Shown here piece after piece: positions 1-64,000 of a stretch of DNA of 64,000 nucleotides. The DNA comes from Massilia mucilaginosa. Lineage in GTDB: Bacteria > Pseudomonadota > Gammaproteobacteria > Burkholderiales > Burkholderiaceae_D. Both the position numbers and the translations under genes were made by a program. The notes beneath the pieces are model-generated. The model ran no database searches. It was not told the origin of the DNA and saw only the letters and a program-made list of their open reading frames with translations. The stretch is taken from assembly GCF_011682145.1 (NCBI RefSeq), contig NZ_WHJH01000016.1, positions 1 through 64,000 on the forward strand. Reading direction: 5' to 3'. Position 1 is the stretch's first letter, and the number at the start of each line of letters is the position of its first letter.

Positions 1-200
1 GCTGCTCTGAGGTAGAATTCATGTCGGGCAAGGTGGCGTTTTTGTTGATAGCTGTGTTTCTCGATAACTCACATTTTATCAATCACTTACGGCATTCTTG
101 CCCTTTTTTATGCAAAATTCAGGCTAGAGCCCCTCCCCCAACGGCTGCCCCCGTTTTCCGCTACACTTGCGGCTACAGCAATAGATTTGAGAACATCGCC

Positions 201-845
201 ATGCCCTCCCCTGTCACTGAAGAACTCCTCGATTACACGACTTCCTGCGCGCTGCCCACTCCCTGGGCGCAGTTCACCCTGCACGCCTTTGTCGAGCATG
301 CAACTGGCAAGGAGCACCTGGCGATGACCCTGGGCGACATCGGCGACGGCGAACCCGTCCTCGCGCGCGTCCACTCCGAATGCCTCACCGGCGACGTGCT
401 TTTCTCGCAACGCTGCGACTGCGGCGCCCAGCTCGAAGGCGCCCTCAAGCGCATCGCCGAGGAAGGCCGCGGCATCCTGCTCTATCTGCGCCAGGAAGGA
501 CGCGGCATCGGCCTGGTCAACAAAATGCGCGCCTACCGCCTGCAGGAAGCCGGCGCCGATACGGTCGAGGCCAACCTGGCCCTCGGTTTTCATGCCGACG
601 CCCGCAGCTACGAGCTGTGCCAGCCGATGTTCAGCCATTTCAGCATCCACTCCCTGCGCCTGATGACCAACAATCCGCGCAAGATTGCCGCGATGGAAAA
701 GCTCGGCGTCACCGTCAGCGAGCGCGTCCCCCTGCTGGTGAACCGCAACGCCACCAACAACAGCTACCTGAACACCAAAGAAGCCAAGCTCGGCCACATG
801 ATGACCCCGCTGGCCGAGCCGGTCGCACAGGACGGCGAGCTTTAA
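201..845 (+). CDS. ribA: GTP cyclohydrolase II
   Basis: Catalyses the first committed step of riboflavin synthesis, opening the GTP imidazole ring to give diaminohydroxyphosphoribosylaminopyrimidine, formate and pyrophosphate. The 214-residue product carries the three zinc cysteines (C61, C72 and C74, in SECLTGDVLFSQRCDCG), the RQEGRGIGL substrate loop and a C-terminal LMTNNPRKI segment, all diagnostic of RibA. An upstream in-frame ATG at 21 would add 60 residues with no family resemblance, so the start at 201 is preferred; the resulting length is near the usual 190-220. It stands alone and is not fused to a RibB domain. No FMN riboswitch is evident upstream. Confidence 0.95.
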   Translation: MPSPVTEELLDYTTSCALPTPWAQFTLHAFVEHATGKEHLAMTLGDIGDGEPVLARVHSECLTGDVLFSQRCDCGAQLEGALKRIAEEGRGILLYLRQEGRGIGLVNKMRAYRLQEAGADTVEANLALGFHADARSYELCQPMFSHFSIHSLRLMTNNPRKIAAMEKLGVTVSERVPLLVNRNATNNSYLNTKEAKLGHMMTPLAEPVAQDGEL

Positions 846-878
846 GAGAACCCGGAAAGCGCGCAAATAAGCTAAGCT

Positions 879-911
879 GGTGGCAAGATAGAAGAAACAG
901 TTCTTGCCACC
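879..911 (+). other. Inverted repeat in the leader of the protease gene
   Basis: Perfect 10-bp arms GGTGGCAAGA and TCTTGCCACC are separated by 13 bp. The right arm ends just before the GAAGGA Shine-Dalgarno of the gene starting at 922. There is no T-run, so it is either a weak terminator for ribA or a leader hairpin that could affect translation of the protease. Confidence 0.4.
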
Positions 912-921
912 GAAGGATTGC

Positions 922-2382
922 ATGAAATTTGTCAATACCGCAGTGCTTGTTTATTGCTTTGCGACCCATGCTGTCGCGGCGGCGCCGCCCGTCAAGCCTG
1001 CGGTGCCGCCCCGTCCGCCCGCTTCCCTGGCCATGCCGGCCGTGATTCCTCCGACAGTCCCCGCCGCGATCCCTCCGACCGTCCCCGCCGTGATTCCACC
1101 GGGCGCCCAGCCTCCTGCCGGCACCGCGCCCGTGCCCGACGTCGACGACAACGCCACCCTGCCGCCGCCCTCCTCGGCCGCGCAAAAAGTGTATTCCGCC
1201 GCCAAGGCCGACCTGTTGCAAATCCGCATGCTGCTCAAGAACGGGCGCAGCCAGTCGAGCGTGGGCTCGGGCTTCATGGTCGGCACCAGCAACCTGGTGT
1301 TGACCAATTATCACGTGGTGTCGCAAATGGCGATCGACCCGGATGTGTACGTCGGCGAATACATCGATACCGACGGCAAGAGCGGCCCGGTCGAGCTGCT
1401 GGCCGTGGACGTGCTGCACGACCTGGCGGTGGTGCGCATCAACCGCAACGGCAGCGGCTTTTTCAATATCCCCGAGAAACTGGTCAAGCTGACCCAGGGC
1501 CAGTATCTGTATTCGCTGGGCAATCCTCTCGACCTTGGCTTCGCCATTTCGGAAGGCTCCTACAACGGCATCATCTCGCGCAGCTTTTACGACCAGCTGA
1601 TGTTTACCGGCCCGATCAACTCGGGCATGAGCGGCGGCCCCAGCGTGACCGTGGGCGGCGAGGTCGCCGGCGTGAACGTGTCGAAGCGGCGCGATGGCGA
1701 ATTGATCAGCTTCCTGGTGCCGGTGCGCTACGCCCAGGAACTGCTGAAAAAAGTGCAGGCGCAGACCAGCAAGCCGAAGGATTTCAATCCCCTGATCGGC
1801 GAGCAACTGCTGGCGCACCAGCGCGCCATGATCGACCGCCTGCTCGATTCGCCGCTCTCGCTCAAGACCATGGGTCCGTACCAGGTGCCGGTGCGCGAGT
1901 CGGAACAGGTGCGCTGCTGGGGGCGCTCGAACGTCAAGGCCGAAGCGACCTTCAACGCCGACACCATGGCCTGCGCGATGGAGTCGGCCATTTTCGTGTC
2001 GGATTCGCAGCAGACCGGGCACGTGTCGATGACGCACCAGTACGTGCGCTCGGCCATCCTGGACCCGGTGCGTTTCGCGGTGCTGGCCTCGACCCTGTTC
2101 AAGACCGATAACCTGGGCAGCACCAAAGACACCCGCATGACCGGGCCAATGTGCACCGAAAAATTCGTCAAGACCAAGTCGCTGCCGCTGCGCGCGGTGA
2201 CCTGCGTGCGCGCCTACCGCAAGTTCGCGGGCCTGTACAACTTCACCCTGCTCACGGCCAGCACCGACGACGCCCGCGCCACCTTGCAGAGCCGCCTCGA
2301 TGTGTCGGGCGTCTCGTACGACAACGGCATGCGCACCACGCGCGCCTTCCTCGAAGCGCTGGCGCGCGGGAACAACAAATGA
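922..2382 (+). CDS. Secreted trypsin-like serine protease
   Basis: A 486-residue exported S1-type protease. It has a signal peptide (about residues 1-20, ending AVA-A), then a low-complexity proline linker (about 22-85) with repeated IPPTVPA units, then the protease domain. The catalytic triad is visible as H131 (LTNYHVV), D167 (HDLAVVRI) and S237 (NSGMSGGP), in the HtrA/Do-like arrangement. No PDZ domain is seen; the last 200 residues are unassigned. A good ribosome site (GAAGGA) sits 5 bp before the ATG at 922. Its stop overlaps the start of the FHA gene (ATGA), so the two are translationally coupled and probably act together at the envelope. The substrate is unknown. Confidence 0.85.
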   Translation: MKFVNTAVLVYCFATHAVAAAPPVKPAVPPRPPASLAMPAVIPPTVPAAIPPTVPAVIPPGAQPPAGTAPVPDVDDNATLPPPSSAAQKVYSAAKADLLQIRMLLKNGRSQSSVGSGFMVGTSNLVLTNYHVVSQMAIDPDVYVGEYIDTDGKSGPVELLAVDVLHDLAVVRINRNGSGFFNIPEKLVKLTQGQYLYSLGNPLDLGFAISEGSYNGIISRSFYDQLMFTGPINSGMSGGPSVTVGGEVAGVNVSKRRDGELISFLVPVRYAQELLKKVQAQTSKPKDFNPLIGEQLLAHQRAMIDRLLDSPLSLKTMGPYQVPVRESEQVRCWGRSNVKAEATFNADTMACAMESAIFVSDSQQTGHVSMTHQYVRSAILDPVRFAVLASTLFKTDNLGSTKDTRMTGPMCTEKFVKTKSLPLRAVTCVRAYRKFAGLYNFTLLTASTDDARATLQSRLDVSGVSYDNGMRTTRAFLEALARGNNK

Positions 2383-3350
2383 ACGCGCCCTACTTCATCG
2401 AAACGCTGGCGCGCAACGGCGACGTGCTGCACCGGCACCAGGTCGACGCGCTGCCGATCCGCTTCGGGCGCGGCTACGACAACGACTTCATTCTCGACGA
2501 CGCCTTCGCCGCGCCGCGCCACGCCGTGCTCGAAGCGGGCGAGGACGGCCAGGCCGTGCTGCGCGACCTGGGCACCAAGAACGGCGTGATCCACCTCGGC
2601 AAGCGCAAGTCCAGCCTGGCGCTGACCGGCGACACCGTGATCCGCATCGGCCACACCACCCTGCGCGTGCGCGGCGCCGATTTTCCGGTCGGACCCGAGA
2701 TGGTCGACCGCACCATGCACGGCTGGGAGGGCGGCATTCCCGGCGTGGTCGGCATGCTCCTGACCGGCGCTTTTGCGCTGATCACCACCTGGCTGGGCGA
2801 CACCCAGGCGTTCCAGTTGATCCGCTACCTGCTGCCGCTGGCCTTCGGGATCGGCGCGGGACTGGTATGGGGCGGCGCGTGGGCCTTCGCCAACCGCCTG
2901 TTCGGGCGCCACGCGCGGCTGGGGCGCCACCTGTTCATTTTCGGCTGCGGCCTGACGGCGGTGCTGGCCTACAAACTGGGGGCGAGCGCCGCCGCCTACG
3001 CGTTCTCGCTCGAAGCGCTCACCGCCTACAGCGCGCACGTGGCCATCGCCATCGTGGCCGGCGTGATCTTCTTTCACCTGGGGACGGTCAAGCCGCACCA
3101 GACCCGGCGCTTCGGGCTTGCCTGCCTGATCATCGCCATGATCGGATCGGGCCTGGTCCTGATCAGCAACCAGCTGCGCTACGGCCGGGTGGCGGACGAG
3201 CTGTTCATGTCGGTGCTGATGCCGCCATCGACGCGCGTCAGCCTTGACCACAGCGTCGACGGATTCATGACCGATGTCGCCGCCATGAAAGCCAGGCTCG
3301 ACGCCGAGCGCGGCACCAGGATCAAGGGCGACGGCGGCGACGACGATTGA
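2379..3350 (+). CDS. FHA-domain membrane protein
   Basis: A 323-residue protein with an N-terminal forkhead-associated fold (about residues 15-95: FGRGYDNDF, PRHAVLE, LRDLGTKNG), followed by four or five hydrophobic segments (about 120-275) and a short polar tail. FHA domains bind phosphothreonine peptides; here the usual Ser before RH is replaced by Pro and the distal S-x-NG by T-K-NG, so phosphopeptide binding is not assured. It overlaps the preceding protease gene by four bases (ATGA), which suggests an inner-membrane sensor or scaffold partner of that protease. No kinase gene is nearby. Confidence 0.75.
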   Translation: MNAPYFIETLARNGDVLHRHQVDALPIRFGRGYDNDFILDDAFAAPRHAVLEAGEDGQAVLRDLGTKNGVIHLGKRKSSLALTGDTVIRIGHTTLRVRGADFPVGPEMVDRTMHGWEGGIPGVVGMLLTGAFALITTWLGDTQAFQLIRYLLPLAFGIGAGLVWGGAWAFANRLFGRHARLGRHLFIFGCGLTAVLAYKLGASAAAYAFSLEALTAYSAHVAIAIVAGVIFFHLGTVKPHQTRRFGLACLIIAMIGSGLVLISNQLRYGRVADELFMSVLMPPSTRVSLDHSVDGFMTDVAAMKARLDAERGTRIKGDGGDDD

Positions 3351-3357
3351 ACGAACC

Positions 3358-3963
3358 TCAGGCTTTCTTGGCCATGATCGGATGCAGCATCTCGCCACGG
3401 GCCAGCATCGCCGCAAAGTTGGCGATGTGGCGCGCGCGGGTTTCGGGCTTTTTGGCGGTCTGGATACGAAACAGCATCGCATAGCGGTTCTGCGAATTGA
3501 GCGTGGCGAAGAACGCGCGCGCGCCGGGGTGCGCATCGAAGGCCGCCTCCAGGTCGGGCGGCACCTGGGCCGAACTGGCGGGTGCGTAGGCGGCGTCCCA
3601 GCGGCCATCCTGCTGCGCGCGCCGCACTTCGGCCAGGCCGGCCGGCTGCATTTTTCCCTCGGCGATGCAGGCGAGCGCCTTGGCGCGGTTGACCTGCGAC
3701 CAGATGCTGCGCGCGCCGCGCGGCGTCCAGCGCTGCAGCCAGTAGTGCTGGTCCTCGGCTTTCTTCTGGCCGTCGATCCAGCCGAAGCACAGCGCCACTT
3801 CCAGCGCTTCCTGGTACGACACGGTCGGTTCAGGGGCGCCCTTCTTCGCATGGCGCAGCCACAGCCCGCGCGAGCCGGCATGGTGCTCGGCCAGCCACTG
3901 CGCCCAGGCGGCTTGCGAGGAAAATGCGCGCGGGGTGGCGTCTTGCGCCAGCGCTGTCTCCAT
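3358..3963 (-). CDS. YdeI/OmdA family protein
   Basis: A 201-residue soluble protein of the YdeI/OmpD-associated (OmdA) family. Family marks are LWLRHAKKG near residue 35, VALCFGWIDGQKK and WTPRGARSIWSQVNRAKA, and the C-terminal alpha-helical segment ending HPIMAKKA. Members have been linked to resistance to antimicrobial peptides and stress, but the biochemical role is unsettled. The start at 3963 follows a strong GGGAGAAA site; a longer frame upstream is poorly coding. It is convergent with the FHA gene, 7 bp apart. Confidence 0.8.
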   Translation of the reverse strand: METALAQDATPRAFSSQAAWAQWLAEHHAGSRGLWLRHAKKGAPEPTVSYQEALEVALCFGWIDGQKKAEDQHYWLQRWTPRGARSIWSQVNRAKALACIAEGKMQPAGLAEVRRAQQDGRWDAAYAPASSAQVPPDLEAAFDAHPGARAFFATLNSQNRYAMLFRIQTAKKPETRARHIANFAAMLARGEMLHPIMAKKA

Positions 3964-4042
3964 CTTGTTTCTCCCATTTCTTTGACATGATCGAGAGAAT
4001 ACGCAATCATCAGCGCTTCGACCAGCCCCCCCCCACCCGCTC

Positions 4043-5098
4043 ATGCCACTGCAACGCTCCACCATTGTCATCGGCGTCGCCTGGCTGCTGTTCTGGGCAC
4101 TGATGGTATCGGTCGCCGTCGAGGATTACCTGCGCGACGGCGGCACCCGGCTGTGGCAGCCGGTGCTGTGGGAAAGCTCCTCGATGCTGGCCGCGACCGT
4201 CTTGCTGGCGATCCAGCGCCAACTCACGCGCCGCCACGATCATTTGCTGGCGGCCCCGTGGCGCTGGTTCGGCCTGCAGGCGCTGTTCCTGCCGATGTAC
4301 TGGGTGGCGTTCGTGCCGATCGCCTTCGGCATCCGCCATGGCGTGTACGCGCTGGCCGGCTCAAGCTACGAGCACGAAGCCTGGGGGCCGACCTTTCTGT
4401 ACGAATCGCTCAAGCTGTCGGTGTTCGTCGGCCTGTTCGTGGTGATCGTGTTCGGCATCCTGTCGTACCGGCAGCTGCTTGAAGAGAAGCTGCGCGCCGA
4501 ACAAGCCAACGCCCTGCTGCGCCAGGCCCACCTGCAGCGCCTGCGCCAGCAGATGCAGCCGCACTTCCTGTTCAATGCGCTCAACACTATTTCATCCCTG
4601 ATGCACACCGATGTCGCGCGCGCCGACGCCACCCTGATCGAACTGGCCGACGTGCTGCGCGCCACGCTCGACGTGGGCGAGCTGCAGGTAGCGCCGCTGT
4701 CGACCGAACTGCGGCTGGTGCGCGGCTACGCCCGCGTGATGGAAGAGCGCTTCGCCGGGCGCGTTGTCATCGCATGGCGGATCGACGACGCTGCACTTAG
4801 CTGCCCGCTGCCGGTGATGAGCATCCAGCCCCTGCTCGAAAACATCTTCAAGCACACCGTGGAGAAGCGGCGCGAGACGGCCCGCATCGCTATCTCGGCC
4901 AGCCGCGCCGACAACCGGCTGGTGCTGACGCTGGAGGACGATATCGGCACCTTGGCCCCCGACGCGCCGCCCGGAGTGGGCCTGTCCAACCTGCGCGAAC
5001 GGATGGCGGCGCTGTACGGCGCCAGTGCCAGCCTGGAGCTGTCGCCGCTGGCGCCCGCCGGCGTGCGCGCCACGATGACCGTGCCATGCGCCTCCTGA
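4043..5098 (+). CDS. LytS/YpdA-type sensor histidine kinase
   Basis: A 351-residue membrane kinase with about four N-terminal transmembrane segments (to about residue 145), then a His-kinase domain of the LytS family. The phospho-acceptor is H174 in QMQPHFLFNALNTIS. The ATP-binding part has an N box (LLENIFKH) and a G box (GVGLSNLRERM), while the D box is degenerate. It overlaps the next gene by 13 bases and so forms a two-component pair with it. No periplasmic sensing domain is apparent, so the signal is probably sensed in the membrane or is a small molecule. Confidence 0.9.
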   Translation: MPLQRSTIVIGVAWLLFWALMVSVAVEDYLRDGGTRLWQPVLWESSSMLAATVLLAIQRQLTRRHDHLLAAPWRWFGLQALFLPMYWVAFVPIAFGIRHGVYALAGSSYEHEAWGPTFLYESLKLSVFVGLFVVIVFGILSYRQLLEEKLRAEQANALLRQAHLQRLRQQMQPHFLFNALNTISSLMHTDVARADATLIELADVLRATLDVGELQVAPLSTELRLVRGYARVMEERFAGRVVIAWRIDDAALSCPLPVMSIQPLLENIFKHTVEKRRETARIAISASRADNRLVLTLEDDIGTLAPDAPPGVGLSNLRERMAALYGASASLELSPLAPAGVRATMTVPCAS

Positions 5099-5799
5099 TC
5101 GTCGACGACGAGCGCCCCGCGCGCGACAGGCTGCGCCAGCTGCTGGCGCAGGAAGACGGCATCAGCGCCATTCTTGAGGCGCGCGACGGGGTCGAAGCGA
5201 TGCGGCAGATCGCGGCGTGCGCGCCGGACGCGCTGTTTTTGGACATCCAGATGCCCGAGGTGAGCGGCCTCGAACTGGCCGCGTCGCTGCCCGCGCCGGC
5301 GCCGCTGATCGTCTTCGCGACCGCGTTCGACCAGTATGCGCTCAAGGCTTTCGATGCCAACGCCATCGACTACCTGCTCAAGCCCTACGACCAGGCCCGC
5401 CTGCGGCGCGCCCTTGAGCGCCTGCGCGAACGCTTGCAGGCGCGTGCCGCGCAAACCCTGCCGCCGTTCGTTGGCGAACACGCGTTGCAGCAGTTGCTGG
5501 TGACCGAACGGGGCGTCACGCGTGTGATCCGCATCGACCGGATCGGATGGATCGAAACGGCCGACAATTACGTGATCCTGCACACGGACGGCAAGCCGCT
5601 GATGCGCCAGACGCTGGCCGGCCTGCTGGACAAACTGGGACCGGGCTTCATGCGCTGCCACCGGCGCGCAGCAGTGCAACTGGCATGGATCGAGCGGGTC
5701 GAGGCGCTCGACAAGGGCGACTGCGAGCTGGTGCTGCGCGATGGCGCGCGCGTGCCATGCAGCCGCCAGTACCGCGCGACGCTGATGGAACGCCTGTAA
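5086..5799 (+). CDS. LytTR-type response regulator
   Basis: A 237-residue regulator with an N-terminal receiver (acidic pair D7-D8, phosphorylation site D53 in LFLDIQMPEVSG, switch lysine in LLKPYD) and a C-terminal LytTR DNA-binding domain (about 130-237: IDRIGWIETADNYVILH, FMRCHRRAAVQL). It starts inside the 3' end of the kinase gene. LytTR regulators often control exopolysaccharide, autolysis or secreted-protein genes; the downstream acyltransferase is a possible target, by proximity only. Confidence 0.92.
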   Translation: MRLLIVDDERPARDRLRQLLAQEDGISAILEARDGVEAMRQIAACAPDALFLDIQMPEVSGLELAASLPAPAPLIVFATAFDQYALKAFDANAIDYLLKPYDQARLRRALERLRERLQARAAQTLPPFVGEHALQQLLVTERGVTRVIRIDRIGWIETADNYVILHTDGKPLMRQTLAGLLDKLGPGFMRCHRRAAVQLAWIERVEALDKGDCELVLRDGARVPCSRQYRATLMERL

Positions 5800-5897
5800 C
5801 GCCGCTTCACCCCACCGTCATCCCGGCTCGCCCCATTCCGCTGGCGTGTCGGCCCGCGCTGATTCAGGCTGTGATTTTTTCACTCACAAAGCGCGCC

Positions 5898-7100
5898 ATG
5901 ACTACCTCGCCTGCCCGACTCTGGTTTCTCGACTGGGTCCGTATCCTCGCCTTTTTCGTGCTGATTGTTTACCACGTCGGCATGTATTACGTGACCTGGG
6001 ACTGGCACGTCAAAAGTCCCTTTGCCAGCCACGCCATCGAACCGCTGATGCTGCTCTCGTCGCCGTGGCGCCTCGGGCTGCTGTTCATGGTGTCGGGCGT
6101 GGCATCGAGCCTGATGCTGGCGAAAACCAGCGCCGCCCGCTTCCTTGGACAGCGCAGCGCGCGCCTGCTGCTGCCGCTGGTGTTCGGCATGCTGGTCATC
6201 GTGCCGCCGCAGGCCTACCTGGAAGTGGTGGAAAAACTGGCCTACCAGGGCAGCTACGCCGACTTCATGCAGCTGTACCTGGGCCGATACCGCGGCTTTT
6301 GCCGGGGCACCGACTGCCTGATCATGCCGACCTGGAACCACCTGTGGTTCGTGGCCTATCTGTGGGTGTATACACTGCTGCTGGGCGGCCTGGTGGCGGG
6401 ACTTGGCAGCCGCGTCGACCGGCTGGCCGCGCGCGTGGCAGCGTCGCTGGTGGGCTGGAAGATCATCGCACTGCCGTTCGTGGCGCTGGCGATCGTGCGC
6501 CTGCTGTTGCAGCCACGCTTTCCGACCACGCACGCGCTGGTGGACGACTGGTTCAACCATGCGAACTACGTGCTGCTGTTTCTGCTGGGCGCCATGCTCG
6601 CGCGGGCGCCGCAGTTCTGGCCGCGCGCAGAATCGCTGCGCTGGAGCGCGCTGGGCATCGCGGCGGCCTGCTGGGCCACGCTGACCATCTGTTTCGCCCT
6701 GCCCGATAGCTTGTTCATCCCCCAGGCGCTGGAGCAGATGTGGAATTTGCAGCGCATCCTGTACTCGCTGTTCTTGTGGAGCGCAATCGTTGGGGTATTC
6801 GGCTTCGCGTACCGCCACCTGAACCGCGACAGCGCCAACCGGCGTTATCTGGTGCAGGCGGTGTTCCCCGTGTATATCGTGCACCAGACGCTGATCGTCG
6901 TGATCGCACATGCAATACAGCCGGCCAGGCTCGCGCCCGTGATCGAAGCGCTGGTGTTGATCGTGCTGACTATGTGCCTCAGTTTTGCTGTCGTCGACGT
7001 GGCGCGGCGTTCACGCGTCTTGCGACCGCTGTTCGGCATCGCCCCCGTGCAGGCAAGCGCAAAAATCCAGCGCGCCTCACAGGAAGTGACGACGCACTGA
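5898..7100 (+). CDS. Acyltransferase 3 family membrane protein
   Basis: A 400-residue integral membrane protein with about ten hydrophobic segments. The N-terminal motif RLWFLDWVRILAFFVLIVYH carries the conserved Arg and His of the acyltransferase-3 (OpgC/OafA/NolL) family, which transfers acyl groups from the cytoplasm to extracytoplasmic glycans. NHLWFVAYLWVY near residue 145 is also typical. It starts at the ATG at 5898, about 100 bp after the response-regulator gene, without overlap. The acceptor (glucan, O-antigen or exopolysaccharide) cannot be read from sequence. Confidence 0.85.
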   Translation: MTTSPARLWFLDWVRILAFFVLIVYHVGMYYVTWDWHVKSPFASHAIEPLMLLSSPWRLGLLFMVSGVASSLMLAKTSAARFLGQRSARLLLPLVFGMLVIVPPQAYLEVVEKLAYQGSYADFMQLYLGRYRGFCRGTDCLIMPTWNHLWFVAYLWVYTLLLGGLVAGLGSRVDRLAARVAASLVGWKIIALPFVALAIVRLLLQPRFPTTHALVDDWFNHANYVLLFLLGAMLARAPQFWPRAESLRWSALGIAAACWATLTICFALPDSLFIPQALEQMWNLQRILYSLFLWSAIVGVFGFAYRHLNRDSANRRYLVQAVFPVYIVHQTLIVVIAHAIQPARLAPVIEALVLIVLTMCLSFAVVDVARRSRVLRPLFGIAPVQASAKIQRASQEVTTH

Positions 7101-7120
7101 ACGACGCCACGATGCGCCAG

Positions 7121-7155
7121 GTTGCCGCCGGGGGCAACAAGCCTTCGGCGGCAAC
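7121..7155. other. Inverted repeat between convergent genes
   Basis: Nine-base arms GTTGCCGCC and GGCGGCAAC lie between the ends of the acyltransferase and the phasin genes. It may act as a bidirectional terminator, although neither strand has a clear T-run. Confidence 0.35.
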
Positions 7156-7235
7156 GGCCTTACCAGTTCCAACCGGCGCTGTGCCGGTCAGGCGCACCCC
7201 TCGCGCTTGTGATTTGCGATACCTGCGCCTGCTAT

Positions 7236-7928
7236 TCAGGCATTCTTGCCGGTGCTTGCACCACCCGATTTGCTACCCGCGCCGGTGGAACTGCCGGACT
7301 GAGCTGCCGGTGACGCAGTCGCGCCTTGCGACGAGCCGCTGCCTTGCATGCTGCCGTGCTGGTCGCTCTGGCTGCTGCCTGCCGAACCACCCTGCGCGCT
7401 GCCGTTCTGGCCGCTCTGCATGCTGGTGCTGCCGCGCACTTCGGTGCTGCCGTTACCGCGCCAGGCGCCGCCCTGTTGCGTGAACGGGTCGCTGAACTTG
7501 CGCATGTTTTCCTGTTGGTTTTGCATGCTGCGTTCGGTTTCTTCGGAAGCGACGCGGGCCACTTCATCGGCCAGGGCGCGCGCCGTGCGGGTGGTTTCCT
7601 GCACGTGCTGCTCGGTCACGCGGGCCAGTTCGACCTGCGCATCGGCCGCCACGCGCGAGATGTGCTGTTGATAGGCGCGCAGTTTTTCAGTGGCGGGCTG
7701 GGCGCGCGATGCGGCTGCGCTGATCACGTCGGTCTGGCGGTCGGCCGTCAGCATTTGCTGGCCGGCCATGGCGGTTTCTTCCAGCAGGGTCTGGGTCAGC
7801 TGGATGTTCAGGGCGCACAGTTGCTGGAACGAATTAAACAACGACTTCGACATATCGTTGAGGAAGGAAACCTGCGCGTCCAGGTGGCTGCGCATAGCGG
7901 GAGTTACCGATTGCGGATATGGAAACAT
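7236..7928 (-). CDS. Phasin family protein (PHA granule-associated)
   Basis: A 230-residue phasin: residues 1-140 are amphipathic helix with few prolines (QVSFLNDMSKSLFNSFQQL, then heptad-like Ala/Gln/Glu stretches), the pattern of proteins that coat polyhydroxyalkanoate granules. Residues about 155-230 are a low-complexity Gly/Ser/Gln tail (GSSQG, GSTSMQSG units) that is probably disordered. The ATG at 7928 follows AAAGAGGA. No other pha genes are in the window. The long upstream region holds an FNR-type palindrome at 8116-8133. Confidence 0.85.
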   Translation of the reverse strand: MFPYPQSVTPAMRSHLDAQVSFLNDMSKSLFNSFQQLCALNIQLTQTLLEETAMAGQQMLTADRQTDVISAAASRAQPATEKLRAYQQHISRVAADAQVELARVTEQHVQETTRTARALADEVARVASEETERSMQNQQENMRKFSDPFTQQGGAWRGNGSTEVRGSTSMQSGQNGSAQGGSAGSSQSDQHGSMQGSGSSQGATASPAAQSGSSTGAGSKSGGASTGKNA

Positions 7929-8322
7929 GTAGTCCTCTTTTATGTAATTGATCAAGTACAAGGAGTTGCGGTGCGGGGATAAGCGGCCTTGCTTGCCAGC
8001 CTTTCAGCGCGCCGCCGCAGCGCATGCCCGGTGAAGACTGTTTGTCGCGAATCAAAACCTTGCGCCAGATCGTCTTCAGCACGAGTCACTAGGCTAGGGG
8101 ACTATCACCTTGTGGGTTTGATATATATCAAACGTGTTCAAGTCGGCAACGTTCTCAGCTGCTTTCTGTCTTGAAACGGTGCACTTGTGCTGCGCCGCAC
8201 CAAAAGCATGCCGTGCGTCGCCGGCGGGCCCGGGCGGCCAAGGGCTGGCGGCCACGCATGGTTGTGGTATGGAAATTGCTTATCTGCATACGCTAATCAC
8301 CATATACAAGGGAGCGTTGCCA
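7929..8322. other. Divergent intergenic region, phasin / tnsB-like
   Basis: A 394-bp region with no convincing gene. It holds the divergent leaders of the phasin gene (minus) and the truncated transposase (plus), plus the palindrome at 8116-8133. Small open frames here lack ribosome sites and family resemblance. Confidence 0.6.
8116..8133. promoter_or_regulatory. Perfect FNR/ANR-type palindrome
   Basis: GTTTGATATATATCAAAC is a perfect 18-bp palindrome containing TTGAT-N4-ATCAA, the consensus for FNR/ANR/DNR regulators. It lies about 190 bp from the phasin start and a similar distance from the tnsB-like start. Anaerobic or microaerobic control of the phasin is the simpler reading (inference). 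Confidence 0.65.
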
Positions 8323-9051
8323 ATGCTGCTCAAAAACGACTTGCTCTATTACCCGGCGCAGGAGCGCACGGTCCGCATTTTGTGGATCGACAGCGCCGCC
8401 AGCGTCGCCTACACATTCGACGTGGGCGCGAAAGGCGCGCATCCCGAGATCGCGCCGCTGCAGTCCCTGCATGCCGATCTGGGCGCGCGGCGCGCTCAGC
8501 TGATGCTGGTGGACCCTTACGCGGCGCGCGGCGATCCATCCCTGCTGCCCGCGCGCCACCGCCAGGTGCGCGACCGCGCGTGGGCCGTGGTGCAGGACTT
8601 GATCGCCGACGAACCGGCCATCTACCAGGCGCGCCACCGCGGCCGCATGGTGATGGCGCAAAGCGCGCTGCACGCAATTTCGCACCCGTCCATCTACCGC
8701 TATCTGCGGCGCTACTGGGAGCGCGGCCAGCATCCCGATGCGCTGCTGCCGGATTACAAAAACTCCGGCGCGCCGGGCAAGACGCGCGGCTCCAGCGCCG
8801 GCGTCAAACGCGGGCGCCCGCGCAAGGCCGGCAGCCATCCGGGGCTGAACGCGGACGACGGCATCCGCCGCACCTTTCACGCCGCCGTGGCCCGCTACAG
8901 CGCCACGCACGCGCAGTTCTCGCGGCGCGGCGCATACCGCCAGATGATTGAGGATTTCTTCGATCCAGGCCAGGCCGACTGCTTGCCGACCTTCGGTCAG
9001 TTCAACTACTGGATCGAGAAGGATGCGCCGGGCGCGGGCGCATCGGTGTGA
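8323..9051 (+). CDS. TnsB-like transposase, N-terminal fragment
   Basis: A 242-residue protein that looks like the DNA-binding N-terminal third of a Tn7-type TnsB/Mu-like transposase: MLLKNDLLYYPAQERTVRIL at the start, the helix-turn-helix segment HPSIYRYLRRYWERGQ, the following LLPDYKNSGAPGKTR and KRGRPRK, and PTFGQFNYW near the end. Full-length TnsB proteins are around 600-700 residues and continue into the DDE integrase core; here the frame stops after WIEKD and no DDE core follows in any frame before the next gene. There is no tnsA or tnsC alongside. It starts at 8323 after AAGGGAG. It is probably a remnant, less likely a domesticated DNA-binding protein. Base composition matches the neighbours, so any transfer is old. 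Confidence 0.7.
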   Translation: MLLKNDLLYYPAQERTVRILWIDSAASVAYTFDVGAKGAHPEIAPLQSLHADLGARRAQLMLVDPYAARGDPSLLPARHRQVRDRAWAVVQDLIADEPAIYQARHRGRMVMAQSALHAISHPSIYRYLRRYWERGQHPDALLPDYKNSGAPGKTRGSSAGVKRGRPRKAGSHPGLNADDGIRRTFHAAVARYSATHAQFSRRGAYRQMIEDFFDPGQADCLPTFGQFNYWIEKDAPGAGASV

Positions 9052-9100
9052 GCCATTCGCCCGGCCGAAACAGTGCGGCGCGGCCCATCACGACGCGGGC

Positions 9101-10003
9101 TCAGTCGGTGCTCTTGTCGTATTGGTAGGCCGGCAAGGATTCGCCGCAATCCTTGCAGTACTTCGCATCCGCTTCATGCCCTTCGCTCAGGCACGACGGA
9201 CAGGTCCGGGTGGTCGGCTTCCAGTTCATGCGCTGCGATGTCATCTCCGCCGTCACAATCCCGGTCGGCACCGCCAGCACGCCCCACCCCAGCAGCATCA
9301 TGAAGGCGGCGATCAGGCGCCCCAGGTTGGTCTGCGGCGTCAGGTCGCCGTAGCCGACCGTGGTCATGGTCACCGTGGCCCAGTACATCGCCATCGGGAT
9401 GCTGGTGAAGCCATTTTCCGGGCCCTCGACCACGTACATCACGGTCCCCAGAATCAGCACCGCCATCACCACTACCGACAGGAACACGAGGATCTTGCGC
9501 CCGCTGGCGCGCAGGGCGCGGCCGAGGCGCAGGTATTCGTTGATGTACAGCGTCAGTTTGAAGATGCGGAAAATGCGCAGCAAACGCAGGATGCGGATAT
9601 CCAGAAAGACCGACGCCTCCGGCACCAGCAGCGCAAAATAGGTCGGCAGCACCGAAATGAGGTCGATCACGCCAAAGAAGCTGGTGGCGTAGCGCCATGG
9701 ATGGCGCACGCAGTACAGGCGCGCGATGTATTCGGCCGTGAACAGCAAGGTGAACGTCCATTCCAACACAGTGAGCGGGCGCTTGATGGCGCCGGTCGCC
9801 GACGGCACGCTGTCGAGAATGACGACGGCGATACTGAGCAGGATGATGGCAACGAGCAGCACGTCGAAATGGCGGCCCGCGCTGGTATCGGCCTCGAAAA
9901 TGATGGTGTAGATGCGCCGGCGCAGCCCGCTGTCGGGCTTGCCGAAGAGCGGCGGCGTATGCGGTGCGATATCGGCGGCGGCTGGAGTGGAGGTGTCGGT
10001 CAT
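9101..10003 (-). CDS. Voltage-gated potassium channel with C-terminal zinc ribbon
   Basis: A 300-residue six-transmembrane ion channel. S4 carries regularly spaced arginines (DIRILRLLRIFRIFKL), the pore has the K+ selectivity filter TTVGYGD, and S6 follows (LIAAFMMLLGWGVLAVPTG). After residue about 265 there is a compact zinc-ribbon-like CPSC...CKDCG motif, which could sense metal or redox state or aid assembly. It is probably an inner-membrane tetramer acting in membrane-potential control. It is monocistronic: neighbouring genes are separated by about 50 bp each side. Confidence 0.9.
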   Translation of the reverse strand: MTDTSTPAAADIAPHTPPLFGKPDSGLRRRIYTIIFEADTSAGRHFDVLLVAIILLSIAVVILDSVPSATGAIKRPLTVLEWTFTLLFTAEYIARLYCVRHPWRYATSFFGVIDLISVLPTYFALLVPEASVFLDIRILRLLRIFRIFKLTLYINEYLRLGRALRASGRKILVFLSVVVMAVLILGTVMYVVEGPENGFTSIPMAMYWATVTMTTVGYGDLTPQTNLGRLIAAFMMLLGWGVLAVPTGIVTAEMTSQRMNWKPTTRTCPSCLSEGHEADAKYCKDCGESLPAYQYDKSTD

Positions 10004-10058
10004 GGTGCCGGCAGGTTAGCACGGACAAGGGGCGCCAGGGAACGCCCCCTCTTGTCGA

Positions 10059-10610
10059 TTAATCGGCGTGGCGTTCGACCCAGACCGCAAAGGCGTCGAC
10101 GAACTTCTGCAGGAAGGCCTTGGTGCTGTCGTTGGTGAGATTGTCGCCTTCGTACTGGCTGGCGATGTTCGACAGGTAGGCTTCCGGCTGCTGCATGGCG
10201 GGCATGTTCAGGAACACCAGCGACTGGCGCAGGTGATGATTGGCCCCGAAAGCGCCGAGCGCGCCCGGCGTGACGCTGACCACGGCGCACGGTTTGCTGC
10301 CCCAGGCGCTCTGGCCGTACGGACGCGAGCCGACGTCGATCGCGTTCTTCAGCGCGGCGGGCATGGAGCGGTTGTATTCGGGGGTGCAGAACAGGACGCC
10401 GTCGAATTCCTTGAGCTTGTCGCGGAACTCGGTGTAGACCGGCGGCGGCGCGGCGTCGTCGTCCTGGTTGTACAGCGGGAGCTGGCCGATCTCGATGATC
10501 TCCATTTCCAGCGTGGGCGGCGCCAGCAGCATCAGGGTCTTGGCGACCTTGCGGTTGAAGGAATCCTTGCGCAAGCTGCCAATGATGACGGCGATTTTTC
10601 GTGAAGCCAT
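10059..10610 (-). CDS. NAD(P)H-dependent FMN reductase
   Basis: A 183-residue flavodoxin-like reductase of the ChrR/YieF/ArsH-like superfamily. The FMN phosphate loop is IIGSLRKDSFNRK (about residues 9-21), and the [21 protein letters not shown] segment holds the family's isoalloxazine-binding loop. Such enzymes reduce quinones, chromate or azo dyes with NAD(P)H and protect against oxidative stress; the substrate here is unknown. The ATG at 10610 follows GAAAGGAC. Confidence 0.9.
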   Translation of the reverse strand: MASRKIAVIIGSLRKDSFNRKVAKTLMLLAPPTLEMEIIEIGQLPLYNQDDDAAPPPVYTEFRDKLKEFDGVLFCTPEYNRSMPAALKNAIDVGSRPYGQSAWGSKPCAVVSVTPGALGAFGANHHLRQSLVFLNMPAMQQPEAYLSNIASQYEGDNLTNDSTKAFLQKFVDAFAVWVERHAD

Positions 10611-10715
10611 GTCGGTCCTTTCGGGGGTGGTCGGTTTGTCGGTGCTGCGTGATTTGTAAATCTTAACAACTTTTACAGTACCACGCGCGCTTTTCCGCCC
10701 CCCCCTGCGGACTAG

Positions 10716-11354
10716 TTAGTAAGCGACCGTGAAGCGCTGGCGGCTGTGCGTCGGCTGTTCCAGCTCGTCGATCATGGCCACGGCGTAGTCTTCCACCGAA
10801 ATGGCGCTGTTGCCGGCGGCGTCGGCCAGCAGCTGATCGCCGCCGAGGCGGAACACGCCGCTGCGCTGGCCCGGCGAGATCATCGCTGCCGGACTGAGCA
10901 TGGTCCAGTCGAGCGAGGCTTCGGCGCGCAGCAGATTGAGCGCCTGGCGCGCGCCTTCCGCACTGGCGCGGTAGGCTTCCGGGAAGCCCGGCGTGTCGAG
11001 CAGTTGCACGCCAGGCGCGACGTCGAGCGAGCCGGCCCCGCCGACCACCAGCAGGCGAGGCGCGCGCGCTTCCTTGACGGCGGCGATGATGTTGCGCACG
11101 CCGGCCAGGTAATACGCCTGCACATCGCCCTGGGCATGGCCGCTGAAGGCCGACAGCACCGCGTCGGCGCCGGCCAGTTGCGCGGTCAGCGCGGCGACCT
11201 CCATCACGTCCGTTTTGTGGGCCTGCAAACGCTCGCGCGCGGCCAGCTTCTCGGGACGGGTCGCCAGCGCGGTGACGGCATGGCCGCGGTTGAGTGCTTC
11301 ATTCAATAAGGCTGTGCCAATGAATCCGGTGGCGCCGATCAAAACGATGTTCAT
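10716..11354 (-). CDS. NAD(P)-dependent atypical SDR (NmrA/YwnB-like)
   Basis: A 212-residue Rossmann-fold protein beginning MNIVLIGATGFIG, a GxxGxxG dinucleotide motif typical of atypical short-chain dehydrogenases. The segment VVGGAGSLDV and the C-terminal SVEDYAVAMIDELE match the NAD(P)H-binding YwnB/NmrA-like group. These act as redox sensors or reductases of unknown substrate. The start at 11354 has an AGGAGAATT site; open frame continues upstream but is not coding-like. Confidence 0.85.
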   Translation of the reverse strand: MNIVLIGATGFIGTALLNEALNRGHAVTALATRPEKLAARERLQAHKTDVMEVAALTAQLAGADAVLSAFSGHAQGDVQAYYLAGVRNIIAAVKEARAPRLLVVGGAGSLDVAPGVQLLDTPGFPEAYRASAEGARQALNLLRAEASLDWTMLSPAAMISPGQRSGVFRLGGDQLLADAAGNSAISVEDYAVAMIDELEQPTHSRQRFTVAY

Positions 11355-11602
11355 TGCAATTCTCCTGCTGTTGGGTTGGTATGGAGAGCATGATGCCATC
11401 AAGAATTGATGAGATAAACGGCATTTGACGCATTTCATTGTTACCAATTCCTTATCAATCCAGCGAGCCGGGCAATGTGATGGCGGCTTGCGCTGGCGCA
11501 AGGCGGACGCTGGTATAACGCCGATTATCGACAACACGCCTGACCGGGCACATGAAACCGTGTCGCCGCGCGGTGCCGGGCGCCACCCACAGGAGGCATA
11601 CC

Positions 11603-13951
11603 ATGGACAAACACAGCAGTCTGCAAGGCAGGACGAACAGTGCGAGTTACGACCGGCCGCGCGTGGTCGTGCGCTTTCGCGAAGGCGTGCACCTGGCCGA
11701 CCGTCCCGACCTGGGCGAGCAGATCGAAAACACCGGCATCGGACCATGGCGGCGCCTCATTGCGCAGTTCCCCGACCTGAAACTGAGCCCGGTCTTCACC
11801 GTGCTCAAATCCGACGACCTGCGCGAACTGCAGCGCCGCGCGGCCGCCATGGACACGTCCTACCGGCCGGCCGACTTCAACACCTTCTACTATGTCGACG
11901 CGCCGCCCGAGACCGACCTGCTCGAACTGGTACGCGCGCTGCTGCGCTGGAACAGCGTGCAGACGGCCTACATCGACCAGGGCGGCCCCGACCCCGCCGT
12001 CAACGCGGCCAACGATCCGCGCTCGGTCAACCAGGGCTACCTCGATCCTTCACCGGACGGCATCGACGCCGAATACGCGTGGACCTTCACCGGCGGCGAC
12101 GGCGCCGGCCAGCGCTTCATCGACCTCGAACGCGGCTGGACGCTGAACCACGAAGACCTGGCCGCGCACGGCGCCACCCTGCTGCACGGGACCCTGCTCG
12201 ACACCTCGCGCGCGCACGGCACCTCGGTGCTGGGCGAAATCTGCGCGGTCGACAACGCCACCGGCTGCGTCGGCATTGCGCCCAACATCGCCTCGGTCGA
12301 CGTGGTCTCCTTCCACGGCAGCACGCGCGCGAACGCCATCATCGCCGCCATCACCAACCTCGCCTTCGGCGACACCCTGCTGCTCGAAGCCCAGGTCGCC
12401 CTCAACGGCACCGCCCTGCTCGGCCCCATCGAAGCCTACGATGCCGAGTACGAGGCGATCCGCCTGGCCACCGCGCTCGGGATCATCGTGGTCGAAGCGG
12501 GCGGCAACGGCACCAATAACGGCGGCACGCCGGCGCTGAACATGGATACCTACACCACGCTCGGCGGCCAGGCTATCCTGCACCGCGATCCGGGCAATCC
12601 GCAGTTCCGCGATTCGGGCGCGATCATCGTCACCGCCGCCAGTTCGGCCGCACCGCACACGCGTCTGGCCTACGGCCCGCACGGCAAGCGCATCGACTGC
12701 TATGCGTGGGCGCAGAACATCAACACCTGCTCGTCCAACGACGCCGGCTCCACCACCGGCTACACCACCGGTTTTTCGGGCACCTCGGGCGCCTCGCCGA
12801 TCGTCACCGGCGCGGCGCTGTCGGTGCAGGGACGCGCCCAGGCGCAGCTGGGCTACCGGCTCAGTCCACGCCAGATGCGCGCCGTGCTGAGCGACCCGGC
12901 CACCGGCACCCTGCCCTCGGCGGCGGAGACCACCCAGATCCGCGTCATGCCGAACCTGCGCAAGATCTTCGACACCTTCTTCAACGCCGGGCCGGACGTG
13001 TACCTGCGCGACTTCGTCGGCGACAGCGGTCTGCCGCACACGGGCGCCATCTCGGCCAGCCCGGACATCATCCTGCGCCCGACGACCGTGGCGTCGCCGC
13101 AGGCCAGCTTCGGCGCCGGCAGCGGCACCGAGAACAATGCGGGCCTCGGCTACAAGGCCGAAGCGGGCCAGGACAACTATATCTATGTGCGGATGCTGAA
13201 CCAGGGCGGCGCGAACGCCGTCAACGTGCAGGCCACCGTGTACTGGGCGCCGGTGGCCACCCTGATCACGCCGGACCTGTGGAACCTGGTTGGCACCACG
13301 GTCCTGCCGAACGTGCCGACCGGCGAGCAGCTGACGGTATCGAACGCGCTGGTGTGGGCCAAGGCCGGCATTCCGGCGCCGGGCCATTACTGCTTCGTGG
13401 GGCTGGTGGGCACGGTGGGCGACCCGGCGCCGGGGCCGGCCGACTTCCTCAATTTCGATAACTTCCGGCGCTTCATCCGCGAGAACAACAACGTCACCTG
13501 GCGTAACTTCAACGTCGAGAACAACGACCCGGATGTGGAAGACCCGACCGTGCCGCGCGGCTTCAAGGCGCTGGCTTTTCTTGCGCCCGGCGCCCCGGAC
13601 CGCGCCCGCAACATGGCGCTGGAAGTGGTGGCGCGCCTGCCGGAAGGCGCGCGGGCAATGCTGGAAGTGCCGCTGGTGTACTTCGAGATGCTGCGCGAGC
13701 GCCGCCAGTACGGGCGCGTGAAGATCGACAGCGAACGGCGCGTGGCCTTTTTGGCGGTCAACGCGAGCGGGCGCACGGCGTTCGGCGAAGTGCCGTTTCC
13801 GGCCAAATCGCGCATGGCCATGCGCCTGCTGGTCGAGATTCCGGAGCAGTACCGCGAACGCAGCTTCCAGGTCTACGCGCGCCAGTTGTTCGAGCGCGAG
13901 GAAATCGGCAGGGTCACCTGGCAACTGGGGCCCAAACGCGAAGGCAATTGA
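11603..13951 (+). CDS. S8 family serine peptidase (subtilase)
   Basis: A 782-residue subtilisin-like protease. The triad is D174 (FIDLERGW), H205 (AHGTSVLGEI) and S395 (FSGTSGASP), with the oxyanion Asn in EAGGNGTNN. Residues 1-165 look like a propeptide-type domain; residues about 460-782 are beta-rich accessory domains of unknown role. No classical signal peptide is visible, so export may be through another route or the protein may act in the cytoplasm. AGGAGG precedes the ATG at 11603. It is flanked by a divergent SDR gene and followed 54 bp later by a LysR gene. Confidence 0.88.
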   Translation: MDKHSSLQGRTNSASYDRPRVVVRFREGVHLADRPDLGEQIENTGIGPWRRLIAQFPDLKLSPVFTVLKSDDLRELQRRAAAMDTSYRPADFNTFYYVDAPPETDLLELVRALLRWNSVQTAYIDQGGPDPAVNAANDPRSVNQGYLDPSPDGIDAEYAWTFTGGDGAGQRFIDLERGWTLNHEDLAAHGATLLHGTLLDTSRAHGTSVLGEICAVDNATGCVGIAPNIASVDVVSFHGSTRANAIIAAITNLAFGDTLLLEAQVALNGTALLGPIEAYDAEYEAIRLATALGIIVVEAGGNGTNNGGTPALNMDTYTTLGGQAILHRDPGNPQFRDSGAIIVTAASSAAPHTRLAYGPHGKRIDCYAWAQNINTCSSNDAGSTTGYTTGFSGTSGASPIVTGAALSVQGRAQAQLGYRLSPRQMRAVLSDPATGTLPSAAETTQIRVMPNLRKIFDTFFNAGPDVYLRDFVGDSGLPHTGAISASPDIILRPTTVASPQASFGAGSGTENNAGLGYKAEAGQDNYIYVRMLNQGGANAVNVQATVYWAPVATLITPDLWNLVGTTVLPNVPTGEQLTVSNALVWAKAGIPAPGHYCFVGLVGTVGDPAPGPADFLNFDNFRRFIRENNNVTWRNFNVENNDPDVEDPTVPRGFKALAFLAPGAPDRARNMALEVVARLPEGARAMLEVPLVYFEMLRERRQYGRVKIDSERRVAFLAVNASGRTAFGEVPFPAKSRMAMRLLVEIPEQYRERSFQVYARQLFEREEIGRVTWQLGPKREGN

Positions 13952-14005
13952 TACGCCGGGCGTCATGGACGATAATGGATTGTTACCCTATCCTTAACAG
14001 TGTCC

Positions 14006-14911
14006 ATGACGCCCCTCGACCAGATTGACCTGAACAGCCTGACCATCTTCGACGCCGTCGCCGACGCGGGCAGTTTTACGGCGGCGGCCGAGCGGCTGGG
14101 CGTGGCCAAGGCCAGGATCAGCGTCCAGATCGCGCGCCTGGAACGCCAGCTGGGCGTGTCGCTGTTTACCCGCACCACGCGCCAGGTGGCGCCCACCGAG
14201 GCCGGACGCGCGCTGCATGCGCAGTGCCAGCCCTTGCTGCGCGCCCTGTCCGACGCGCTGGCGCAGGCCGGCAGCGAGCAGGGCGAATTGTCCGGCATGC
14301 TGCGCATCTCCACCACGGCGCTGCAGGTGGAACACTCCATCGGCCCGGCGCTGGTGGCGTTCATGGCGCGCCACCCGCGCATCACGGTCGATGTGCGCAC
14401 CGCCGACAAGGTGGCCGACATGGTCGCCGAAGGCATCGACCTGTCGTTTCGCATGGGCTGGCTGCGCGACTCGACCCAGCGCGCCATCAAGCTGGGCGAG
14501 TTCACGCAGCATGTGGTGGCGGCGCCGGCGTACCTGGCGCGGCACGGTCATCCGGCCATGCCGCAGGATCTGGCGCGGCATGACTGGGTGGCGCTGTCGC
14601 TGATGCGCACGCCGCTGACCTGGACGTTTACCGGGGCCGATGGCGCCGAGACGGTGGTGCACACCAGCTCGCGCATGCAGGTCGATTCGCCGGCGGCGCT
14701 GCTGGCGCTGATCGAACAGGGCGCGGGCGTGACGGTGATGGAAGGGCAAACCCTGCGCGCCAGCTTCAAGGCCGGCACGGTGGTCGAACTGCTGCCGCAA
14801 TGGTCGCTGCCGCGCGGCGGGATGTACGCGGTGCTGCCGCCGGGACGCCAGGCACCGGCGCGGGTGCGCGCATTCATCGAGTTCTATCGCGGGTTCTTCA
14901 ACGCTGCTTGA
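14006..14911 (+). CDS. LysR-family transcriptional regulator
   Basis: A 301-residue LysR regulator: winged helix-turn-helix at residues about 10-65 (LTIFDAVADAGSFTAAAERL, FTRTTRQVAPTEAG) and a periplasmic-binding-like effector domain after residue 90. The ATG at 14006 gives the standard start; a GTG two codons upstream is possible. Usual LysR targets are divergent neighbours, but the subtilase upstream is on the same strand, so the target is not evident. Confidence 0.9.
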   Translation: MTPLDQIDLNSLTIFDAVADAGSFTAAAERLGVAKARISVQIARLERQLGVSLFTRTTRQVAPTEAGRALHAQCQPLLRALSDALAQAGSEQGELSGMLRISTTALQVEHSIGPALVAFMARHPRITVDVRTADKVADMVAEGIDLSFRMGWLRDSTQRAIKLGEFTQHVVAAPAYLARHGHPAMPQDLARHDWVALSLMRTPLTWTFTGADGAETVVHTSSRMQVDSPAALLALIEQGAGVTVMEGQTLRASFKAGTVVELLPQWSLPRGGMYAVLPPGRQAPARVRAFIEFYRGFFNAA

Positions 14912-14926
14912 GCGACGCACCCGGCG

Positions 14927-15028
14927 TCAGGCCAGGTCAGCAGGATCGAATGCGTCTTCGCTGTAGATTTCGCCATCATCAATGCAGCGTATGGGTGCGG
15001 AACAACGCCATGCTGCGACGATGAACAT
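14927..15028 (-). CDS. Possible 33-residue small protein
   Basis: An ATG-started small frame with a plausible composition, beginning MFIVAAWRCS and ending YSEDAFDPADLA. The ribosome site is weak (GTGGGATC directly before ATG). It could be a small protein or the tail of a decayed gene; no family is recognised. Confidence 0.25.
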   Translation of the reverse strand: MFIVAAWRCSAPIRCIDDGEIYSEDAFDPADLA

Positions 15029-15137
15029 GATCCCACGAACCTAAACAGCGATCTGCAGCGCGCCGCCGCTTTGGGATGAGTCGGCAGCGCATTGTGCGGT
15101 ATGATTTACCGCGCGTTTATCTAATGGGATAGGTTTT

Positions 15138-15590
15138 ATGAGTAAAAAAGATGAAATAGTGCAGAAAATGGCCGGCGTACTGCTGGAATTCATGACGTTG
15201 ACCAAGCTTGATTGGGATGCCACCTATTTCCGATTTGCCAGCCCTGGGGGAGGAACAACCAGCTCCGAATGGCTTTATCGAAAAGACAGAGAATTGAATT
15301 ACTTCCAGGGTATGGCACAACTGGAAATGACATATCAGAACACACTGGAGAAATTGGCGGAGAACTTGTCTGCCGAAATCGTGAGCGAGGGGCGGGAGCA
15401 GCCTGTCGTCATCGTCGCCACGGTCGACAGCGAGAAAAAATACAATCTGAAGCTCGATTATCGAGACCCGTCCGCACTGGAGATTCGCCTACTGAGTCTG
15501 GGAATGGAGAATTCCTATTTTGGTGAAGAAATCCTCATCGACAAAACAATCGAGCAATTTCAGGAGCACTTGAAAGGATTGGCGTCGTAG
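15138..15590 (+). CDS. Hypothetical protein, possibly immunity-like
   Basis: A 150-residue soluble acidic protein, with more AT-rich codon use than its neighbours. It has a helical N-terminus (KKDEIVQKMAGVLLEFM), a WDATYFRFASPGGG strand segment, SEWLYRKDRELNYFQGM and a C-terminal helix. The layout loosely resembles YezG/DUF600-like immunity proteins of polymorphic toxins, but no toxin gene is adjacent and the resemblance is by eye only. A near-perfect hairpin follows at 15603-15629. It is probably a horizontally acquired singleton. Confidence 0.6.
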   Translation: MSKKDEIVQKMAGVLLEFMTLTKLDWDATYFRFASPGGGTTSSEWLYRKDRELNYFQGMAQLEMTYQNTLEKLAENLSAEIVSEGREQPVVIVATVDSEKKYNLKLDYRDPSALEIRLLSLGMENSYFGEEILIDKTIEQFQEHLKGLAS

Positions 15591-15602
15591 GAACGCGAAC
15601 CT

Positions 15603-15629
15603 GAGCGGATGCATTGAATGCATCCGCTC
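15603..15629. terminator. Perfect hairpin after the orphan gene
   Basis: Arms GAGCGGATGCATT and AATGCATCCGCTC are separated by a single G, a perfect 13-bp inverted repeat beginning 12 bp after the stop at 15590. It lacks a T-run, so it may be a factor-dependent terminator or a palindromic protein-binding or REP-like element. Confidence 0.45.
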
Positions 15630-15639
15630 ACGCGGGGCC

Positions 15640-15785
15640 TTACAGCCAGCGATTGACCGGGGCATTGCGCAGGCATGCGTTCATGCGCGCTTCAGCGACG
15701 ATGCCGCGCCATGTCAGCTCGCGCCCATTTCGTCGTGGCGGCCGACATCCTCTTCCAGTCCGGCCAGTTGCTCAAGCAAATCCAT
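15640..15785 (-). pseudogene. Possible frameshifted small gene
   Basis: From an ATG at 15785 a 23-residue frame (MDLLEQLAGLEEDVGRHDE...) ends at 15714. A second frame with similarly biased codons continues from about there to a TAA at 15640 (ending NACLRNAPVNRWL). Joining them needs one shift near 15720, which would give a protein of about 48 residues downstream of the 102-residue gene. It could be a sequencing or real frameshift, or chance. Confidence 0.25.
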
Positions 15786-15787
15786 CG

Positions 15788-16096
15788 CTAAATCCTGCCG
15801 CGCCTGAACTCGGCCAGGAATTTTTTCGCCTGCGCCGCCGTGAGCACCACCACCGGATCGCCATGGTACGCATACAAGAACGGCGTGCCGCCGAGGCGGT
15901 CGGTCAGCTTGGCCGACAGCAGGAAGCGCGTGCCGGCCGGATGAAGCGCCGGGTCCACCAGCGCGCGCGCGCACTGCACGCGCAGGCTGGGGGCGAAGGC
16001 CTGCCCCGCCATCGGGCGGATGCGCAGGGCGCCGCTGCGCGCATCTTCGAACGATTCGACCGCGACGTCGCGGTAAGCCCAGGTATCGCGGGTCAT
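15788..16096 (-). CDS. Hypothetical 102-residue protein
   Basis: A small soluble protein starting MTRDTWAYRDVAVESF and ending KKFLAEFRRGRI, with no recognised family. Its ATG overlaps the stop of the MFS transporter gene (ATGA), so it is the translationally coupled third gene of the marR-MFS operon. A central segment (FLLSAKLTDRLGGTPFLYAYHGDPV) suggests a small alpha/beta fold. It may be an accessory or unrelated passenger of the transporter operon. Confidence 0.65.
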   Translation of the reverse strand: MTRDTWAYRDVAVESFEDARSGALRIRPMAGQAFAPSLRVQCARALVDPALHPAGTRFLLSAKLTDRLGGTPFLYAYHGDPVVVLTAAQAKKFLAEFRRGRI

Positions 16097-17361
16097 GCCG
16101 ATGCTTTCGCCGCCAGCGCCGGTTCGCGAACGACATGCGCTTCGCGGATCGGCAGGTTGATCAGGGCGGCCGCCAGGGCCAGCACGATGTCGGCGTACCA
16201 CATCCAGGTGTAGTCGCCGTAGGTCACGAACGACAGGCCGCCGAGCCAGGCGCCGAAGAAGCCGCCGACCTGGTGCGACAGCAAGGTCAATCCGAACAGC
16301 GTCGACAGGTAGCGCATGCCGAACAGTTTGCCGACCAGGCCGGCCGTGGGCGGCACGGTGGCCAGCCAGGTGAAACCGAGCGCGCCGGCGAACACATAGA
16401 CGGTCATGGCCGTTTTCGGCGCCAGCAGGTAGATGACGATGATCACGGCGCGGCTGGCGTACATCAGGGCCAGCAGGGACTTCATGCGGTAGCGGGTCGA
16501 CAGCGCGCCGGCGGTCAGGCTGCCTGCGATGTTGAACAAGCCGATCAGCGCGAGCGCGGTGGCCGATACGCCGGGCGACAGATTGCACAGGGCGACTTCG
16601 CCCGGCAGGTGCGTGACCAGGAACGCGATGTGAAAGCCGCAGGTGAAAAAGCCGGCGTGCAGGCACAGGTAGCTGCGGTCGCGCAGCGCGATCTTGATCT
16701 GGGCACCGAGGCCGATGCCGGGCGCGTCGACCGGCTTGGCCAGGACCACGGCGGCCGCGGGATCGGCCTTGGCCACCCCGGCGCCCTTGCGCAGCGGCCA
16801 GGCCAGCGGAATCGTCAGCAAGGTGGTGGCCGCCATGGTCAGCATCGCCATCACCCAGCCGGCGCTGTTGATAATCGCCTGCATCAGCGGGGCGAACACG
16901 AACTGGCCGAAGGAGCCGCCGGCGTTGATGAAGCCCGCCGCGAACGGCCGGCGCGCGGCCGGCAGGCGCTGCGCGGTGGCGCCGATCAGGATCGAGAAGC
17001 TGCCCGCCCCCGCCCCCGCCGCGCTTAAGAACCCCATGGTCAGCATCAGGCCCCACTGCGACGAGACGAAAGGCGTTAGCGCCATGCCGGCGGCGAGCAT
17101 GACGGCGCCGAGGATGATGACTTTGGCCGAGCCCCATTTGTCGGCCACGGCGCCGAACACCGGCTGCGCGGCGCCCCACACGAACTGCCCGATCGCCATC
17201 GCAAAGCTGATCGAGGCCACGCCTAACCCGGTCGCGCTGTTAATCGGCGACATGAACAAGCCGGTGGTCAGGCGCGCGCCCATGGTGATCATCAGGATCG
17301 CCGAAGCGGCGAGAATCAGGAGCCACGCGGCGCGCGGCGTCATCTCAGTCTGGGTGGGCAT
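16093..17361 (-). CDS. MFS transporter
   Basis: A 422-residue inner-membrane major facilitator with 12 predicted segments. The loop between segments 2 and 3 has GAVADKWGSAK, the conserved MFS motif A position, and the central loop (about residues 200-220) is short. It most resembles the OFA/monocarboxylate-type branch (inference). It lies downstream of and overlaps (17 bp) the MarR-type regulator, which probably controls it; efflux or uptake of an aromatic or organic acid is typical for such pairs. Confidence 0.88.
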   Translation of the reverse strand: MPTQTEMTPRAAWLLILAASAILMITMGARLTTGLFMSPINSATGLGVASISFAMAIGQFVWGAAQPVFGAVADKWGSAKVIILGAVMLAAGMALTPFVSSQWGLMLTMGFLSAAGAGAGSFSILIGATAQRLPAARRPFAAGFINAGGSFGQFVFAPLMQAIINSAGWVMAMLTMAATTLLTIPLAWPLRKGAGVAKADPAAAVVLAKPVDAPGIGLGAQIKIALRDRSYLCLHAGFFTCGFHIAFLVTHLPGEVALCNLSPGVSATALALIGLFNIAGSLTAGALSTRYRMKSLLALMYASRAVIIVIYLLAPKTAMTVYVFAGALGFTWLATVPPTAGLVGKLFGMRYLSTLFGLTLLSHQVGGFFGAWLGGLSFVTYGDYTWMWYADIVLALAAALINLPIREAHVVREPALAAKASA

Positions 17362-17809
17362 GGTTCAGGTCCTCGATCAGGGGCGTTAGTTGGACAAGCG
17401 TGGTTTCCAGTTGCGTGTGCAGGGCGCGCACGGCGTCGCGCCCGACCAGCTGTTCGAAGGCTTGCTGGGCGCCGCACCAAACCAGGTAGGCTTCGCCAAC
17501 TTTCTCCTGGCCGGACTCGGTGATGGTGACGATGCGCTGGCGGCTGTCGGCGCCGGCGCGCGTGGCGACCCAGCCGGCGTCCGCCAGCGGCTTGAGGTTG
17601 CGCGTGAGCGTGGTGCGCTCCATGCCGAGGCGCTCGGCCAGTTCGGCCACCGGCAGCGCGCCGCGCGCGACGTTGGCGAGCAGGCTGTATTGGGTGGTCT
17701 TCAGGCCCACGGCGGCCATGTGCTGGTCGTACAGGCGCGACATGGCGCGCGTGAGCTTGCGCAGCTTGAAGCAGGTGCAGCCCAGGGGCTTGTCGATCGG
17801 ATCGGTCAT
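17345..17809 (-). CDS. MarR-family transcriptional regulator
   Basis: A 154-residue winged-helix regulator: LGMERTTLTRNLKPLADAGWV is the recognition segment and RAGADSRQRIVTITESGQE the wing, typical of MarR proteins that release DNA on binding a phenolic ligand. An N-terminal GCTCFKLRKL contains two cysteines that could be redox-active. An ATG at 17836 is an alternative start. It overlaps the MFS gene downstream and diverges from the thioesterase gene, with the short shared control region at about 17810-17914. Confidence 0.88.
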   Translation of the reverse strand: MTDPIDKPLGCTCFKLRKLTRAMSRLYDQHMAAVGLKTTQYSLLANVARGALPVAELAERLGMERTTLTRNLKPLADAGWVATRAGADSRQRIVTITESGQEKVGEAYLVWCGAQQAFEQLVGRDAVRALHTQLETTLVQLTPLIEDLNHAHPD

Positions 17810-17914
17810 GGCGGCGGAAAATAGGTGCAGGTACACTGATTGCTCGAAGTATATTACAATCGACCTGCCTTGTGTGCATGGACCGACTTTTTAATCAGCA
17901 AGAAGGGGATGATG

Positions 17915-18448
17915 ATGGAACAAGCAGACAAACGCCAGCAATGGCTGGACGATGCCACGGCGATGCGCGCAAACATGGCCGCGCCGGGCGTGGCGGACCG
18001 CGCCGAATTGCGTGGCCGCAGCGGGCTCGACTTCCTGCAGGCGATCGGCAGCGGCGCCCTGCCACCGGCGCCGATCGCGCACTTGATGGGTATCCTGCCG
18101 ATCTCGGTGGAACCGGGCCGCACGGTGTTCCAGGGAACGCCGGAGCTGGCGCATTACAATCCGAGCGGCGTGGTGCACGGCGGCTACGCGGCCACCATGC
18201 TCGACACCGCCCTCGGCTGCGCGATCCATACGATGCTCCCGGCCGGCAAGGGATACACGACCCTGGAGTTGAAGGTGAACTATCTGCGCGCCATGACGGA
18301 CCAGACCGGGCCGGTGCGGGCCGAGGCGACCGTGGTCAGCGTGGGGGGACAGGTCGGCGTGGCCGAAGCGCGCATCACCGATGCGAATGGCAAGCTGTAC
18401 GCCTTTGCGACAACAACCTGCCTGGTGTTCGATATCAGCGCTGGTTAA
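17915..18448 (+). CDS. PaaI-family hotdog thioesterase
   Basis: A 177-residue hotdog-fold acyl-CoA thioesterase. The family signature is VVHGGYAATMLDTALGCA, with the catalytic Asp, and the closing strand KVNYLRAM. It hydrolyses aryl- or acyl-CoA, often clearing dead-end intermediates of aromatic catabolism. Three ATGs in a row (17909, 17912, 17915) follow AGAAGGGG; the third gives the best spacing. Divergent from marR, so both may answer to the same regulator. Its last 14 bases overlap the convergent curlin-like gene. Confidence 0.88.
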   Translation: MEQADKRQQWLDDATAMRANMAAPGVADRAELRGRSGLDFLQAIGSGALPPAPIAHLMGILPISVEPGRTVFQGTPELAHYNPSGVVHGGYAATMLDTALGCAIHTMLPAGKGYTTLELKVNYLRAMTDQTGPVRAEATVVSVGGQVGVAEARITDANGKLYAFATTTCLVFDISAG

Positions 18449-19391
18449 CGGCGGAAAAATTGCCGCTGCCGTTTTGCAGCACGCTGGCGGTGAAGGCATT
18501 GCCGCTTTGCGTGATGCTGGAAAAGTTGCCGGTCGTCCAGCTAAGCGCGCCATGTTGCACGGCGGTGGCGCGGTTGTAGTTGCCGGTCTGGATGATCTCC
18601 GAGACGCTGCCGTTCAAGGTGGATGTGGCCGAGGCAAAGTTGTCGTTGCCGGTTTGCACGATGGTCGAGCCGTTGACCTGCCCGCTTTCATCGGCGCGCG
18701 CGACGTTGCGCTCGCCCCGCTGCACGATCGACTGGTCTACGGTGAAGACGGTGCCGTTCTGGCGCACGTAGGCGTCGTTCAGGTTGCCGGCCTGGTCGAC
18801 CCGCACGAAGGAGTAGGCGGCATCGGACTGGTCGATGAGCACCTTGTTCAGCTTGCCGTTCTGTTCAATATCAGGTCCGCCGTAGCCCGAAAAGTAATGT
18901 TGCACCACGATCCGGTTGTCCGAACCGGTCTGGCGCGCCTGTACCGAGAAGGTCGGAATGTCCTTCTGGTTGATGGAAGTGTAGTTGGCGCTGCCGCGCT
19001 GTTCGAGGGTCAAGGTCGAACTGTTGACGTTGTCCTGCCTGAACACGGCCACGTTGCCCTGGCCGGTCTGGAACAGCTTGTTGTCGCTGCGGTCGGCATG
19101 GTCCTGCAAGATGTTGCCGACATTCGCATTGCCTTCCTGGCGCACATGCACGCGCGCCACGGTGGCGATCTGGACGATGCCGCTGGCACCCGTGCCAGGG
19201 TCGCCGATGAGGTTGTTGGTGCCGATTTGCGTAACGTCAACCTGGACATAGTCGCTGCTCTCGCGCTGCTCGACCAGACTCTTGTTGCCGCTGCCCTGCT
19301 GGGTGGTGTTGACGAACACTTGCGCCAGCGCCGGGACGCTGGCGAAAGCCATGCCCATGGCGACGGCCAGTGCCGATAAGGTGGATTTCAT
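18435..19391 (-). CDS. Curlin-like repeat protein, secreted
   Basis: A 318-residue exported protein: signal peptide to about residue 24 (VPALA-QVF), then about a dozen imperfect repeats of the Q-x-G-x-x-N-x(4-5)-Q type (for example QTGQGNVAVFRQ, QTGSDNRIVVQ, QNGKLNKVLIDQ, QAGNLNDAYVRQ). This is the CsgA/CsgB pattern that folds as stacked beta-turns into amyloid fibres. It is about twice the length of CsgA. No csgD, E, F or G genes are in the window, so export and nucleation must come from elsewhere. It may have a biofilm or adhesion role (inference). A hairpin lies in its 5' leader. Confidence 0.8.
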   Translation of the reverse strand: MKSTLSALAVAMGMAFASVPALAQVFVNTTQQGSGNKSLVEQRESSDYVQVDVTQIGTNNLIGDPGTGASGIVQIATVARVHVRQEGNANVGNILQDHADRSDNKLFQTGQGNVAVFRQDNVNSSTLTLEQRGSANYTSINQKDIPTFSVQARQTGSDNRIVVQHYFSGYGGPDIEQNGKLNKVLIDQSDAAYSFVRVDQAGNLNDAYVRQNGTVFTVDQSIVQRGERNVARADESGQVNGSTIVQTGNDNFASATSTLNGSVSEIIQTGNYNRATAVQHGALSWTTGNFSSITQSGNAFTASVLQNGSGNFSAVNQR

Positions 19392-19408
19392 GATGTCTCT
19401 CCCTATAG

Positions 19409-19432
19409 TTGAACCTGACGAATCAGGTTCAA
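19409..19432 (-). promoter_or_regulatory. Leader hairpin of the curlin-like gene
   Basis: Arms TTGAACCTGA and TCAGGTTCAA flank CGAA, 18 bp upstream of the ATG at 19391. A 10-bp perfect inverted repeat close to the start could be an operator or a translation-controlling hairpin. Confidence 0.4.
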
Positions 19433-19450
19433 GTGTAGGGGGGTGTTTTC

Positions 19451-19499
19451 AGGTCCGCCTGACGGCGATCAAGCTTCCCGGCCGCCGTCAGGCGGACCT
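19451..19499 (-). terminator. Strong inverted repeat after ispF
   Basis: Perfect 16-bp arms AGGTCCGCCTGACGGC and GCCGTCAGGCGGACCT lie 14 bp after the ispF stop. No T-run follows on the minus strand, so this is either a factor-assisted terminator or a repeat element. Confidence 0.5.
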
Positions 19500-19512
19500 T
19501 TGCCGGCGGTCC

Positions 19513-20040
19513 TTACGCGGCGGCGGACTTGATCAACAGGCAGATCGCCTCGGCGGCCATGCCCTCTTCCCGGCCCAGGTAGCCGAGCTTCTCGTTGGTC
19601 TTGGCCTTGATGTTGACCTGCTGGGGCGATACGCCAATGTCTTCGGCAATGCGCGAGACCATCTGCGCGATATGCGGCGCCATCTTCGGCGCCTGGGCGA
19701 TGATGGTGGCGTCGATATTGCCGATCGTGTAGCCGGTGGCGACCACGCGGTGCGCCACTTCGCGCAGCAGGGTGCGCGAATCGGCGCCGGCGAACATCGG
19801 ATCGGTGTCCGGGAAATGCTTGCCGATGTCGCCAAGGCCGGCCGCGCCGAGCATCGAATCGATGATCGCGTGCAGCAGGACGTCGGCGTCCGAATGGCCA
19901 AGAAGGCCCATGCGGTGCGGGATTGCGACCCCGCCGATAATCAGTTTGCGGCCCTCGACGAGGGCGTGGCAGTCGTAGCCGGTTCCGATGCGGAACGGCG
20001 GTGCGGGATTGTAGGATGCCAGTGCCATGGTCTCACTCAT
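19513..20040 (-). CDS. ispF: 2-C-methyl-D-erythritol 2,4-cyclodiphosphate synthase
   Basis: Catalyses cyclisation of CDP-methylerythritol 2-phosphate to MEcPP in the MEP isoprenoid pathway. The 175-residue protein has the zinc site in [12 protein letters not shown] and [29 protein letters not shown], and the typical [18 protein letters not shown] tail. The usual IGxGYDVH has Cys in place of Val. ATG at 20040, with an internal ATG at 20028 also possible. It directly follows ispD, 6 bp away, as in many proteobacteria. Confidence 0.95.
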
Positions 20041-20046
20041 TTCAGG

Positions 20047-20745
20047 TTAAGGCGCGGCCAGGTACATCTCGGCGATCCGGATGTCCGCCGGCAGCGTCAC
20101 TTTTAGATTACGGGGATGTCCTTCGACCAGCTTGGGCGACAGACCCAGGGCCTCGACCGCACTGGCGTCATCGGTGATGACGCTGGCGTCGGTGGCCGCG
20201 GCGAGTGCGTCGCACAGCAGCTTGTAGCGAAACATCTGCGGCGTCTGCGCCAGCCACAGGCCGTCGCGGGCGACGGTGGTGACTTGGGCGCCGCTGCGCT
20301 TGACGGTGTCGACCACCGGCAGGGCCAGCAGGCCCCCGACCGGATCGTCGCCCACCGTGGCGATCAGCTTGTCGATCAGCGCGGCATCGAGTCCGGGCCG
20401 CGCCGCGTCGTGCACCAGCACCCAGTCGTGCTCGTGCAGCTCGCCCTCCAACGCCCGCAGGGCGTTGCGGACCGACTCCATGCGACTGGCGCCGCCGCAG
20501 CGCAGCACGGTGGCTGCGCCGGATGGCACGATGGCGTCGATATACTCGTCGCGCGCGCTGACCACGACGTAGGTATGGGCGATCAACCCGCTCGACAAAA
20601 ACGCATCGAGGGTGTGACGCAGCATCGGCTTGGCGCCGATGGGCAGGTATTGCTTGGGGCTGCCGGATGCCATCCGCGCGCCAATGCCGGCGGCGGGGAT
20701 CAGGGCAAAATAGCGCGGTGCGGAATGCTTCATGGCTGTCGTCAT
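20047..20745 (-). CDS. ispD: 2-C-methyl-D-erythritol 4-phosphate cytidylyltransferase
   Basis: Joins CTP to MEP in the non-mevalonate pathway. The 232-residue protein shows the nucleotide-binding IPAAGIGARMASGSPKQYL loop (about residues 16-34), VHDAARP with the metal-binding Asp, DTVKR, and AQTPQMFRY. The start at 20745 overlaps the upstream gene's stop (4 bp); an ATG at 20733 is also possible. Operonic with ispF. Confidence 0.95.
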   Translation of the reverse strand: MTTAMKHSAPRYFALIPAAGIGARMASGSPKQYLPIGAKPMLRHTLDAFLSSGLIAHTYVVVSARDEYIDAIVPSGAATVLRCGGASRMESVRNALRALEGELHEHDWVLVHDAARPGLDAALIDKLIATVGDDPVGGLLALPVVDTVKRSGAQVTTVARDGLWLAQTPQMFRYKLLCDALAAATDASVITDDASAVEALGLSPKLVEGHPRNLKVTLPADIRIAEMYLAAP

Positions 20746-21455
20746 CGTTGTCGTTTAGCCGGTCTTATAAGGGACTGTACCTCACCTTTGCAAACTTTGC
20801 TCAGGCGCGCATACTCTTGCGGCGTGTCGATGGCGGCCTGCAAAATCTCCACTTTCGCCATCTCGTTCTTTATGTACGTCATCCAGCCAGTATTGATTTC
20901 CTGCTGCAACAGGGCGCGAGCCCTGCCCGCCGGCGCGTAGAGCGGTTTGTTACCGAACCGTTTGGACAGCGCCGCGCGCACCGTGACTTCCACTTTCGGC
21001 AAATGGTCGAGATAGGTCTTGAGGTGGCGCATCTCATGCGCAAGAATTTCCTGATATGCGCAAGAACCAGGAGAAAACTCGCGTCCGACGTAGACCACGA
21101 TGGGGCTGTAGAACAGCGACACCGTGATTTTCGGCGCCACGCACTCGTAGCCGCTCAAGGGATCCTTGAGCATCGCGCCGTTCAGGCCAATCGACATGCG
21201 CGACTCGGTGCGGGTCAGTCCCAGCACGAAGGAGTTAGGAGCGGCCGGCGTAGGCCCGCCCGGCTTCATGGCGGTCAGGCCGTGAAAGGAGACTGTGTTG
21301 TTGATGGTGTAGCCGTTCTGCGCCGACGTCAATACGGATACCGCCTTGTCGATCGAATCCTCGCAGCGCACCTGGAAAGCGGTGCGCGCGGCCCAGGAAC
21401 TGTGCGAGCAAACCAGGCCCAGTGCGAACGCGAATGCGGACGCGGCGATGTTCAT
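20742..21455 (-). CDS. Secreted protein with HExxH-like motif
   Basis: A 237-residue exported protein: signal peptide about residues 1-22 (SHSSWA-AR). Near residue 140 is CAYQEILAHEMRHLKTYLDH, which contains HEMRH, a zinc-peptidase-type motif followed by a helix. Two cysteines (CEDSID; SGYECVAP) may form a disulfide. The C-terminal half is helical. Possible substrate cleavage is unproved, and the family is not recognised. It is coupled to ispD by a four-base overlap, probably by chance of compact packing. Confidence 0.55.
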   Translation of the reverse strand: MNIAASAFAFALGLVCSHSSWAARTAFQVRCEDSIDKAVSVLTSAQNGYTINNTVSFHGLTAMKPGGPTPAAPNSFVLGLTRTESRMSIGLNGAMLKDPLSGYECVAPKITVSLFYSPIVVYVGREFSPGSCAYQEILAHEMRHLKTYLDHLPKVEVTVRAALSKRFGNKPLYAPAGRARALLQQEINTGWMTYIKNEMAKVEILQAAIDTPQEYARLSKVCKGEVQSLIRPAKRQR

Positions 21456-21461
21456 GGCGGG

Positions 21462-22019
21462 TCAGCCCGGCGCCCAGCTTCCGGCGGCCAGCTTTTCAAG
21501 CCAGAAGGCGCCGATGATGGTCTTCACGTCGGTCACCTTGCCGGTGCGCACCATCTCCAGCAGTTCGGGCACGCTGGCGCTGAAGGTGTCGAGGAACTCG
21601 CCGTCGTCCAGTTTTGCCGGGCCGGCCGTCAGCCCGCGCGCGACGAACAGGTCGAGGTGCTCGTCCGAATAGGCAATCGCGTTGTGAATCGTGCTGATGA
21701 ACTGCCAGTCGGTCGCCGTGTAGCCGGTTTCTTCCTGCAGCTCGCGCTTGGCGCAGGCCAGCGTCTCCTCGCCCGCATCGATTTTCCCGGCCGGGAATTC
21801 GATGAACACGCGGCCGAGCGGATAGCGGAACTGGCGTTCGAGCAGCACGCGGCCATCGGCCAGGATCGGCAGGATCACCACGGCGCCCGGATGGCGGATG
21901 TACTCGCGGGTGGCGACGGCGCCGTTGGGGAGCGTCACGCGGTCGTGCGAGACCTTCAGAAAGCTGCCATCGTAGGCGACGCCGCCATCGATGCGGCTTT
22001 CCTTGAGGTGCGAGTCCAT
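21462..22019 (-). CDS. Nudix hydrolase (ADP-ribose pyrophosphatase-like)
   Basis: A 185-residue Nudix protein with a complete box GKIDAGEETLACAKRELQEETGY (shown in two halves in the protein at about residues 85-107: GKIDAGEETL then AKRELQEETGY). Preceding FIEFPAGKI and the acidic Glu pair are typical of ADP-ribose pyrophosphatases. It may clean up ADP-ribose or nucleotide sugars. It follows the DUF2818 gene by 16 bp and so belongs to the tail of the nuo operon. Confidence 0.9.
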   Translation of the reverse strand: MDSHLKESRIDGGVAYDGSFLKVSHDRVTLPNGAVATREYIRHPGAVVILPILADGRVLLERQFRYPLGRVFIEFPAGKIDAGEETLACAKRELQEETGYTATDWQFISTIHNAIAYSDEHLDLFVARGLTAGPAKLDDGEFLDTFSASVPELLEMVRTGKVTDVKTIIGAFWLEKLAAGSWAPG

Positions 22020-22035
22020 GCCCGGCTCCTTGCGG

Positions 22036-22356
22036 TTAATGTTTGCGCTTGCGCAGGTAGCGCAGCACGAAGCCCGGGAACGCCAGCACCACGAACAGCG
22101 GCACGGTGATCATGTAGAACTCCTTGACCTGCACGAAGACGTTACCGATGCGCGACTCCAGCAGGTAGGCGATACCGCCCACCACAAAGTACAGCACCAG
22201 CAACTCAAACACGCGCAGCCAGCCCGACTTGTTCGGGGGCGCGCCGGGCGCGCTTTTGAGCGGGATGATGCCGAACAGCCGTTCATTGATGAACGGCAGG
22301 TTGGCCGCCGCCAGTGCGATGGCGATGGCCAACCAGCTCGATGACGACACGTCCAT
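22036..22356 (-). CDS. DUF2818 family membrane protein
   Basis: A 106-residue small inner-membrane protein with three hydrophobic segments (SSWLAIAIALAAANLPFINE, VFELLVLYFVVGGIAYLL, FYMITVPLFVVLAFPGFVL) and a basic tail. DUF2818 genes sit just after nuoN in many betaproteobacteria, which suggests a role with complex I, but no function is established. Start overlaps the nuoN stop by one base (TGATG). Confidence 0.85.
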   Translation of the reverse strand: MDVSSSSWLAIAIALAAANLPFINERLFGIIPLKSAPGAPPNKSGWLRVFELLVLYFVVGGIAYLLESRIGNVFVQVKEFYMITVPLFVVLAFPGFVLRYLRKRKH

Positions 22357-23873
22357 CAGGAACCGATAGTCTTCGTCATCGCGTTCAGACAAGCGGCCAG
22401 CAGCGGACCGGCGAATACGCCGAGCAGCACGGTAGCGATACCGTTGAGGGACAGGACCGCGCGCATGTCGAACGGCGCCACGATCGGGGTGGTGTCCGTC
22501 GGCTCGTCGAAGTACATCACCTTGACCACGCGCAGGTAGTAGAACGCGCCGATCAGCGAGAACATCACCGCGACCACGGTCAGCCACACGGCGCCGGTCG
22601 AGAGCACCGCTTCGAGCACGGCGAACTTGGCGGCGAAGCCCATCATCGGCGGCACGCCGGCCAGCGAGAACAGCAGGATCGCCATGACGATGGCGAACCA
22701 CGGGCTGCGCTTGGCCAGGCCCTTGAAGTCGTTCAGTTCTTCGGCTTCGAAGCCGCTGCGCGCCAGCAGCATGATCACGCCGAAGCTGCCGAGGGTGGTC
22801 AGCACGTAGGTGATCGAGTAGTACATGGCGGCGCTGTAGGCCGATGCGGCATTGCTGGCGTCGGCCATGGCTTTCGGGTCGACCGGATTGGCGACCACGC
22901 CGGCCAACAGGCCCAGAAGCACGAAGCCCATTTGCGCGATGGTCGAATAGGCCAGCATGCGCTTGATGTTGGTCTGGGCGATGGCGGTCAGGTTACCGAT
23001 GGCCAGCGACAGCACGGCCAGGACCATCAGCATCTGCTGCCAGTCGATCGCCATCGGCAGCAAGCCTTCCACCAGCAGGCGGATGCAGATCGCGAACGCG
23101 GCCAGTTTCGGCGCGCCGCCCAGCAGCAGGGTCACCGCGGTCGGCGAACCCTGGTACACGTCGGGCACCCACATATGGAACGGCACCACGCCAAGCTTGA
23201 ACGCCAGGCCGGCCACCAGGAACACCAGGCCGAACACCAGGATGTGCAGGTTGGCGTTGGCGGCGGCTGCCGCTGTCGAGATTTCGCCGATGTCGAGCGA
23301 GCCGGTGGCGCCGTACAGCATCGAAATACCATACAGCAGGAAGCCGGAAGCCAGCGCGCCGAGAATGAAGTACTTCATCGACGCTTCGGTCGAGACGGCG
23401 TGGTCGCGGCGCAGCGCAACGAGGGCGTACAGCGACAGCGACATCAGTTCCAGGCCCAGGTAAATGATCAGCATGTTGTTACCGGAGATCATGATCATCT
23501 GGCCGAGCAGCGAGAACAGCGCGAGCACATAGAATTCGCCGCCCAGGTTCCCCGACAACATGCCGCGCGCGGTGGCGTAGGTGCGCGAGTAGACCAGGGT
23601 GATGCCGATGGCCAGGTAGGTGAACAGCTTGAGCAGGTTCGACATCGGGTCCGACACGAACATGTTATTGAAGGTGTAGACCGTGGTGCCGGCCGCGTAA
23701 TCGGCGTAGCTCAGGATGGCGCAGCCGACCAGCGCGGCGAGCGAGAGCAGGTACGTGACGACGCGTTTCTCGTCCTTGAGGAACATGTCGATCAGCAGGA
23801 TGCCCGAGGCGGCGACCAGCAGGAAGATTTCGGCGTAAACCGGGATCAGGTTGGGATTCGTAGTCTGGATCAT
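22356..23873 (-). CDS. nuoN: NADH-quinone oxidoreductase subunit N
   Basis: A 505-residue antiporter-like membrane subunit of complex I, with about 14 transmembrane helices. Conserved glutamate and lysine residues of the proton path lie in [18 protein letters not shown] and [11 protein letters not shown]. It is the last nuo gene; the next gene starts on its stop codon. Confidence 0.95.
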
Positions 23874-23881
23874 AGTCTTCT

Positions 23882-25384
23882 TTATTGCGGCAGTTTCGAC
23901 ACGGCGACATGCTTGAGCAGGTCGGCGACCGAGGTTTGCATCGTGTCGGTGAACGGCGCCGGGTACAGGCCCATGGCGATCACGGCGATGGCCAGGATAC
24001 CGAGCATGACGAATTCACGGGTGTTCAGGTCCGTCAGTTCGGCCACGTGCTTGTTGGCGACCTTGCCGAAGACCACGCGCTTGACCATCCACAGCGAGTA
24101 TGCGGCGCCGAAGATCAGGGCGGTCGCGGCCAGCATGCCGATCCAGAAATTGAATTCGACCGCGCCCAGGATGACCATGAACTCGCCGACGAAACCGGAG
24201 GTCGCCGGCAAGCCGCAGTTGGCCATCGAGAACAGCACGATAAAGGCGGCGAAGCGCGGCATGCGGTTGACCACCCCTCCGTAGTCGGCGATCTGGCGCG
24301 AGTGCATGCGGTCGTACAGCACGCCGATACACAGGAACATGGCGCCCGAAATGAAGCCGTGCGAAATCATCTGCACGATGCCGCCCGAGACTGACATCTG
24401 GTTGAACATGAAGAAGCCCAGGGTCACGAAGCCCATGTGCGCGATCGACGAATAGGCGACCAGTTTTTTCATGTCCTTCTGGACCAGTGCGACCAGGCCG
24501 ATGTAGATCACGGCGATCAGCGACAGGGTGATGATGAAGCCGCCCATGTAGTGCGATGCGTCAGGGGTGATCGGCAGCGAAAAGCGCAGGAAACCATAGG
24601 CGCCGAGTTTCAGCATGATCGCGGCCAGCACGGCCGAACCGCCCGTTGGCGCTTCGACGTGGACGTCCGGCAGCCAGGTGTGGACCGGGAACATCGGCAC
24701 CTTGACGGCAAACGCCATCAGGAAGGCCAGGAAGATGAAGATCTGTTCTTTCATCGTCAGCGGCAGTTTGTGCCACGTCAGGATGTCGAAGGTGCCCGAG
24801 ACGTTGTACAGGTAGACGATTGCAACCAGGGTCAGCAGCGAACCGAGGAAGGTGTACAGGAAAAACTTGAACGAGGCGTACACGCGGTTCTCGCCACCGA
24901 ACACGCCGATGATGATGAACATCGGGATCAGGGTCGCTTCGAAGAAGAAGTAGAACAGCAGGCCGTCCATGGCGCAGAACACGCCGATCATGAGGCCCGA
25001 CAGGATCAGGAAGGAACCCATGTACTGGGCCACGCGCTTTTCGATCACTTCCCACGCCGAGATCACGACGATCACGGTGATGAAGGCCGTCAGCGGCACG
25101 AACCACAGCGACAGGCCGTCGATCGCCAGCGAGTACATGATGTTGAAACGGCCGATCCACGGCGTGCTTTCGACGAACTGCATGCCATGGAAGGCATTGT
25201 CGAAGTGCTGGATCAGCGGCAAGGTGACCAGGAAGCTGGCGATGGACGCGATCAGCGCCATCCACCGGGTCATGCCCGGTTTGTCGTCGCGGCCAAGCGC
25301 GAGAATGGCCGCACCAAGGACGATCGGAAGCCAGATCGCCAGGCTCAGATACGGAGGGAAATTAGAAATCGTAGACGGCATCAT
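23882..25384 (-). CDS. nuoM: NADH-quinone oxidoreductase subunit M
   Basis: A 500-residue antiporter-like proton-pumping subunit. Typical segments are [14 protein letters not shown]-like [35 protein letters not shown] and [10 protein letters not shown]. It begins 24 bp after nuoL and ends 8 bp before nuoN. Confidence 0.95.
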
Positions 25385-25408
25385 GTTTTATTGTCTTTGC
25401 GTGTCTGT

Positions 25409-27538
25409 TTAAGCGTGCCAGAACGGGAGGAAGTACATCAGCGCGCCGAGCACACCGATGATCATCACAAACGCGTAGTGGTAGATGTAACCGGTCTGTC
25501 CGAGACGGACGACGGACGAGAACCAGCCAACCAGTTTCGCGCTGCCGTTGACGATCAGGCCATCAATGATGCCCTTGTCGCCGATATTCCACAGGCCGTT
25601 GCCAAGCAGGCGCGCGCCACCGGCGAACACCACGTCGTTGAACTTGTCCATGTAGTACTTGTTGTCCAGCAGCGTATGGATCGCCTTGAACTTGGCATAG
25701 AACCAGGCCGGTACACGCGGATTGATCATGTAGCAGTAGTAAGCCGCGGCCACGCCGGACAGGGCCAGCCAGAACGGCGCCGTCTGCAGGCCGTGAATGA
25801 CCATGCCGACCGGGCCATGGAAGCCTTCGGCCAGTTCCTTCATGGCGCCGTGGTTGTCGCCGACGGTGATCACACCCTCGAAGAATTTACCGAACAGCAT
25901 AGGTTCGATGGTCAGGAAACCAATGATCACCGACGGAATCGCCAGCAGGATCAGCGGCAGCGTCACCACCAGCGGCGACTCGTGCGGCTTCTGGCCAGGA
26001 GCCAGGCCGTGGTGCGCGTGGTCGTCGTGATCGTCCTCTTCATGGTGCGCATCGGAATCGTGGCCGTGCGCACCGGCGTGCTTGGCGTCGTGCTTCGCAT
26101 CGTGTTTTGCGTCGTGCTTGGCATCGTGCGCATGGTGGTCATGCGCATGCGCCTTGCCGAAACGCTCTTCCCCGTGGAACACCAGGAAGTACATGCGGAA
26201 GGAGTAGAACGCCGTGACGAACACGCCGGCCAGCACCGCGAAGTTGGCAAAGCCAGCGCCCCAGATATGGGTCGCGTGGACCGCTTCGATGATGCTGTCC
26301 TTCGAGTAGAAACCCGAGAAGAACGGGGTACCGATCAGCGCCAGGGAGCCGAGCAGCGCGGTGATCCAGGTGATCGGCATGTACTTGCGCAGGCCGCCCA
26401 TGTTGCGGATGTCCTGGTCGTGGTGCATGCCGATAATGACCGAACCGGCGCCGAGGAACAGCAGCGCCTTGAAGAAGGCGTGGGTCATCAGGTGGAACAC
26501 GGCGACCGAGTAGGCGGACGAGCCGAGCGCCACGGTCATGTAGCCGAGCTGCGACAGGGTCGAGTAAGCGACCACGCGCTTGATGTCGTTCTGGATAATG
26601 CCCAAAAAGCCCATGAACAGCGCGGTGATCGAACCGATGACCAGCACGAAGGACAGCGCGGTGTCGGACAGTTCGAACAGCGGCGACATGCGCGCCACCA
26701 TGAAAATACCGGCGGTCACCATGGTGGCGGCGTGGATCAGTGCCGAAATCGGGGTCGGGCCTTCCATCGAATCGGGCAGCCAGACGTGCAGCGGGAACTG
26801 GGCCGATTTGCCCATGGCGCCGATGAACAGGCAGATACAGGCGACCGACAGCAGCATCCAGTCCGAACCCGGCAGGGTCATTGCGGCCAGCGCTTCTTTT
26901 TTCGCGAACACTTCGGTGTAATTCATGGAACCGGCGTAGGCCAGCAGCAGTCCAATACCCAGGATGAAGCCAAAGTCGCCGACGCGGTTGACCAGGAACG
27001 CTTTCATGTTCGCAAAGATCGCGGTCGGACGGGTGTACCAGAAACCGATCAACAGATACGAGACCAGGCCCACCGCTTCCCAGCCGAAGAACAGCTGCAG
27101 GAAGTTATTGGCCATGACCAGCATCAGCATCGAGAACGTAAACAGCGAGATGTATGCGAAGAAGCGGTTGTAGCCTTCGTCTTCGGCCATGTAGCCGATG
27201 GTGTAGATGTGCACCATCAGCGACACGAAGGTGACCACGCACATCATCATCGCCGACAGGGCGTCGATCTGGAAGCCGACCTCCATTTTCAGGGTGCCGA
27301 CGGTCATCCAGTTATAGATGGTGCCGTTGAAGCTGGCGCCGTCGAGCACGGCCATCAAGGTGTGCACCGACAGGACCAGCGCGATCAGCACGCCCAAAAT
27401 CGTGACGGTATGCGACGTTTTACGGCCGACCAGGTTACCGAAGAATTTTGTTCCGAACAAGCCCGCAATCACAGCACCAGCCAGCGGCGCCAGCGGTACG
27501 GCAAGAAGGACGTTAGGGTTAAGAAGTTGCCCCGCCAT
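25409..27538 (-). CDS. nuoL: NADH-quinone oxidoreductase subunit L, with His-rich loop
   Basis: A 709-residue distal proton-pumping subunit with the long C-terminal lateral helix. Signatures include FPLHVWLPDSMEGPTPISAL and ATMVTAGIFMV. Between about residues 461 and 510 there is a hydrophilic insert with about 17 histidines and tandem AKHD units, ending in DDHDDHAHHG, which is well beyond what is usual in NuoL. The loop lies between predicted helices, so it should be exposed to water on one face. Confidence 0.95.
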   Translation of the reverse strand: MAGQLLNPNVLLAVPLAPLAGAVIAGLFGTKFFGNLVGRKTSHTVTILGVLIALVLSVHTLMAVLDGASFNGTIYNWMTVGTLKMEVGFQIDALSAMMMCVVTFVSLMVHIYTIGYMAEDEGYNRFFAYISLFTFSMLMLVMANNFLQLFFGWEAVGLVSYLLIGFWYTRPTAIFANMKAFLVNRVGDFGFILGIGLLLAYAGSMNYTEVFAKKEALAAMTLPGSDWMLLSVACICLFIGAMGKSAQFPLHVWLPDSMEGPTPISALIHAATMVTAGIFMVARMSPLFELSDTALSFVLVIGSITALFMGFLGIIQNDIKRVVAYSTLSQLGYMTVALGSSAYSVAVFHLMTHAFFKALLFLGAGSVIIGMHHDQDIRNMGGLRKYMPITWITALLGSLALIGTPFFSGFYSKDSIIEAVHATHIWGAGFANFAVLAGVFVTAFYSFRMYFLVFHGEERFGKAHAHDHHAHDAKHDAKHDAKHDAKHAGAHGHDSDAHHEEDDHDDHAHHGLAPGQKPHESPLVVTLPLILLAIPSVIIGFLTIEPMLFGKFFEGVITVGDNHGAMKELAEGFHGPVGMVIHGLQTAPFWLALSGVAAAYYCYMINPRVPAWFYAKFKAIHTLLDNKYYMDKFNDVVFAGGARLLGNGLWNIGDKGIIDGLIVNGSAKLVGWFSSVVRLGQTGYIYHYAFVMIIGVLGALMYFLPFWHA

Positions 27539-27592
27539 GTTGAACCTTAATCGTTATGTATTCGAGTATGAATGTAAGCCGAACGGACCGGA

Positions 27593-27901
27593 TTAACCTT
27601 TGAGGGTATCGAGGTCTTCCACGTTGATCGTGTCCAGATTACGGAACATGACCACCAGAATCGCCAGCCCGATTGCCGATTCGGCAGCGGCGACGGTCAG
27701 GATGAAGAAGACAAAGATCTGCCCCGCCGCGTCGCCCAGGTAATGGGAAAACGCGATGAAGTTCAAATTCACGGCCAGCAGCATCAATTCAATCGCCATC
27801 AGCAGCACGATGACGTTCTTGCGGTTCAAAAAGATACCGACAATCGAGATCGCAAACAGCAGTGCGCCCAGGATCAGGTAGTGTGCAAGCGATAAGGTCA
27901 T
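27593..27901 (-). CDS. nuoK: NADH-quinone oxidoreductase subunit K
   Basis: A 102-residue, three-helix membrane subunit. The two conserved glutamates in helices 2 and 3 ([29 protein letters not shown]) are present; they act in proton translocation. It overlaps nuoJ by four bases. Confidence 0.95.
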
Positions 27902-28593
27902 TTCGTCTCCTTGGGTGCGGCCGATGCGTCCGGCGCAGTGGCGGCCTGGGCTTCGGCGGCGGCCAGCGCGGCCGCTTTGGCAGCGGCGTCGATGGCGGGC
28001 TGGTCGACCGTTGCCATCTTCACGATGCGCAGGCGGTCGTTACGCTTGACGCGCACGGCGTCGCCCGGATTGAAGGCCTTGGTGTCCTTGCGGCGACGCA
28101 GGGTCAGCGCGACGGCGGCGATAATGGCGACCAGCAGGATGGCGGCGGCGATCTCGAAACCAAGGATGTACTTGGTGTAGATCAGCAGGCCCAATTCCTT
28201 GGTGCCACCGATGTTCGCGCCGACGGCCTCGGCCTCCTGCTCGAACTTCATGAAGCCGCGCCACAGCACCGCTGCCATTTCCAGCACGATGACCACGCCG
28301 ATACCGGTGGCCAGCGGCAGGTAGGACCAGAAGCCCTCCCGCATGCGGTCCATATTGATATCGAGCATCATGACCACGAACAGGAACAGCACCATCACCG
28401 CGCCCACATACACCAGCACCAGCACGATCGCCAGGAATTCGGCTTTGAGCAGCATCCAGATGCCGGCGGCGTTGAAGAACGCCAGCACCAGGAACAGTGC
28501 CGCGTGGACCGGATTGCGGGCAGTGATAACGCGGGTCGCGGCGATGAGCATAATCGCCGAGAACACGTAGAACAACACAGTTTTAAATTCCAT
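27898..28593 (-). CDS. nuoJ: NADH-quinone oxidoreductase subunit J
   Basis: A 231-residue membrane subunit with five helices; [17 protein letters not shown] is the conserved helix 3. The C-terminal 60 residues form an Ala-rich extension ([18 protein letters not shown]) beyond the usual length. Confidence 0.93.
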
Positions 28594-28647
28594 AACTAAC
28601 CCAGAGGACTTGCAGTTAAATTTGCTAAATACACCTTGCGCCGGCGA

Positions 28648-29136
28648 CTAGCGGTAAGGGGCATCGGCAGCGCGCGCGGCGGCGATATCGCCCTCGTAGC
28701 GATCGCCAACAGCCAGCAGCATCTCTTTCGTATAGTACAGATCGCCGCGTTTTTCGCCGTGGTATTCCAGCACGTGCGTCTCGACAATCGAGTCGACCGG
28801 GCAGGATTCTTCGCAGAAGCCGCAGAAAATGCACTTGGTCAGATCGATGTCGTAACGCGTGGTGCGGCGCGAACCGTCGTCACGCTGTTCCGATTCGATG
28901 GTGATGGCCATGGCCGGGCACACCGCTTCGCACAGCTTGCAGGCGATGCAGCGCTCTTCCCCGTTGGGGTAGCGGCGCAGCGCGTGCAGGCCGCGGAAAC
29001 GCGGCGACATCGGGGTCTTCTCTTCCGGATACTGCACGGTGATCTTGCGCGAGAACGCGTAGCGTCCGGTCAGCGCCAATCCCTTGATCAGTTCGGTCAG
29101 CAGCATGCTGCTGAAAAAATCTTTCACTCGTTCCAT
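28648..29136 (-). CDS. nuoI: NADH-quinone oxidoreductase subunit I
   Basis: A 162-residue ferredoxin-like subunit with two 4Fe-4S motifs ([12 protein letters not shown] and [12 protein letters not shown]). These carry clusters N6a and N6b between NuoG and NuoB. The start at 29136 ([13 protein letters not shown]) is preferred over longer upstream frames; the length matches the family. Confidence 0.95.
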
Positions 29137-29146
29137 TATCTCTTCC

Positions 29147-30238
29147 TTACTTCCAAATATTCCAGGATGTCTGCATCCAGCCTGCGACCAGGACCAGCCA
29201 CACCAGGCAAATTGGAATGAAAATCTTCCAGCCGAGGCGCATGATCTGGTCATAGCGATAGCGCGGGAAGGTGCCGCGAACCCAGATGAACAGCGAGACA
29301 ATCACAAAGGCCTTGGCGAACAGCCAGAAGAAGCCGAGGAAACCGCCCAGTACGCCGCCAACTTCGAGGAAGGCGAACGGTGCGTGCCAGCCGCCCAGGA
29401 ACATGATCGATGCCAGGGTGCCGATCAGGATCATGTTGGCGTATTCGGCCAGCATGAACATGGCGTAGGACATGCCCGAGTACTCGACCATGTGGCCGGC
29501 CACGATTTCCGATTCGCCTTCGACGACGTCGAACGGGGAACGGTTGCATTCGGCCAGACCCGAGGTCAGGTAGACGATGAACAGCGGCAGCAGCGGCCAC
29601 ACGTTCCACGACAGCATGGACACGCCGTGCGCCACGCCCCAGCCCATGTTCTGGCCGGCGACGATGTCGGAGAAGTTCAGGCTGCCCGAGACCATCAGGA
29701 TCACCACCAGCACGAAGCCGATGGGAATTTCGTACGAAATCATCTGGGCCGAGGCGCGCATCGCGCCCATGAACGAGTATTTCGAGTTCGACGCCCAGCC
29801 GGCGATGATGATGCCGTACACCTCGATCGAGGTGATCGCCATCAGCAGCAGCAGGCCGGCGTTGACGTTGGCCAGGGCCACGCCAGGACCGAACGGCACC
29901 ACCACCCAGGCGGCCAGCGCCGGCATGATGGTCATGATCGGACCGAGGATGAACAGGCCGCTCGACGCCTTGGCCGGCACCACGATCTCTTTGAACAAGA
30001 GTTTCAGTGCATCGGCGATCGGCTGCAGCAGGCCCATCGGACCGACGCGGTTGGGGCCGATACGGATCTGGATCCAGCCGATCAGCTTGCGTTCCCACAG
30101 GGTCGCGTAGGCAACCAGGCCCATCAGCGGCAGCAGGACGCACATGATCTTGACCATGGTCCAGATCAGCGGCCAGACGTAGCCGATGTTGGTGGCACCC
30201 CAGGCGTTGACGCCATCAATCATTTCAGGCAGAGCCAT
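29147..30238 (-). CDS. nuoH: NADH-quinone oxidoreductase subunit H
   Basis: A 363-residue membrane subunit forming the quinone-entry channel. Conserved [19 protein letters not shown] and the acidic loop [20 protein letters not shown] are present. It is adjacent to nuoG (start and stop share a base). Confidence 0.95.
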
Positions 30239-32577
30239 CAGACCCCCTCCCCTGCTTTTTCAACTGTGATCGCACCGAACATCGCGCCCAGGGTGGCGGT
30301 CAGCGGATGCGCCGAGGCGACACGCACGGTGTTGGCCGGCAGGCGGGCATCGATGCCGGCCACCAGGATGGCCGAACCCGAACCTTGCGACACCTTGACC
30401 TTGGCGCCGGCCTGCACGCCGAGCCTGGCGGCCAGGTCGGCCGGCAAGGTCACCAGCGGCGCGTTGGCGTCGGCGGTGCGCAGCAGCGGCTCGGAACGGC
30501 GCGCGATGGCGTCGGCGAAGTAGATCGGCACGTCGGTGACGCGCTCGAGCGCGGCGCTGGTGCCGTAGGCGGCGCTCTTGAGCGCAGCCTTGCCGGTATT
30601 GTTCAGCTTGGCCGACAGGTCGGTCACGCCTTTGCCGAACAGCTCGTCGCGGATCGCTTCGGAGGTGTCGTATTCAAAGCCGGACAGGCCCAGCAGATTG
30701 CCCAGCACGCGCAGCACTTTCCATGCCGGACGGGTGTCGCCGAGCGGCTTGACGGTGCCGTTGAAACTTTGCGCGCGGCCTTCGCAGTTCACAAACGTGC
30801 CCGAGGTTTCGCTGAAGGGCGAAATCGGCAGCAGCACGTCGGCATACTCGACACCATGCTGGAAGGCCGACATGACGACGACCATCTCGGCGGCGTCGAG
30901 CGCGGCGCGGGCTTGCTGCGGGTTGGCGGCATCGAGCTCAGGCTCGGCGTTGAGCAGCACGTAGGCTTTTTTCGGTACCGAGAACAGCGGCACGGCGTTC
31001 TTGGCGAACGCGCCGACCAGGTAGCCGCCAACGGTGTTGGCGGCTTCGGTCAGGTAGCCGAATTTGGCGCCGGTCTGTTCGGCGATCCACTGCGCAGCCG
31101 CATGCAGCGCGGACGCCTGCGGATGGTGCGCGGCGGCGTTGCCCAGCAAGACCACGCCCGGCAGGTTCTCGTCGCCGGTATTCAGGCTGGCGGCGATGGC
31201 CTTGGCGGCGTCGCTCGCTTCAATGCCTTCGAAACCGGCTGGCGCGGCCACGCCCTTGGCGGCGGCGACAGCGGCCACGATGCCGGACAAGGCGGCCAGC
31301 CAGTCGGACGGCGCGGCGATGATCTTGTTGGCGGTCGGGATCAAGAGTTCGTCATCGGACGCGTGCACCAAGGAGAGCTTGGCGCCGTTCTTGACAGCGG
31401 CGCGCAGGCGGGTGGCGACCAGCGGGTGATCCTTGCGCACGAACGAACCGATGACCAGTGCGCGCTTGACCAGCGACAATTCGGCGATCGGCATGCCCAG
31501 CCATGGGGTGACCTGGCCGTCCAGCGCGAAGTCGCTCTGGCGCAGGCGGAAGTCGATGTTCTCGGAACCGATGCCACGCATCGCTTTGGCAAGCAGGTGC
31601 AGCTCTTCGACCGTCGAATGCGCGGTGGCGACGGCGGCGATGCTGTCGGCGCCATGTTCATGCTTGATGTTGCGCAAGCCGTGCGCCACGTATTCGAGCG
31701 CGGTCTGCCAGTCGGTCTCGGCCCACTGGCCGCCCTGCTTGATCATCGGCTTGGTCAGACGCGAGCCGTTGTCCAGCGCTTCGTACGAAAAACGGTCTTT
31801 GTCCGAAATCCAGCACTCGTTGATGCCGTCGTTTTCCAGCGGCAGCACGCGCATGACTTTGCCGCCCTTGACCTGGACGATCAGATTGGTACCGAGCGAA
31901 TCGTGCGGGCTGACCGATTTGCGGCGCGACAGTTCCCAGGTACGGGCGCTGTAGCGGAACGGCTTCGAGGTCAGTGCGCCGACCGGGCACAGGTCGATCA
32001 TGTTGCCCGACACTTCCGAGTCGATGGTCTTGCCGACGAAGGAGGTGATTTCGGCGTGTTCGCCACGGCCCAGCATGCCCAGTTCCATGACGCCGGCCAC
32101 TTCCTGGCCGAAACGTACGCAACGGGTGCAGTGGATGCAACGGGTCATTTCCTGCATTGAGATCAGGGGGCCGGCGTCTTTCGGCGGAACCACGCGTTTT
32201 TCTTCTTCGTAGCGCGAGTTCGATTTGCCGTAGCCGACCGCCAGGTCTTGCAACTGGCATTCGCCGCCCTGGTCGCAGATCGGGCAGTCGAGCGGGTGGT
32301 TAATCAGCAAGAATTCCATCACGGATTTCTGTGCCTGTACCGCCTTCTCGCTGTTCGAGCGCACGATCATGCCCGCCGAGACCGGCGTGGCGCAGGCCGG
32401 CAAAGGCTTCGGTGCCTTCTCGACTTCAACCAGGCACATGCGGCAGTTGGCTGCGATCGACAATTTCTTGTGATAGCAGAAGTGCGGAATGTAGGTGCCC
32501 AGCTTGTTGGCCGCGTCCATCACCATGCTACCTGGTGGGACTTCTACCTTCTTACCGTCAATTTCAATTTCAACCAT
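30238..32577 (-). CDS. nuoG: NADH-quinone oxidoreductase subunit G
   Basis: A 779-residue peripheral subunit. The N-terminal part has a 2Fe-2S ferredoxin domain ([19 protein letters not shown]), then HxxxCxxC-type and 4Fe-4S ligands ([24 protein letters not shown]), followed by a molybdopterin-oxidoreductase-like domain without molybdenum site. Carries clusters N1b, N4 and N5. Confidence 0.95.
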
Positions 32578-32592
32578 GAGAGTTCTCTGGCC

Positions 32593-33888
32593 TTAGATAT
32601 AAGCAGGCACCAGACAGTGCTTGTGCTCGATGTGATATTCAAATTCTTCGCGGAAGTTCTTCACGAAAGCGCGTACCGGCATCGCCGCCGCATCACCGAG
32701 GGCGCAAATGGTGCGGCCCTGGATGTTGTCGGCGATCGAGTTGAGCATGTCCAGGTCGTCGGGACGGCCCTGGCCGTTCTCGATGCGGTGGACCATGCGG
32801 TACATCCAGCCGGTGCCTTCGCGGCACGGCGTGCACTGGCCGCAAGACTCTTCATAGTAAAAATACGACAGGCGCAGCAGCGACTTGACCATGCAGCGTG
32901 TCTCGTCCATGACGATCACGGCGCCCGAACCGAGCATCGAGCCGGCCTTGGCGATCGAATCGTAGTCGAGATCGGTGTTCATCATGAGCTCGCCGCGAAT
33001 CACCGGGGCGGACGAACCGCCAGGAATGACCGCCTTGATCTTTTTGCCGCCGCGCATGCCGCCAGCCAGTTCCAGCAGCTTGGCGAAGGGCGTGCCGAGC
33101 GGCACTTCGTAGTTGCCCGGCAGGTTGACGTCGCCCGAGATCGAGAAAATCTTGCTGCCGCCATTGTTCGGCTTGCCGATGGCGGCATACTTCTCGCCAC
33201 CCATGTTCAGCAGGAACGGCACGGCCGCGAAGGTTTCGGTGTTGTTGATCGTGGTCGGCTTGCCGTACAGGCCGAACGAGGCCGGGAACGGCGGCTTGAA
33301 GCGCGGCTGTCCCTTCTTGCCTTCCAGGGATTCGAGCAGCGCGGTTTCTTCGCCGCAGATGTAGGCGCCGTAGCCGTGCGCGGCGTGCAGCTGGAAGGAA
33401 AATTCGCTGCCCATGATCTTGTCGCCCAGGAAGCCGGCGGCACGCGCCTCGTCCAGTGCGTCTTCAAAGCGCGCGTATTCGGCCCAGATTTCGCCGTGGA
33501 TGTAGTTGTAGCCGACCGTGATGCCCATCGCGTAGGCGCCGATGGCCATGCCTTCGATCAGCGCGTGCGGATTGTAGCGAATGATGTCGCGGTCCTTGAA
33601 CGTGCCCGGCTCGCCTTCGTCGGTGTTGCAGACGAGGTATTTCTGGCCCGGGAACTGGCGTGGCATGAAGCTCCACTTCAGGCCCGTCGGGAAACCGGCG
33701 CCGCCACGGCCGCGCAGGGAACCGGCTTTCAGTTCGGCGATGATCGCTTCCGGCGTGATTTTCTCTTCCAGGATACGGCGCAGCGCGGAGTAGCCGCCAC
33801 GGTTCACGTAATCCTGCAAGTGCCAGTTCTGGCCGTCGAGGCTGGCCAGGATGACCGGGTCGATGTGACGTGAATGGAGCGATGTCAT
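32593..33888 (-). CDS. nuoF: NADH-quinone oxidoreductase subunit F
   Basis: A 431-residue subunit that binds NADH and FMN and carries cluster N3. [17 protein letters not shown] is the NADH loop and [16 protein letters not shown] the 4Fe-4S motif. Overlaps nuoE by four bases. Confidence 0.95.
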
Positions 33889-34364
33889 TTCTTGAGTTCC
33901 TCGACCAATGCGTCGATTTTGCTATCCGACATCAGGCTGCACATGCGCTTGTTATTGACCAGCATCACCGGCGCATCGGCGCAGGCGCCCATGCACTCGC
34001 CTTCGATCAGGGTGAACTGGCCGTCTTCGGTGGTGCCGCGATAGCCGACGCCGAGTTTTTCTTGCAGGTAGTGACCGGCGTGCTCGCCGCCCGACAGGGC
34101 GCACGGCAGGTTGGTGCAGACCGAGATCTTGTACTTGCCGACCGGCTTGACGTTGTACATATTGTAGAACGTGGCCACTTCCTGCACGGCAATGGCGGGC
34201 ATGCCGAGGTAGTCGGCGACGTCCTGCATCACTTCCGGCGGAAGCCAGCCTTTTTCATCCTGCGCAATGGCGAGCGCCGCCATGACCGCGGACTCTTTAT
34301 GGTCGGGCGGATACTTGGCGACTTCACGGTCGATTTTTTTGTATGACTGCTCTGATAACAACAT
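33885..34364 (-). CDS. nuoE: NADH-quinone oxidoreductase subunit E
   Basis: A 159-residue thioredoxin-like 2Fe-2S subunit (cluster N1a): ligands in [11 protein letters not shown] and [11 protein letters not shown]. It pairs with NuoF in the NADH-dehydrogenase module. Confidence 0.95.
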
Positions 34365-34389
34365 GGTTGTGCCTCAATAAATCGACTGC

Positions 34390-35643
34390 TTAGCGGTCGA
34401 TACTGCCGAATACGATGTCCTGGGTGCCGATGATGGTGACGGCGTCGGCCAGCATGTGGCCGCGCGCCATTTCGTCAAGGCTTTGCAAGTGCGCATAGTC
34501 CGGGGTGCGGATCTTCAGGCGGTACGGCTTGTTGGCGCCGTCCGACACGATGTAGATGCCGAACTCGCCCTTCGGATGCTCGACCGCGGCATACGCCTCG
34601 CCCGGCGGCACGTGGAAGCCTTCGGTAAACAGCTTGAAGTGGTGAATCAGCGATTCCATGTTCGACTTCATCTCGGTGCGGCGTGGCGGCGCAACCTTGT
34701 GGTTGTCGGTCATGACCGGACCCGGATTGGCGCGCAGCCAGGCCGACGCCTGCTTGATGATGCGGTTCGACTGGCGCATCTCTTCGACGCGCACCAGGTA
34801 GCGGTCGTAGCAATCGCCGTTGGTGCCGACCGGCACGTCGAAATCCATCTTGTCGTACACGGCGTAGGGCTGTTTCTTGCGCAGATCCCACTCCACGCCC
34901 GAGCCGCGCAGCATGGCGCCGGTAAAGCCCATGGCTTTGGCCGCTTCCGGGCTGACCACCCCGATGCCGACGGTACGCTGTTTCCAGATACGGTTGTCGG
35001 TCAGCAGGGTTTCGTACTCGTCCACATAGGTGACGAAACGCTTGCAGAAGTCGTCCAGGAAGTCGAGCAGCGAGCCCTGGCGGTGTTCGTTCAGTTCGTC
35101 GATGGCCTTGGCGCTGCGGATGATCGAGGCTTTGTGCTTCGGCATCGCGTCCGGCAGGTCGCGGTACACGCCGCCCGGACGGTAGTAGGCCGCGTGCATG
35201 CGCGCGCCGGACACCGCTTCGTAGCAGTCGAACAAGTCTTCGCGGTCGCGGAAGGCGTACAGGAAGGGGCCCATGGCGCCGACGTCGAGCGCGTGCGTGC
35301 CGAGCCACATCAGGTGGTTCAGCAAGCGCGTGATTTCATCGAACATGACGCGGATGTACTGGGCGCGCACGGGCACCTCGATGCCCAGCAGGCGTTCGAT
35401 CGCCATCACGTAGCCGTGCTCGTTGCTCATCATCGACACATAGTCGAGACGGTCCATGTAGGGCACGGTTTGCAGGTAGGTGCGGGTTTCGGCCAGTTTT
35501 TCGGTGGCGCGGTGCAGCAGGCCGATGTGCGGATCGGCGCGCTGGATGACTTCGCCGTCCAGCTCGAGCACGAGGCGCAGCACGCCGTGCGCGGCCGGGT
35601 GCTGCGGGCCGAAGTTGAGGGTGTAGTTCTTAATTTCAGCCAT
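34390..35643 (-). CDS. nuoD: NADH-quinone oxidoreductase subunit D
   Basis: A 417-residue quinone-binding subunit, not fused to NuoC. Opens with the [13 protein letters not shown] motif, in which the conserved His contacts quinone, and has [14 protein letters not shown]. Confidence 0.95.
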
Positions 35644-36236
35644 TATTTCATCCCGTAGGTTTCTTCGCGGATCACGCGCGGAATGATTTCACGCGGCTCG
35701 ATCGTCACGGCTTGGTAGATCACGCGCTTCTGTTCCGGGTCGTAACGCATTTCGACGTAACCGGAAATCGGGAAGTCCTTGCGGAACGGATGGCCGATGA
35801 AGCCGTAGTCGGTCAGGATGCGGCGCAGGTCGTTGTGGCCTTCGAACAGGATGCCGTACAGGTCGAACGCTTCGCGCTCGTACCAGTTGGCGGCGCGCCA
35901 CAGTTCGACCACGGAAGCGAGCACCGGGGTATCGTCGTCTTCGGCAAACACGCGCACGCGCACGCGCCAGTTGTGTTCGATGGACAGCAGGTGCGAGACG
36001 GCCGCGAAACGCGCGCCATCCCAGGTGCCTTCGCCGTAGGTGGAGTAATCCACGCCGCACAGGTCGAGCAATTGTTCGAAATGGAGCGCAGGATCGTCGC
36101 GCAGGGTCTGCATCGCGGCGTAATAGCCGGCGGCCTTGACCACTACGGTCACTTCGCCCAGCGCCACCGTAATAGCGGCGCCCTCACCCAGTGCGGTGCG
36201 CAGGGCGAGTTCAAGGGCTTCGAGTTTTGTCGTCAT
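35643..36236 (-). CDS. nuoC: NADH-quinone oxidoreductase subunit C
   Basis: A 197-residue 30-kDa-subunit homologue with the signature [19 protein letters not shown]. Its stop shares a base with the nuoD start. Confidence 0.95.
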
Positions 36237-36251
36237 GGTGGAAACCGCTTC

Positions 36252-36728
36252 TTAACGTGCGATGGTATTGGTGCGCTTGATCTTGTTCTGCAGTTGCAGA
36301 ATCCCGTACAGCAGCGCTTCAGCGGTCGGCGGACAGCCCGGCACGTAGACATCGACCGGCACGATGCGGTCGCAACCGCGCACTACCGAGTACGAATAGT
36401 GATAGTAGCCGCCGCCGTTGGCGCACGAGCCCATCGAGATAACCCAGCGCGGCTCCGGCATCTGGTCGTAGACCTTGCGCAGGGCGGGCGCCATCTTGTT
36501 GCACAGCGTGCCGGCGACGATCATCACGTCGGACTGGCGCGGCGAGGGACGGAACACGACGCCGAAGCGGTCCATGTCGTAGCGGGCCGCGCCCGTGTGC
36601 ATCATTTCGACCGCGCAGCAAGCCAGGCCGAACGTCATCGGGAACATCGACCCGGTACGCGCCCAGTTGATCAGCTTGTCTGCTGTCGTGGTGATGAAAC
36701 CTTCGTTTAATACGCCTTCAATTGACAT
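36252..36728 (-). CDS. nuoB: NADH-quinone oxidoreductase subunit B
   Basis: A 158-residue subunit holding cluster N2, the last carrier before quinone. The tandem cysteines in [10 protein letters not shown] and distal ligands in [11 protein letters not shown] and [15 protein letters not shown] are present. Confidence 0.96.
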
Positions 36729-36731
36729 GGC

Positions 36732-37091
36732 TTATTCCCAATCAAGGGCACCTTTCTTCCAGATATACCAAAAACCGACCACAAACTCGGCGATGAAGAC
36801 CATCATCGTCACGAAGCCGGACCAGCCCAGTTCACGCATGGAAACGCCCCATGGGAAGAAGAATGCCGTTTCCAGATCAAACAAAATAAACAGGATTGCC
36901 ACCAGATAGTAGCGGACGTCGAACTTCATGCGCGCGTCTTCGAACGCCTCGAAGCCGCACTCGTAAGGCGACAGCTTGGCGGAATCGGGCTTATGGGGAG
37001 AGAGCAGATATCCCAGGACCTGCGGGACGACACCGACACCGATGCCAACCAGAATGAACAACAGGACGGGGAAGTAATTATCGAGGTTCAC
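36732..37091 (-). CDS. nuoA: NADH-quinone oxidoreductase subunit A
   Basis: A 119-residue three-helix membrane subunit with the conserved [10 protein letters not shown] loop and [11 protein letters not shown]. First gene of the nuo operon; the promoter must lie in 37092-37202. Confidence 0.95.
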
Positions 37092-37202
37092 TTGATGGAG
37101 CCTATCTTGAACGATCGGTTAATGAAACACTGCGTGTCGCAGCGCCCTACCGCACGAACCTGGCTTGAACCTTGCCACCAGGACCGTACGACTGATCCTC
37201 GC

Positions 37203-37257
37203 AAAAAAGCCAGCTTAGGCATAAACATGTTCGCTTATGCAACCTTGCTGGCTTTTA
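37203..37257 (-). terminator. Terminator after tRNA-Leu
   Basis: On the minus strand the arms AAGCCAGC and GCTGGCTT enclose a second stem (GCATAA/TTATGC), followed by a T-run at 37203-37208. On the plus strand the distal arm is followed by TTTTA, so it may work both ways. It separates the tRNA from nuoA. Confidence 0.8.
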
Positions 37258-37263
37258 TATTCT

Positions 37264-37350
37264 TGGTGCCGACGGCGAGACTCGAACTCGCACAGGCTTT
37301 CGCCCACTACCCCCTCAAGATAGCGTGTCTACCAATTTCACCACGTCGGC
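37264..37350 (-). tRNA. tRNA-Leu (GAG)
   Basis: An 87-nt tRNA with encoded CCA. The acceptor stem GCCGACG pairs with CGTCGGC, the D arm has GGTGAAATTGGTAGAC, the anticodon loop CTTGAGG has anticodon GAG, the long variable arm (class II) is present and the T arm is GGTTCGAGTC-like (GAGTTCGAGTCTC). It sits between secG and nuoA. Confidence 0.95.
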
Positions 37351-37362
37351 ATTGAGTCCGCT

Positions 37363-37392
37363 ATTCTAACATTGTTACATCACAGTATTCAA
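37363..37392 (-). promoter_or_regulatory. Promoter of tRNA-Leu
   Basis: Minus-strand -35 TTGAAT (37387-37392) and -10 TAGAAT (37363-37368) with an 18-bp spacer, ending 12 bp before the mature tRNA 5' end. A good sigma-70 fit and AT-rich surroundings. Confidence 0.6.
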
Positions 37393-37516
37393 TGCAAAAT
37401 TGCGCGAAAACAAGGATAAAACAGAAAAACTTTACATCTATTTGATACCGGCCAATATACAGCCTTACTGCCTGCACTAATACTCTGTGCGCGGGCAGTA
37501 TTCTAACAGAAAACGA

Positions 37517-37960
37517 TTACTTTGGCAGCTGATTAGCAGGCGTTGCAGGAACAGTTGCCGGGGCAGCCGCATCAGCCGCTGGCGCGGCGGGCGCCGGTGC
37601 TGGCGCAGGCACTGCTGGCGTGACCACTGGCGCGGCGGTCGGGATGGCGGCCGAACCGGTCACCGGGGCCGGGGCGGTCACGGCGGCGCGATCCATCAGG
37701 CCGCCGCTGTTGACGCCGGTCTGGCCCTTGGCAAAATACGCCAGGCCCAGGGTGGCGCCGAAGAACACCGCGGCGGCAACGCCGGTCGACTTCGACATGA
37801 AGTTCGACGAGCCGGTGGCGCCGAACAGGCTGCCGGAAGCACCGGAACCGAAGGCCGCACCCATATCGGCGCCCTTGCCATGCTGCAGCAATACCAGGCC
37901 GATAATCGCCAGAGCGGAAAGAACCTGTACAACAACTACCAGATTGAACAACGTGTTCAT
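37517..37960 (-). CDS. secG: Preprotein translocase subunit SecG
   Basis: A 147-residue SecG with two transmembrane segments (about residues 3-22 and 55-75) joined by a cytoplasmic GKGADMGAAFGSGASGSLFG loop that is the family signature. It helps SecYEG-SecA export. The C-terminal 65 residues are a Pro/Ala-rich extension common in this lineage but absent in Escherichia coli. Directly downstream of tpiA. Confidence 0.95.
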   Translation of the reverse strand: MNTLFNLVVVVQVLSALAIIGLVLLQHGKGADMGAAFGSGASGSLFGATGSSNFMSKSTGVAAAVFFGATLGLAYFAKGQTGVNSGGLMDRAAVTAPAPVTGSAAIPTAAPVVTPAVPAPAPAPAAPAADAAAPATVPATPANQLPK

Positions 37961-37996
37961 TGCTTATTCCATTCCAAGTTTAACAACAATAATAGT

Positions 37997-38743
37997 TCAA
38001 TTGGCCGCGTGAAGAATGGCGAGGAAATCCGCCGCCTTCAATGCCGCCCCGCCGATCAGACCGCCGTCGATATCTGGCTGGGCCATCAATTCAAGGGCGT
38101 TATCGGGCTTCATGCTGCCGCCGTACAAAATCTGCACTGTCTCGGCCGCTACTGCATTCTTTGCCATCAGCTGCGCGCGCAGCTGGGCGTGGACTTCCTG
38201 GGCCATGGCCGGCGTGGCGGTCTTGCCGGTGCCGATGGCCCACACCGGTTCGTAGGCGACGACGATCTGCGCCACGCGCTCGCCCACCAGGTCGAGTACG
38301 GCGCCGAGCTGGCTCGCTACCACGGCCACGGTCTGGCCGGCCTCGCGTTCGGCCAGCGTTTCGCCGACACACACGATCGGGGTCATGCCCGCGTCGAGCA
38401 CGGCGACGGCTTTTTTGGCCACCAGCTCGCTGTTTTCGCCATGGTAGGCGCGCCGCTCGGAGTGGCCGACGATGACGTAGGCGCAGGCGAAATCGGCCAG
38501 CATGGAGGCCGCGACTTCGCCGGTGAAGGCGCCGCCCGGCTGGGCCGAGACATCCTGGGCACCCCAGGCGACCGGGCTGCCGGCCAGGGCATCCTGGCAC
38601 TGGGCCAGATAGGGGGCCGGCGCACAGACGGCACAAGAGGCTTCAGAGGCATTGACGCCAGCGACGATGCCGGCCAACAGGCTCGCATTCGCGGCACGGT
38701 TGCCGTTCATCTTCCAATTTCCTACGACGAGTTTGCGACGCAT
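37997..38743 (-). CDS. tpiA: Triose-phosphate isomerase
   Basis: Interconverts dihydroxyacetone phosphate and glyceraldehyde 3-phosphate in glycolysis. 248 residues, with GNWKMNG, the catalytic His in GHSERR and the catalytic Glu in [11 protein letters not shown], and the phosphate loop GGSMKPDN and GGLIGGAAL. Followed by secG, the usual proteobacterial order. Confidence 0.96.
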
Positions 38744-38826
38744 AGTAGCCCAGATTTAATTAACCCGCTATTTTAACCCCCGATCCGATGTCGGTCAAAC
38801 AAAGGCCGGGGTCAGTTGCCAGCCGA

Positions 38827-39807
38827 TCACAGCACTTGCAACATGATCTTCCCGATATGGGTAGAACTCTCCATCAGGGCGTGCGCCTGGGCAGCCTGTT
38901 CGAGCGGAAAAGTCTTGAAAATCACCGGGCGAATCTTGCCTTCTTCAATCAGCGGCCAGACCTTGTCGCGCAACCTGGCGGCGATCGCGCCCTTGAAGGC
39001 GACCGGGCGCGGACGCAGGGTCGAGCCGGAAATGGTCAGGCGGCGCCGCAGCACCTGGCCGAGGTCGATATTCGCCCTGGCGCCGCCCAGCAGCGCGATC
39101 AGGGCGATGCGGCCATCGTCGGCCAGGCAATCGATTTCGCGTGGAATGTAGTCGCCGCCGACCATGTCGAGGATCACGTCGACGCCCTTGTTGTCGGTGA
39201 GCGACTTGACGACCGCGACGAAATCCTCGGTTTTGTAGTCGATGCCGCGTTCGGCGCCGAGCGACTCGGTGGCGCGGCACTTGTCGGCGCTGCCGGCGGT
39301 GGCGAACACGCGGTGGCCGAGGGCGGCGGCGAGCTGGATCGCGCTCACCCCGATGCCGGACGTGCCGCCCTGCACCAGCAAGGTCTCGTTGCCGGACAGG
39401 TGGGCGCGCTCGAACACATTGCTCCAGACCGTGAAGAAGTTCTCGGGCAGGGACGCCGCTTCGAGCGGCGAGAGGCCGGCTGGCACCGGCAGGCACTGCT
39501 GCAGCGGGGCGGCGCAGTATTCGGCGTAGCCGCCGCCCTGGACCAGGGCGCAGACCATGTCGCCTTGGTGGAAAGTGCTGCCGGCCAGGTCGCCGCCGAC
39601 GATCTCGCCGGCCACTTCGAGGCCGGGCAGGTCGGACGCGCCCGGCGGGACAGGGTAATGACCGAGGCGCTGCAAGACGTCGGGACGGTTGATGCCGGCC
39701 GCGTGCACGCGGATCAGCACTTCGCCGGCTTTCAGGTCAGGAACGGGACGCTCGCACAGTTGCAATACATCGGGAGGACCGGGCTGTTTGATGTCGATGG
39801 CACGCAT
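38827..39807 (-). CDS. NAD(P)H-quinone oxidoreductase (PIG3/Qor-type)
   Basis: A 326-residue zinc-independent medium-chain reductase. AAGINRPDVLQRLGHYPVPP and the NADPH-binding VQGGTSGIGVSAIQLA mark the TP53I3/PIG3-like branch of quinone reductases. It reduces quinones or enones using NADPH. It is upstream of tpiA in the same direction (about 80 bp apart). Confidence 0.9.
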   Translation of the reverse strand: MRAIDIKQPGPPDVLQLCERPVPDLKAGEVLIRVHAAGINRPDVLQRLGHYPVPPGASDLPGLEVAGEIVGGDLAGSTFHQGDMVCALVQGGGYAEYCAAPLQQCLPVPAGLSPLEAASLPENFFTVWSNVFERAHLSGNETLLVQGGTSGIGVSAIQLAAALGHRVFATAGSADKCRATESLGAERGIDYKTEDFVAVVKSLTDNKGVDVILDMVGGDYIPREIDCLADDGRIALIALLGGARANIDLGQVLRRRLTISGSTLRPRPVAFKGAIAARLRDKVWPLIEEGKIRPVIFKTFPLEQAAQAHALMESSTHIGKIMLQVL

Positions 39808-39956
39808 GGGATGGGGCTCGCTTGGGGCAAAAGGCGATTGTACGGGATGTGGGGGATGCGTGTTTTGCAGGACGCCGCCAGCGACCCGATGACCAACCCT
39901 TACGTAGCTAAAGCGGACAGCGTCATCAATGCGCTTTCCAGCAAGGCCGGCAGTTC

Positions 39957-39993
39957 AGAAAAGGGGTCCCGAAACAGGTATGTTTCGCGACCC
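39957..39993 (-). terminator. Terminator after the Sel1-repeat gene
   Basis: Minus-strand arms GGGTCGCGAAACA and TGTTTCGGGACCC flank TACC, followed by CTTTTCT. One mismatch in the stem. It lies 45 bp past the stop at 40038. Confidence 0.6.
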
Positions 39994-40037
39994 ACATCGC
40001 GCGATCCGGCAACGACCGGCCGCGGAAATAGCAACGG

Positions 40038-40688
40038 CTACCCCGCCCCGCCCCCACTGCGCGACTGCGTCGGCAGCGGCGTCCCCGGCTTCCACGCGCG
40101 CGACAAAGCCTGCGCCTCGTCGATCTGCTCCTGCGTCATGCGCCTGGCGATCGCCGCCCGCTGCCCGGTGGCGTTGGCGTTGCCGCTGGCGGCCGCCAGG
40201 TTCCACAACATATACGCCAGCACCTTATCCTGCGGCATGCCCGCCGCGTGATAGCGGTACATCAAACCCAGCGCATGCTGCGCCTCGGCATGGCCCTGCT
40301 CGGCGGCCTTGCGGAACCATCCGATTGCCGCCTTGTGATCGAGCGGCACCGCGGTGCCCGTGTAATACATCGCCCCCACCACATACTGCGCGTCGGCCTT
40401 GCCCCGCTCGGCCGCCTTGCGGTGCCACAGCATGGCCTGCTTGTAGTCGCGCGCCACCCCGCGTCCCATGTAATACATGAGCCCGAGCAAATGCTGCGCG
40501 TCGACATGCCCGGCCCTGGCCAGCGGCGCGACTTCTTTCAGCGCCCGCGCATAGTCGCGCGCATTATAGGCGTTGGCGCCTTCGGTAAAGCCGGCGAGCG
40601 CACTGCCGTGCAGGCTGGCGGCGAGCAGCATCGCATACAAGAACTTGTTCATGGCGCGGGTGGCCTGGCGCGCGTGCGTGACGCTCAT
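40038..40688 (-). CDS. Sel1-repeat (TPR-like) exported protein
   Basis: A 216-residue protein with a signal-peptide-like start, then at least three Sel1-like repeats of about 36 residues (DAQHLLGLMYYMGRGVARDY, DAQYVVGAMYYTGTAVPLDH, EAQHALGLMYRYHAAGMPQD), which form helical scaffolds for protein-protein contacts. The ATG at 40688 overlaps the upstream DUF2807 stop (ATGA); 40652 (MNKFLYAM) is the alternative and gives a more compact signal peptide. Periplasmic. Confidence 0.8.
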   Translation of the reverse strand: MSVTHARQATRAMNKFLYAMLLAASLHGSALAGFTEGANAYNARDYARALKEVAPLARAGHVDAQHLLGLMYYMGRGVARDYKQAMLWHRKAAERGKADAQYVVGAMYYTGTAVPLDHKAAIGWFRKAAEQGHAEAQHALGLMYRYHAAGMPQDKVLAYMLWNLAAASGNANATGQRAAIARRMTQEQIDEAQALSRAWKPGTPLPTQSRSGGGAG

Positions 40689-41437
40689 TTCCAGCTGACC
40701 TTGCCAAGACCTTCGACGCTGACGTTGCGGCTGCCCGGCTTGCCGTACACCGTCACCGATCCCATCCCGTTCAGCTTCAGCTTGGCGCTCTGGCGCGCCA
40801 TCACCGTGGCGTTGCCCAGCCCGTTCAAGTCGAGGTTCACGCTGTCGGTCTGGAAGTGCTGCGCATCGAGTCCGCCCAGCCCGCCCAGATTGGCCCTGAG
40901 CCACTTGGCGCGCCCGCTCAGCCTGGCATATCCGGCCCCGCGCAGCTCCAGCTCGACGCCCTCGCTGGCCACGCCCTGCAAGTCCAGGCTGCCTACCCCG
41001 CCCAGGCTGGCGCTGACGACGCGGTAGGTGCAGCTGACCTTCATCGAGCCGGCCCCTTCCAGCGACAGGTCGAGCTCGTCGCCCGCGAAACCGCTGACCT
41101 CGGTCGAACCGAAGCCGTCGGACGACACTTCGCGCAGGCTCGGGAGCGTCAGCTCGGCCCGCGCACGGCTGCCGCGCGCGGCGCCGCCGATGCTGATGGT
41201 GTCGCCGTGCTGCTCGGTGGTGACGCTGCCCAGGGCGCGCCGGGTGCCTTTGACGACCAGGCTGGGCACGGCGCCCTGGCGCAGGTGCAGGTCGATCGCC
41301 CCGTCGACCCGGACCCGCTGCGCGCTGGCGTCGACCGTGCGGGTTTCGGTCGTGCCGTCGTCGGCCGAGGCGGCCGTGGCGAGCGGGGCAAGGGCGAGCG
41401 CCGCCGCCAGCGCGCCGGCTTGGAAAAACTCAATCAT
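40685..41437 (-). CDS. DUF2807 (GIN-domain) exported protein
   Basis: A 250-residue protein with a signal peptide (to about residue 25) and a repetitive parallel-beta region typical of the GIN/DUF2807 fold (LDLSLEGAGSMKVS, LDLQGVASEGVELEL, VNLDLNGLGNATV, LKLNGMGSVTVYG). This family is probably an envelope beta-helix; the function is not known. Coupled by ATGA to the Sel1-repeat gene. Confidence 0.82.
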   Translation of the reverse strand: MIEFFQAGALAAALALAPLATAASADDGTTETRTVDASAQRVRVDGAIDLHLRQGAVPSLVVKGTRRALGSVTTEQHGDTISIGGAARGSRARAELTLPSLREVSSDGFGSTEVSGFAGDELDLSLEGAGSMKVSCTYRVVSASLGGVGSLDLQGVASEGVELELRGAGYARLSGRAKWLRANLGGLGGLDAQHFQTDSVNLDLNGLGNATVMARQSAKLKLNGMGSVTVYGKPGSRNVSVEGLGKVSWK

Positions 41438-41509
41438 GGTGCATCTTTCGCATCGTTTGTTGTGGCTTGGCTGGCGCCTACATTACCAGCAAGCCGGACG
41501 GCTTTCCAC

Positions 41510-41716
41510 TTATTGCGGCAGGCGGGCTTTTGCGGCGGCGCTCAGGCGGCGCGCGCTGACCACGACCACCGGCATGGCGGCGTCAAGCGTGGCGCTGGCG
41601 GCCAGCGGCGCGCTGCGCTGGACTGGCGCCGGCGCGCCCGCAGTGGCGAAGGTGCTGGCGCCGATGACGGCGACGACGGCAAGAAAAATGGCTTCCATGT
41701 GTTTGGCGATGTTCAT
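41510..41716 (-). CDS. Small exported or membrane-anchored protein
   Basis: A 68-residue protein with an N-terminal hydrophobic segment (MEAIFLAVVAVIGASTFATA) and an Ala-rich tail ending AAAKARLPQ. The start at 41716 follows GAGGAG. Upstream of the DUF2807/Sel1 pair on the same strand. Function unknown. Confidence 0.6.
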   Translation of the reverse strand: MNIAKHMEAIFLAVVAVIGASTFATAGAPAPVQRSAPLAASATLDAAMPVVVVSARRLSAAAKARLPQ

Positions 41717-41915
41717 GATGCGCTCCTCGTGTGGGTTCGGTGGCGTGGCGGTATGGTGTGACTGTAACCACACGGCGCCCGTCTCTCCAGCCGATTGCGA
41801 TGAACTGCATTTTTCGCCACCTGGTCCAGCAAAAATGCGCGACGAGGCGTCACGCACGCTTGTACTCACTTGTGCCAGTTGACGAGCCCGTCACGGCGTC
41901 CGATACTCGTGCACC

Positions 41916-43211
41916 ATGCAAGCGACCACCTCCCCCAGCTCCCCCGCGCCCGACGCGATTGTCGTCGGCAGCGGGCCGGGCGGCGCCAGCGTGGCGCGCG
42001 AACTGGCCGCCCGCGGCCTGCGCGTGCTGATCCTGGAACAGGGCAGCGCCGCCCCGCTCAAAGGCACGCTGGTCCAGATGGCGCGCATCGGCGCAATTCC
42101 CGGCAAGGGCGCCTTTATCCACCGCGACGCCTCGCTGCTGGTGCAGGGCATCAACGCCGGCGGCAGCTCCAGCATCAATTTCGCCACCGCCGCCGATCCG
42201 CCCCTGGCCCGCTTCGGCGCGTTCGGCATCGACCTGGCGCCGGCCTTGCAGGCCCTGCGCGCCGAACTGCCGATCGGCCCGCTTCCGGATGCGCTGGTCG
42301 GCCCGGCGGCGCGCCGCATCATGCAAGGCGCCCTGGCGCTGGGCCTGGACTGGCGCAAGCTCGACAAGATGATCCGCCCGCAACTGTGCCGCACCGGCTG
42401 CTGGCGTTGCGTCTACGGCTGTCCGTTCGGGGCCAAGTGGAGCGCGCGCGATCTTCTGGACCAGGCCCGCAGCCACGGCGCCATCCTGCTCGACCAGGCC
42501 CGCGCCACGCGCGTGCTGGTCCAGAACGGCAAGGCGGCCGGGGTTGAATACATGCGGGGAGGCAAGCTTGAACAGGCGCTGGCGCCGCTGGTGATCCTGG
42601 CCGGCGGCGGCATCGGCAGTCCGCGCCTGCTGCACGCCAGCGGCTTGCGCGCCCGGTCCAGCAGCCTGTTCAGCGATCCGGTGGTGGCGCTGATGGGGAC
42701 GGTGGACGAGCTCGACGGTGGCGCCGAGGTGCCGATGGCGGCCGGCCTGCGCCTGGACCAGGCCGGCATCTCGCTGGCCGACATGACCTTGCCCAGGCCG
42801 ATGTACCAGGCCTTCGCGGCGCAGGCCGGCCGCTTCGACCGCCTGTTCGCGCACCGCCGCACGCTCTCGGTCATGGTCAAGATTGCCGACCAGGCTGGCG
42901 GCGCGGTCGGGCCGCGCTGGGTCGACAAGACGCTGCACCGGCTCGACCGCGACAAGCTGGCCCAGGGCGAAGCGATGGCGCGCGCCATCCTGGCCGCTTG
43001 CGGCGCCACGCACGTCTTCAAAAGCCACCATTTCGCCGCGCATCCGGGCGGTAGCGTGCGCATCGGCGATGGCGTCGACGCCAGTCTGCAAGCCGGCGCG
43101 GCCGGCCTGCATGTGTGCGACGCCTCGGTCATTCCGGGGCCGTGGGGCTTGCCGCCGACCCTGACCCTGCTCTGCCTGGGCAAATGGCTGGGCCAGCGCC
43201 TGGCGCGCTGA
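41916..43211 (+). CDS. GMC-type FAD oxidoreductase
   Basis: A 431-residue flavoprotein: FAD-binding VVGSGPGGASVARELAARG (residues about 16-34), GGSSSINFATA for flavin contact, and the C-terminal HHFAAHPGGSVRIGDG...DASVIPGPWGLPPTLT with the catalytic-site histidines of GMC enzymes. It also has C-x3-C-x2-C-x3-C-P (CRTGCWRCVYGCPFGAK, about residue 150), a cysteine cluster that could bind an Fe-S centre. Likely oxidises an alcohol or hydroxysteroid-type substrate. Weak ribosome site; the ATG at 41916 is the first in frame. Confidence 0.85.
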   Translation: MQATTSPSSPAPDAIVVGSGPGGASVARELAARGLRVLILEQGSAAPLKGTLVQMARIGAIPGKGAFIHRDASLLVQGINAGGSSSINFATAADPPLARFGAFGIDLAPALQALRAELPIGPLPDALVGPAARRIMQGALALGLDWRKLDKMIRPQLCRTGCWRCVYGCPFGAKWSARDLLDQARSHGAILLDQARATRVLVQNGKAAGVEYMRGGKLEQALAPLVILAGGGIGSPRLLHASGLRARSSSLFSDPVVALMGTVDELDGGAEVPMAAGLRLDQAGISLADMTLPRPMYQAFAAQAGRFDRLFAHRRTLSVMVKIADQAGGAVGPRWVDKTLHRLDRDKLAQGEAMARAILAACGATHVFKSHHFAAHPGGSVRIGDGVDASLQAGAAGLHVCDASVIPGPWGLPPTLTLLCLGKWLGQRLAR

Positions 43212-43244
43212 GACCCTGTTTCAGCGGCTCGGCAAGCGACCGGC

Positions 43245-43931
43245 TCAGGCGGCCAGCGCGCCGTTCAGCGCTTCATGCACCAGGTCGTCGATTTCGCCCG
43301 TGATCAGGGTCATGGAGCTGGCCACCACCGAGAACTCCTTGCCGGCCTGGCCGGCGCGCGCGGCGACGATCTGGGCATTGAAAGCGACCATGCGCGCCTG
43401 CTTGGCGATGGTCTTGATGTCGCCCATCATCACTTGCAACTGGCGCTTCTGGAGCTGGGCGTGGCGCTTCGATTGTTCCTCATACACCAGGGTCAGCCCG
43501 TTGAGCACGCTCAGCAGGGCCGTGGCGCTGCGCACCAGTTCATCGAGCAGCGCGGGCGCGCCGCGCCCTTCGCCGACGATGGCGTCGAGGGTCGATTCGG
43601 CCAGCGCGATGAAGTCGCGGATCACGCGGTCGCCCTGCAGCACGCCGAAATAGGCGTCGCGCAGCTGGGCGCAGAACACGCCCGGCAAGCCGCCCTTGCC
43701 TTCGACCAGGGTCAGGTGCGCTTCGCGGAACTGCGCCAGGGTCTCGCGCGCGGTGCCGGCGGCGCCGTGGTGGCCCATCGAGGCCAGGACCGCGTACAGC
43801 ACCACCCGCTGCGAGGTGAAGCGGCGCCGGCCGGACAGGTTGATCAGTGCGCCAAAGACGTCGCCGGATAGCTTGACCCCGGCAAATCCATCGTCGCGCG
43901 GGCGGGCCAAGGTGCTCGCATCTTCCAACAT
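43245..43931 (-). CDS. Soluble chemoreceptor-like signalling protein
   Basis: A 228-residue protein with no membrane segment or HAMP domain. Its C-terminal 50 residues (IKTIAKQARMVAFNAQIVAARAG and FSVVASSM) match the tip and descending helix of methyl-accepting chemotaxis proteins, where the normal consensus is IAxQTNLLALNAAIEAARAG. The canonical hairpin tip residues are altered, so CheA/CheW binding is doubtful. N-terminal 150 residues look like a helical bundle (chemoreceptor zinc-binding or four-helix-like). The start at 43931 follows GAAGGAGAG. Confidence 0.7.
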   Translation of the reverse strand: MLEDASTLARPRDDGFAGVKLSGDVFGALINLSGRRRFTSQRVVLYAVLASMGHHGAAGTARETLAQFREAHLTLVEGKGGLPGVFCAQLRDAYFGVLQGDRVIRDFIALAESTLDAIVGEGRGAPALLDELVRSATALLSVLNGLTLVYEEQSKRHAQLQKRQLQVMMGDIKTIAKQARMVAFNAQIVAARAGQAGKEFSVVASSMTLITGEIDDLVHEALNGALAA

Positions 43932-44448
43932 GGTGCTCTCCTTCTCAGTGCCGGCGGCGACTTCGCCAGCCGGACAAAGGAAGCCAGTGCAGGTTCCGTG
44001 CCAGGCCACAACCGGGCTTTTTGCCGTCGGCTTCACCAAATTGGCGCGATGCAACACAGAGCGAGCACCAAAGCGGTCCGCCACAGCCCAACATGATGCG
44101 CAAGTATCGTATTGACGCCCACCAATTGGACAATAACTTATGATTTACTTAAAGCTGCACTTCCAAAATTTCTCGTCTCTTTGTAGGACTAGGACTACAT
44201 ACAGAAATGATATGAACACAAATGGTGCTCTGCAACAGACGTCAAGCGAGCTCTTCACTATGAAGTTGGGTTTGTAATAGTATTTCCATATCAACTAAGC
44301 ATTCTCTGTAGAAAATTGCAACGAGATGTAAAGAACCGGGCTCATCCTTACCACTGTCACAAGCCAATGTTAGATTGCCCTCTCGCGTACACATACGTGA
44401 TCCAAGCCACAATCCGGCCTTAACAAAAGGCAACTTAATAGGTGCAAT
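43932..44448. other. AT-rich intergenic region before the PEP-CTERM gene
   Basis: A 517-bp region with clearly lower GC than the surroundings, carrying the upstream control region of the PEP-CTERM gene. One small minus-strand frame (44242-44394, about 50 residues, AT-rich codons) is possible but unsupported by a ribosome site. No RNA gene is recognised. Confidence 0.5.
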
Positions 44449-45006
44449 ATGATGAAAAAATCTAAAGTTTTCCTGTCGGCCATCGCGCTGGCATCCGCCG
44501 CTCTCGTATCGAGCCAGGCATCCGCTGTCGAGATCATCAATACCTCGACTCTGGAATTCGTCGACAACTTCGCTGAAGCCGACGGTTTCTTCGCTGGTGG
44601 CAACAAAGGCAACACCTTCATCGACAACTACAGCTTTACCCTGGCCCAGGCTGGCGAATTCGCCGCAGGCATTTTCTCGGTTACCGGCAGCGCTAAAACC
44701 GGCCTGGACATCACCGAATTCAACCTGATCGACAGCACCGGCTCCCTGTTCGGCGGCACCCTGCTGTCGACCGGTGCAACCGACCAATGGTCGCTGTCGA
44801 CCTCGAGCCTGAACGCCGGCACCTACACGCTGCAAGTAAAAGGCAGCATCCTGGGCAACACCGTGGGTCGCTACTCGACCAACATCGCTCTGGCACCAGT
44901 ACCTGAGCCAGAAACCTACGCAATGATGCTCGCCGGCCTCGGCCTGCTGGGCTTCACCGCTCGCCGCCGCAACAAAAAGGCAGCAGCCGCCGCACTGGCA
45001 GCGTAA
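44449..45006 (+). CDS. FxDxF-type PEP-CTERM exported protein
   Basis: A 185-residue exported protein: signal peptide to about residue 26 (SQASA-VEI), an FVDNF motif, a beta-rich body (NSYSFTLAQAG-like segments), and a C-terminal VPEPETYAMMLAGL helix followed by ARRRNKK, the PEP-CTERM sorting signal processed by exosortase. Such proteins are anchored or released with exopolysaccharide. No exosortase gene is in the window. It is followed by a terminator. Confidence 0.93.
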   Translation: MMKKSKVFLSAIALASAALVSSQASAVEIINTSTLEFVDNFAEADGFFAGGNKGNTFIDNYSFTLAQAGEFAAGIFSVTGSAKTGLDITEFNLIDSTGSLFGGTLLSTGATDQWSLSTSSLNAGTYTLQVKGSILGNTVGRYSTNIALAPVPEPETYAMMLAGLGLLGFTARRRNKKAAAAALAA

Positions 45007-45026
45007 GCTTTACGCGCCCTGCATGG

Positions 45027-45072
45027 AAAACCTCGCGTCCCAGTGACGCGGGGTCGCTATGCGGGGTTTTTT
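45027..45072 (+). terminator. Terminator after the PEP-CTERM gene
   Basis: AAAACCTCGC pairs with GCGGGGTTTT (one G-T pair), enclosing an inner GACGCGGGGT/ACCTCGCGTC stem, ending in six Ts at 45067-45072. Confidence 0.75.
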
Positions 45073-45182
45073 CACATGCATATGTTTGCTTAAAAACCAA
45101 CGTACGTTAAGATACTCCGCCATGCAGCGGCTCCGCCCCTGCGGCCGAGCTGGTTTCCCAGGTACTTATCGTGAGGTTTTTC

Positions 45183-46580
45183 ATGCGCATGCGCCAACTC
45201 CCCGTTCTCATCGCCGGACTGTCCCTGTCCCTGTCCGCAGTCGCGGCCGCCAGCGACAGCTGGAACGTTCCCGTCAACGTCAAGAAGCTCGACAACGGCC
45301 TGACCGTGATCGTCTCGCCCGACCACACCTCGCCCACCGTCGGCGTGAGCGTGGTGTACCACGTCGGCATGCGGCTCGAACCGAAAAACCGCACCGGCTT
45401 CGCCCACCTGTTCGAACACCTGATGTTCCAGGGCACGCCGAACGCACCGAAGGGCGTGTTCGACAAGACCATCACCGGCGGCGGCGGACGCAACAACGGC
45501 TCGACCCGCCCCGACTTCACCAACTATATAGAGACGGCGCCGGTCTCGTCGATCGAGTCGATCCTGTGGCTCGAAGCGGACCGCATGAAGACGCTCGACT
45601 TCAACGAGAAAACCCTGAAGAACCAGCAGGACGTTGTCAAGGAAGAAATCCGGGTCAACGTGAAGAACCAGCCGTACGGCGGCTTCATGTGGATCGACAT
45701 CAACCAGCAAGCGTTCCAGAAGTGGGAAAACAATCACGACGGCTACGGCAGCTTCGAAGACCTGGAAGGCGCCAGCCTGGACGACGTGCGCAATTTCCAC
45801 CGCGATTACTACGGCCCCAACAATGCGGTGCTGGCCATTTCCGGCGACGTGACCCCGGCCCAGGGTTTTGCGCTGGCGCAGAAATACTTCGCCGCCATCC
45901 CGACACGCCCGACCCCGCCGCCGACCGATTTTTCCGAACCGCTCAATAGCGCCGAAAAGCGCATCGAGCAAAGCGACGCGCTGGCCCAGGTGCCGGCCAT
46001 TGCCGCCGGCTGGAAAATGCCGGCGCGTGGCAGCAAGGATCTGGCGCCGATGGCGGTGCTGGGCGAACTGCTGGCCGGCGGCGACGCCTCGGTGCTGTAC
46101 CAGGGCCTGGTCAAGGGGCGCGAAGTGGCGCTCAACATCGAGAACCTGTACGGGCTGACCAGCCCGTGGGAATTCGACGGCCCGACCTTGTTCACCGTGT
46201 TCGCGCTGTACAAGCCGACCGGCAACGCCGACACCGTGCTCAAGGGCATCGATGAAGAAATCGCCAAAGTGGCCGCCGGCGGGGTCGATCCCGCCACGCT
46301 CAAGCGCGTCAAGACGCGCATGCTGGCCAACTGGTACAACACGCTGGAAAGCTTCATGGACCGCGCCGACACCCTGGCCAAGCTGCAAACCCTGTGGGGC
46401 GACGCCAACGTGGCCAACAAGATTCCGGGCTGGATCGAAGGCGTGAGCTCGGAAGACATCCAGCGCGTCGCGAAGACCTACCTGACCCGCGCCAACCGCA
46501 CCGTGATCGACCGCAAGCCGGTCGCCAAGACCGCCGCCGTGGCCGCGCCCGCCGCCGCCCCAACGCCCGTGAAGAACTAA
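45183..46580 (+). CDS. M16 family metallopeptidase, catalytic subunit
   Basis: A 465-residue exported peptidase (signal peptide to about residue 23) of the pitrilysin/insulinase clan. The inverted zinc motif is H75-L-F-E78-H79 (HLFEH), followed by VKEEIRVN, where the third ligand Glu lies. The C-terminal half is the inactive-type domain (MPARGSKDLAPMAVLGELL). Paired with the next gene, it resembles bacterial periplasmic heterodimeric M16 peptidases. GTGAGG precedes the ATG at 45183. Confidence 0.92.
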   Translation: MRMRQLPVLIAGLSLSLSAVAAASDSWNVPVNVKKLDNGLTVIVSPDHTSPTVGVSVVYHVGMRLEPKNRTGFAHLFEHLMFQGTPNAPKGVFDKTITGGGGRNNGSTRPDFTNYIETAPVSSIESILWLEADRMKTLDFNEKTLKNQQDVVKEEIRVNVKNQPYGGFMWIDINQQAFQKWENNHDGYGSFEDLEGASLDDVRNFHRDYYGPNNAVLAISGDVTPAQGFALAQKYFAAIPTRPTPPPTDFSEPLNSAEKRIEQSDALAQVPAIAAGWKMPARGSKDLAPMAVLGELLAGGDASVLYQGLVKGREVALNIENLYGLTSPWEFDGPTLFTVFALYKPTGNADTVLKGIDEEIAKVAAGGVDPATLKRVKTRMLANWYNTLESFMDRADTLAKLQTLWGDANVANKIPGWIEGVSSEDIQRVAKTYLTRANRTVIDRKPVAKTAAVAAPAAAPTPVKN

Positions 46581-46592
46581 GGAGAGCCCGCC

Positions 46593-48011
46593 ATGAAAAA
46601 ACTGATGCTGGCAATGAGTATTTCCCTGCTGTTCAGCGGCGCCGCGCACGCCGCCGCCGCCGCGCCGGCCCCGGCCGCCAACAAGCTGCCGCCGTACGGC
46701 AAGGACAAGCCGATCCCGGCGCCGAAGATCATCAAGAAAACCCTGGCCAACGGCCTGCAGGTGTGGGTCGTGCCGCGCCAGGGCCTGCCGCGCGTGGACT
46801 ACGTGCTGGCCGTGCGCGGCGCCGGCCTGGCCGCCGACGAGCGCAAGCTGCCCGGTTTCGCCAACCTGATGGCGGGCCTGCTCAATGAAGGCAGCACCAA
46901 GCGCGACTCGCGCGCCATTGCCGAAACGGCCCAGGGCCTGGGCGGCGAAGTCGGCGCCGGCGCCAGCCACGACGGCGTGGTGGTGTCGGCCAATGCGCTG
47001 ACCTCGAACGCCGGCCCGATGCTGCAACTGCTGGCCGAAGTGGCGCGCATGCCGGCCTTCCCGCCGCAGGAAGTCGAGCTGGGCAAGGGCAACGCGCTGG
47101 AAGGCCTGAAAGTGTCCGAGACCAGCCCGGGTTTCCGCGCCGAGCGCACGCTGAACAAGGCGGTCTTCGGCGATCACCCGTACGGCAACACCAGCCCGAG
47201 CGTGGAATCGATCAGCGCGGTCACGCCGGAATTGCTGCGCGCCGAGCACGCCAAGCGCTTCCGCCCCGACCGCAGTCTGCTGGTGATCACCGGCCGCATC
47301 GACGAAGCCGAAGCCATCAAGCTGGCCACGGCCGCTTTCGGCGACTGGAAGGCCGAGGGCGCGGCCCTGCCCGATACCCCGGGCGCCAGCCTGGCCGCCA
47401 AGCCGGTGCGCATCATCCTCCAGCGCGACGGCAGCGTGCAGTCGACCATGCGCCTGGGCAGCCCCGGCATGGCCGCCAGCGCCAGCGACTTCGTGCCGCT
47501 GCGCCTGACCAGCACCATCCTCGGCGGCGGTTTCAGCAGCCGCGTGAACCTCAACCTGCGCGAAGAAAAAGGCTACACCTACGGCGCCTCGGCCGGGGCG
47601 CGCATCTTCCGCAACGGCGGCAGCATCGTCGGCGGCGCCGATGTGCGCAACGAGGTCACCGGCGACGCGCTCAAGGAATACCTGCACGAGTACAAGCGCA
47701 TCGGCACCGAGCTGGTGCCGGAAGCGGAAATGAGCATGAACAAGCGCTACGTGGCGGGCGGCTACCTGATCAGCAACCAGATGCAGGCCGCCGTGGCCAG
47801 GACCCTGGCCGGCAACTGGCTGATCGGCCTGCCGCCGGAATTCCTCGGCCAGTACGTGCCGCTGATCCAGAAAGTCACGCCGGAGCAAGTGCGCGAGATG
47901 GGCAAGAAGTACTTTGCGCCGGAACTGCAATCGGTGGTGGTGGTGGGCGACAATGCCGCCGTGGCCGAACAGCTGAAAAAGTACGGCGAATTCACCGTCC
48001 AGCAAAAGTAA
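46593..48011 (+). CDS. M16 family protein, non-catalytic partner
   Basis: A 472-residue exported protein with the M16 fold (KKTLANGLQVWVVPR, GFANLMAGLLNEG) but no HxxEH: the zinc motif is missing. It keeps the RxxxxxxY motif (NLREEKGYTYG), which orients the substrate in inactive partner subunits. It starts 13 bp after the catalytic gene. The two probably form a heterodimeric periplasmic peptidase. Confidence 0.9.
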   Translation: MKKLMLAMSISLLFSGAAHAAAAAPAPAANKLPPYGKDKPIPAPKIIKKTLANGLQVWVVPRQGLPRVDYVLAVRGAGLAADERKLPGFANLMAGLLNEGSTKRDSRAIAETAQGLGGEVGAGASHDGVVVSANALTSNAGPMLQLLAEVARMPAFPPQEVELGKGNALEGLKVSETSPGFRAERTLNKAVFGDHPYGNTSPSVESISAVTPELLRAEHAKRFRPDRSLLVITGRIDEAEAIKLATAAFGDWKAEGAALPDTPGASLAAKPVRIILQRDGSVQSTMRLGSPGMAASASDFVPLRLTSTILGGGFSSRVNLNLREEKGYTYGASAGARIFRNGGSIVGGADVRNEVTGDALKEYLHEYKRIGTELVPEAEMSMNKRYVAGGYLISNQMQAAVARTLAGNWLIGLPPEFLGQYVPLIQKVTPEQVREMGKKYFAPELQSVVVVGDNAAVAEQLKKYGEFTVQQK

Positions 48012-48067
48012 GCCGGGAACAGGCACGCGGCCCGCCAGGGCGCGCCGCCGCTTCACCGACCGGCCCC

Positions 48068-48104
48068 AACGCCGCCTGTGCCCAAGCACCGGCGGCGTTT
48101 TTTT
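48068..48104 (+). terminator. Terminator after the M16 pair
   Basis: Arms AACGCCGCC and GGCGGCGTT, followed by a run of Ts (48098-48104). Confidence 0.85.
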
Positions 48105-48305
48105 GCCTGTCGGATGACAGCACGCCGTCCGCCAAGAGTCCAGGCCGCTGGTTTTTGAACATGAGTCACCATGAGTTAAGTTGAACTTTTGATATTACAC
48201 AGATAACATCGCCGGGTTTTCCTCTTTAAAATCAAGCTATTAGAAATCCGGATACGAAGAGCGAAAACACCGTGTTTTTTCATATCCCTCAATCAAAGGA
48301 TGCCA

Positions 48306-49937
48306 ATGAACGCACTTTCGCTCTGCTCGCTGCCGTCGCGCGGCGTGCTGGCGCTCAGTCTTGCCGCCGGGCTAACGAGCCTGCCGACAGGCGCTGCCGC
48401 CCAGACCACGCCGGCCCCGGGCGCGCTCAGCCCCGCCTGCGCCAGCTTCTACCCGGCCGACTTCAAACTGTCGAGCACGCGCAACACCGACGCCATTCCC
48501 ACCACGGCCCGTCCGGCCAAGGGCGTGGCGCTCAAGGAAGCGGCCTACAACACCTGCCTGGTGCGCGCCACCAACCACACGGCCGAGGGTGTGAGCGGCT
48601 TTTCGCGCAACGATTATTCGCGCCGCCAGGCCTTCAACGCCGACAGCTCGCAATACCTGACCTATGCGCTGAACGGCTTCTGGCAGACCTACGACGCCCG
48701 GACCTTCAACTTCAGCAAGCGCCTGCCCGGCCTGGCCGGCGACGCCGAACCGCAATGGCATCCGGCCAACGCCGACAAGCTGTACTACCTGCCGACCAAC
48801 GGCGTGGGCATGCGCCTGAACGAGCTGACGGTGTCGACCGGCGCGACGCGCGTGGTGGGCGACTTCGCGGCGCGCCTGAAAGCGCGCTGGCCGGGCGCCA
48901 ACGCGGCCTGGACCAAGTCGGAAGGCTCGCCGTCGAAGGATGGCCGCTACTGGTGCTTCATGGTCGATGATGCCAACTGGAACAGCCTGGGCGTGTTCAC
49001 CTGGGACCGCGACACCAATACCATCCTCGCCACCCTCGACACCAGGGGCGACCGTCCGGATCACGTCAGCATGAGCCCGAGCGGCAACTACTGCGTCATT
49101 TCCGGCGACAGCGCCAGCGCTACCGTCGTCGCCAACCGCGACCTGAGCAACCGCCGCAAGATCCATCCGAAATCGGAGCACTCGGACCTGGCGATCGACG
49201 CCAACGGCGACGATGTGTACGTCTCGGTCGACTACCAGGCCAACGCGGGCGACCTGTTCATGGTCAACCTGCGCACCGGCGTGCGCACCAATCTGTTCCC
49301 GACCTACGTGAACGGCTCCGCCACCGCGCTGCACCTGTCCGGCAAAGGCTTCAACAAGCCGGGCTGGGCGCTGGTATCGACCTACGCCGACAGCGGCGCG
49401 CGCCAATGGCTGCACCGAAAGATGTTCATGGTTCAACTGGCCGCCAATCCGCTCACCTACAACCTGGGCTTTACGCGCGTGACCAGCAATGGCTACTGGA
49501 GCGAGCCGCACGCCTCGGTCAACCGCGACTTGACCAAGGTGATCTTCAATTCGAACTGGGGCACCGGCAGCGACACCGATGTCGACGCCTACCTGATCGA
49601 GATTCCGGCGAGCGCCATCAAGACCATCCCGGGCGCCGGCACCCCGACCACGCCGCCACCGGCAACCCCGGCGCTGGCGATCACCCTGGGCGCGCTGACC
49701 AGGAGCGGCTACAACGCCACGTATGCCTTGACCACCAACCAGCCGGCCAAGTGCCGCGCAGCCTGGTCCGCCGGCAATGCGTACGACGCGCTGTATGACC
49801 CCATCAGCACCGCAACCGGCGGCCTGAAGCACAGCAAGGCACTCACGCTCGGTTCGACTTCCTCGCAAACCGTGTATGCGGTCTGCAAGTCGGATGTGCT
49901 GGGTAGCGAAAAGGAACAGGCCATCCTGCTCAAGTAA
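48306..49937 (+). CDS. Secreted beta-propeller-like protein
   Basis: A 543-residue exported protein: signal peptide to about residue 33 (GAAAQ), then repeated beta-rich segments (WHPANADKLYYLPTNG, DHVSMSPSGNYCVISGD, SDLAIDANGDDVYVSV, EPHASVNRDLTKVIFNSNWG), the spacing of a seven-blade propeller. C-terminal residues about 455-543 after a TPTTPPPATPAL linker form a separate domain with two cysteines. The ATG at 48306 follows AAAGGA. Function unknown; surface binding or lyase-type activity possible. Confidence 0.65.
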   Translation: MNALSLCSLPSRGVLALSLAAGLTSLPTGAAAQTTPAPGALSPACASFYPADFKLSSTRNTDAIPTTARPAKGVALKEAAYNTCLVRATNHTAEGVSGFSRNDYSRRQAFNADSSQYLTYALNGFWQTYDARTFNFSKRLPGLAGDAEPQWHPANADKLYYLPTNGVGMRLNELTVSTGATRVVGDFAARLKARWPGANAAWTKSEGSPSKDGRYWCFMVDDANWNSLGVFTWDRDTNTILATLDTRGDRPDHVSMSPSGNYCVISGDSASATVVANRDLSNRRKIHPKSEHSDLAIDANGDDVYVSVDYQANAGDLFMVNLRTGVRTNLFPTYVNGSATALHLSGKGFNKPGWALVSTYADSGARQWLHRKMFMVQLAANPLTYNLGFTRVTSNGYWSEPHASVNRDLTKVIFNSNWGTGSDTDVDAYLIEIPASAIKTIPGAGTPTTPPPATPALAITLGALTRSGYNATYALTTNQPAKCRAAWSAGNAYDALYDPISTATGGLKHSKALTLGSTSSQTVYAVCKSDVLGSEKEQAILLK

Positions 49938-50057
49938 GCGCTATTTTCACCTGTCAATGTAAGCGTATACATTGGCAGGCAAGCGACGTTTATAGGAGCA
50001 ATAGTTGCAATTGGTTATCTACGTAAGAGATAATGCGAGGCAACTACATCATTCCGT

Positions 50058-50085
50058 CCGCCGGCGTGCAAGCGCCGGCGGTTTT
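50058..50085 (+). terminator. Terminator after the propeller-like gene
   Basis: Arms CCGCCGGCG and CGCCGGCGG around TGCAAG, followed by TTTT. A second weaker hairpin (about 49950-49979, CCTGTCAATGTA arms) precedes it. Confidence 0.8.
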
Positions 50086-50139
50086 CATTTCATGCCGCCC
50101 TATCGACCACCCGAAGGCGCACTGCCCGTCCGGATCATC

Positions 50140-50688
50140 ATGCCCAATCCCCGCCTTTTCATCGCGCCATTGCTGCTGGCGGTCCTGTCCGCCTGTAGCA
50201 CCTACGTGCCGCCGCCAAGCAAGCCGACCGCGACCTTGGTCATGTACATGGAAAACGAAACCCCCACCCCACGCATGCGCATCGGCAGAGCCGTGGCTTT
50301 CGAAGATAACGAATGCGGGGCCCCGCGCACCAACCACGTCATCAACAGCGCCATTTCCATGGACGATGTCGATGAAATACCGCGCAAGCAGATTGCAGCC
50401 GAGCAGGAATTCACCTTCGCCATGGAAGCCTCGCACGTTCTGTGGGGCGGCAATTCGGGCTGTTCCGTCACCGCGACTTTCACGCCCAAGGCCGGCCAGA
50501 CCTACGACGCCCGCATGTACACACGCGGAAACTCGCAACGTTGCGAGATGATCATCGTGGACCAGGACAACCACGAGGTCCCGTCCACAAGGCCCGCATA
50601 CTCCTGCATGCACGGGATGAACGGCATCAACAAAAATGGCCAGGGCTGGTACAAGGCGATCAGTGTATCGGTCACGATTGTCAGGTAA
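50140..50688 (+). CDS. Lipoprotein (small, cysteine-bearing)
   Basis: A 182-residue lipoprotein: N-terminal MPNPRLFIAPLLLAVLSACST has the lipobox LSAC (Cys at residue 19). The mature part is beta-rich (TLVMYMENETPTPRMRIGR, FTPKAGQTYDARMYT) with four other cysteines that could pair. First of three same-strand small lipoprotein genes (50140, 50721, 51152) that share the style PKAGQxY. Outer-membrane attachment likely; role unknown. Confidence 0.7.
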   Translation: MPNPRLFIAPLLLAVLSACSTYVPPPSKPTATLVMYMENETPTPRMRIGRAVAFEDNECGAPRTNHVINSAISMDDVDEIPRKQIAAEQEFTFAMEASHVLWGGNSGCSVTATFTPKAGQTYDARMYTRGNSQRCEMIIVDQDNHEVPSTRPAYSCMHGMNGINKNGQGWYKAISVSVTIVR

Positions 50689-50720
50689 ATCATGCGCAAC
50701 GCGACATCCCCAGGTTCATC

Positions 50721-51155
50721 ATGAAACTCATCAAACCGCTTTCTCTCGCCCTCATGCTGTTGCTGGCCGCGTGTGCCGCCGACTACCACCCACGTACCAA
50801 CTACGTGCTGTTCGCGTCGGACGGTGGCTACCAGGAAGAACAGGGACCGGGCAAGCTGATCAAGGTAAGCTACATCGGACCACGCGGGGTAAACGTGTAT
50901 ATGGCCGCCAACTCGGTCCTCTACAGAAGCGCCGAAATCACCCAGCGCGAAGGAAAAACATATTTCGCGCTGTACAACGACCTGCCATCGGCGCTGAAAG
51001 ACCGGCGCAGCGATAAAGCCGTGTATTCGACCGTGGGCCACAGGGCCTTTTCCTACGCCTACATCGTACCCTTCGAAGACAATGCACCGGGCCTGCTGTC
51101 GGCTGCGGAAGTCATCGCCCGGCTCGAGACCAAGGTCAAAGGCAAGCCGCGATGA
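50721..51155 (+). CDS. Lipoprotein
   Basis: A 144-residue lipoprotein with lipobox LLAAC (Cys 18) after MKLIKPLSLALMLLLAA. The body has SYIGPRGVNVYMAANSVLYR and a tail basic at the end (KVKGKPR). Second gene of the lipoprotein trio; its stop overlaps the next start (ATGA). Confidence 0.7.
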   Translation: MKLIKPLSLALMLLLAACAADYHPRTNYVLFASDGGYQEEQGPGKLIKVSYIGPRGVNVYMAANSVLYRSAEITQREGKTYFALYNDLPSALKDRRSDKAVYSTVGHRAFSYAYIVPFEDNAPGLLSAAEVIARLETKVKGKPR

Positions 51156-51592
51156 CGCCCGTGCCCCTTATGATGAAGTGGAGCACGATCCTGGCCGTGC
51201 TGGCCCTGCTGGGCACGGCGGGCTGCGGCGAAGCCCCGATCTACCGTTCGGCTCCCATGGCGGCCGATGCCTCGGCGCTGGTCGACGCCTCCGGCAGGAT
51301 CGTCAAATGGATTTGCGCCAAGGGCGAGCGACACCGCTTGGTGGGCGACGCCAACGGAAATGCGCAGATTCCCGCCGGCGCGCGCGTGACCGTCGGCGCC
51401 TATTACAATCAGGACAGACTACGATGCCTGGCAGCGGCGAGCTTCATCCCCCAGGCCGGACAGCGCTACCGCATCGACCTGCAACTTGCCGCTGAACGTT
51501 GCAGACCCGCCATTTACATCGACGACCCCGGCACCGTCATCGGCGTACGGCTCGCGCCCGGCGTGCAGTCGGCGCGCGGCTGCGATCTCTGA
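51152..51592 (+). CDS. Lipoprotein
   Basis: A 146-residue lipoprotein with lipobox GTAGC (Cys 25). The mature protein has VDASGRIVKWICAKGERHRL and FIPQAGQRYRID, echoing the PKAGQTYD motif of the first gene of the trio, so the two may be diverged copies. Overlaps the previous stop by four bases. Confidence 0.7.
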   Translation: MTPVPLMMKWSTILAVLALLGTAGCGEAPIYRSAPMAADASALVDASGRIVKWICAKGERHRLVGDANGNAQIPAGARVTVGAYYNQDRLRCLAAASFIPQAGQRYRIDLQLAAERCRPAIYIDDPGTVIGVRLAPGVQSARGCDL

Positions 51593-51782
51593 ACCGGCCT
51601 TCCTCAACAATGGCATTTTCCATGCCATGAGACGAACTATTGCGCAACAAAATGGGCATTGAGCCAGATCAAAGGTTGTTCAGAAAGAAGCACGTATAGT
51701 TATTTGTAGCAAGCGGGGCTCAACCAACCTTTGAGCGTTGTCAAACATTGTGCAACTTTCTTTGACCGGGAGAACGACGCGC

Positions 51783-53144
51783 ATGCAAGCCCGACTGCAC
51801 CTCCCGCTCTGGATCCACCCCTTCGACCACGTCAGCTCAGCCCTGTGCGCCAAGATCACGGCGGCACTGGAACAGGCCGGCTTGCAGCCGGATCCCGGCG
51901 GCGCCCGCCCGTCCGGCTTCGGCCTGGCCCTGGTCGACGGCGTCGACGCCGCCGTGCTGGAGCGGGTGCGCAGCCTGGCCGCCGGCGCCAGCGTGCTGGC
52001 CATCGCCGTCGGCGCGCATCCCCCGGCCACGGCCGACATGTGGGCCTTGCTCGAAGCCGGCGCTTTCGACGTGCTCAACTGGACCGACGGCGCCGGCGAC
52101 GCCGCCCGCATCCAGGCCCGGCTGGAGCGGCGCGACGCCCTGCAGCGCCTGGCCGACTCGCCCGACGTGCGCAGCACCCTGGTCGGCGCCAGCCAGGCCT
52201 GGCGCGCGCTGGTGCACAGCGTGGTCGAGGTGGCCGCCTTCACCGAGTCGCCGGTCCTGATCACCGGCGAGACCGGCACCGGCAAGGACCAGGTCGCGCA
52301 ACTGATCCACCGCCTCGGCGGACACGGCGACCTCGTCGTGCTCGACTGCACCACGCTCACGCCCGAACTGGCCGGCAGCGAACTGTTCGGCCATGAGCGC
52401 GGCGCGTTCACCGGGGCCGCGAATGCGCGCGACGGCGCCTTTGCGCTGGCCGATGGCGGCGTGCTGTTCCTCGACGAAGTGGGCGAACTGCCCTTGCCGC
52501 TGCAGGCGCAGCTTTTGCGCGCGCTGCAGGAGCACACCTATAAGCGGGTCGGCAGCAATACCTGGCAGCGCTCGCGCTTCCGGCTGGTGTGCGCCACCAA
52601 CCGCAGCCTGGAAGACGAGGTGGCGAACGGGCGCTTCCGGGCCGACCTGTACCACCGCATCGCCGCCTGGCGCTGCCGCACCCCGCCCCTGCGCGAACGC
52701 AGCGACGACGTGCTGCCGCTGGCGCAGCACTTCCTGGCGCTGCTGGCAGGTCCCGGCGCGGCCTGCGGATTCGACGCCGCCGTGCGCGAATACCTGCTGC
52801 TGCGCGAATACCCCGGCAATGTGCGCGAACTGCGCCAGACCGTGGCGCGCCTGTGGTACCGCCACAGCGGCCCCGGGCCGATCACCATCGGCGACCTGGC
52901 GCCCGACGAGCGCCCCGCGCGCGGCGCGCCCGCCAGCTGGCCCGATATCCGCTTCGAAAGCGCGATCCGCGCGGCGCTCGACTTGCGCATCGGCCTGGCG
53001 CGCATCAGCCAGGCCGCCGCCGACATCGCGATCCAGCTGGTGCTGGAGCAGGAGGGCGACAACAACCAGCGCGCCGCGCTGCGCCTGGGCGTGACCGACC
53101 GCGCCTTGCAGATCAGGAGGAAGGCATGGGCCGAGGCGCACTGA
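51783..53144 (+). CDS. Sigma-54-dependent transcriptional activator
   Basis: A 453-residue bacterial enhancer-binding protein. An N-terminal part (about 1-110) looks like a degenerate receiver (LALVDGVDAAVL, LLEAGAFDVL) without a clear phosphorylation site. The AAA+ domain has Walker A (GETGTGKD, about 162), the sigma-54 contact loop ERGAFTGAAN (about 205), Walker B (GGVLFLDEVGELP), and FRADLYHRI. The C-terminal helix-turn-helix (QRAALRLGVTDRALQIRRK) is short. GGGAGA precedes the ATG. No adjacent kinase; the target is unknown. It is convergent with the GNAT gene. Confidence 0.9.
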   Translation: MQARLHLPLWIHPFDHVSSALCAKITAALEQAGLQPDPGGARPSGFGLALVDGVDAAVLERVRSLAAGASVLAIAVGAHPPATADMWALLEAGAFDVLNWTDGAGDAARIQARLERRDALQRLADSPDVRSTLVGASQAWRALVHSVVEVAAFTESPVLITGETGTGKDQVAQLIHRLGGHGDLVVLDCTTLTPELAGSELFGHERGAFTGAANARDGAFALADGGVLFLDEVGELPLPLQAQLLRALQEHTYKRVGSNTWQRSRFRLVCATNRSLEDEVANGRFRADLYHRIAAWRCRTPPLRERSDDVLPLAQHFLALLAGPGAACGFDAAVREYLLLREYPGNVRELRQTVARLWYRHSGPGPITIGDLAPDERPARGAPASWPDIRFESAIRAALDLRIGLARISQAAADIAIQLVLEQEGDNNQRAALRLGVTDRALQIRRKAWAEAH

Positions 53145-53150
53145 CTTAGC

Positions 53151-53636
53151 TTAGTCGTTCGGGATCGGCTTGACCAGGATACTGGAAGCGGGCGCGAAGC
53201 CGTATCGCCGGTAAAGATCGGCGGCGAACCGGTTGTCGTTGAACACATTGAGCATGATCCTGCGCGCCCCGAGCGCGCGCGCGCGCTGTTCGAGCAGACG
53301 CATGGCCGCGCTGCCCAAGCCCTGGCCGCGATACTCCGGCCAGATCACCCAATCGTACAGGTACACATAGGGGTCCAGCGCCGCCTGGCGCAGTTCGAAC
53401 CAGAGCGCGCCAACGTCCGCACCGGCCGCCTCGATGGCGTAGAGATGCTGCCCGCTCGCCTCCGGCTCCGCATCCGCGCAGATCTTGAGAAATGCAGCCT
53501 CGGCACTGGCACGGGCGGCTTGCGCGCTGCTGCCGTAGGCACGCGACTGTGCCTCGGCAAGCAGGGGGATCGCGCGCACGGCGTAGGCATCGAAACTGGC
53601 GCCCGACATCGGACGCAGGACGACTGTCGCCGTCAT
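53151..53636 (-). CDS. GNAT-family acetyltransferase
   Basis: A 161-residue N-acetyltransferase. The acetyl-CoA loop is VIWPEYRGQGLGSAAMRLLE (R/Q-x-x-G-x-G/A), followed by NVFNDNRFAADLYRRYGF. It is the last gene of the minus-strand cluster and overlaps the SagB-like gene by four bases. It could acetylate the cluster's product or be a resistance enzyme. Confidence 0.88.
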   Translation of the reverse strand: MTATVVLRPMSGASFDAYAVRAIPLLAEAQSRAYGSSAQAARASAEAAFLKICADAEPEASGQHLYAIEAAGADVGALWFELRQAALDPYVYLYDWVIWPEYRGQGLGSAAMRLLEQRARALGARRIMLNVFNDNRFAADLYRRYGFAPASSILVKPIPND

Positions 53637-54751
53637 CCCGGCACTACCGGCGAGCTGCTGTTGGGTTCAATATGGAGTGGATCCATCACGGTGGGAATAG
53701 TCGAACGGTTGCCCAGGGCGACAGTATAGACGTGGCTTTGGGTCAGCTGCGCACACTTGGTCAAGCGCACCGCCTGGCGGTCATCGATGGCGCAGGTCGG
53801 CGTACAGGCCAGGCCGCGCGCGGTCGCCGCCAGCAGGATGTTTTGCGCGATGTGCCCCGCTTCCAGCAAGACCACACGGTAGCCGGTTGGATGCGGATAC
53901 TTCCACATCGTCCGCTCGAAATGCGCCACCAGCACCACCAGCGCGGCCGTGTGCTCGAACCAGCGCTGCCCCGCCAGCACATCCGAGACCGACAGAAGTT
54001 CCTGATCGTTCACCAGCCCGAGCGAGTGCTCGCTGGCGCTGTAATGATAGACCCCGGGCGCCAGCCCGTCGACGCGGCGGGCATACACATACGCCTCGTA
54101 GGGATTGCGTCCGCCGCCGGAGGGGGTCAGCTTGAAGGGCAGTTGTTCCGGCGATTGCGCAAACGGCTTGACGAAGCCGGTGATGCCAAGCCCGGCGAAC
54201 AGGCATTCGGACAGATGATCGAGCCGCAGCGGCTGGTCCGAGAAGCCGCGATAGCTGCGCCGCCTGCACATGAGCGAGAGCGCGTCCGACTCCAGCTCGG
54301 GGCGCGGCAAGCTGGTGATTGTCGCGTAGCCCTGATTATCCTGGTGCAGCGCGACCGCATCGGTCGTGATCGATTTCTCGACCAGGCGCGAGGCGCTCTG
54401 GGCGGGATCCATGTACTCGGTGCCGCGAATCGAAAAATGATAGTACCCGGCCACCGCCCCCCAGGCGAAGCGCTCTTCGTATTCCTGGTCCTGCACGGCC
54501 GCCGGGCTGTGCAGGCTGACCAGCAAGGATGCCGATGTCAACGAGGCGATTTCGCGCCCGAGCGCCGCATGCGCCGCCTCGGGCAATGCACTGTACAGGG
54601 CGTAGGGATGACTCCACTGGTCGCAGGAGGCGAGTACCCAGCGGCCCAGCTCGGACAGCGCGATCTCGGTTTTGGCGACGTAGTTTTCGGCAATGAGGGC
54701 AGCGTTCGAATATCGCAATATGATGCTGCGTGCGCGTCTGATCATCAACAT
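53633..54751 (-). CDS. SagB/ThcOx-family flavin oxidase
   Basis: A 372-residue nitroreductase-fold oxidase of the SagB type. Diagnostic segments are MCRRRSYRGFSDQPLRLDHLSECL, TPSGGGRNPYEAYVYA, and LEAGHIAQNILLAATARGLACTP. In thiazole/oxazole-modified peptides, SagB-type enzymes dehydrogenate azolines to azoles; other members act on non-peptide substrates. No YcaO cyclodehydratase is found in the window. N-terminal 80 residues may bind a leader-type peptide or be structural. Coupled to the GNAT gene. Confidence 0.88.
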   Translation of the reverse strand: MLMIRRARSIILRYSNAALIAENYVAKTEIALSELGRWVLASCDQWSHPYALYSALPEAAHAALGREIASLTSASLLVSLHSPAAVQDQEYEERFAWGAVAGYYHFSIRGTEYMDPAQSASRLVEKSITTDAVALHQDNQGYATITSLPRPELESDALSLMCRRRSYRGFSDQPLRLDHLSECLFAGLGITGFVKPFAQSPEQLPFKLTPSGGGRNPYEAYVYARRVDGLAPGVYHYSASEHSLGLVNDQELLSVSDVLAGQRWFEHTAALVVLVAHFERTMWKYPHPTGYRVVLLEAGHIAQNILLAATARGLACTPTCAIDDRQAVRLTKCAQLTQSHVYTVALGNRSTIPTVMDPLHIEPNSSSPVVPG

Positions 54752-54829
54752 TTCCTTCTGGCGGGAACGATGAATCGATGTGCTGCAAGAGTCGCAACAC
54801 CTGGAAATGGGTAAGGGCTGGCGCGGCCG

Positions 54830-55348
54830 TCAGCGGCGCGGGTCCGGGTACAAGCCGTTCCCGGAAAACGTGGAAAAAGGCGATGGCGGCGCCTGGCCGG
54901 GCGCGGCCGCATTGACGGGACGCGCGCCCGCCTCTTGCTGGGCGATCAGGGCATTGTATGGATCGGCGACGCGAATCAGGCGGCCGGTATAGGCATCGAG
55001 CACGGCGAGAAAGCGGACAGGAATCAAGCTTATCCGTGGCGGAGTGCAGCGGAAATCGAACATGACGTGCACTTCTTCGGCAATCGAAGGCATGCACTGG
55101 ACGGCGATGAACATATCCTTCGCCTGCATGCGGCGCGCAAAACACTGCTGAACCTCGGGGTGCAGCAGTGCGCTCAGTACAAAGCGGTCGCCGCTGGTGC
55201 CGCCGTAGTTTTTGACGAGTTCGGAAAATTCATGCACGGCGTTGCGGATGGCGGCGCTCGTCTCTTCGGTGATCGGCGCTTCGATCGGGGCGGAGGATGT
55301 GTCGGGATCGGGGGTTTTCTTGTCTGTCGGGTCTTTTGGATTTGGCAT
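54830..55348 (-). CDS. Hypothetical protein between SagB and the HHPSLA gene
   Basis: A 172-residue soluble protein, not recognised. N-terminal 30 residues are polar and Pro/Thr-rich (KDPTDKKTPDPDTSSAP), then a helical region EFSELVKNYGGTSGDRF, a segment LLHPEVQQCFARRMQAKD, beta strands (VHVMFDFRCTPPRISLIPV), and a Pro-rich tail ending GNGLYPDPRR. Three cysteines. Lies 67 bp after the HHPSLA gene on the same strand. It may be a precursor-binding or carrier protein of the cluster (inference). Confidence 0.6.
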   Translation of the reverse strand: MPNPKDPTDKKTPDPDTSSAPIEAPITEETSAAIRNAVHEFSELVKNYGGTSGDRFVLSALLHPEVQQCFARRMQAKDMFIAVQCMPSIAEEVHVMFDFRCTPPRISLIPVRFLAVLDAYTGRLIRVADPYNALIAQQEAGARPVNAAAPGQAPPSPFSTFSGNGLYPDPRR

Positions 55349-55415
55349 GAAACTGACTCCTGAAAAAGAGACAATCGGCCCGCCCCGGCAGCGGCGGGCG
55401 TGCTGGATGATCGGA

Positions 55416-55994
55416 TCAGTACACGATGCCGGTCAGCGATGGATGATGGGAGGCCAGCGATGGATGATGTGCTGCCACCGATGGATGATGGGTTGCCAGC
55501 GACGGATGATGCACGGCCAGCGATGGATGATGCAGCGCCACGGATGGATGGTGCGTCGCCAGCGAAGGATGGTGCACTGCCACGGCCTGGGATGGGTGGT
55601 GCGCAGCCAGCGACGGATGATGCAGCGCCACCGCTTGGGATGGATCTTGCACGGCCAGTGACGGATGATGCACGGCCAGTGACGGATGATGCACCGCCAG
55701 CGACGGATGATGCGCCGCCACGGATGGATGGTGGGTCGCCAGCGAAGGATGGTGCACGGCTGCTGCCTGAGATGGGTGGTGCGCAGCCAGCGACGGATGA
55801 TGCGCCGCAGCGGCCTGGAATGGATCTTGCGGCGCCAGCGACGGATGGTGCGCCGCCAGCGATGGATGGTGCAGCGCCAGCGATGGGTGATGGACTGCCA
55901 GCGATGGATGATGGACTGCCAGCGATGGGTGATGTACAGCTAACGAAGGATGGTGCGAAGCAAAAGCGGGATGGTGTTGAGCAAAGTCTGCCAT
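55416..55994 (-). CDS. HHPSLA tandem-repeat protein
   Basis: A 192-residue protein that is nearly all repeats. After MADFAQ come 25 units: 23 start HHP (mostly HHPSLAV, HHPSLAA, HHPSLAT, with HHPSVAA and HHPSQAAAV variants) and two start QDP (QDPFQAAAA and QDPSQAVAL). It ends SLTGIVY. The product has no Cys and no Lys or Arg, is very His-rich, and should be disordered or a polyproline-like rod. No signal peptide. The ATG at 55994 follows CAGGAAATC. With a SagB-type oxidase nearby, each repeat's Ser could be modified; alternatively it chelates metal. No homologue is recognised. Confidence 0.75.
   Translation of the reverse strand: MADFAQHHPAFASHHPSLAVHHPSLAVHHPSLAVHHPSLALHHPSLAAHHPSLAPQDPFQAAAAHHPSLAAHHPSQAAAVHHPSLATHHPSVAAHHPSLAVHHPSLAVHHPSLAVQDPSQAVALHHPSLAAHHPSQAVAVHHPSLATHHPSVALHHPSLAVHHPSLATHHPSVAAHHPSLASHHPSLTGIVY
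55434..55976 (-). repeat. Tandem 21-bp coding repeats
   Basis: About 25 imperfect units, mostly 21 bp and occasionally 27 bp, encode the HHPSLAx copies. The nucleotide variants differ at wobble positions, so the peptide repeat is selected rather than the DNA being merely slipped. Not a CRISPR: no unique spacers. Confidence 0.85.
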
Positions 55995-56061
55995 GATGAT
56001 TTCCTGTCGAAGAGATGAGTCGTTCTGAAACGAGCCGCCAGCCTGTTGGTAATCAATGCAG

Positions 56062-56187
56062 CTATTCGAAGCTGATCTCCATCATCATGATTTTGATCAA
56101 CTGCGCAGCGCAACGCCATTCTTCCACGCTTGATTGGTCGAGGTACCTGTCTGAATAGTGAGCTTGATCTCTTCGGCGCCAGATCGC
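56062..56187 (-). other. Open frame after the amidohydrolase stop
   Basis: Directly after the amidohydrolase TGA, the same frame stays open for 41 codons to a TAG at 56062 with coding-like composition (middle: SVEEWRCAAQLIKIM). It has no ATG with a ribosome site at a useful position (a GTG occurs within). It may be readthrough extension, a small peptide, or a remnant. Confidence 0.25.
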
Positions 56188-56913
56188 TCAGTGCCCGATC
56201 AGGCGCAGCAGATTCTGTCCCAGCACCAGCGCCTCGTCGTCCGGCGCCAGGCCGAGCATGCCGATCTTGGCCAGCTCCACGCCCGGATGCAGCCACGGCC
56301 CGTCCGACCCGAACAGCAGCTTGTGCGGGCCGGCGCGCCGCACCGCCATCTCCAGCAGATCGAAGCGGCGCACGCCGGCGCTGTCGGCGAAGATATTGCG
56401 GTGGCGCGCCAGATGGTCCACCAGCGCCAGCTGCGCGCTCCAGTCGTCGGCGAAGCTGCCCAGGTGCGGCAGGATGAAGTTCACGTCCGGGAACTGGCTG
56501 GCCAGCAGTTCGGCCACCGCCACTTCGCCCGTCACGTCGTACAGCACCGGCAGGCGAAAGAAGCGCGCCGTCTCGCACACCTCGCGCGAGATGCGGGCGT
56601 CGTGCCGGTGCAGCTTGATGCCCACGAAACCGTACTCCTCGACGGCCACCCGCACCAGCGCGCGCACGCGCCCGCGGTCGCGCTGCGCATGCACGAACGC
56701 GAAGCCGTAGAAGCGGCCCGGATCGGCCGCCACGATGCGCGCCACGCTGCGGTTGGCCTGCGCGTAGTCGGAGTGGAACGCGGCCAGCAGCACGGTGCGC
56801 GCAATGCCGGCCTGGCGCGCCCGCGCCAGGTAGCGTTCGAGGCCGGCGTCGCTGTCCCACGGGCCGGAAAAGCCATCGCCCTCGCCCGCGTGGCAATGGC
56901 AATCGATGATCAT
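56188..56913 (-). CDS. Amidohydrolase family protein
   Basis: A 241-residue metal-dependent hydrolase of the amidohydrolase-2 type. The N-terminal MIIDCHCHAGEGDGF carries the HxH metal site, FILPHLGSF and LLFGSDGPWLHPG the later ligands. It is shorter than many family members, but all motifs are in order. It could hydrolyse an amide or decarboxylate the cluster's product. Start overlaps the glycine-rich paralogue's stop by four bases (ATGA), hence translationally coupled. Confidence 0.85.
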   Translation of the reverse strand: MIIDCHCHAGEGDGFSGPWDSDAGLERYLARARQAGIARTVLLAAFHSDYAQANRSVARIVAADPGRFYGFAFVHAQRDRGRVRALVRVAVEEYGFVGIKLHRHDARISREVCETARFFRLPVLYDVTGEVAVAELLASQFPDVNFILPHLGSFADDWSAQLALVDHLARHRNIFADSAGVRRFDLLEMAVRRAGPHKLLFGSDGPWLHPGVELAKIGMLGLAPDDEALVLGQNLLRLIGH

Positions 56914-57563
56914 AGATCAAGCACGATCCGGCCGCGTCCCTGGCGGCGCCAGGTGCCGCTGTTGGCGCCGCTGTTGGCGCCGCCGGCCAGGCCGGGCTGG
57001 CGCATACGCGGCAGGTGGCAGCGCAGCGCCGCGTCGAGCGCCTGGCGCGCTGCGCGCTGCGGGTCCATGCCCTGCCCCGCCATGCCGGCTTGCTGGGCGG
57101 CGGTGCCGGCGATGCGCACGAAGCGGCGCGCCATTTCCAGCTCGCGCTCCTCGCCATCGAGACCGGCCGCTTCCATCTCCAGTGCCTTGGCGACGGCGTT
57201 CCCGAGCGCGCCGCCAATCGCCGTGCCCACAACCGGAATCGGAATGAAGGAACCGAGCGCTTTGCCCACGAACGGCAGCGCGGTCTTGGCCAGGCCCTTG
57301 AGCACGCCGCCGAGCGGCTTGGCGACCTTGCCGATGAAGGAACCGACCTTCTTCACGCCCTTCCAGATCCCCTTGAACATCTTGCCGAGGAACTGCTCCA
57401 GTTCTTCCTCGCTGGCGACCGACATCAACTCCATCGCCAGCGCGATTTCCTCCTGTTCCCCGAAGGGGCCGGGTGCTTCGAACTCCATCACTTCCAGTTC
57501 GCCCGACGCAGCCTGGCGGCATTTGGCGCATCCACATCCTGATCCTGATCCTGATCCTTGCAT
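56910..57563 (-). CDS. Gly-rich-core family protein, copy 1
   Basis: A 217-residue protein of a family with two further copies at 62721 and 63510. The start is MQGSGSGSGCGCAKC, encoded by a GATCCT microsatellite, with four cysteines. An acidic helix follows (EEIALAMELMSVASEEELEQ), then a long hydrophobic and Gly-rich core (GKVAKPLGGVLKGLAKTALP, GKALGSFIPIPVVGTAIGG), an ARRFVRIAG helix, and a tail GTWRRQGRGRIVLDL. The core looks membrane-active or amyloid-like. AAGGAG precedes the start at 57563. Function unknown. Confidence 0.6.
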   Translation of the reverse strand: MQGSGSGSGCGCAKCRQAASGELEVMEFEAPGPFGEQEEIALAMELMSVASEEELEQFLGKMFKGIWKGVKKVGSFIGKVAKPLGGVLKGLAKTALPFVGKALGSFIPIPVVGTAIGGALGNAVAKALEMEAAGLDGEERELEMARRFVRIAGTAAQQAGMAGQGMDPQRAARQALDAALRCHLPRMRQPGLAGGANSGANSGTWRRQGRGRIVLDL

Positions 57564-57589
57564 GATGATCTCCTTCGGTTGGTAAATCG

Positions 57590-58216
57590 CTAGCCCCAGA
57601 ACTCGCCGAGCAGTTCGGCCTCCAGTTCCTTGCGCTGGTTGGTCAGCACGCCAGGCGGCTCGCCCGGTTTGCGTTTTCTGACATCCATCTTCGTGTGCAG
57701 GTCCTTCTCGGTCCTGCGCCGCGCGGCAGCCGACGGCGCCGGTGCCACGAATACCCGGTGCTTGCCCACGTCGAGTCCAAGCATGGTGGCGCACAGCAGA
57801 TGCTGGCGCAGGCGCCGCCCCACGTCCTCGCTCTGGCCGCTGTAGGCGCGCTTGCCCGCCGGCCCATCGAACTCGATCAGGTACAGGCCAGCGAGCTTCG
57901 CTCCCACCCTGGCTACCGCGTCGCGCAGCGGACCGTAGGACTGGTACGTTGGCGCAGCGCTCATCTTCGCCAGCGCGGGCGCGATGCTGGCCGGCTGCTC
58001 GTCCTGCGGTTCGTCGTCCTCGACCGGGTAAGGGTAAGGATAGGGTTCCGGCCACGGCGCCAGCACCGGATAGCGCCAGCCGCCCCACGCCGGCCGGCGC
58101 GGCCTGGACGGCCCGCTACGGCCCGGCGACGGCCGTGGCCCGCGCCCCGCTCCAGCGCGCCGCCCGCCCCGCTCTTCTTCCATCTCGAATGCCACCATTT
58201 CAAATTCCGTATTCAT
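57590..58216 (-). CDS. GIY-YIG-like domain protein
   Basis: A 208-residue protein. The first 85 residues are low-complexity (EMEEERGGRRAGAGRG, PEPYPYPYP, acidic DDEPQDEQPAS), a disordered leader or linker. A C-terminal domain (about 115-180) has AGLYLIEFDG...KRAYSGQSEDVGRRLRQHL, which is the layout of GIY-YIG nucleases, though the canonical GIY...YIG is altered. May be a nuclease or a repurposed fold. AAGGAGGG precedes the ATG at 58216; 3' end overlaps nothing, but its start overlaps the PLP gene stop by 17 bp. Confidence 0.5.
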   Translation of the reverse strand: MNTEFEMVAFEMEEERGGRRAGAGRGPRPSPGRSGPSRPRRPAWGGWRYPVLAPWPEPYPYPYPVEDDEPQDEQPASIAPALAKMSAAPTYQSYGPLRDAVARVGAKLAGLYLIEFDGPAGKRAYSGQSEDVGRRLRQHLLCATMLGLDVGKHRVFVAPAPSAAARRRTEKDLHTKMDVRKRKPGEPPGVLTNQRKELEAELLGEFWG

Positions 58217-59273
58217 ATTCCCTCCTTGTCTGCATGCCTGATGGCGCCTGTGCGCGCAGGCAGGCCGCCAGCAGCGCCAGTGCGCGTTCGATCTCGTCCG
58301 GCGCATGGCGCGCCGTGACGATGAAACTGAGCGCAGCCTGCGCGCCCGAGCGCTGCAGCACCGCGTCGACCCCGGCGTGGCGCAGGCAGGCGTGCAGCGC
58401 CACGCCGTCGACGCCGCGCCGCGGCGCCAGCGTCTGCACCGGAAACGCACTCGCATGCAGCGCAATGCCATGCCTGGCCGCGCCGCCGCGCCACTGGGCC
58501 ACGCGGCGCCACAAGCGCGCGCGCAGGCGCTCGCCGTGCGCGCGGTTGATGCGCAGCGCCGCCAGCGCGGCCCGGATCGACGCCACCGGCGGCGGGCTGG
58601 AATGCACGCGCGCCTGGCTCGATTGCCCGAAACGGCGCACCAGCTCCGCGCTGGCGCACAGCACCGCCAGCGGCGCGCCGAACGCTTTCGAGAGCGAACT
58701 GCCGGCCACCACGTGCGGCCCGTCGACCCCGTGCCGCCGCAGCGAACCGCCGCCGCCCTCGCCGAACAGGCCGATGGCCTGGGTGTCGTCGAGCACCAGC
58801 CAGCCGCCCGCCTCCCGCATCAAGGCGGCGTAGGCGGCCAGCGGCGGCGGCCGTGGCGCGCCGGGCACGTGGCCGTCGGCCAGGATCAGCGGGCGCCGTC
58901 CCTGCCTGCGCGCCGCCTGCGCGAGCCGGCGCGCGCCGTCCACATCGGCATGCCCGAACACCGTCAGCGGCGTGCCGCGTGCCGCCGCGCGTTCGGCGCC
59001 GGCGCGCGCGATCGGGTAGCTGGCGCCATCGACCAGGATCGCCAGCGGCTCGCGCGCCAGCAGCTCGAACAGGTCGCAGAACAGGTGCAGGGTCGATGGC
59101 AGCAGGGTCGCCGCCTGGCAGCCGCACAGCAGCGCCAGCGCTTGCGCCAGTTGCGCGGCGCCGGGCGGCTCCCTGCTGGCCGCCGGCCGCCCCAGCGTCA
59201 GCGCATCCCAGCCTCCCAGGTCCGCGCTGGGATGGCGCATGCCGAGATACAGGGCGCTGGAAAAGTCGAGCAT
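58200..59273 (-). CDS. PLP-dependent alpha-oxoamine-synthase-like enzyme
   Basis: A 357-residue fold-type-I aminotransferase-superfamily protein closest to BioF/KBL/SPT. Pyridoxal-phosphate lysine K196 sits in AGSSLSKAFGAP, and D162/D163 in LDDTQAIGLFG bind the ring nitrogen. The normal DDAHxxG reads DDTQA here, so the usual His is Gln: condensation chemistry may be changed. Small for the family (usually about 390). Might make an amino ketone or a lipid-like group for the cluster product. Start lies 3 bp after the next gene's stop. Confidence 0.75.
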   Translation of the reverse strand: MLDFSSALYLGMRHPSADLGGWDALTLGRPAASREPPGAAQLAQALALLCGCQAATLLPSTLHLFCDLFELLAREPLAILVDGASYPIARAGAERAAARGTPLTVFGHADVDGARRLAQAARRQGRRPLILADGHVPGAPRPPPLAAYAALMREAGGWLVLDDTQAIGLFGEGGGGSLRRHGVDGPHVVAGSSLSKAFGAPLAVLCASAELVRRFGQSSQARVHSSPPPVASIRAALAALRINRAHGERLRARLWRRVAQWRGGAARHGIALHASAFPVQTLAPRRGVDGVALHACLRHAGVDAVLQRSGAQAALSFIVTARHAPDEIERALALLAACLRAQAPSGMQTRREYEYGI

Positions 59274-59276
59274 GGC

Positions 59277-61385
59277 CTAGGCCATCCGCGCTTGCTGCTC
59301 GAGGCGCTTGCGCAGCAGGATCGAGGGCAAGGTGCCTTCCGCCTTGGGATCGCGCGCGTCCACCGTCAGATCGACGCCGGTGGCGGCGCGGTAGGCGTGG
59401 ATGTAGCCCTGGATCTGCGGACGCCAGAAGCGCGCCCAGTTGAAGGCCTGGGTCGGCTCGTAGATGTCGCTCCAGGCGCCGTAGCGCACCGACAGCAGCA
59501 CCTGTTCGCCGAACATGGCCAGGCTGCGGAAGTGCATCACGCTCGTATCGGACCATCCCTGCAGCTTTTTCATGGCGTCGACCCGGTCCATCCACGGTTC
59601 CGGATAGGCGACCATGATGCGGGTCGGCAGGAACTCGCGGAACTCGGGGCGCGCCAGCATCCACTGCTGCATCAGCATTTCGATGCGCGCCGTCGAGGGC
59701 AGGTCGCCGAACTGGTTGTGCGCCCCCTGCGACAGGATCAGGTGCACTTCTTTCAGACCGTTCAAGACCGGGAAGGCGTCGGCCTTGACGGTGGTGTCGT
59801 CATCCTGGCGGTAGAACGCGGTGCACAGGCGCAGCAGGTAGTGGAACGCTTCGAGGAATTTCGAGCGCGTGTCGGCCGGGCGGAAATGCTGGACCGCCTT
59901 GCCGTCGAGCCGCACGCCGTAGTGGTGGTCGTACTCGTAATTGCGCCGCACCACGGTGAGGCGATGCTGTTCGTCCTGCGTGTAGCCCCAGATCAGGTTA
60001 TTCAAGGGCCGCAGCGGATCGATTTCGAGGTTCGCCAGCGGATCGTCGCGGCCCAGCGCGCGCACGTTCTGGAAGCGCTGGGTGATCGCGTTCATGGTCT
60101 GCACCAGCATGCCCTCCTCGTGCCAGTAAGACCAGATCAGCTCCAGCAGGCAGGGATTGGCCAGCTTTTGCTGGACGATGCCGAAGCACAGATCGGCTTC
60201 GCCCTCGATCCCGCGCAGCAGGTGGATCGGCACGTCGGGCAATTTGCGCCGGATGATCGCCAGGTACGGCAGCACCTTGGTGCCGTCCACCGTGGTCTCC
60301 AGGTAGTCGGCGTTGAAGGTGGTTTCCAGGTCGCGCGTGGCCGGAATGTCGCGCCGGTCGAGGTAGGCCTGGTCTTCGGCCGGATTGAACATGTTCGGCT
60401 GGCTCAGGACCCCGCAGTTGACCATCACGAACGCTTCGGTCGCCACCTTCAGCACGCGGTAGGCTTCCGAATCGTTGAAGGGCAGCGCGCGGCGCTGGCG
60501 CAGCTGCTCGAACAGCTGGCTCTTGGCCTCGAACGCGGGGCCGCGGTTGGCCGGGGTGCAGAACAGCGCATCCATGAAGTTCAGGTAGTTCGTAAACGAC
60601 ATCGCATCGGTGCTGTTGCGGATCAGGGTCCACAGCGGCAGGTCGTCGGTCGGTTCGGTCTCGGTGCGCGTCATCGACACGCCGATATTGCCCGAGATCG
60701 GGCTCGGCGTGCGCTCGTCGGCCACAAAGCCCTGGCGGATGCCGATCATGGCCGGCGCGGCCAGTGGCGCCATGTTGATGCCCGGCGCCAGCGCGGCGGC
60801 CGAGGGCCGGCGCTCGAATGCCAGCACCGCCTCGAACTGCTGCGGCCCGGCGTGGCGCACCACGCGCGAGAGCACGTAGGGATCATCCTCGCGCGCGATC
60901 CAGCCCGGCGTGGGCAGCACCCGCACATGCGGCCTGAGGTCGGACTGGTTGCCGGAAAAGCGGATGGTCGCCACCACCCGGTCCGCCACCCGCGCCACGC
61001 TGCAGGCATTGGCCTGGCAGTCGACGGTTTCGTAACTGAGTTCGGCGCGCAGTTCCAGCGCCAGCTGGAAGCAGACCACGGCGCGGCAGCCGCCGTCGAC
61101 CTTGACGCAGCGCGGCTCGGTCAGCGGATAGTGTTCGTACACCACCACGTAGCTGCCCGGCGCCAGGTTGGCGACCGTGGCCTCGCCGGCGCTGCCGGTG
61201 AGCGCGCTCGCTTCGAGCTGCTCGTACGACGGCGTCCAGCGCGCCGCCTCGAAGCTGTCGATGCCCTCCGCGTGGCGGTACACGCTGATCGCGCCGTTCG
61301 ATACCGGCGCGCCGGTCTGGGCCTCGTGCACGGTCACCTCGAGCGACCCGCTACGGGCTTGCTTCAGATTGTTCTTGCTGCTCAT
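59277..61385 (-). CDS. Large protein with carboxypeptidase-regulatory-like N-terminus
   Basis: A 702-residue protein. Residues about 10-105 are a transthyretin/SpaA-like beta sandwich (SLEVTVHEAQTGAPVSNGAI, ATVANLAPGSYVVVYEHYPL). The remaining 600 residues are unassigned, with conserved-looking LELIWSYWHEEGMLVQTMNA, DPLRPLNNLIWGYTQDEQHR and EYDHHYGVRL. It has no signal peptide. In the same cluster as a gluzincin-like protein; could be a scaffold or effector body. Starts 10 bp after the downstream-strand neighbour at 61396. Confidence 0.55.
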   Translation of the reverse strand: MSSKNNLKQARSGSLEVTVHEAQTGAPVSNGAISVYRHAEGIDSFEAARWTPSYEQLEASALTGSAGEATVANLAPGSYVVVYEHYPLTEPRCVKVDGGCRAVVCFQLALELRAELSYETVDCQANACSVARVADRVVATIRFSGNQSDLRPHVRVLPTPGWIAREDDPYVLSRVVRHAGPQQFEAVLAFERRPSAAALAPGINMAPLAAPAMIGIRQGFVADERTPSPISGNIGVSMTRTETEPTDDLPLWTLIRNSTDAMSFTNYLNFMDALFCTPANRGPAFEAKSQLFEQLRQRRALPFNDSEAYRVLKVATEAFVMVNCGVLSQPNMFNPAEDQAYLDRRDIPATRDLETTFNADYLETTVDGTKVLPYLAIIRRKLPDVPIHLLRGIEGEADLCFGIVQQKLANPCLLELIWSYWHEEGMLVQTMNAITQRFQNVRALGRDDPLANLEIDPLRPLNNLIWGYTQDEQHRLTVVRRNYEYDHHYGVRLDGKAVQHFRPADTRSKFLEAFHYLLRLCTAFYRQDDDTTVKADAFPVLNGLKEVHLILSQGAHNQFGDLPSTARIEMLMQQWMLARPEFREFLPTRIMVAYPEPWMDRVDAMKKLQGWSDTSVMHFRSLAMFGEQVLLSVRYGAWSDIYEPTQAFNWARFWRPQIQGYIHAYRAATGVDLTVDARDPKAEGTLPSILLRKRLEQQARMA

Positions 61386-61395
61386 GTCATTCTCC

Positions 61396-62715
61396 TCAGT
61401 GGAAAGTCAAAGGTGCCCGGGGAAGCGCCGGCGCTTGCGCCTCCAGCGAGGCGCACAGGAAGCTGGTGTCGAGCGTGCTGCGCAGCGCCCAGTGGGTCAG
61501 CAGTTTGGCCAGCAGGACGTTTTCGTCTTCCGGCCCGACCAGGCCGTCGGCGCGCGCCTGCCCCAGCACCGCGAACACCAGCGATGGCGGGGCGCGGTAC
61601 ATCTGCGCGGGCGCCTTCTCCCAGCGCCGGTACAGCGACACCAGCAGCGCCGGCTGGCGCCCGGCCACGTCGAGTACCTCGGGCAGGGTCTTGCCGCGCA
61701 GCGCCGCCGGCTTGTGCCGCACCAGCAGCTGGACAAACGCCGGCATGGCGCGCCGCAGCCGCCCCAGGAGATCGACCGTCTCCGGCGCCAGGGTCGCGCT
61801 CGGGTAGTAGTCGTGCCACACCGTGGCCAGGCGCTCCCACTGCGGATGCGGGTACAGGGCCTGCCCCATCGCGCAACTGAGCATCACGCGGATCCACGGA
61901 ATCGGATGCGGGTCGTCGGGACTGAGGCGAAACACGAACACGCGCGGCAGGCTGACCACCCCGATCAGGCCCAGGGTCGAGACCACGCCGACCCGCGCCA
62001 CCGACCAGAAGTCGGCCACGATTTCGGAAATCCAGCGCTCCCACCACTGCCACGTTTCGCGCTGGGCCGGGTCGCTCTGCTGCATCGCCTGCAGTTGCGG
62101 GCGCAGCGAGTTGACCAGGTCGAGCAGGGCCGCGCCCTGGTGCCCGACCTCGTGGATCAGCGAGGACGCGATGCCGCTGCCGATCATGCGTTCGCGCGGC
62201 ACCCGCACCACCGCCACCGGGTTCTCGCCGCCGCCCGGCAGGCGGGTGCGCGCGCGCCGGATCGCCGCGCCCGGCCCCCGGTCCAGGTAGCAGACCACGG
62301 GCGGCATGCGGTAGTAGCCGCCCGGCAGCGCCAGGGCGTCGGCCGCGACCGCGTCGAGGCCGGACAGCCAGACCCCGTTTTCGTGCTCGCTGCGCTGGGT
62401 GATGACGTCGTTGAACAGATCGAACTGGGTGAGCGTGGCATTGAACTTCAGGCGCAGGAAGGTGAAGCGGCGCTGCGCCTCGGCCGCGCTGGCGCTCGCT
62501 TGCGCGCCGGCCAGCCAGTGCTGGAAGGCCGCCACCAGCGCCTGCAGTTCGCGCCGTCCCGTGACCAGGTAGCGCTCGAGCGCCGACTGGGCCGACGGCA
62601 GCAGCGCGGCGGCCGGCACCATGGGCTCGATCAGGGCAAAGGGACGGACCCGCGCCAGCCTGGTTTGCAGGGAACGCGCTTCCTGTTCGAGCAGCGACGC
62701 GGCATACGGGCTCAT
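61396..62715 (-). CDS. Gluzincin-like HExxH protein
   Basis: A 439-residue soluble protein with SSLIHEVGHQGAALLDLVN: H188-E189-x-x-H192 is a zinc-peptidase motif. About 40 residues later WERWISEIVADFW gives a third Glu ligand, as in gluzincins. N-terminal 120 residues are helical; the C-terminal half has RRWEKAPAQMYR and RALGQA-like helices of unknown type. No signal peptide. It may process the cluster's peptide products. ATG at 62715, five bp after the paralogue's stop. Confidence 0.7.
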   Translation of the reverse strand: MSPYAASLLEQEARSLQTRLARVRPFALIEPMVPAAALLPSAQSALERYLVTGRRELQALVAAFQHWLAGAQASASAAEAQRRFTFLRLKFNATLTQFDLFNDVITQRSEHENGVWLSGLDAVAADALALPGGYYRMPPVVCYLDRGPGAAIRRARTRLPGGGENPVAVVRVPRERMIGSGIASSLIHEVGHQGAALLDLVNSLRPQLQAMQQSDPAQRETWQWWERWISEIVADFWSVARVGVVSTLGLIGVVSLPRVFVFRLSPDDPHPIPWIRVMLSCAMGQALYPHPQWERLATVWHDYYPSATLAPETVDLLGRLRRAMPAFVQLLVRHKPAALRGKTLPEVLDVAGRQPALLVSLYRRWEKAPAQMYRAPPSLVFAVLGQARADGLVGPEDENVLLAKLLTHWALRSTLDTSFLCASLEAQAPALPRAPLTFH

Positions 62716-62720
62716 GGCGG

Positions 62721-63425
62721 TCAGGCGCCGTAGATGACGATCTTGTTGCCCTGGCGGCTCCAGCGTCCGCTGGCGCCCCGCCCGCCGCCCGCACCCATGC
62801 CGCCGCCCTGCTGCGCCATGCCGCCAGCGCCGCAACTGGCGCAGCCGCCGCCGGAGGCGCCGCGTTTGAGCAGGCCCGGTGCGTGCTGGCGCGCCGCCGC
62901 CATGGCCGCATTCTGGGCGATCGCGCGCGGGTCGCCCGAGCCGGGTGCCTGCGAGGCCTTCTGCACCGTGTCGGCGGCCAGGCGCACGAACTGGCGCGCG
63001 CCTTCGTACTCGCGGTCGTCGCCGCTCATCTCCGCTTCGAGGCCAAGCGCGCCGCCGGCCGCCGAAGCCAGTCCGCTGCCGATCTTGGCGCCCAGCGGGC
63101 CGCCGAAGTAGCCGCCGATGGCGCCGCCGGCCAGCGGCAGCGCTTTTTTGGCCACGCCTTTGAGCACGCCGCCGACGGCCTGCCCGACCGGCGAGCGGAT
63201 CACGCGGCCGGCGGTGGCGCCGACCTTGCGAATGAAGTCGCCCAGGAACTGGTCGAGCTCCGCTTCGCTGTTCACGTTCAGCAGTTCCTGCGCGTATTCG
63301 GCTTCCTGCTGTTCGTTCAGACTGGATTCGCCGCTCCACTCGCCCTGGCCGAATTCGAACTGTTCGCCCTCGAAGCTGGAGGTTTCCTGGCCATATTCCA
63401 TTGTCGTGCGGTCGATGTCATGCAT
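62721..63425 (-). CDS. Gly-rich-core family protein, copy 2
   Basis: A 234-residue member of the same family as the genes at 56910 and 63510. Acidic, aromatic-rich N-terminus (ETSSFEGEQFEFGQGEW), then AQELLNVNSEAELDQFLGDF, then SPVGQAVGGVLKGVAKKALP, PLAGGAIGGYFGGPLG, then ARQFVRLAADTVQKAS. The C-terminal 60 residues hold a GGGCASCGAGG cysteine pair and end GRWSRQGNKIVIYGA. Start at 63425 after GAGGAG. No signal peptide. Unknown function. Confidence 0.65.
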   Translation of the reverse strand: MHDIDRTTMEYGQETSSFEGEQFEFGQGEWSGESSLNEQQEAEYAQELLNVNSEAELDQFLGDFIRKVGATAGRVIRSPVGQAVGGVLKGVAKKALPLAGGAIGGYFGGPLGAKIGSGLASAAGGALGLEAEMSGDDREYEGARQFVRLAADTVQKASQAPGSGDPRAIAQNAAMAAARQHAPGLLKRGASGGGCASCGAGGMAQQGGGMGAGGGRGASGRWSRQGNKIVIYGA

Positions 63426-63509
63426 GATGCGCTCCTCTAGAAAAATGAAACAACAAGGTGAAACAACGAAGTAAAACAACACAGTGCCCGGATGGACAAT
63501 CGGTCCGGA

Positions 63510-64000
63510 TCAGCAATCGTGAAGAATCAGTTGGCCCGCCCGGCGGGTCCAGCGGCCCTGCGTGGCCGGCCGCGCGTGCACATGCGGCAGCAGGCCCGGT
63601 GCGTACTGGCGCGCGGCCGCTTGCACGGCGGCGCGCGCGGACTGCGGCGTCGCGCTGCCGGCATTGCCCGCGTGGCGCGCGGCTTCGTCGGCCAGGCGCA
63701 CCAGCTGGCGCGCCAGGACGAATTCCTTGTCTTCGGCGCTCAGGCCTTCGAGTTCGAGGCCGAACATGCGCGCACCGAGGTTGATGCTCACCGTCTTTGC
63801 GCTGGCGCCGGACACAGGGCGGCGCTGCGGAGACAGGATCGGCCGCACGGCGCGCAGCAGTTCGGTGACCAGCAAGGGCCCCATCGGCGAACGGGCCACG
63901 CGCGCACCGAGCACGCCGGCGCCGGCAATCGCCCGGCCCAGCACGCGCCTCAGGTCGGCCGGTTCGGCCGCTTCGAGCAGTTCGGCGGCCAGCGCCAGGT
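63510..64000 (-). CDS. Gly-rich-core family protein, copy 3 (partial)
   Basis: Third member of the family, continuing beyond the right edge (5' end missing). Visible part: LALAAELLEAAEPADLRRVL, ARSPMGPLLVTELLRAV, LARQLVRLADEAARHAG, AARQYAPGLLPHVHARP, and a tail GRWTRRAGQLILHDC with a terminal Cys. The Gly-rich core is much reduced compared with copies 1 and 2. Confidence 0.6.
   Translation of the reverse strand, partial: LALAAELLEAAEPADLRRVLGRAIAGAGVLGARVARSPMGPLLVTELLRAVRPILSPQRRPVSGASAKTVSINLGARMFGLELEGLSAEDKEFVLARQLVRLADEAARHAGNAGSATPQSARAAVQAAARQYAPGLLPHVHARPATQGRWTRRAGQLILHDC

Follow-up and report, generated by a model that had tools for sequence, protein, structure and literature searches.

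Twelve consecutive minus-strand genes (g1–g12), running from position 53151 to ~64112 of a Massilia mucilaginosa contig, are two units: a conserved eight-gene block (g5–g12) and a four-gene SagB/HHPSLA unit (g1–g4). Judging from sequence, the conserved unit may encode a modular set of effectors or lysis proteins under a sigma-54 switch, a tentative reading to which we give a little short of an even chance: its own switch, two unmatched protein families and an exchangeable slot for cell-wall-, protein- and DNA-cutting domains give it the look of a weapon or lysis system not yet described. The open-licence literature searched did not name a function for the gene set.

Two units in a run of twelve genes

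An earlier note on the window (the whole 64,000-nt stretch that was analysed) had described twelve genes on one strand, mostly overlapping or close, with a single gap of 193 bp. All of this was confirmed, the intergenic distances being -17, -4, -4, 3, 5, 10, 26, 67, 78, 84 and 193 bp. The eight-gene block (56188–64112) has an identical gene order in 18/18 untruncated loci of the same family, whereas the four-gene unit (53151–55994), which is placed between this block and a convergent gene for a sigma-54 activator (51738–53144), is found in 3/18 such loci and is kept together in two relatives. Fourteen untruncated loci of the family have the activator and not the four-gene unit; in 12 of them the g5 and activator matches end ~75 bp apart or less, and in L032 and L043 the distance is ~0.6–0.8 kb. 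The G+C content is 63.7% for the four-gene unit vs 70.1% for the in-window part of the eight-gene block. A single twelve-gene system was rejected because SagB and g3 are rare (3/195 genomes) and because g4–g1 separate g5 from the activator. The one cluster of the earlier note thus survived the co-occurrence check in part, eight of its members being strongly linked elsewhere and four not.

The four-gene unit begins with g4 (55416..55994, minus strand), a tandem-repeat protein found in just L002, L029 and L031 among the 20 loci compared; its HHPSLA repeat was borne out, with 22 HHPS units in the window protein and 21 and 27 in two relatives. The next gene, g3 (54830..55348, minus strand), left unnamed previously, encodes a 172-aa protein with a strong match in 3/195 genomes and no significant family match in Pfam, NCBIfam or a further family scan. 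The product of g2 (53633..54751, minus strand) is a SagB-type dehydrogenase, as had been proposed, exceeding the cut-offs of Pfam and of NCBIfam TIGR03605 (108.6 bits vs 78.4), while its 148.3 bits against TIGR04511 lie under the cut-off of 240. This likens it to the SagB/ThcOx peptide dehydrogenases (TIGR03605), yet g2 belongs to the four-gene unit only: SagB was found in 3/195 family genomes (E 1e-40), and 21 of the 192 genomes without it still have g9. Finally, g1 (53151..53636, minus strand) encodes the expected GNAT acetyltransferase, over the Pfam cut-off (Acetyltransf_1, E 3.1e-16); the Pfam scan of the cluster took in g1–g3 and g5–g11. The SagB/HHPSLA unit is a lineage-specific neighbour outside the conserved system.

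A linked sigma-54 activator and its candidate promoter

The convergent activator (51738..53144, plus strand; alternative ATG at 51783), with AAA+ and HTH parts, belongs to the eight-gene system; the earlier note had omitted it, and the operon promoter lies beyond the window. Searched against PADLOC, the activator gave an RtcR/PspF-type match (7.9e-79). A relative is present in 23/26 loci, two of the three misses being truncated contigs, and its gene is convergent with the operon in 65/67. Counts here and below are of loci, not independent events, and the thresholds behind most of them were our own choice, without a held-out test; the wider set comprises the best 80 of 204 loci, a selection weighted towards close relatives, many of them Oxalobacteraceae, and MAGs supply many of the distant loci.

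Upstream of g12, outside the window, a perfect -24/-12 promoter (TGGCAC-N5-TTGCA) is located at contig positions 64187–64202, and a promoter score of at least 9 was obtained in 69/78 loci vs 46/732 controls. Two palindromes, 42 bp apart, follow at 64245–64258 and 64287–64300, also outside the window; a pair with 41–43 bp spacing occurs in 69/77 loci vs 22/732 controls. The controls were flanking genes of the same loci and their counts are, if anything, too high, because some share the promoter region. Of the 70 tight palindrome pairs in all loci, 67 are no more than 500 bp away from the first gene. Since promoter and activator are both in place, the eight-gene block is a predicted sigma-54-dependent operon with its own linked activator. 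The exact palindrome pair has a single occurrence in its own 7.7-Mb genome, where the activator appears to have one target.

Constant proteins and an exchangeable slot

The first operon gene, g12, encodes Gly1, a small Gly-zipper-family protein of 200 aa (63510..64000 and on to ~64112, minus strand). It crosses the window edge, the contig going on past 64000; genes outside the window were called by a codon-usage caller and their start positions are uncertain, the GTG start of Gly1 having been picked by its ribosome-binding site. Gly2 (g11; 62721..63425, minus strand) combines an MHDxDRT N-terminus, an acidic-aromatic EFE-type segment, a Gly/Ala-rich hydrophobic core and a C-terminal GxWxRxG, and Gly3 (g6; 56910..57563, minus strand), of the same family, carries an N-terminal CxCxxC. 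That the three Gly-core proteins are related, as claimed before, holds: one profile, A7 (cut-off E 0.01), of which two of the three are themselves rows, matches all of them (E 2e-90, 6e-71 and 8e-25; Gly1, 7.8e-25) and nothing else in the 7.7-Mb genome. Most loci have two to three Gly-zipper-family proteins, a family member is encoded upstream of g9 in 67/67 loci with full flanks, and the C-terminal GxWxRxG is invariant in 24 aligned rows. At least two EFE-type triplets are present in 83/94 Gly2-type and 26/67 Gly3-type proteins vs 1/745 flanking genes, and CxCxxC in 16/67 Gly3-type proteins vs 0/745. The glycine-zipper bacteriocins CdzC/CdzD also involve several small Gly-zipper proteins in a single operon; unlike there, no exporter recurs here.

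Downstream of Gly2, the HExxH protein noted before (g10; 61396..62715, minus strand) shows HExxH plus a downstream ExxxD, with H188, E189, H192, E231 and D235 each kept in 97% or more of 82 rows. This combination of HExxH and ExxAD, which we take to be gluzincin-like, fits the motif pattern of a putative gluzincin metallopeptidase with a downstream glutamate ligand. Searches of g10 against Pfam, NCBIfam, PHROGs, PADLOC and PDB yielded nothing significant. The large core protein g9 (59277..61385, minus strand) consists of a variable N-terminal TTR/prealbumin-like part (~1–235) and a conserved core of ~460 aa, with mean identities of 29% vs 72% (85 and 87 relatives). Its description as TTR-like stands as a weak match, CarboxypepD_reg reaching E 0.0011, under the cut-off, and appearing in 5/12 scanned relatives (best E 4.7e-5). 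For the conserved core, neither the family collections (Pfam, NCBIfam, PHROGs, PADLOC) nor PDB gave a significant match; among its relatives, PT-TG is matched weakly in 5/30 rows (best E 0.03).

The predicted PLP enzyme, g8 (58200..59273, minus strand), proved to be alpha-oxoamine-synthase-like: Aminotran_1_2 is over the Pfam cut-off, and K196, the conserved lysine, and Q165 are present in 74/74 rows. By sequence score it is BioF-like and not BioF, falling far under the bioF cut-off. The enzyme was found in at least 57/67 loci, a minimum since overlapping reading frames masked it in some; L056 and L057 do have it. The block ends with g5 (56188..56913, minus strand), rightly called an amidohydrolase (amidohydrolase-2 family, E 1.9e-17, over the Pfam cut-off), and an amidohydrolase is encoded downstream of g9 in 60/67 loci. 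HExxH protein, two-part core protein, PLP enzyme and amidohydrolase are largely constant across loci.

In contrast, the content of the slot varies. The window's slot gene, g7 (57590..58216, minus strand), encodes a protein with an acidic-aromatic N-terminus and a GIY-YIG-like domain; the latter assignment fell short for the window protein itself (Pfam E 0.059, below cut-off) and is carried by slot proteins of relatives, which reach E 1.4e-5. A loose pattern for the GIY-YIG motif was matched in 46/71 loci. A census of 102 slot proteins from 71 loci returned PG_binding_1 (23), GIY-YIG (16), Amidase_2 (10), M20 (8), OmpA (6), VanY (5), Trypsin_2 (5), NlpC/P60 (2), muramidase (1) and HNH (1), which suggests, by domain type, that toxin-type domains are exchangeable at one fixed place, as in polymorphic toxins. 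A GIY-YIG-like motif and a Gly domain share a single chain in 12/71 loci, and L107 encodes a 794-aa chain with PG_binding_1 and Amidase_2 and, in between, a GIY-like motif and a Gly-family stretch. No small gene tracking each cargo type was seen in 16 loci inspected gene by gene (ORFs of at least 50 aa), and Pfam matches of slot proteins included no known N-terminal trafficking domain, just two weak PT-VENN pre-toxin matches.

Zhang et al. (2012; PMC3482391) describe polymorphic toxin systems as constant parts with exchangeable toxin domains. Set against that account, the present system is alike in combining constant parts with exchangeable nuclease-, peptidase- and wall-acting domains, at times in one chain; it is unlike in having no cargo-tracking immunity gene and no known trafficking domain in the loci and matches just given, and in that unmatched families, together with PLP and amidohydrolase enzymes, make up the operon that forms its constant part.

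Readings of the conserved block

If the block is an effector or lysis set, the activator would bind the palindromes and fire the operon in one burst, the Gly-core proteins would work on membranes, and the substrates cleaved by the slot enzymes would be cell wall, nucleic acid or protein. The acidic-aromatic and CxCxxC N-termini shared with the Gly proteins could then label cargo, which might be matured or loaded by the HExxH and PLP proteins. At least two EFE-type triplets occur in 11/54 slot proteins and 7/37 GIY proteins, and CxCxxC in 2/54 slot proteins; the proposed N-terminal cargo address is far from general, because 43/54 slot proteins lack two such triplets and 52/54 lack CxCxxC. The eight-gene block agrees with the suggestion in the earlier note that effector-like proteins are delivered from the locus: domains of peptidoglycan-acting, nuclease-like and protease types are exchangeable in its slot. 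Several observations count against an effector reading: neither OmpA nor M20 slot proteins are toxins in any obvious way, effector systems do not typically include a PLP enzyme or an amidohydrolase, and in the 16 loci no small gene was seen to go with each type of cargo, unlike toxin–immunity pairs. Also against this reading, no secretion machine recurs among the neighbours and the regulator apparently has one target in its own genome. A bolder version, which we consider improbable, would make the block a hitherto undescribed, cross-phylum effector-delivery system: the Gly, HExxH and core proteins would themselves load and release the cargo, with the shared N-termini as its address; the sigma-54 switch would fire the system, and target recognition would fall to the core protein's variable TTR-like end.

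Programmed self-lysis or wall remodelling is an unlikely alternative, in which holin-like Gly-core proteins would open the inner membrane and slot hydrolases then the wall, releasing DNA or goods. It would suit the amidase, VanY, NlpC/P60 and muramidase content of the slot, a neighbourhood without a recurring exporter, the one exact operator pair in the genome and the lack of signal-peptide-like starts (0/54 slot and 0/37 GIY proteins vs 107/745 flanking genes in a crude test). However, walls would not be lysed by GIY-YIG, HNH or trypsin domains, nor by loci such as that of the window, where GIY-YIG is the sole slot gene, and lysis needs fewer parts than two to three Gly proteins and four enzyme-like ones.

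Rather less probable is that the block stocks effectors for a known contractile machine (T6SS or eCIS) whose genes lie elsewhere. The T6SS sheath protein VipB was detected in 24/24 cluster genomes of the family sample vs 72/171 others, an association confounded by kinship, since VipB is likewise present in the 6 genomes of the same genus that lack the cluster. Outside the family sample, 13/33 carriers (many of them incomplete bins) have VipB and in 20/33 it was not found; the single-contig genome G439 gave neither a VipB nor a phage sheath match. The T6SS as obligate exporter was rejected on these counts. A contractile sheath was matched over cut-off in 14/34 carriers, and in 19/34 at E 0.001. 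Loci for eCIS/PVC effectors hold OmpA, PG-binding and metallopeptidase-type genes, as does the present system; unlike them, it has no sheath match in G439 or G519, so that a sheath-bearing eCIS/PVC locus in every carrier was rejected, and no secretion machine, exporter or sheath recurs among the neighbours of the locus. Also in favor of a contractile machine, one of 29 HExxH relatives weakly matches TssG (Pfam, E 0.0024), OmpA and peptidoglycan-binding domains are reported for PVC-delivered toxins (PMC3482391), and a GIY-YIG gene is noted downstream of vgrG in one Janthinobacterium T6SS (PMC8356804). Tde1 (PMC10240207) is a T6SS effector with glycine-zipper motifs, which the present proteins resemble in pairing a Gly-zipper-type membrane segment with a nuclease-type domain and from which they differ in the 20/33 carriers without a VipB match.

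We doubt strongly that the Gly proteins build a self-assembling protein body or compartment into which slot enzymes would be sorted, as cargo, through their N-termini: N-terminal features common to Gly proteins and some slot enzymes and the invariant GxWxRxG would suit it, but no shell family is among the Pfam and NCBIfam matches. RiPP-like biosynthesis, with Gly-core or HHPSLA proteins as precursors tailored by PLP, SagB and GNAT enzymes, is highly improbable: SagB, GNAT and repeat protein do adjoin, yet the rarity of SagB, also in genomes with g9, leaves precursor and enzymes without co-conservation in the eight-gene block, no cyclodehydratase match was found among the scanned cluster genes (Pfam, NCBIfam), and SagB relatives in two other records have different neighbours. 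The earlier idea that the locus makes and modifies a repeat peptide could concern the four-gene unit alone and fails for the conserved system.

Returning to the conserved block as a whole, g9 and g10 occur in the same 24/195 family genomes, and core relatives reach Nitrospirota, Acidobacteriota, Planctomycetota and Bacteroidota. In several phyla these two unmatched families adjoin each other among constant neighbours and, in most loci, under one regulatory signature, which points to selection for a function. If true, the effector reading would add a new way for soil, freshwater and nitrifying bacteria to attack rivals or lyse, and the regulatory signature offers a cheap genome-mining handle and a clean route to the inducing signal. 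P. phymatum is a carrier; nothing on expression of its locus was found in the papers searched, for which locus-tag ranges were guessed. Two further candidates were discarded: a phage or prophage element (g9 without match in phages or viral contigs, g10 without match in viral contigs) and anti-phage defence (of 10 proteins searched against PADLOC, the AAA+ activator alone matched strongly, and there were two weak hits, E 0.001 and 0.005). The core tree mixes some groups, placing Microvirga with Polaromonas/Variovorax and Nitrosomonas with Methylococcaceae, which we do not claim as proof of horizontal spread because bins may be impure. In most carriers seen the operon is chromosomal; in a few it resides on large plasmids, with four plasmid records for g9 and five, the fifth distant, for g10.

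Two units in one gene row

Gene calls on the sequence returned all twelve minus-strand genes as the earlier note had described them, the first gene of the row beginning beyond the window, at about position 64112 of the 128,938-base contig. The claim that they form a single cluster stood for the eight-gene block, which is kept elsewhere, and fell for the four genes of the SagB unit (53151-55994), which occur in only three loci; the twelve genes are two units, not one. Neighbourhoods were compared in 20 loci, comprising the window's own genome and 19 of the 23 other genomes with g9, the large protein of the block. The order Gly-Gly-HExxH-g9-PLP-GIY-Gly3-amidohydrolase was kept in 18 of 18 loci, a count that takes in some partial matches, the remaining two being truncated at the edge of a contig; L046 has Gly2-like genes at both upstream Gly positions. 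SagB-unit genes were found in just three of the 20 loci, all from the window's genus, and SagB (E 1e-40) or a strong match to the 172-aa protein g3 in 3 of 195 family genomes. A fourth g3 match among these genomes was discounted (E 2.8e-4, internal stops). Among the 14 same-family loci without the SagB unit, the amidohydrolase gene and the convergent sigma-54 activator gene (51738-53144, plus strand, in the window) end no more than ~75 bp apart in 12 and 0.6-0.8 kb apart in the other two. In the window, the SagB-unit genes occupy this gap, where G+C is lower.

The HHPSLA repeat protein of the unit (55416-55994) has 190, 192 and 216 aa in three close species. A SagB relative with 38% identity lies on a Sinorhizobium medicae plasmid (L171, 4983-6101) in a different biosynthetic setting, next to a 3-dehydroquinate synthase II, a hydroxylase and a phosphopantetheinyl transferase.

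Spread and constant proteins of the block

A search of the family sample placed g9 in 24 of 195 genomes and 5 of 44 genera, and the HExxH protein in the identical 24 genomes (the G067 copy having an internal stop). Profile search found the g9 core in 4 of 398 Pseudomonadota genomes, the window's included, and its distribution is therefore patchy. When 84,980 species genomes were scanned, 204 related stretches emerged, of which the best 80 were used. Among these 80, the named organisms whose core protein comes closest were Massilia aquatica, M. rubra, M. atriviolacea and M. frigida; the set also takes in Janthinobacterium, Rugamonas, Duganella, Pseudoduganella, Variovorax, Polaromonas, Nitrosomonas, Nitrospira, methanotrophs, Microvirga, Acidobacteria, Rokubacteria, a Gemmataceae, Bacteroidota, Anaerolineae and Calditrichia, and its more distant members are in many cases MAGs. 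Together with eight others they gave 88 loci, 67 with enough flank. In these 67, Gly genes and the HExxH gene preceded the core throughout (67/67), an amidohydrolase (60), a PLP gene (at least 57) and a Gly gene (50) followed it, and the convergent activator was present in 65. Besides block, activator and slot genes, no family among the locus neighbours recurred beyond a few genera, the next-widest reaching at most eight groups, chiefly Oxalobacteraceae.

Strong Gly matches (E <1e-20) occurred in 3 of 299 phylum-sample genomes (the window's, G439 and G256), all with g9, and weak ones (best E 1.1e-7) in eight more. A Gly/Ala core is common to the Gly proteins, as is a GxWxRxG at the C-terminus, which does not vary in any of 24 aligned rows. 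In the HExxH protein, this motif and a later ExxAD are both conserved, which we take to be a gluzincin pattern; it had no significant family or PDB match, and one of its 29 relatives matched TssG (E 0.0024). The N-terminal part of g9 varies (mean identity 29%) and gives weak TTR/prealbumin-like matches; its core (72%), with many conserved E, D and H, had no significant match among families or PDB entries. In the PLP enzyme, all 74 aligned rows retain the lysine, and Gln stands where oxoamine synthases have His.

Block relatives also lie on plasmids of Ensifer, Rhizobium and Paraburkholderia. A distant variant on a plasmid of Paraburkholderia sp. PGU19 (L173, 5352-14814) carries genes for EFE-type proteins (with acidic-aromatic triplets), for a HExxH protein that is only distantly related, for an M20-like protein and for a closely related amidohydrolase, with no g9 match and, within the 16.7 kb covered, neither palindrome pair nor activator relative. 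This variant points to a larger superfamily.

Promoter element and palindromes

In 69 of 78 loci, a -24/-12 element 5′ of the first Gly gene reached a score of 9 or higher out of 11; among 732 regions upstream of flanking genes, 46 did so. In the window's genome the element is a perfect match (contig 64187-64202). Since near matches were at chance level in the window (5 found, 4.93 expected) and two-mismatch matches showed no excess over chance in L002, one of the loci with the SagB unit, this short motif is meaningful only by position and conservation. No sigma-54-type element stood out in the 193 bp that precede the HHPSLA gene.

Farther 5′, two palindromes (CGAARN4YTTCG) spaced 41-43 bp start to start were found in 69 of 77 loci versus 22 of 732 controls, and of the 70 pairs in the loci with one mismatch or none, 67 lay no more than 500 bp away from the first gene. 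The exact pair occurred in 11 of 195 family genomes, by coordinates nine times at this operon and twice elsewhere, and in none of the other 15 cluster genomes. Because the window's genome holds a single exact pair, this operon is probably the activator's sole target, judged from exact pairs only. The two pairs elsewhere are at G162:C14:66284-66338 and G052:C28:295704-295760, in genomes where the g9 search gave no match.

Slot variation, reading and export machines

Between g9 and the amidohydrolase we collected 102 slot proteins from 71 loci, leaving out Gly proteins of up to 300 aa, the PLP enzyme and 17 loci without a called amidohydrolase. At E 0.01, the Pfam domains were PG_binding_1 (23), PG_binding_3 (13), Amidase_2 (10), VanY (5), NlpC/P60 (2), a muramidase (1), GIY-YIG (16), M20 (8), OmpA (6), Trypsin_2 (5), Trypsin (4), Extensin-like (2), PT-VENN (2), HNH (1) and three others (1 each). 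A loose GIY-YIG-like pattern matched in 46 of the 71 loci, in 12 of them in one chain with a Gly domain; the window's slot holds GIY-YIG alone. Gly proteins share acidic-aromatic triplets with 11 of 54 slot proteins (1 of 745 flanking genes) and CxCxxC starts with 2 of 54 (0 of 745). By a crude hydrophobicity test, none of 54 slot and 37 GIY proteins had a signal-peptide-like start, versus 107 of 745 flanking genes. M20-type peptidases recur beside the amidohydrolase in nitrifiers and others (L128, L107, L094, L110).

Gene content and order, slot variation, partly shared N-termini and the architecture of the switch are shown by the sequence. Our best reading, held at slightly less than even confidence, is a modular effector or lysis set that can be switched on; its membrane action, cargo tagging, maturation and target are inferred. 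Polymorphic toxin systems (PMC3482391) work somewhat alike, but we do not file the block under them because their defining tests failed or gave no clear answer. A search of open-licence full texts yielded no description of the gene set.

Neither a T6SS nor a phage-type sheath is general among carriers. All 24 family genomes with the cluster had the T6SS protein VipB, versus 72 of 171 others; it was also present in 6 of 6 same-genus genomes without the cluster, and in 13 of 33 other carriers, many of these 33 being incomplete bins; the single-contig G439 had none. The sheath exceeded the cut-off in 14 of 34 carriers. The window's genome has two VipB matches (contigs C11 and C44 of G000) and two sheath-family matches above the cut-off on C11.
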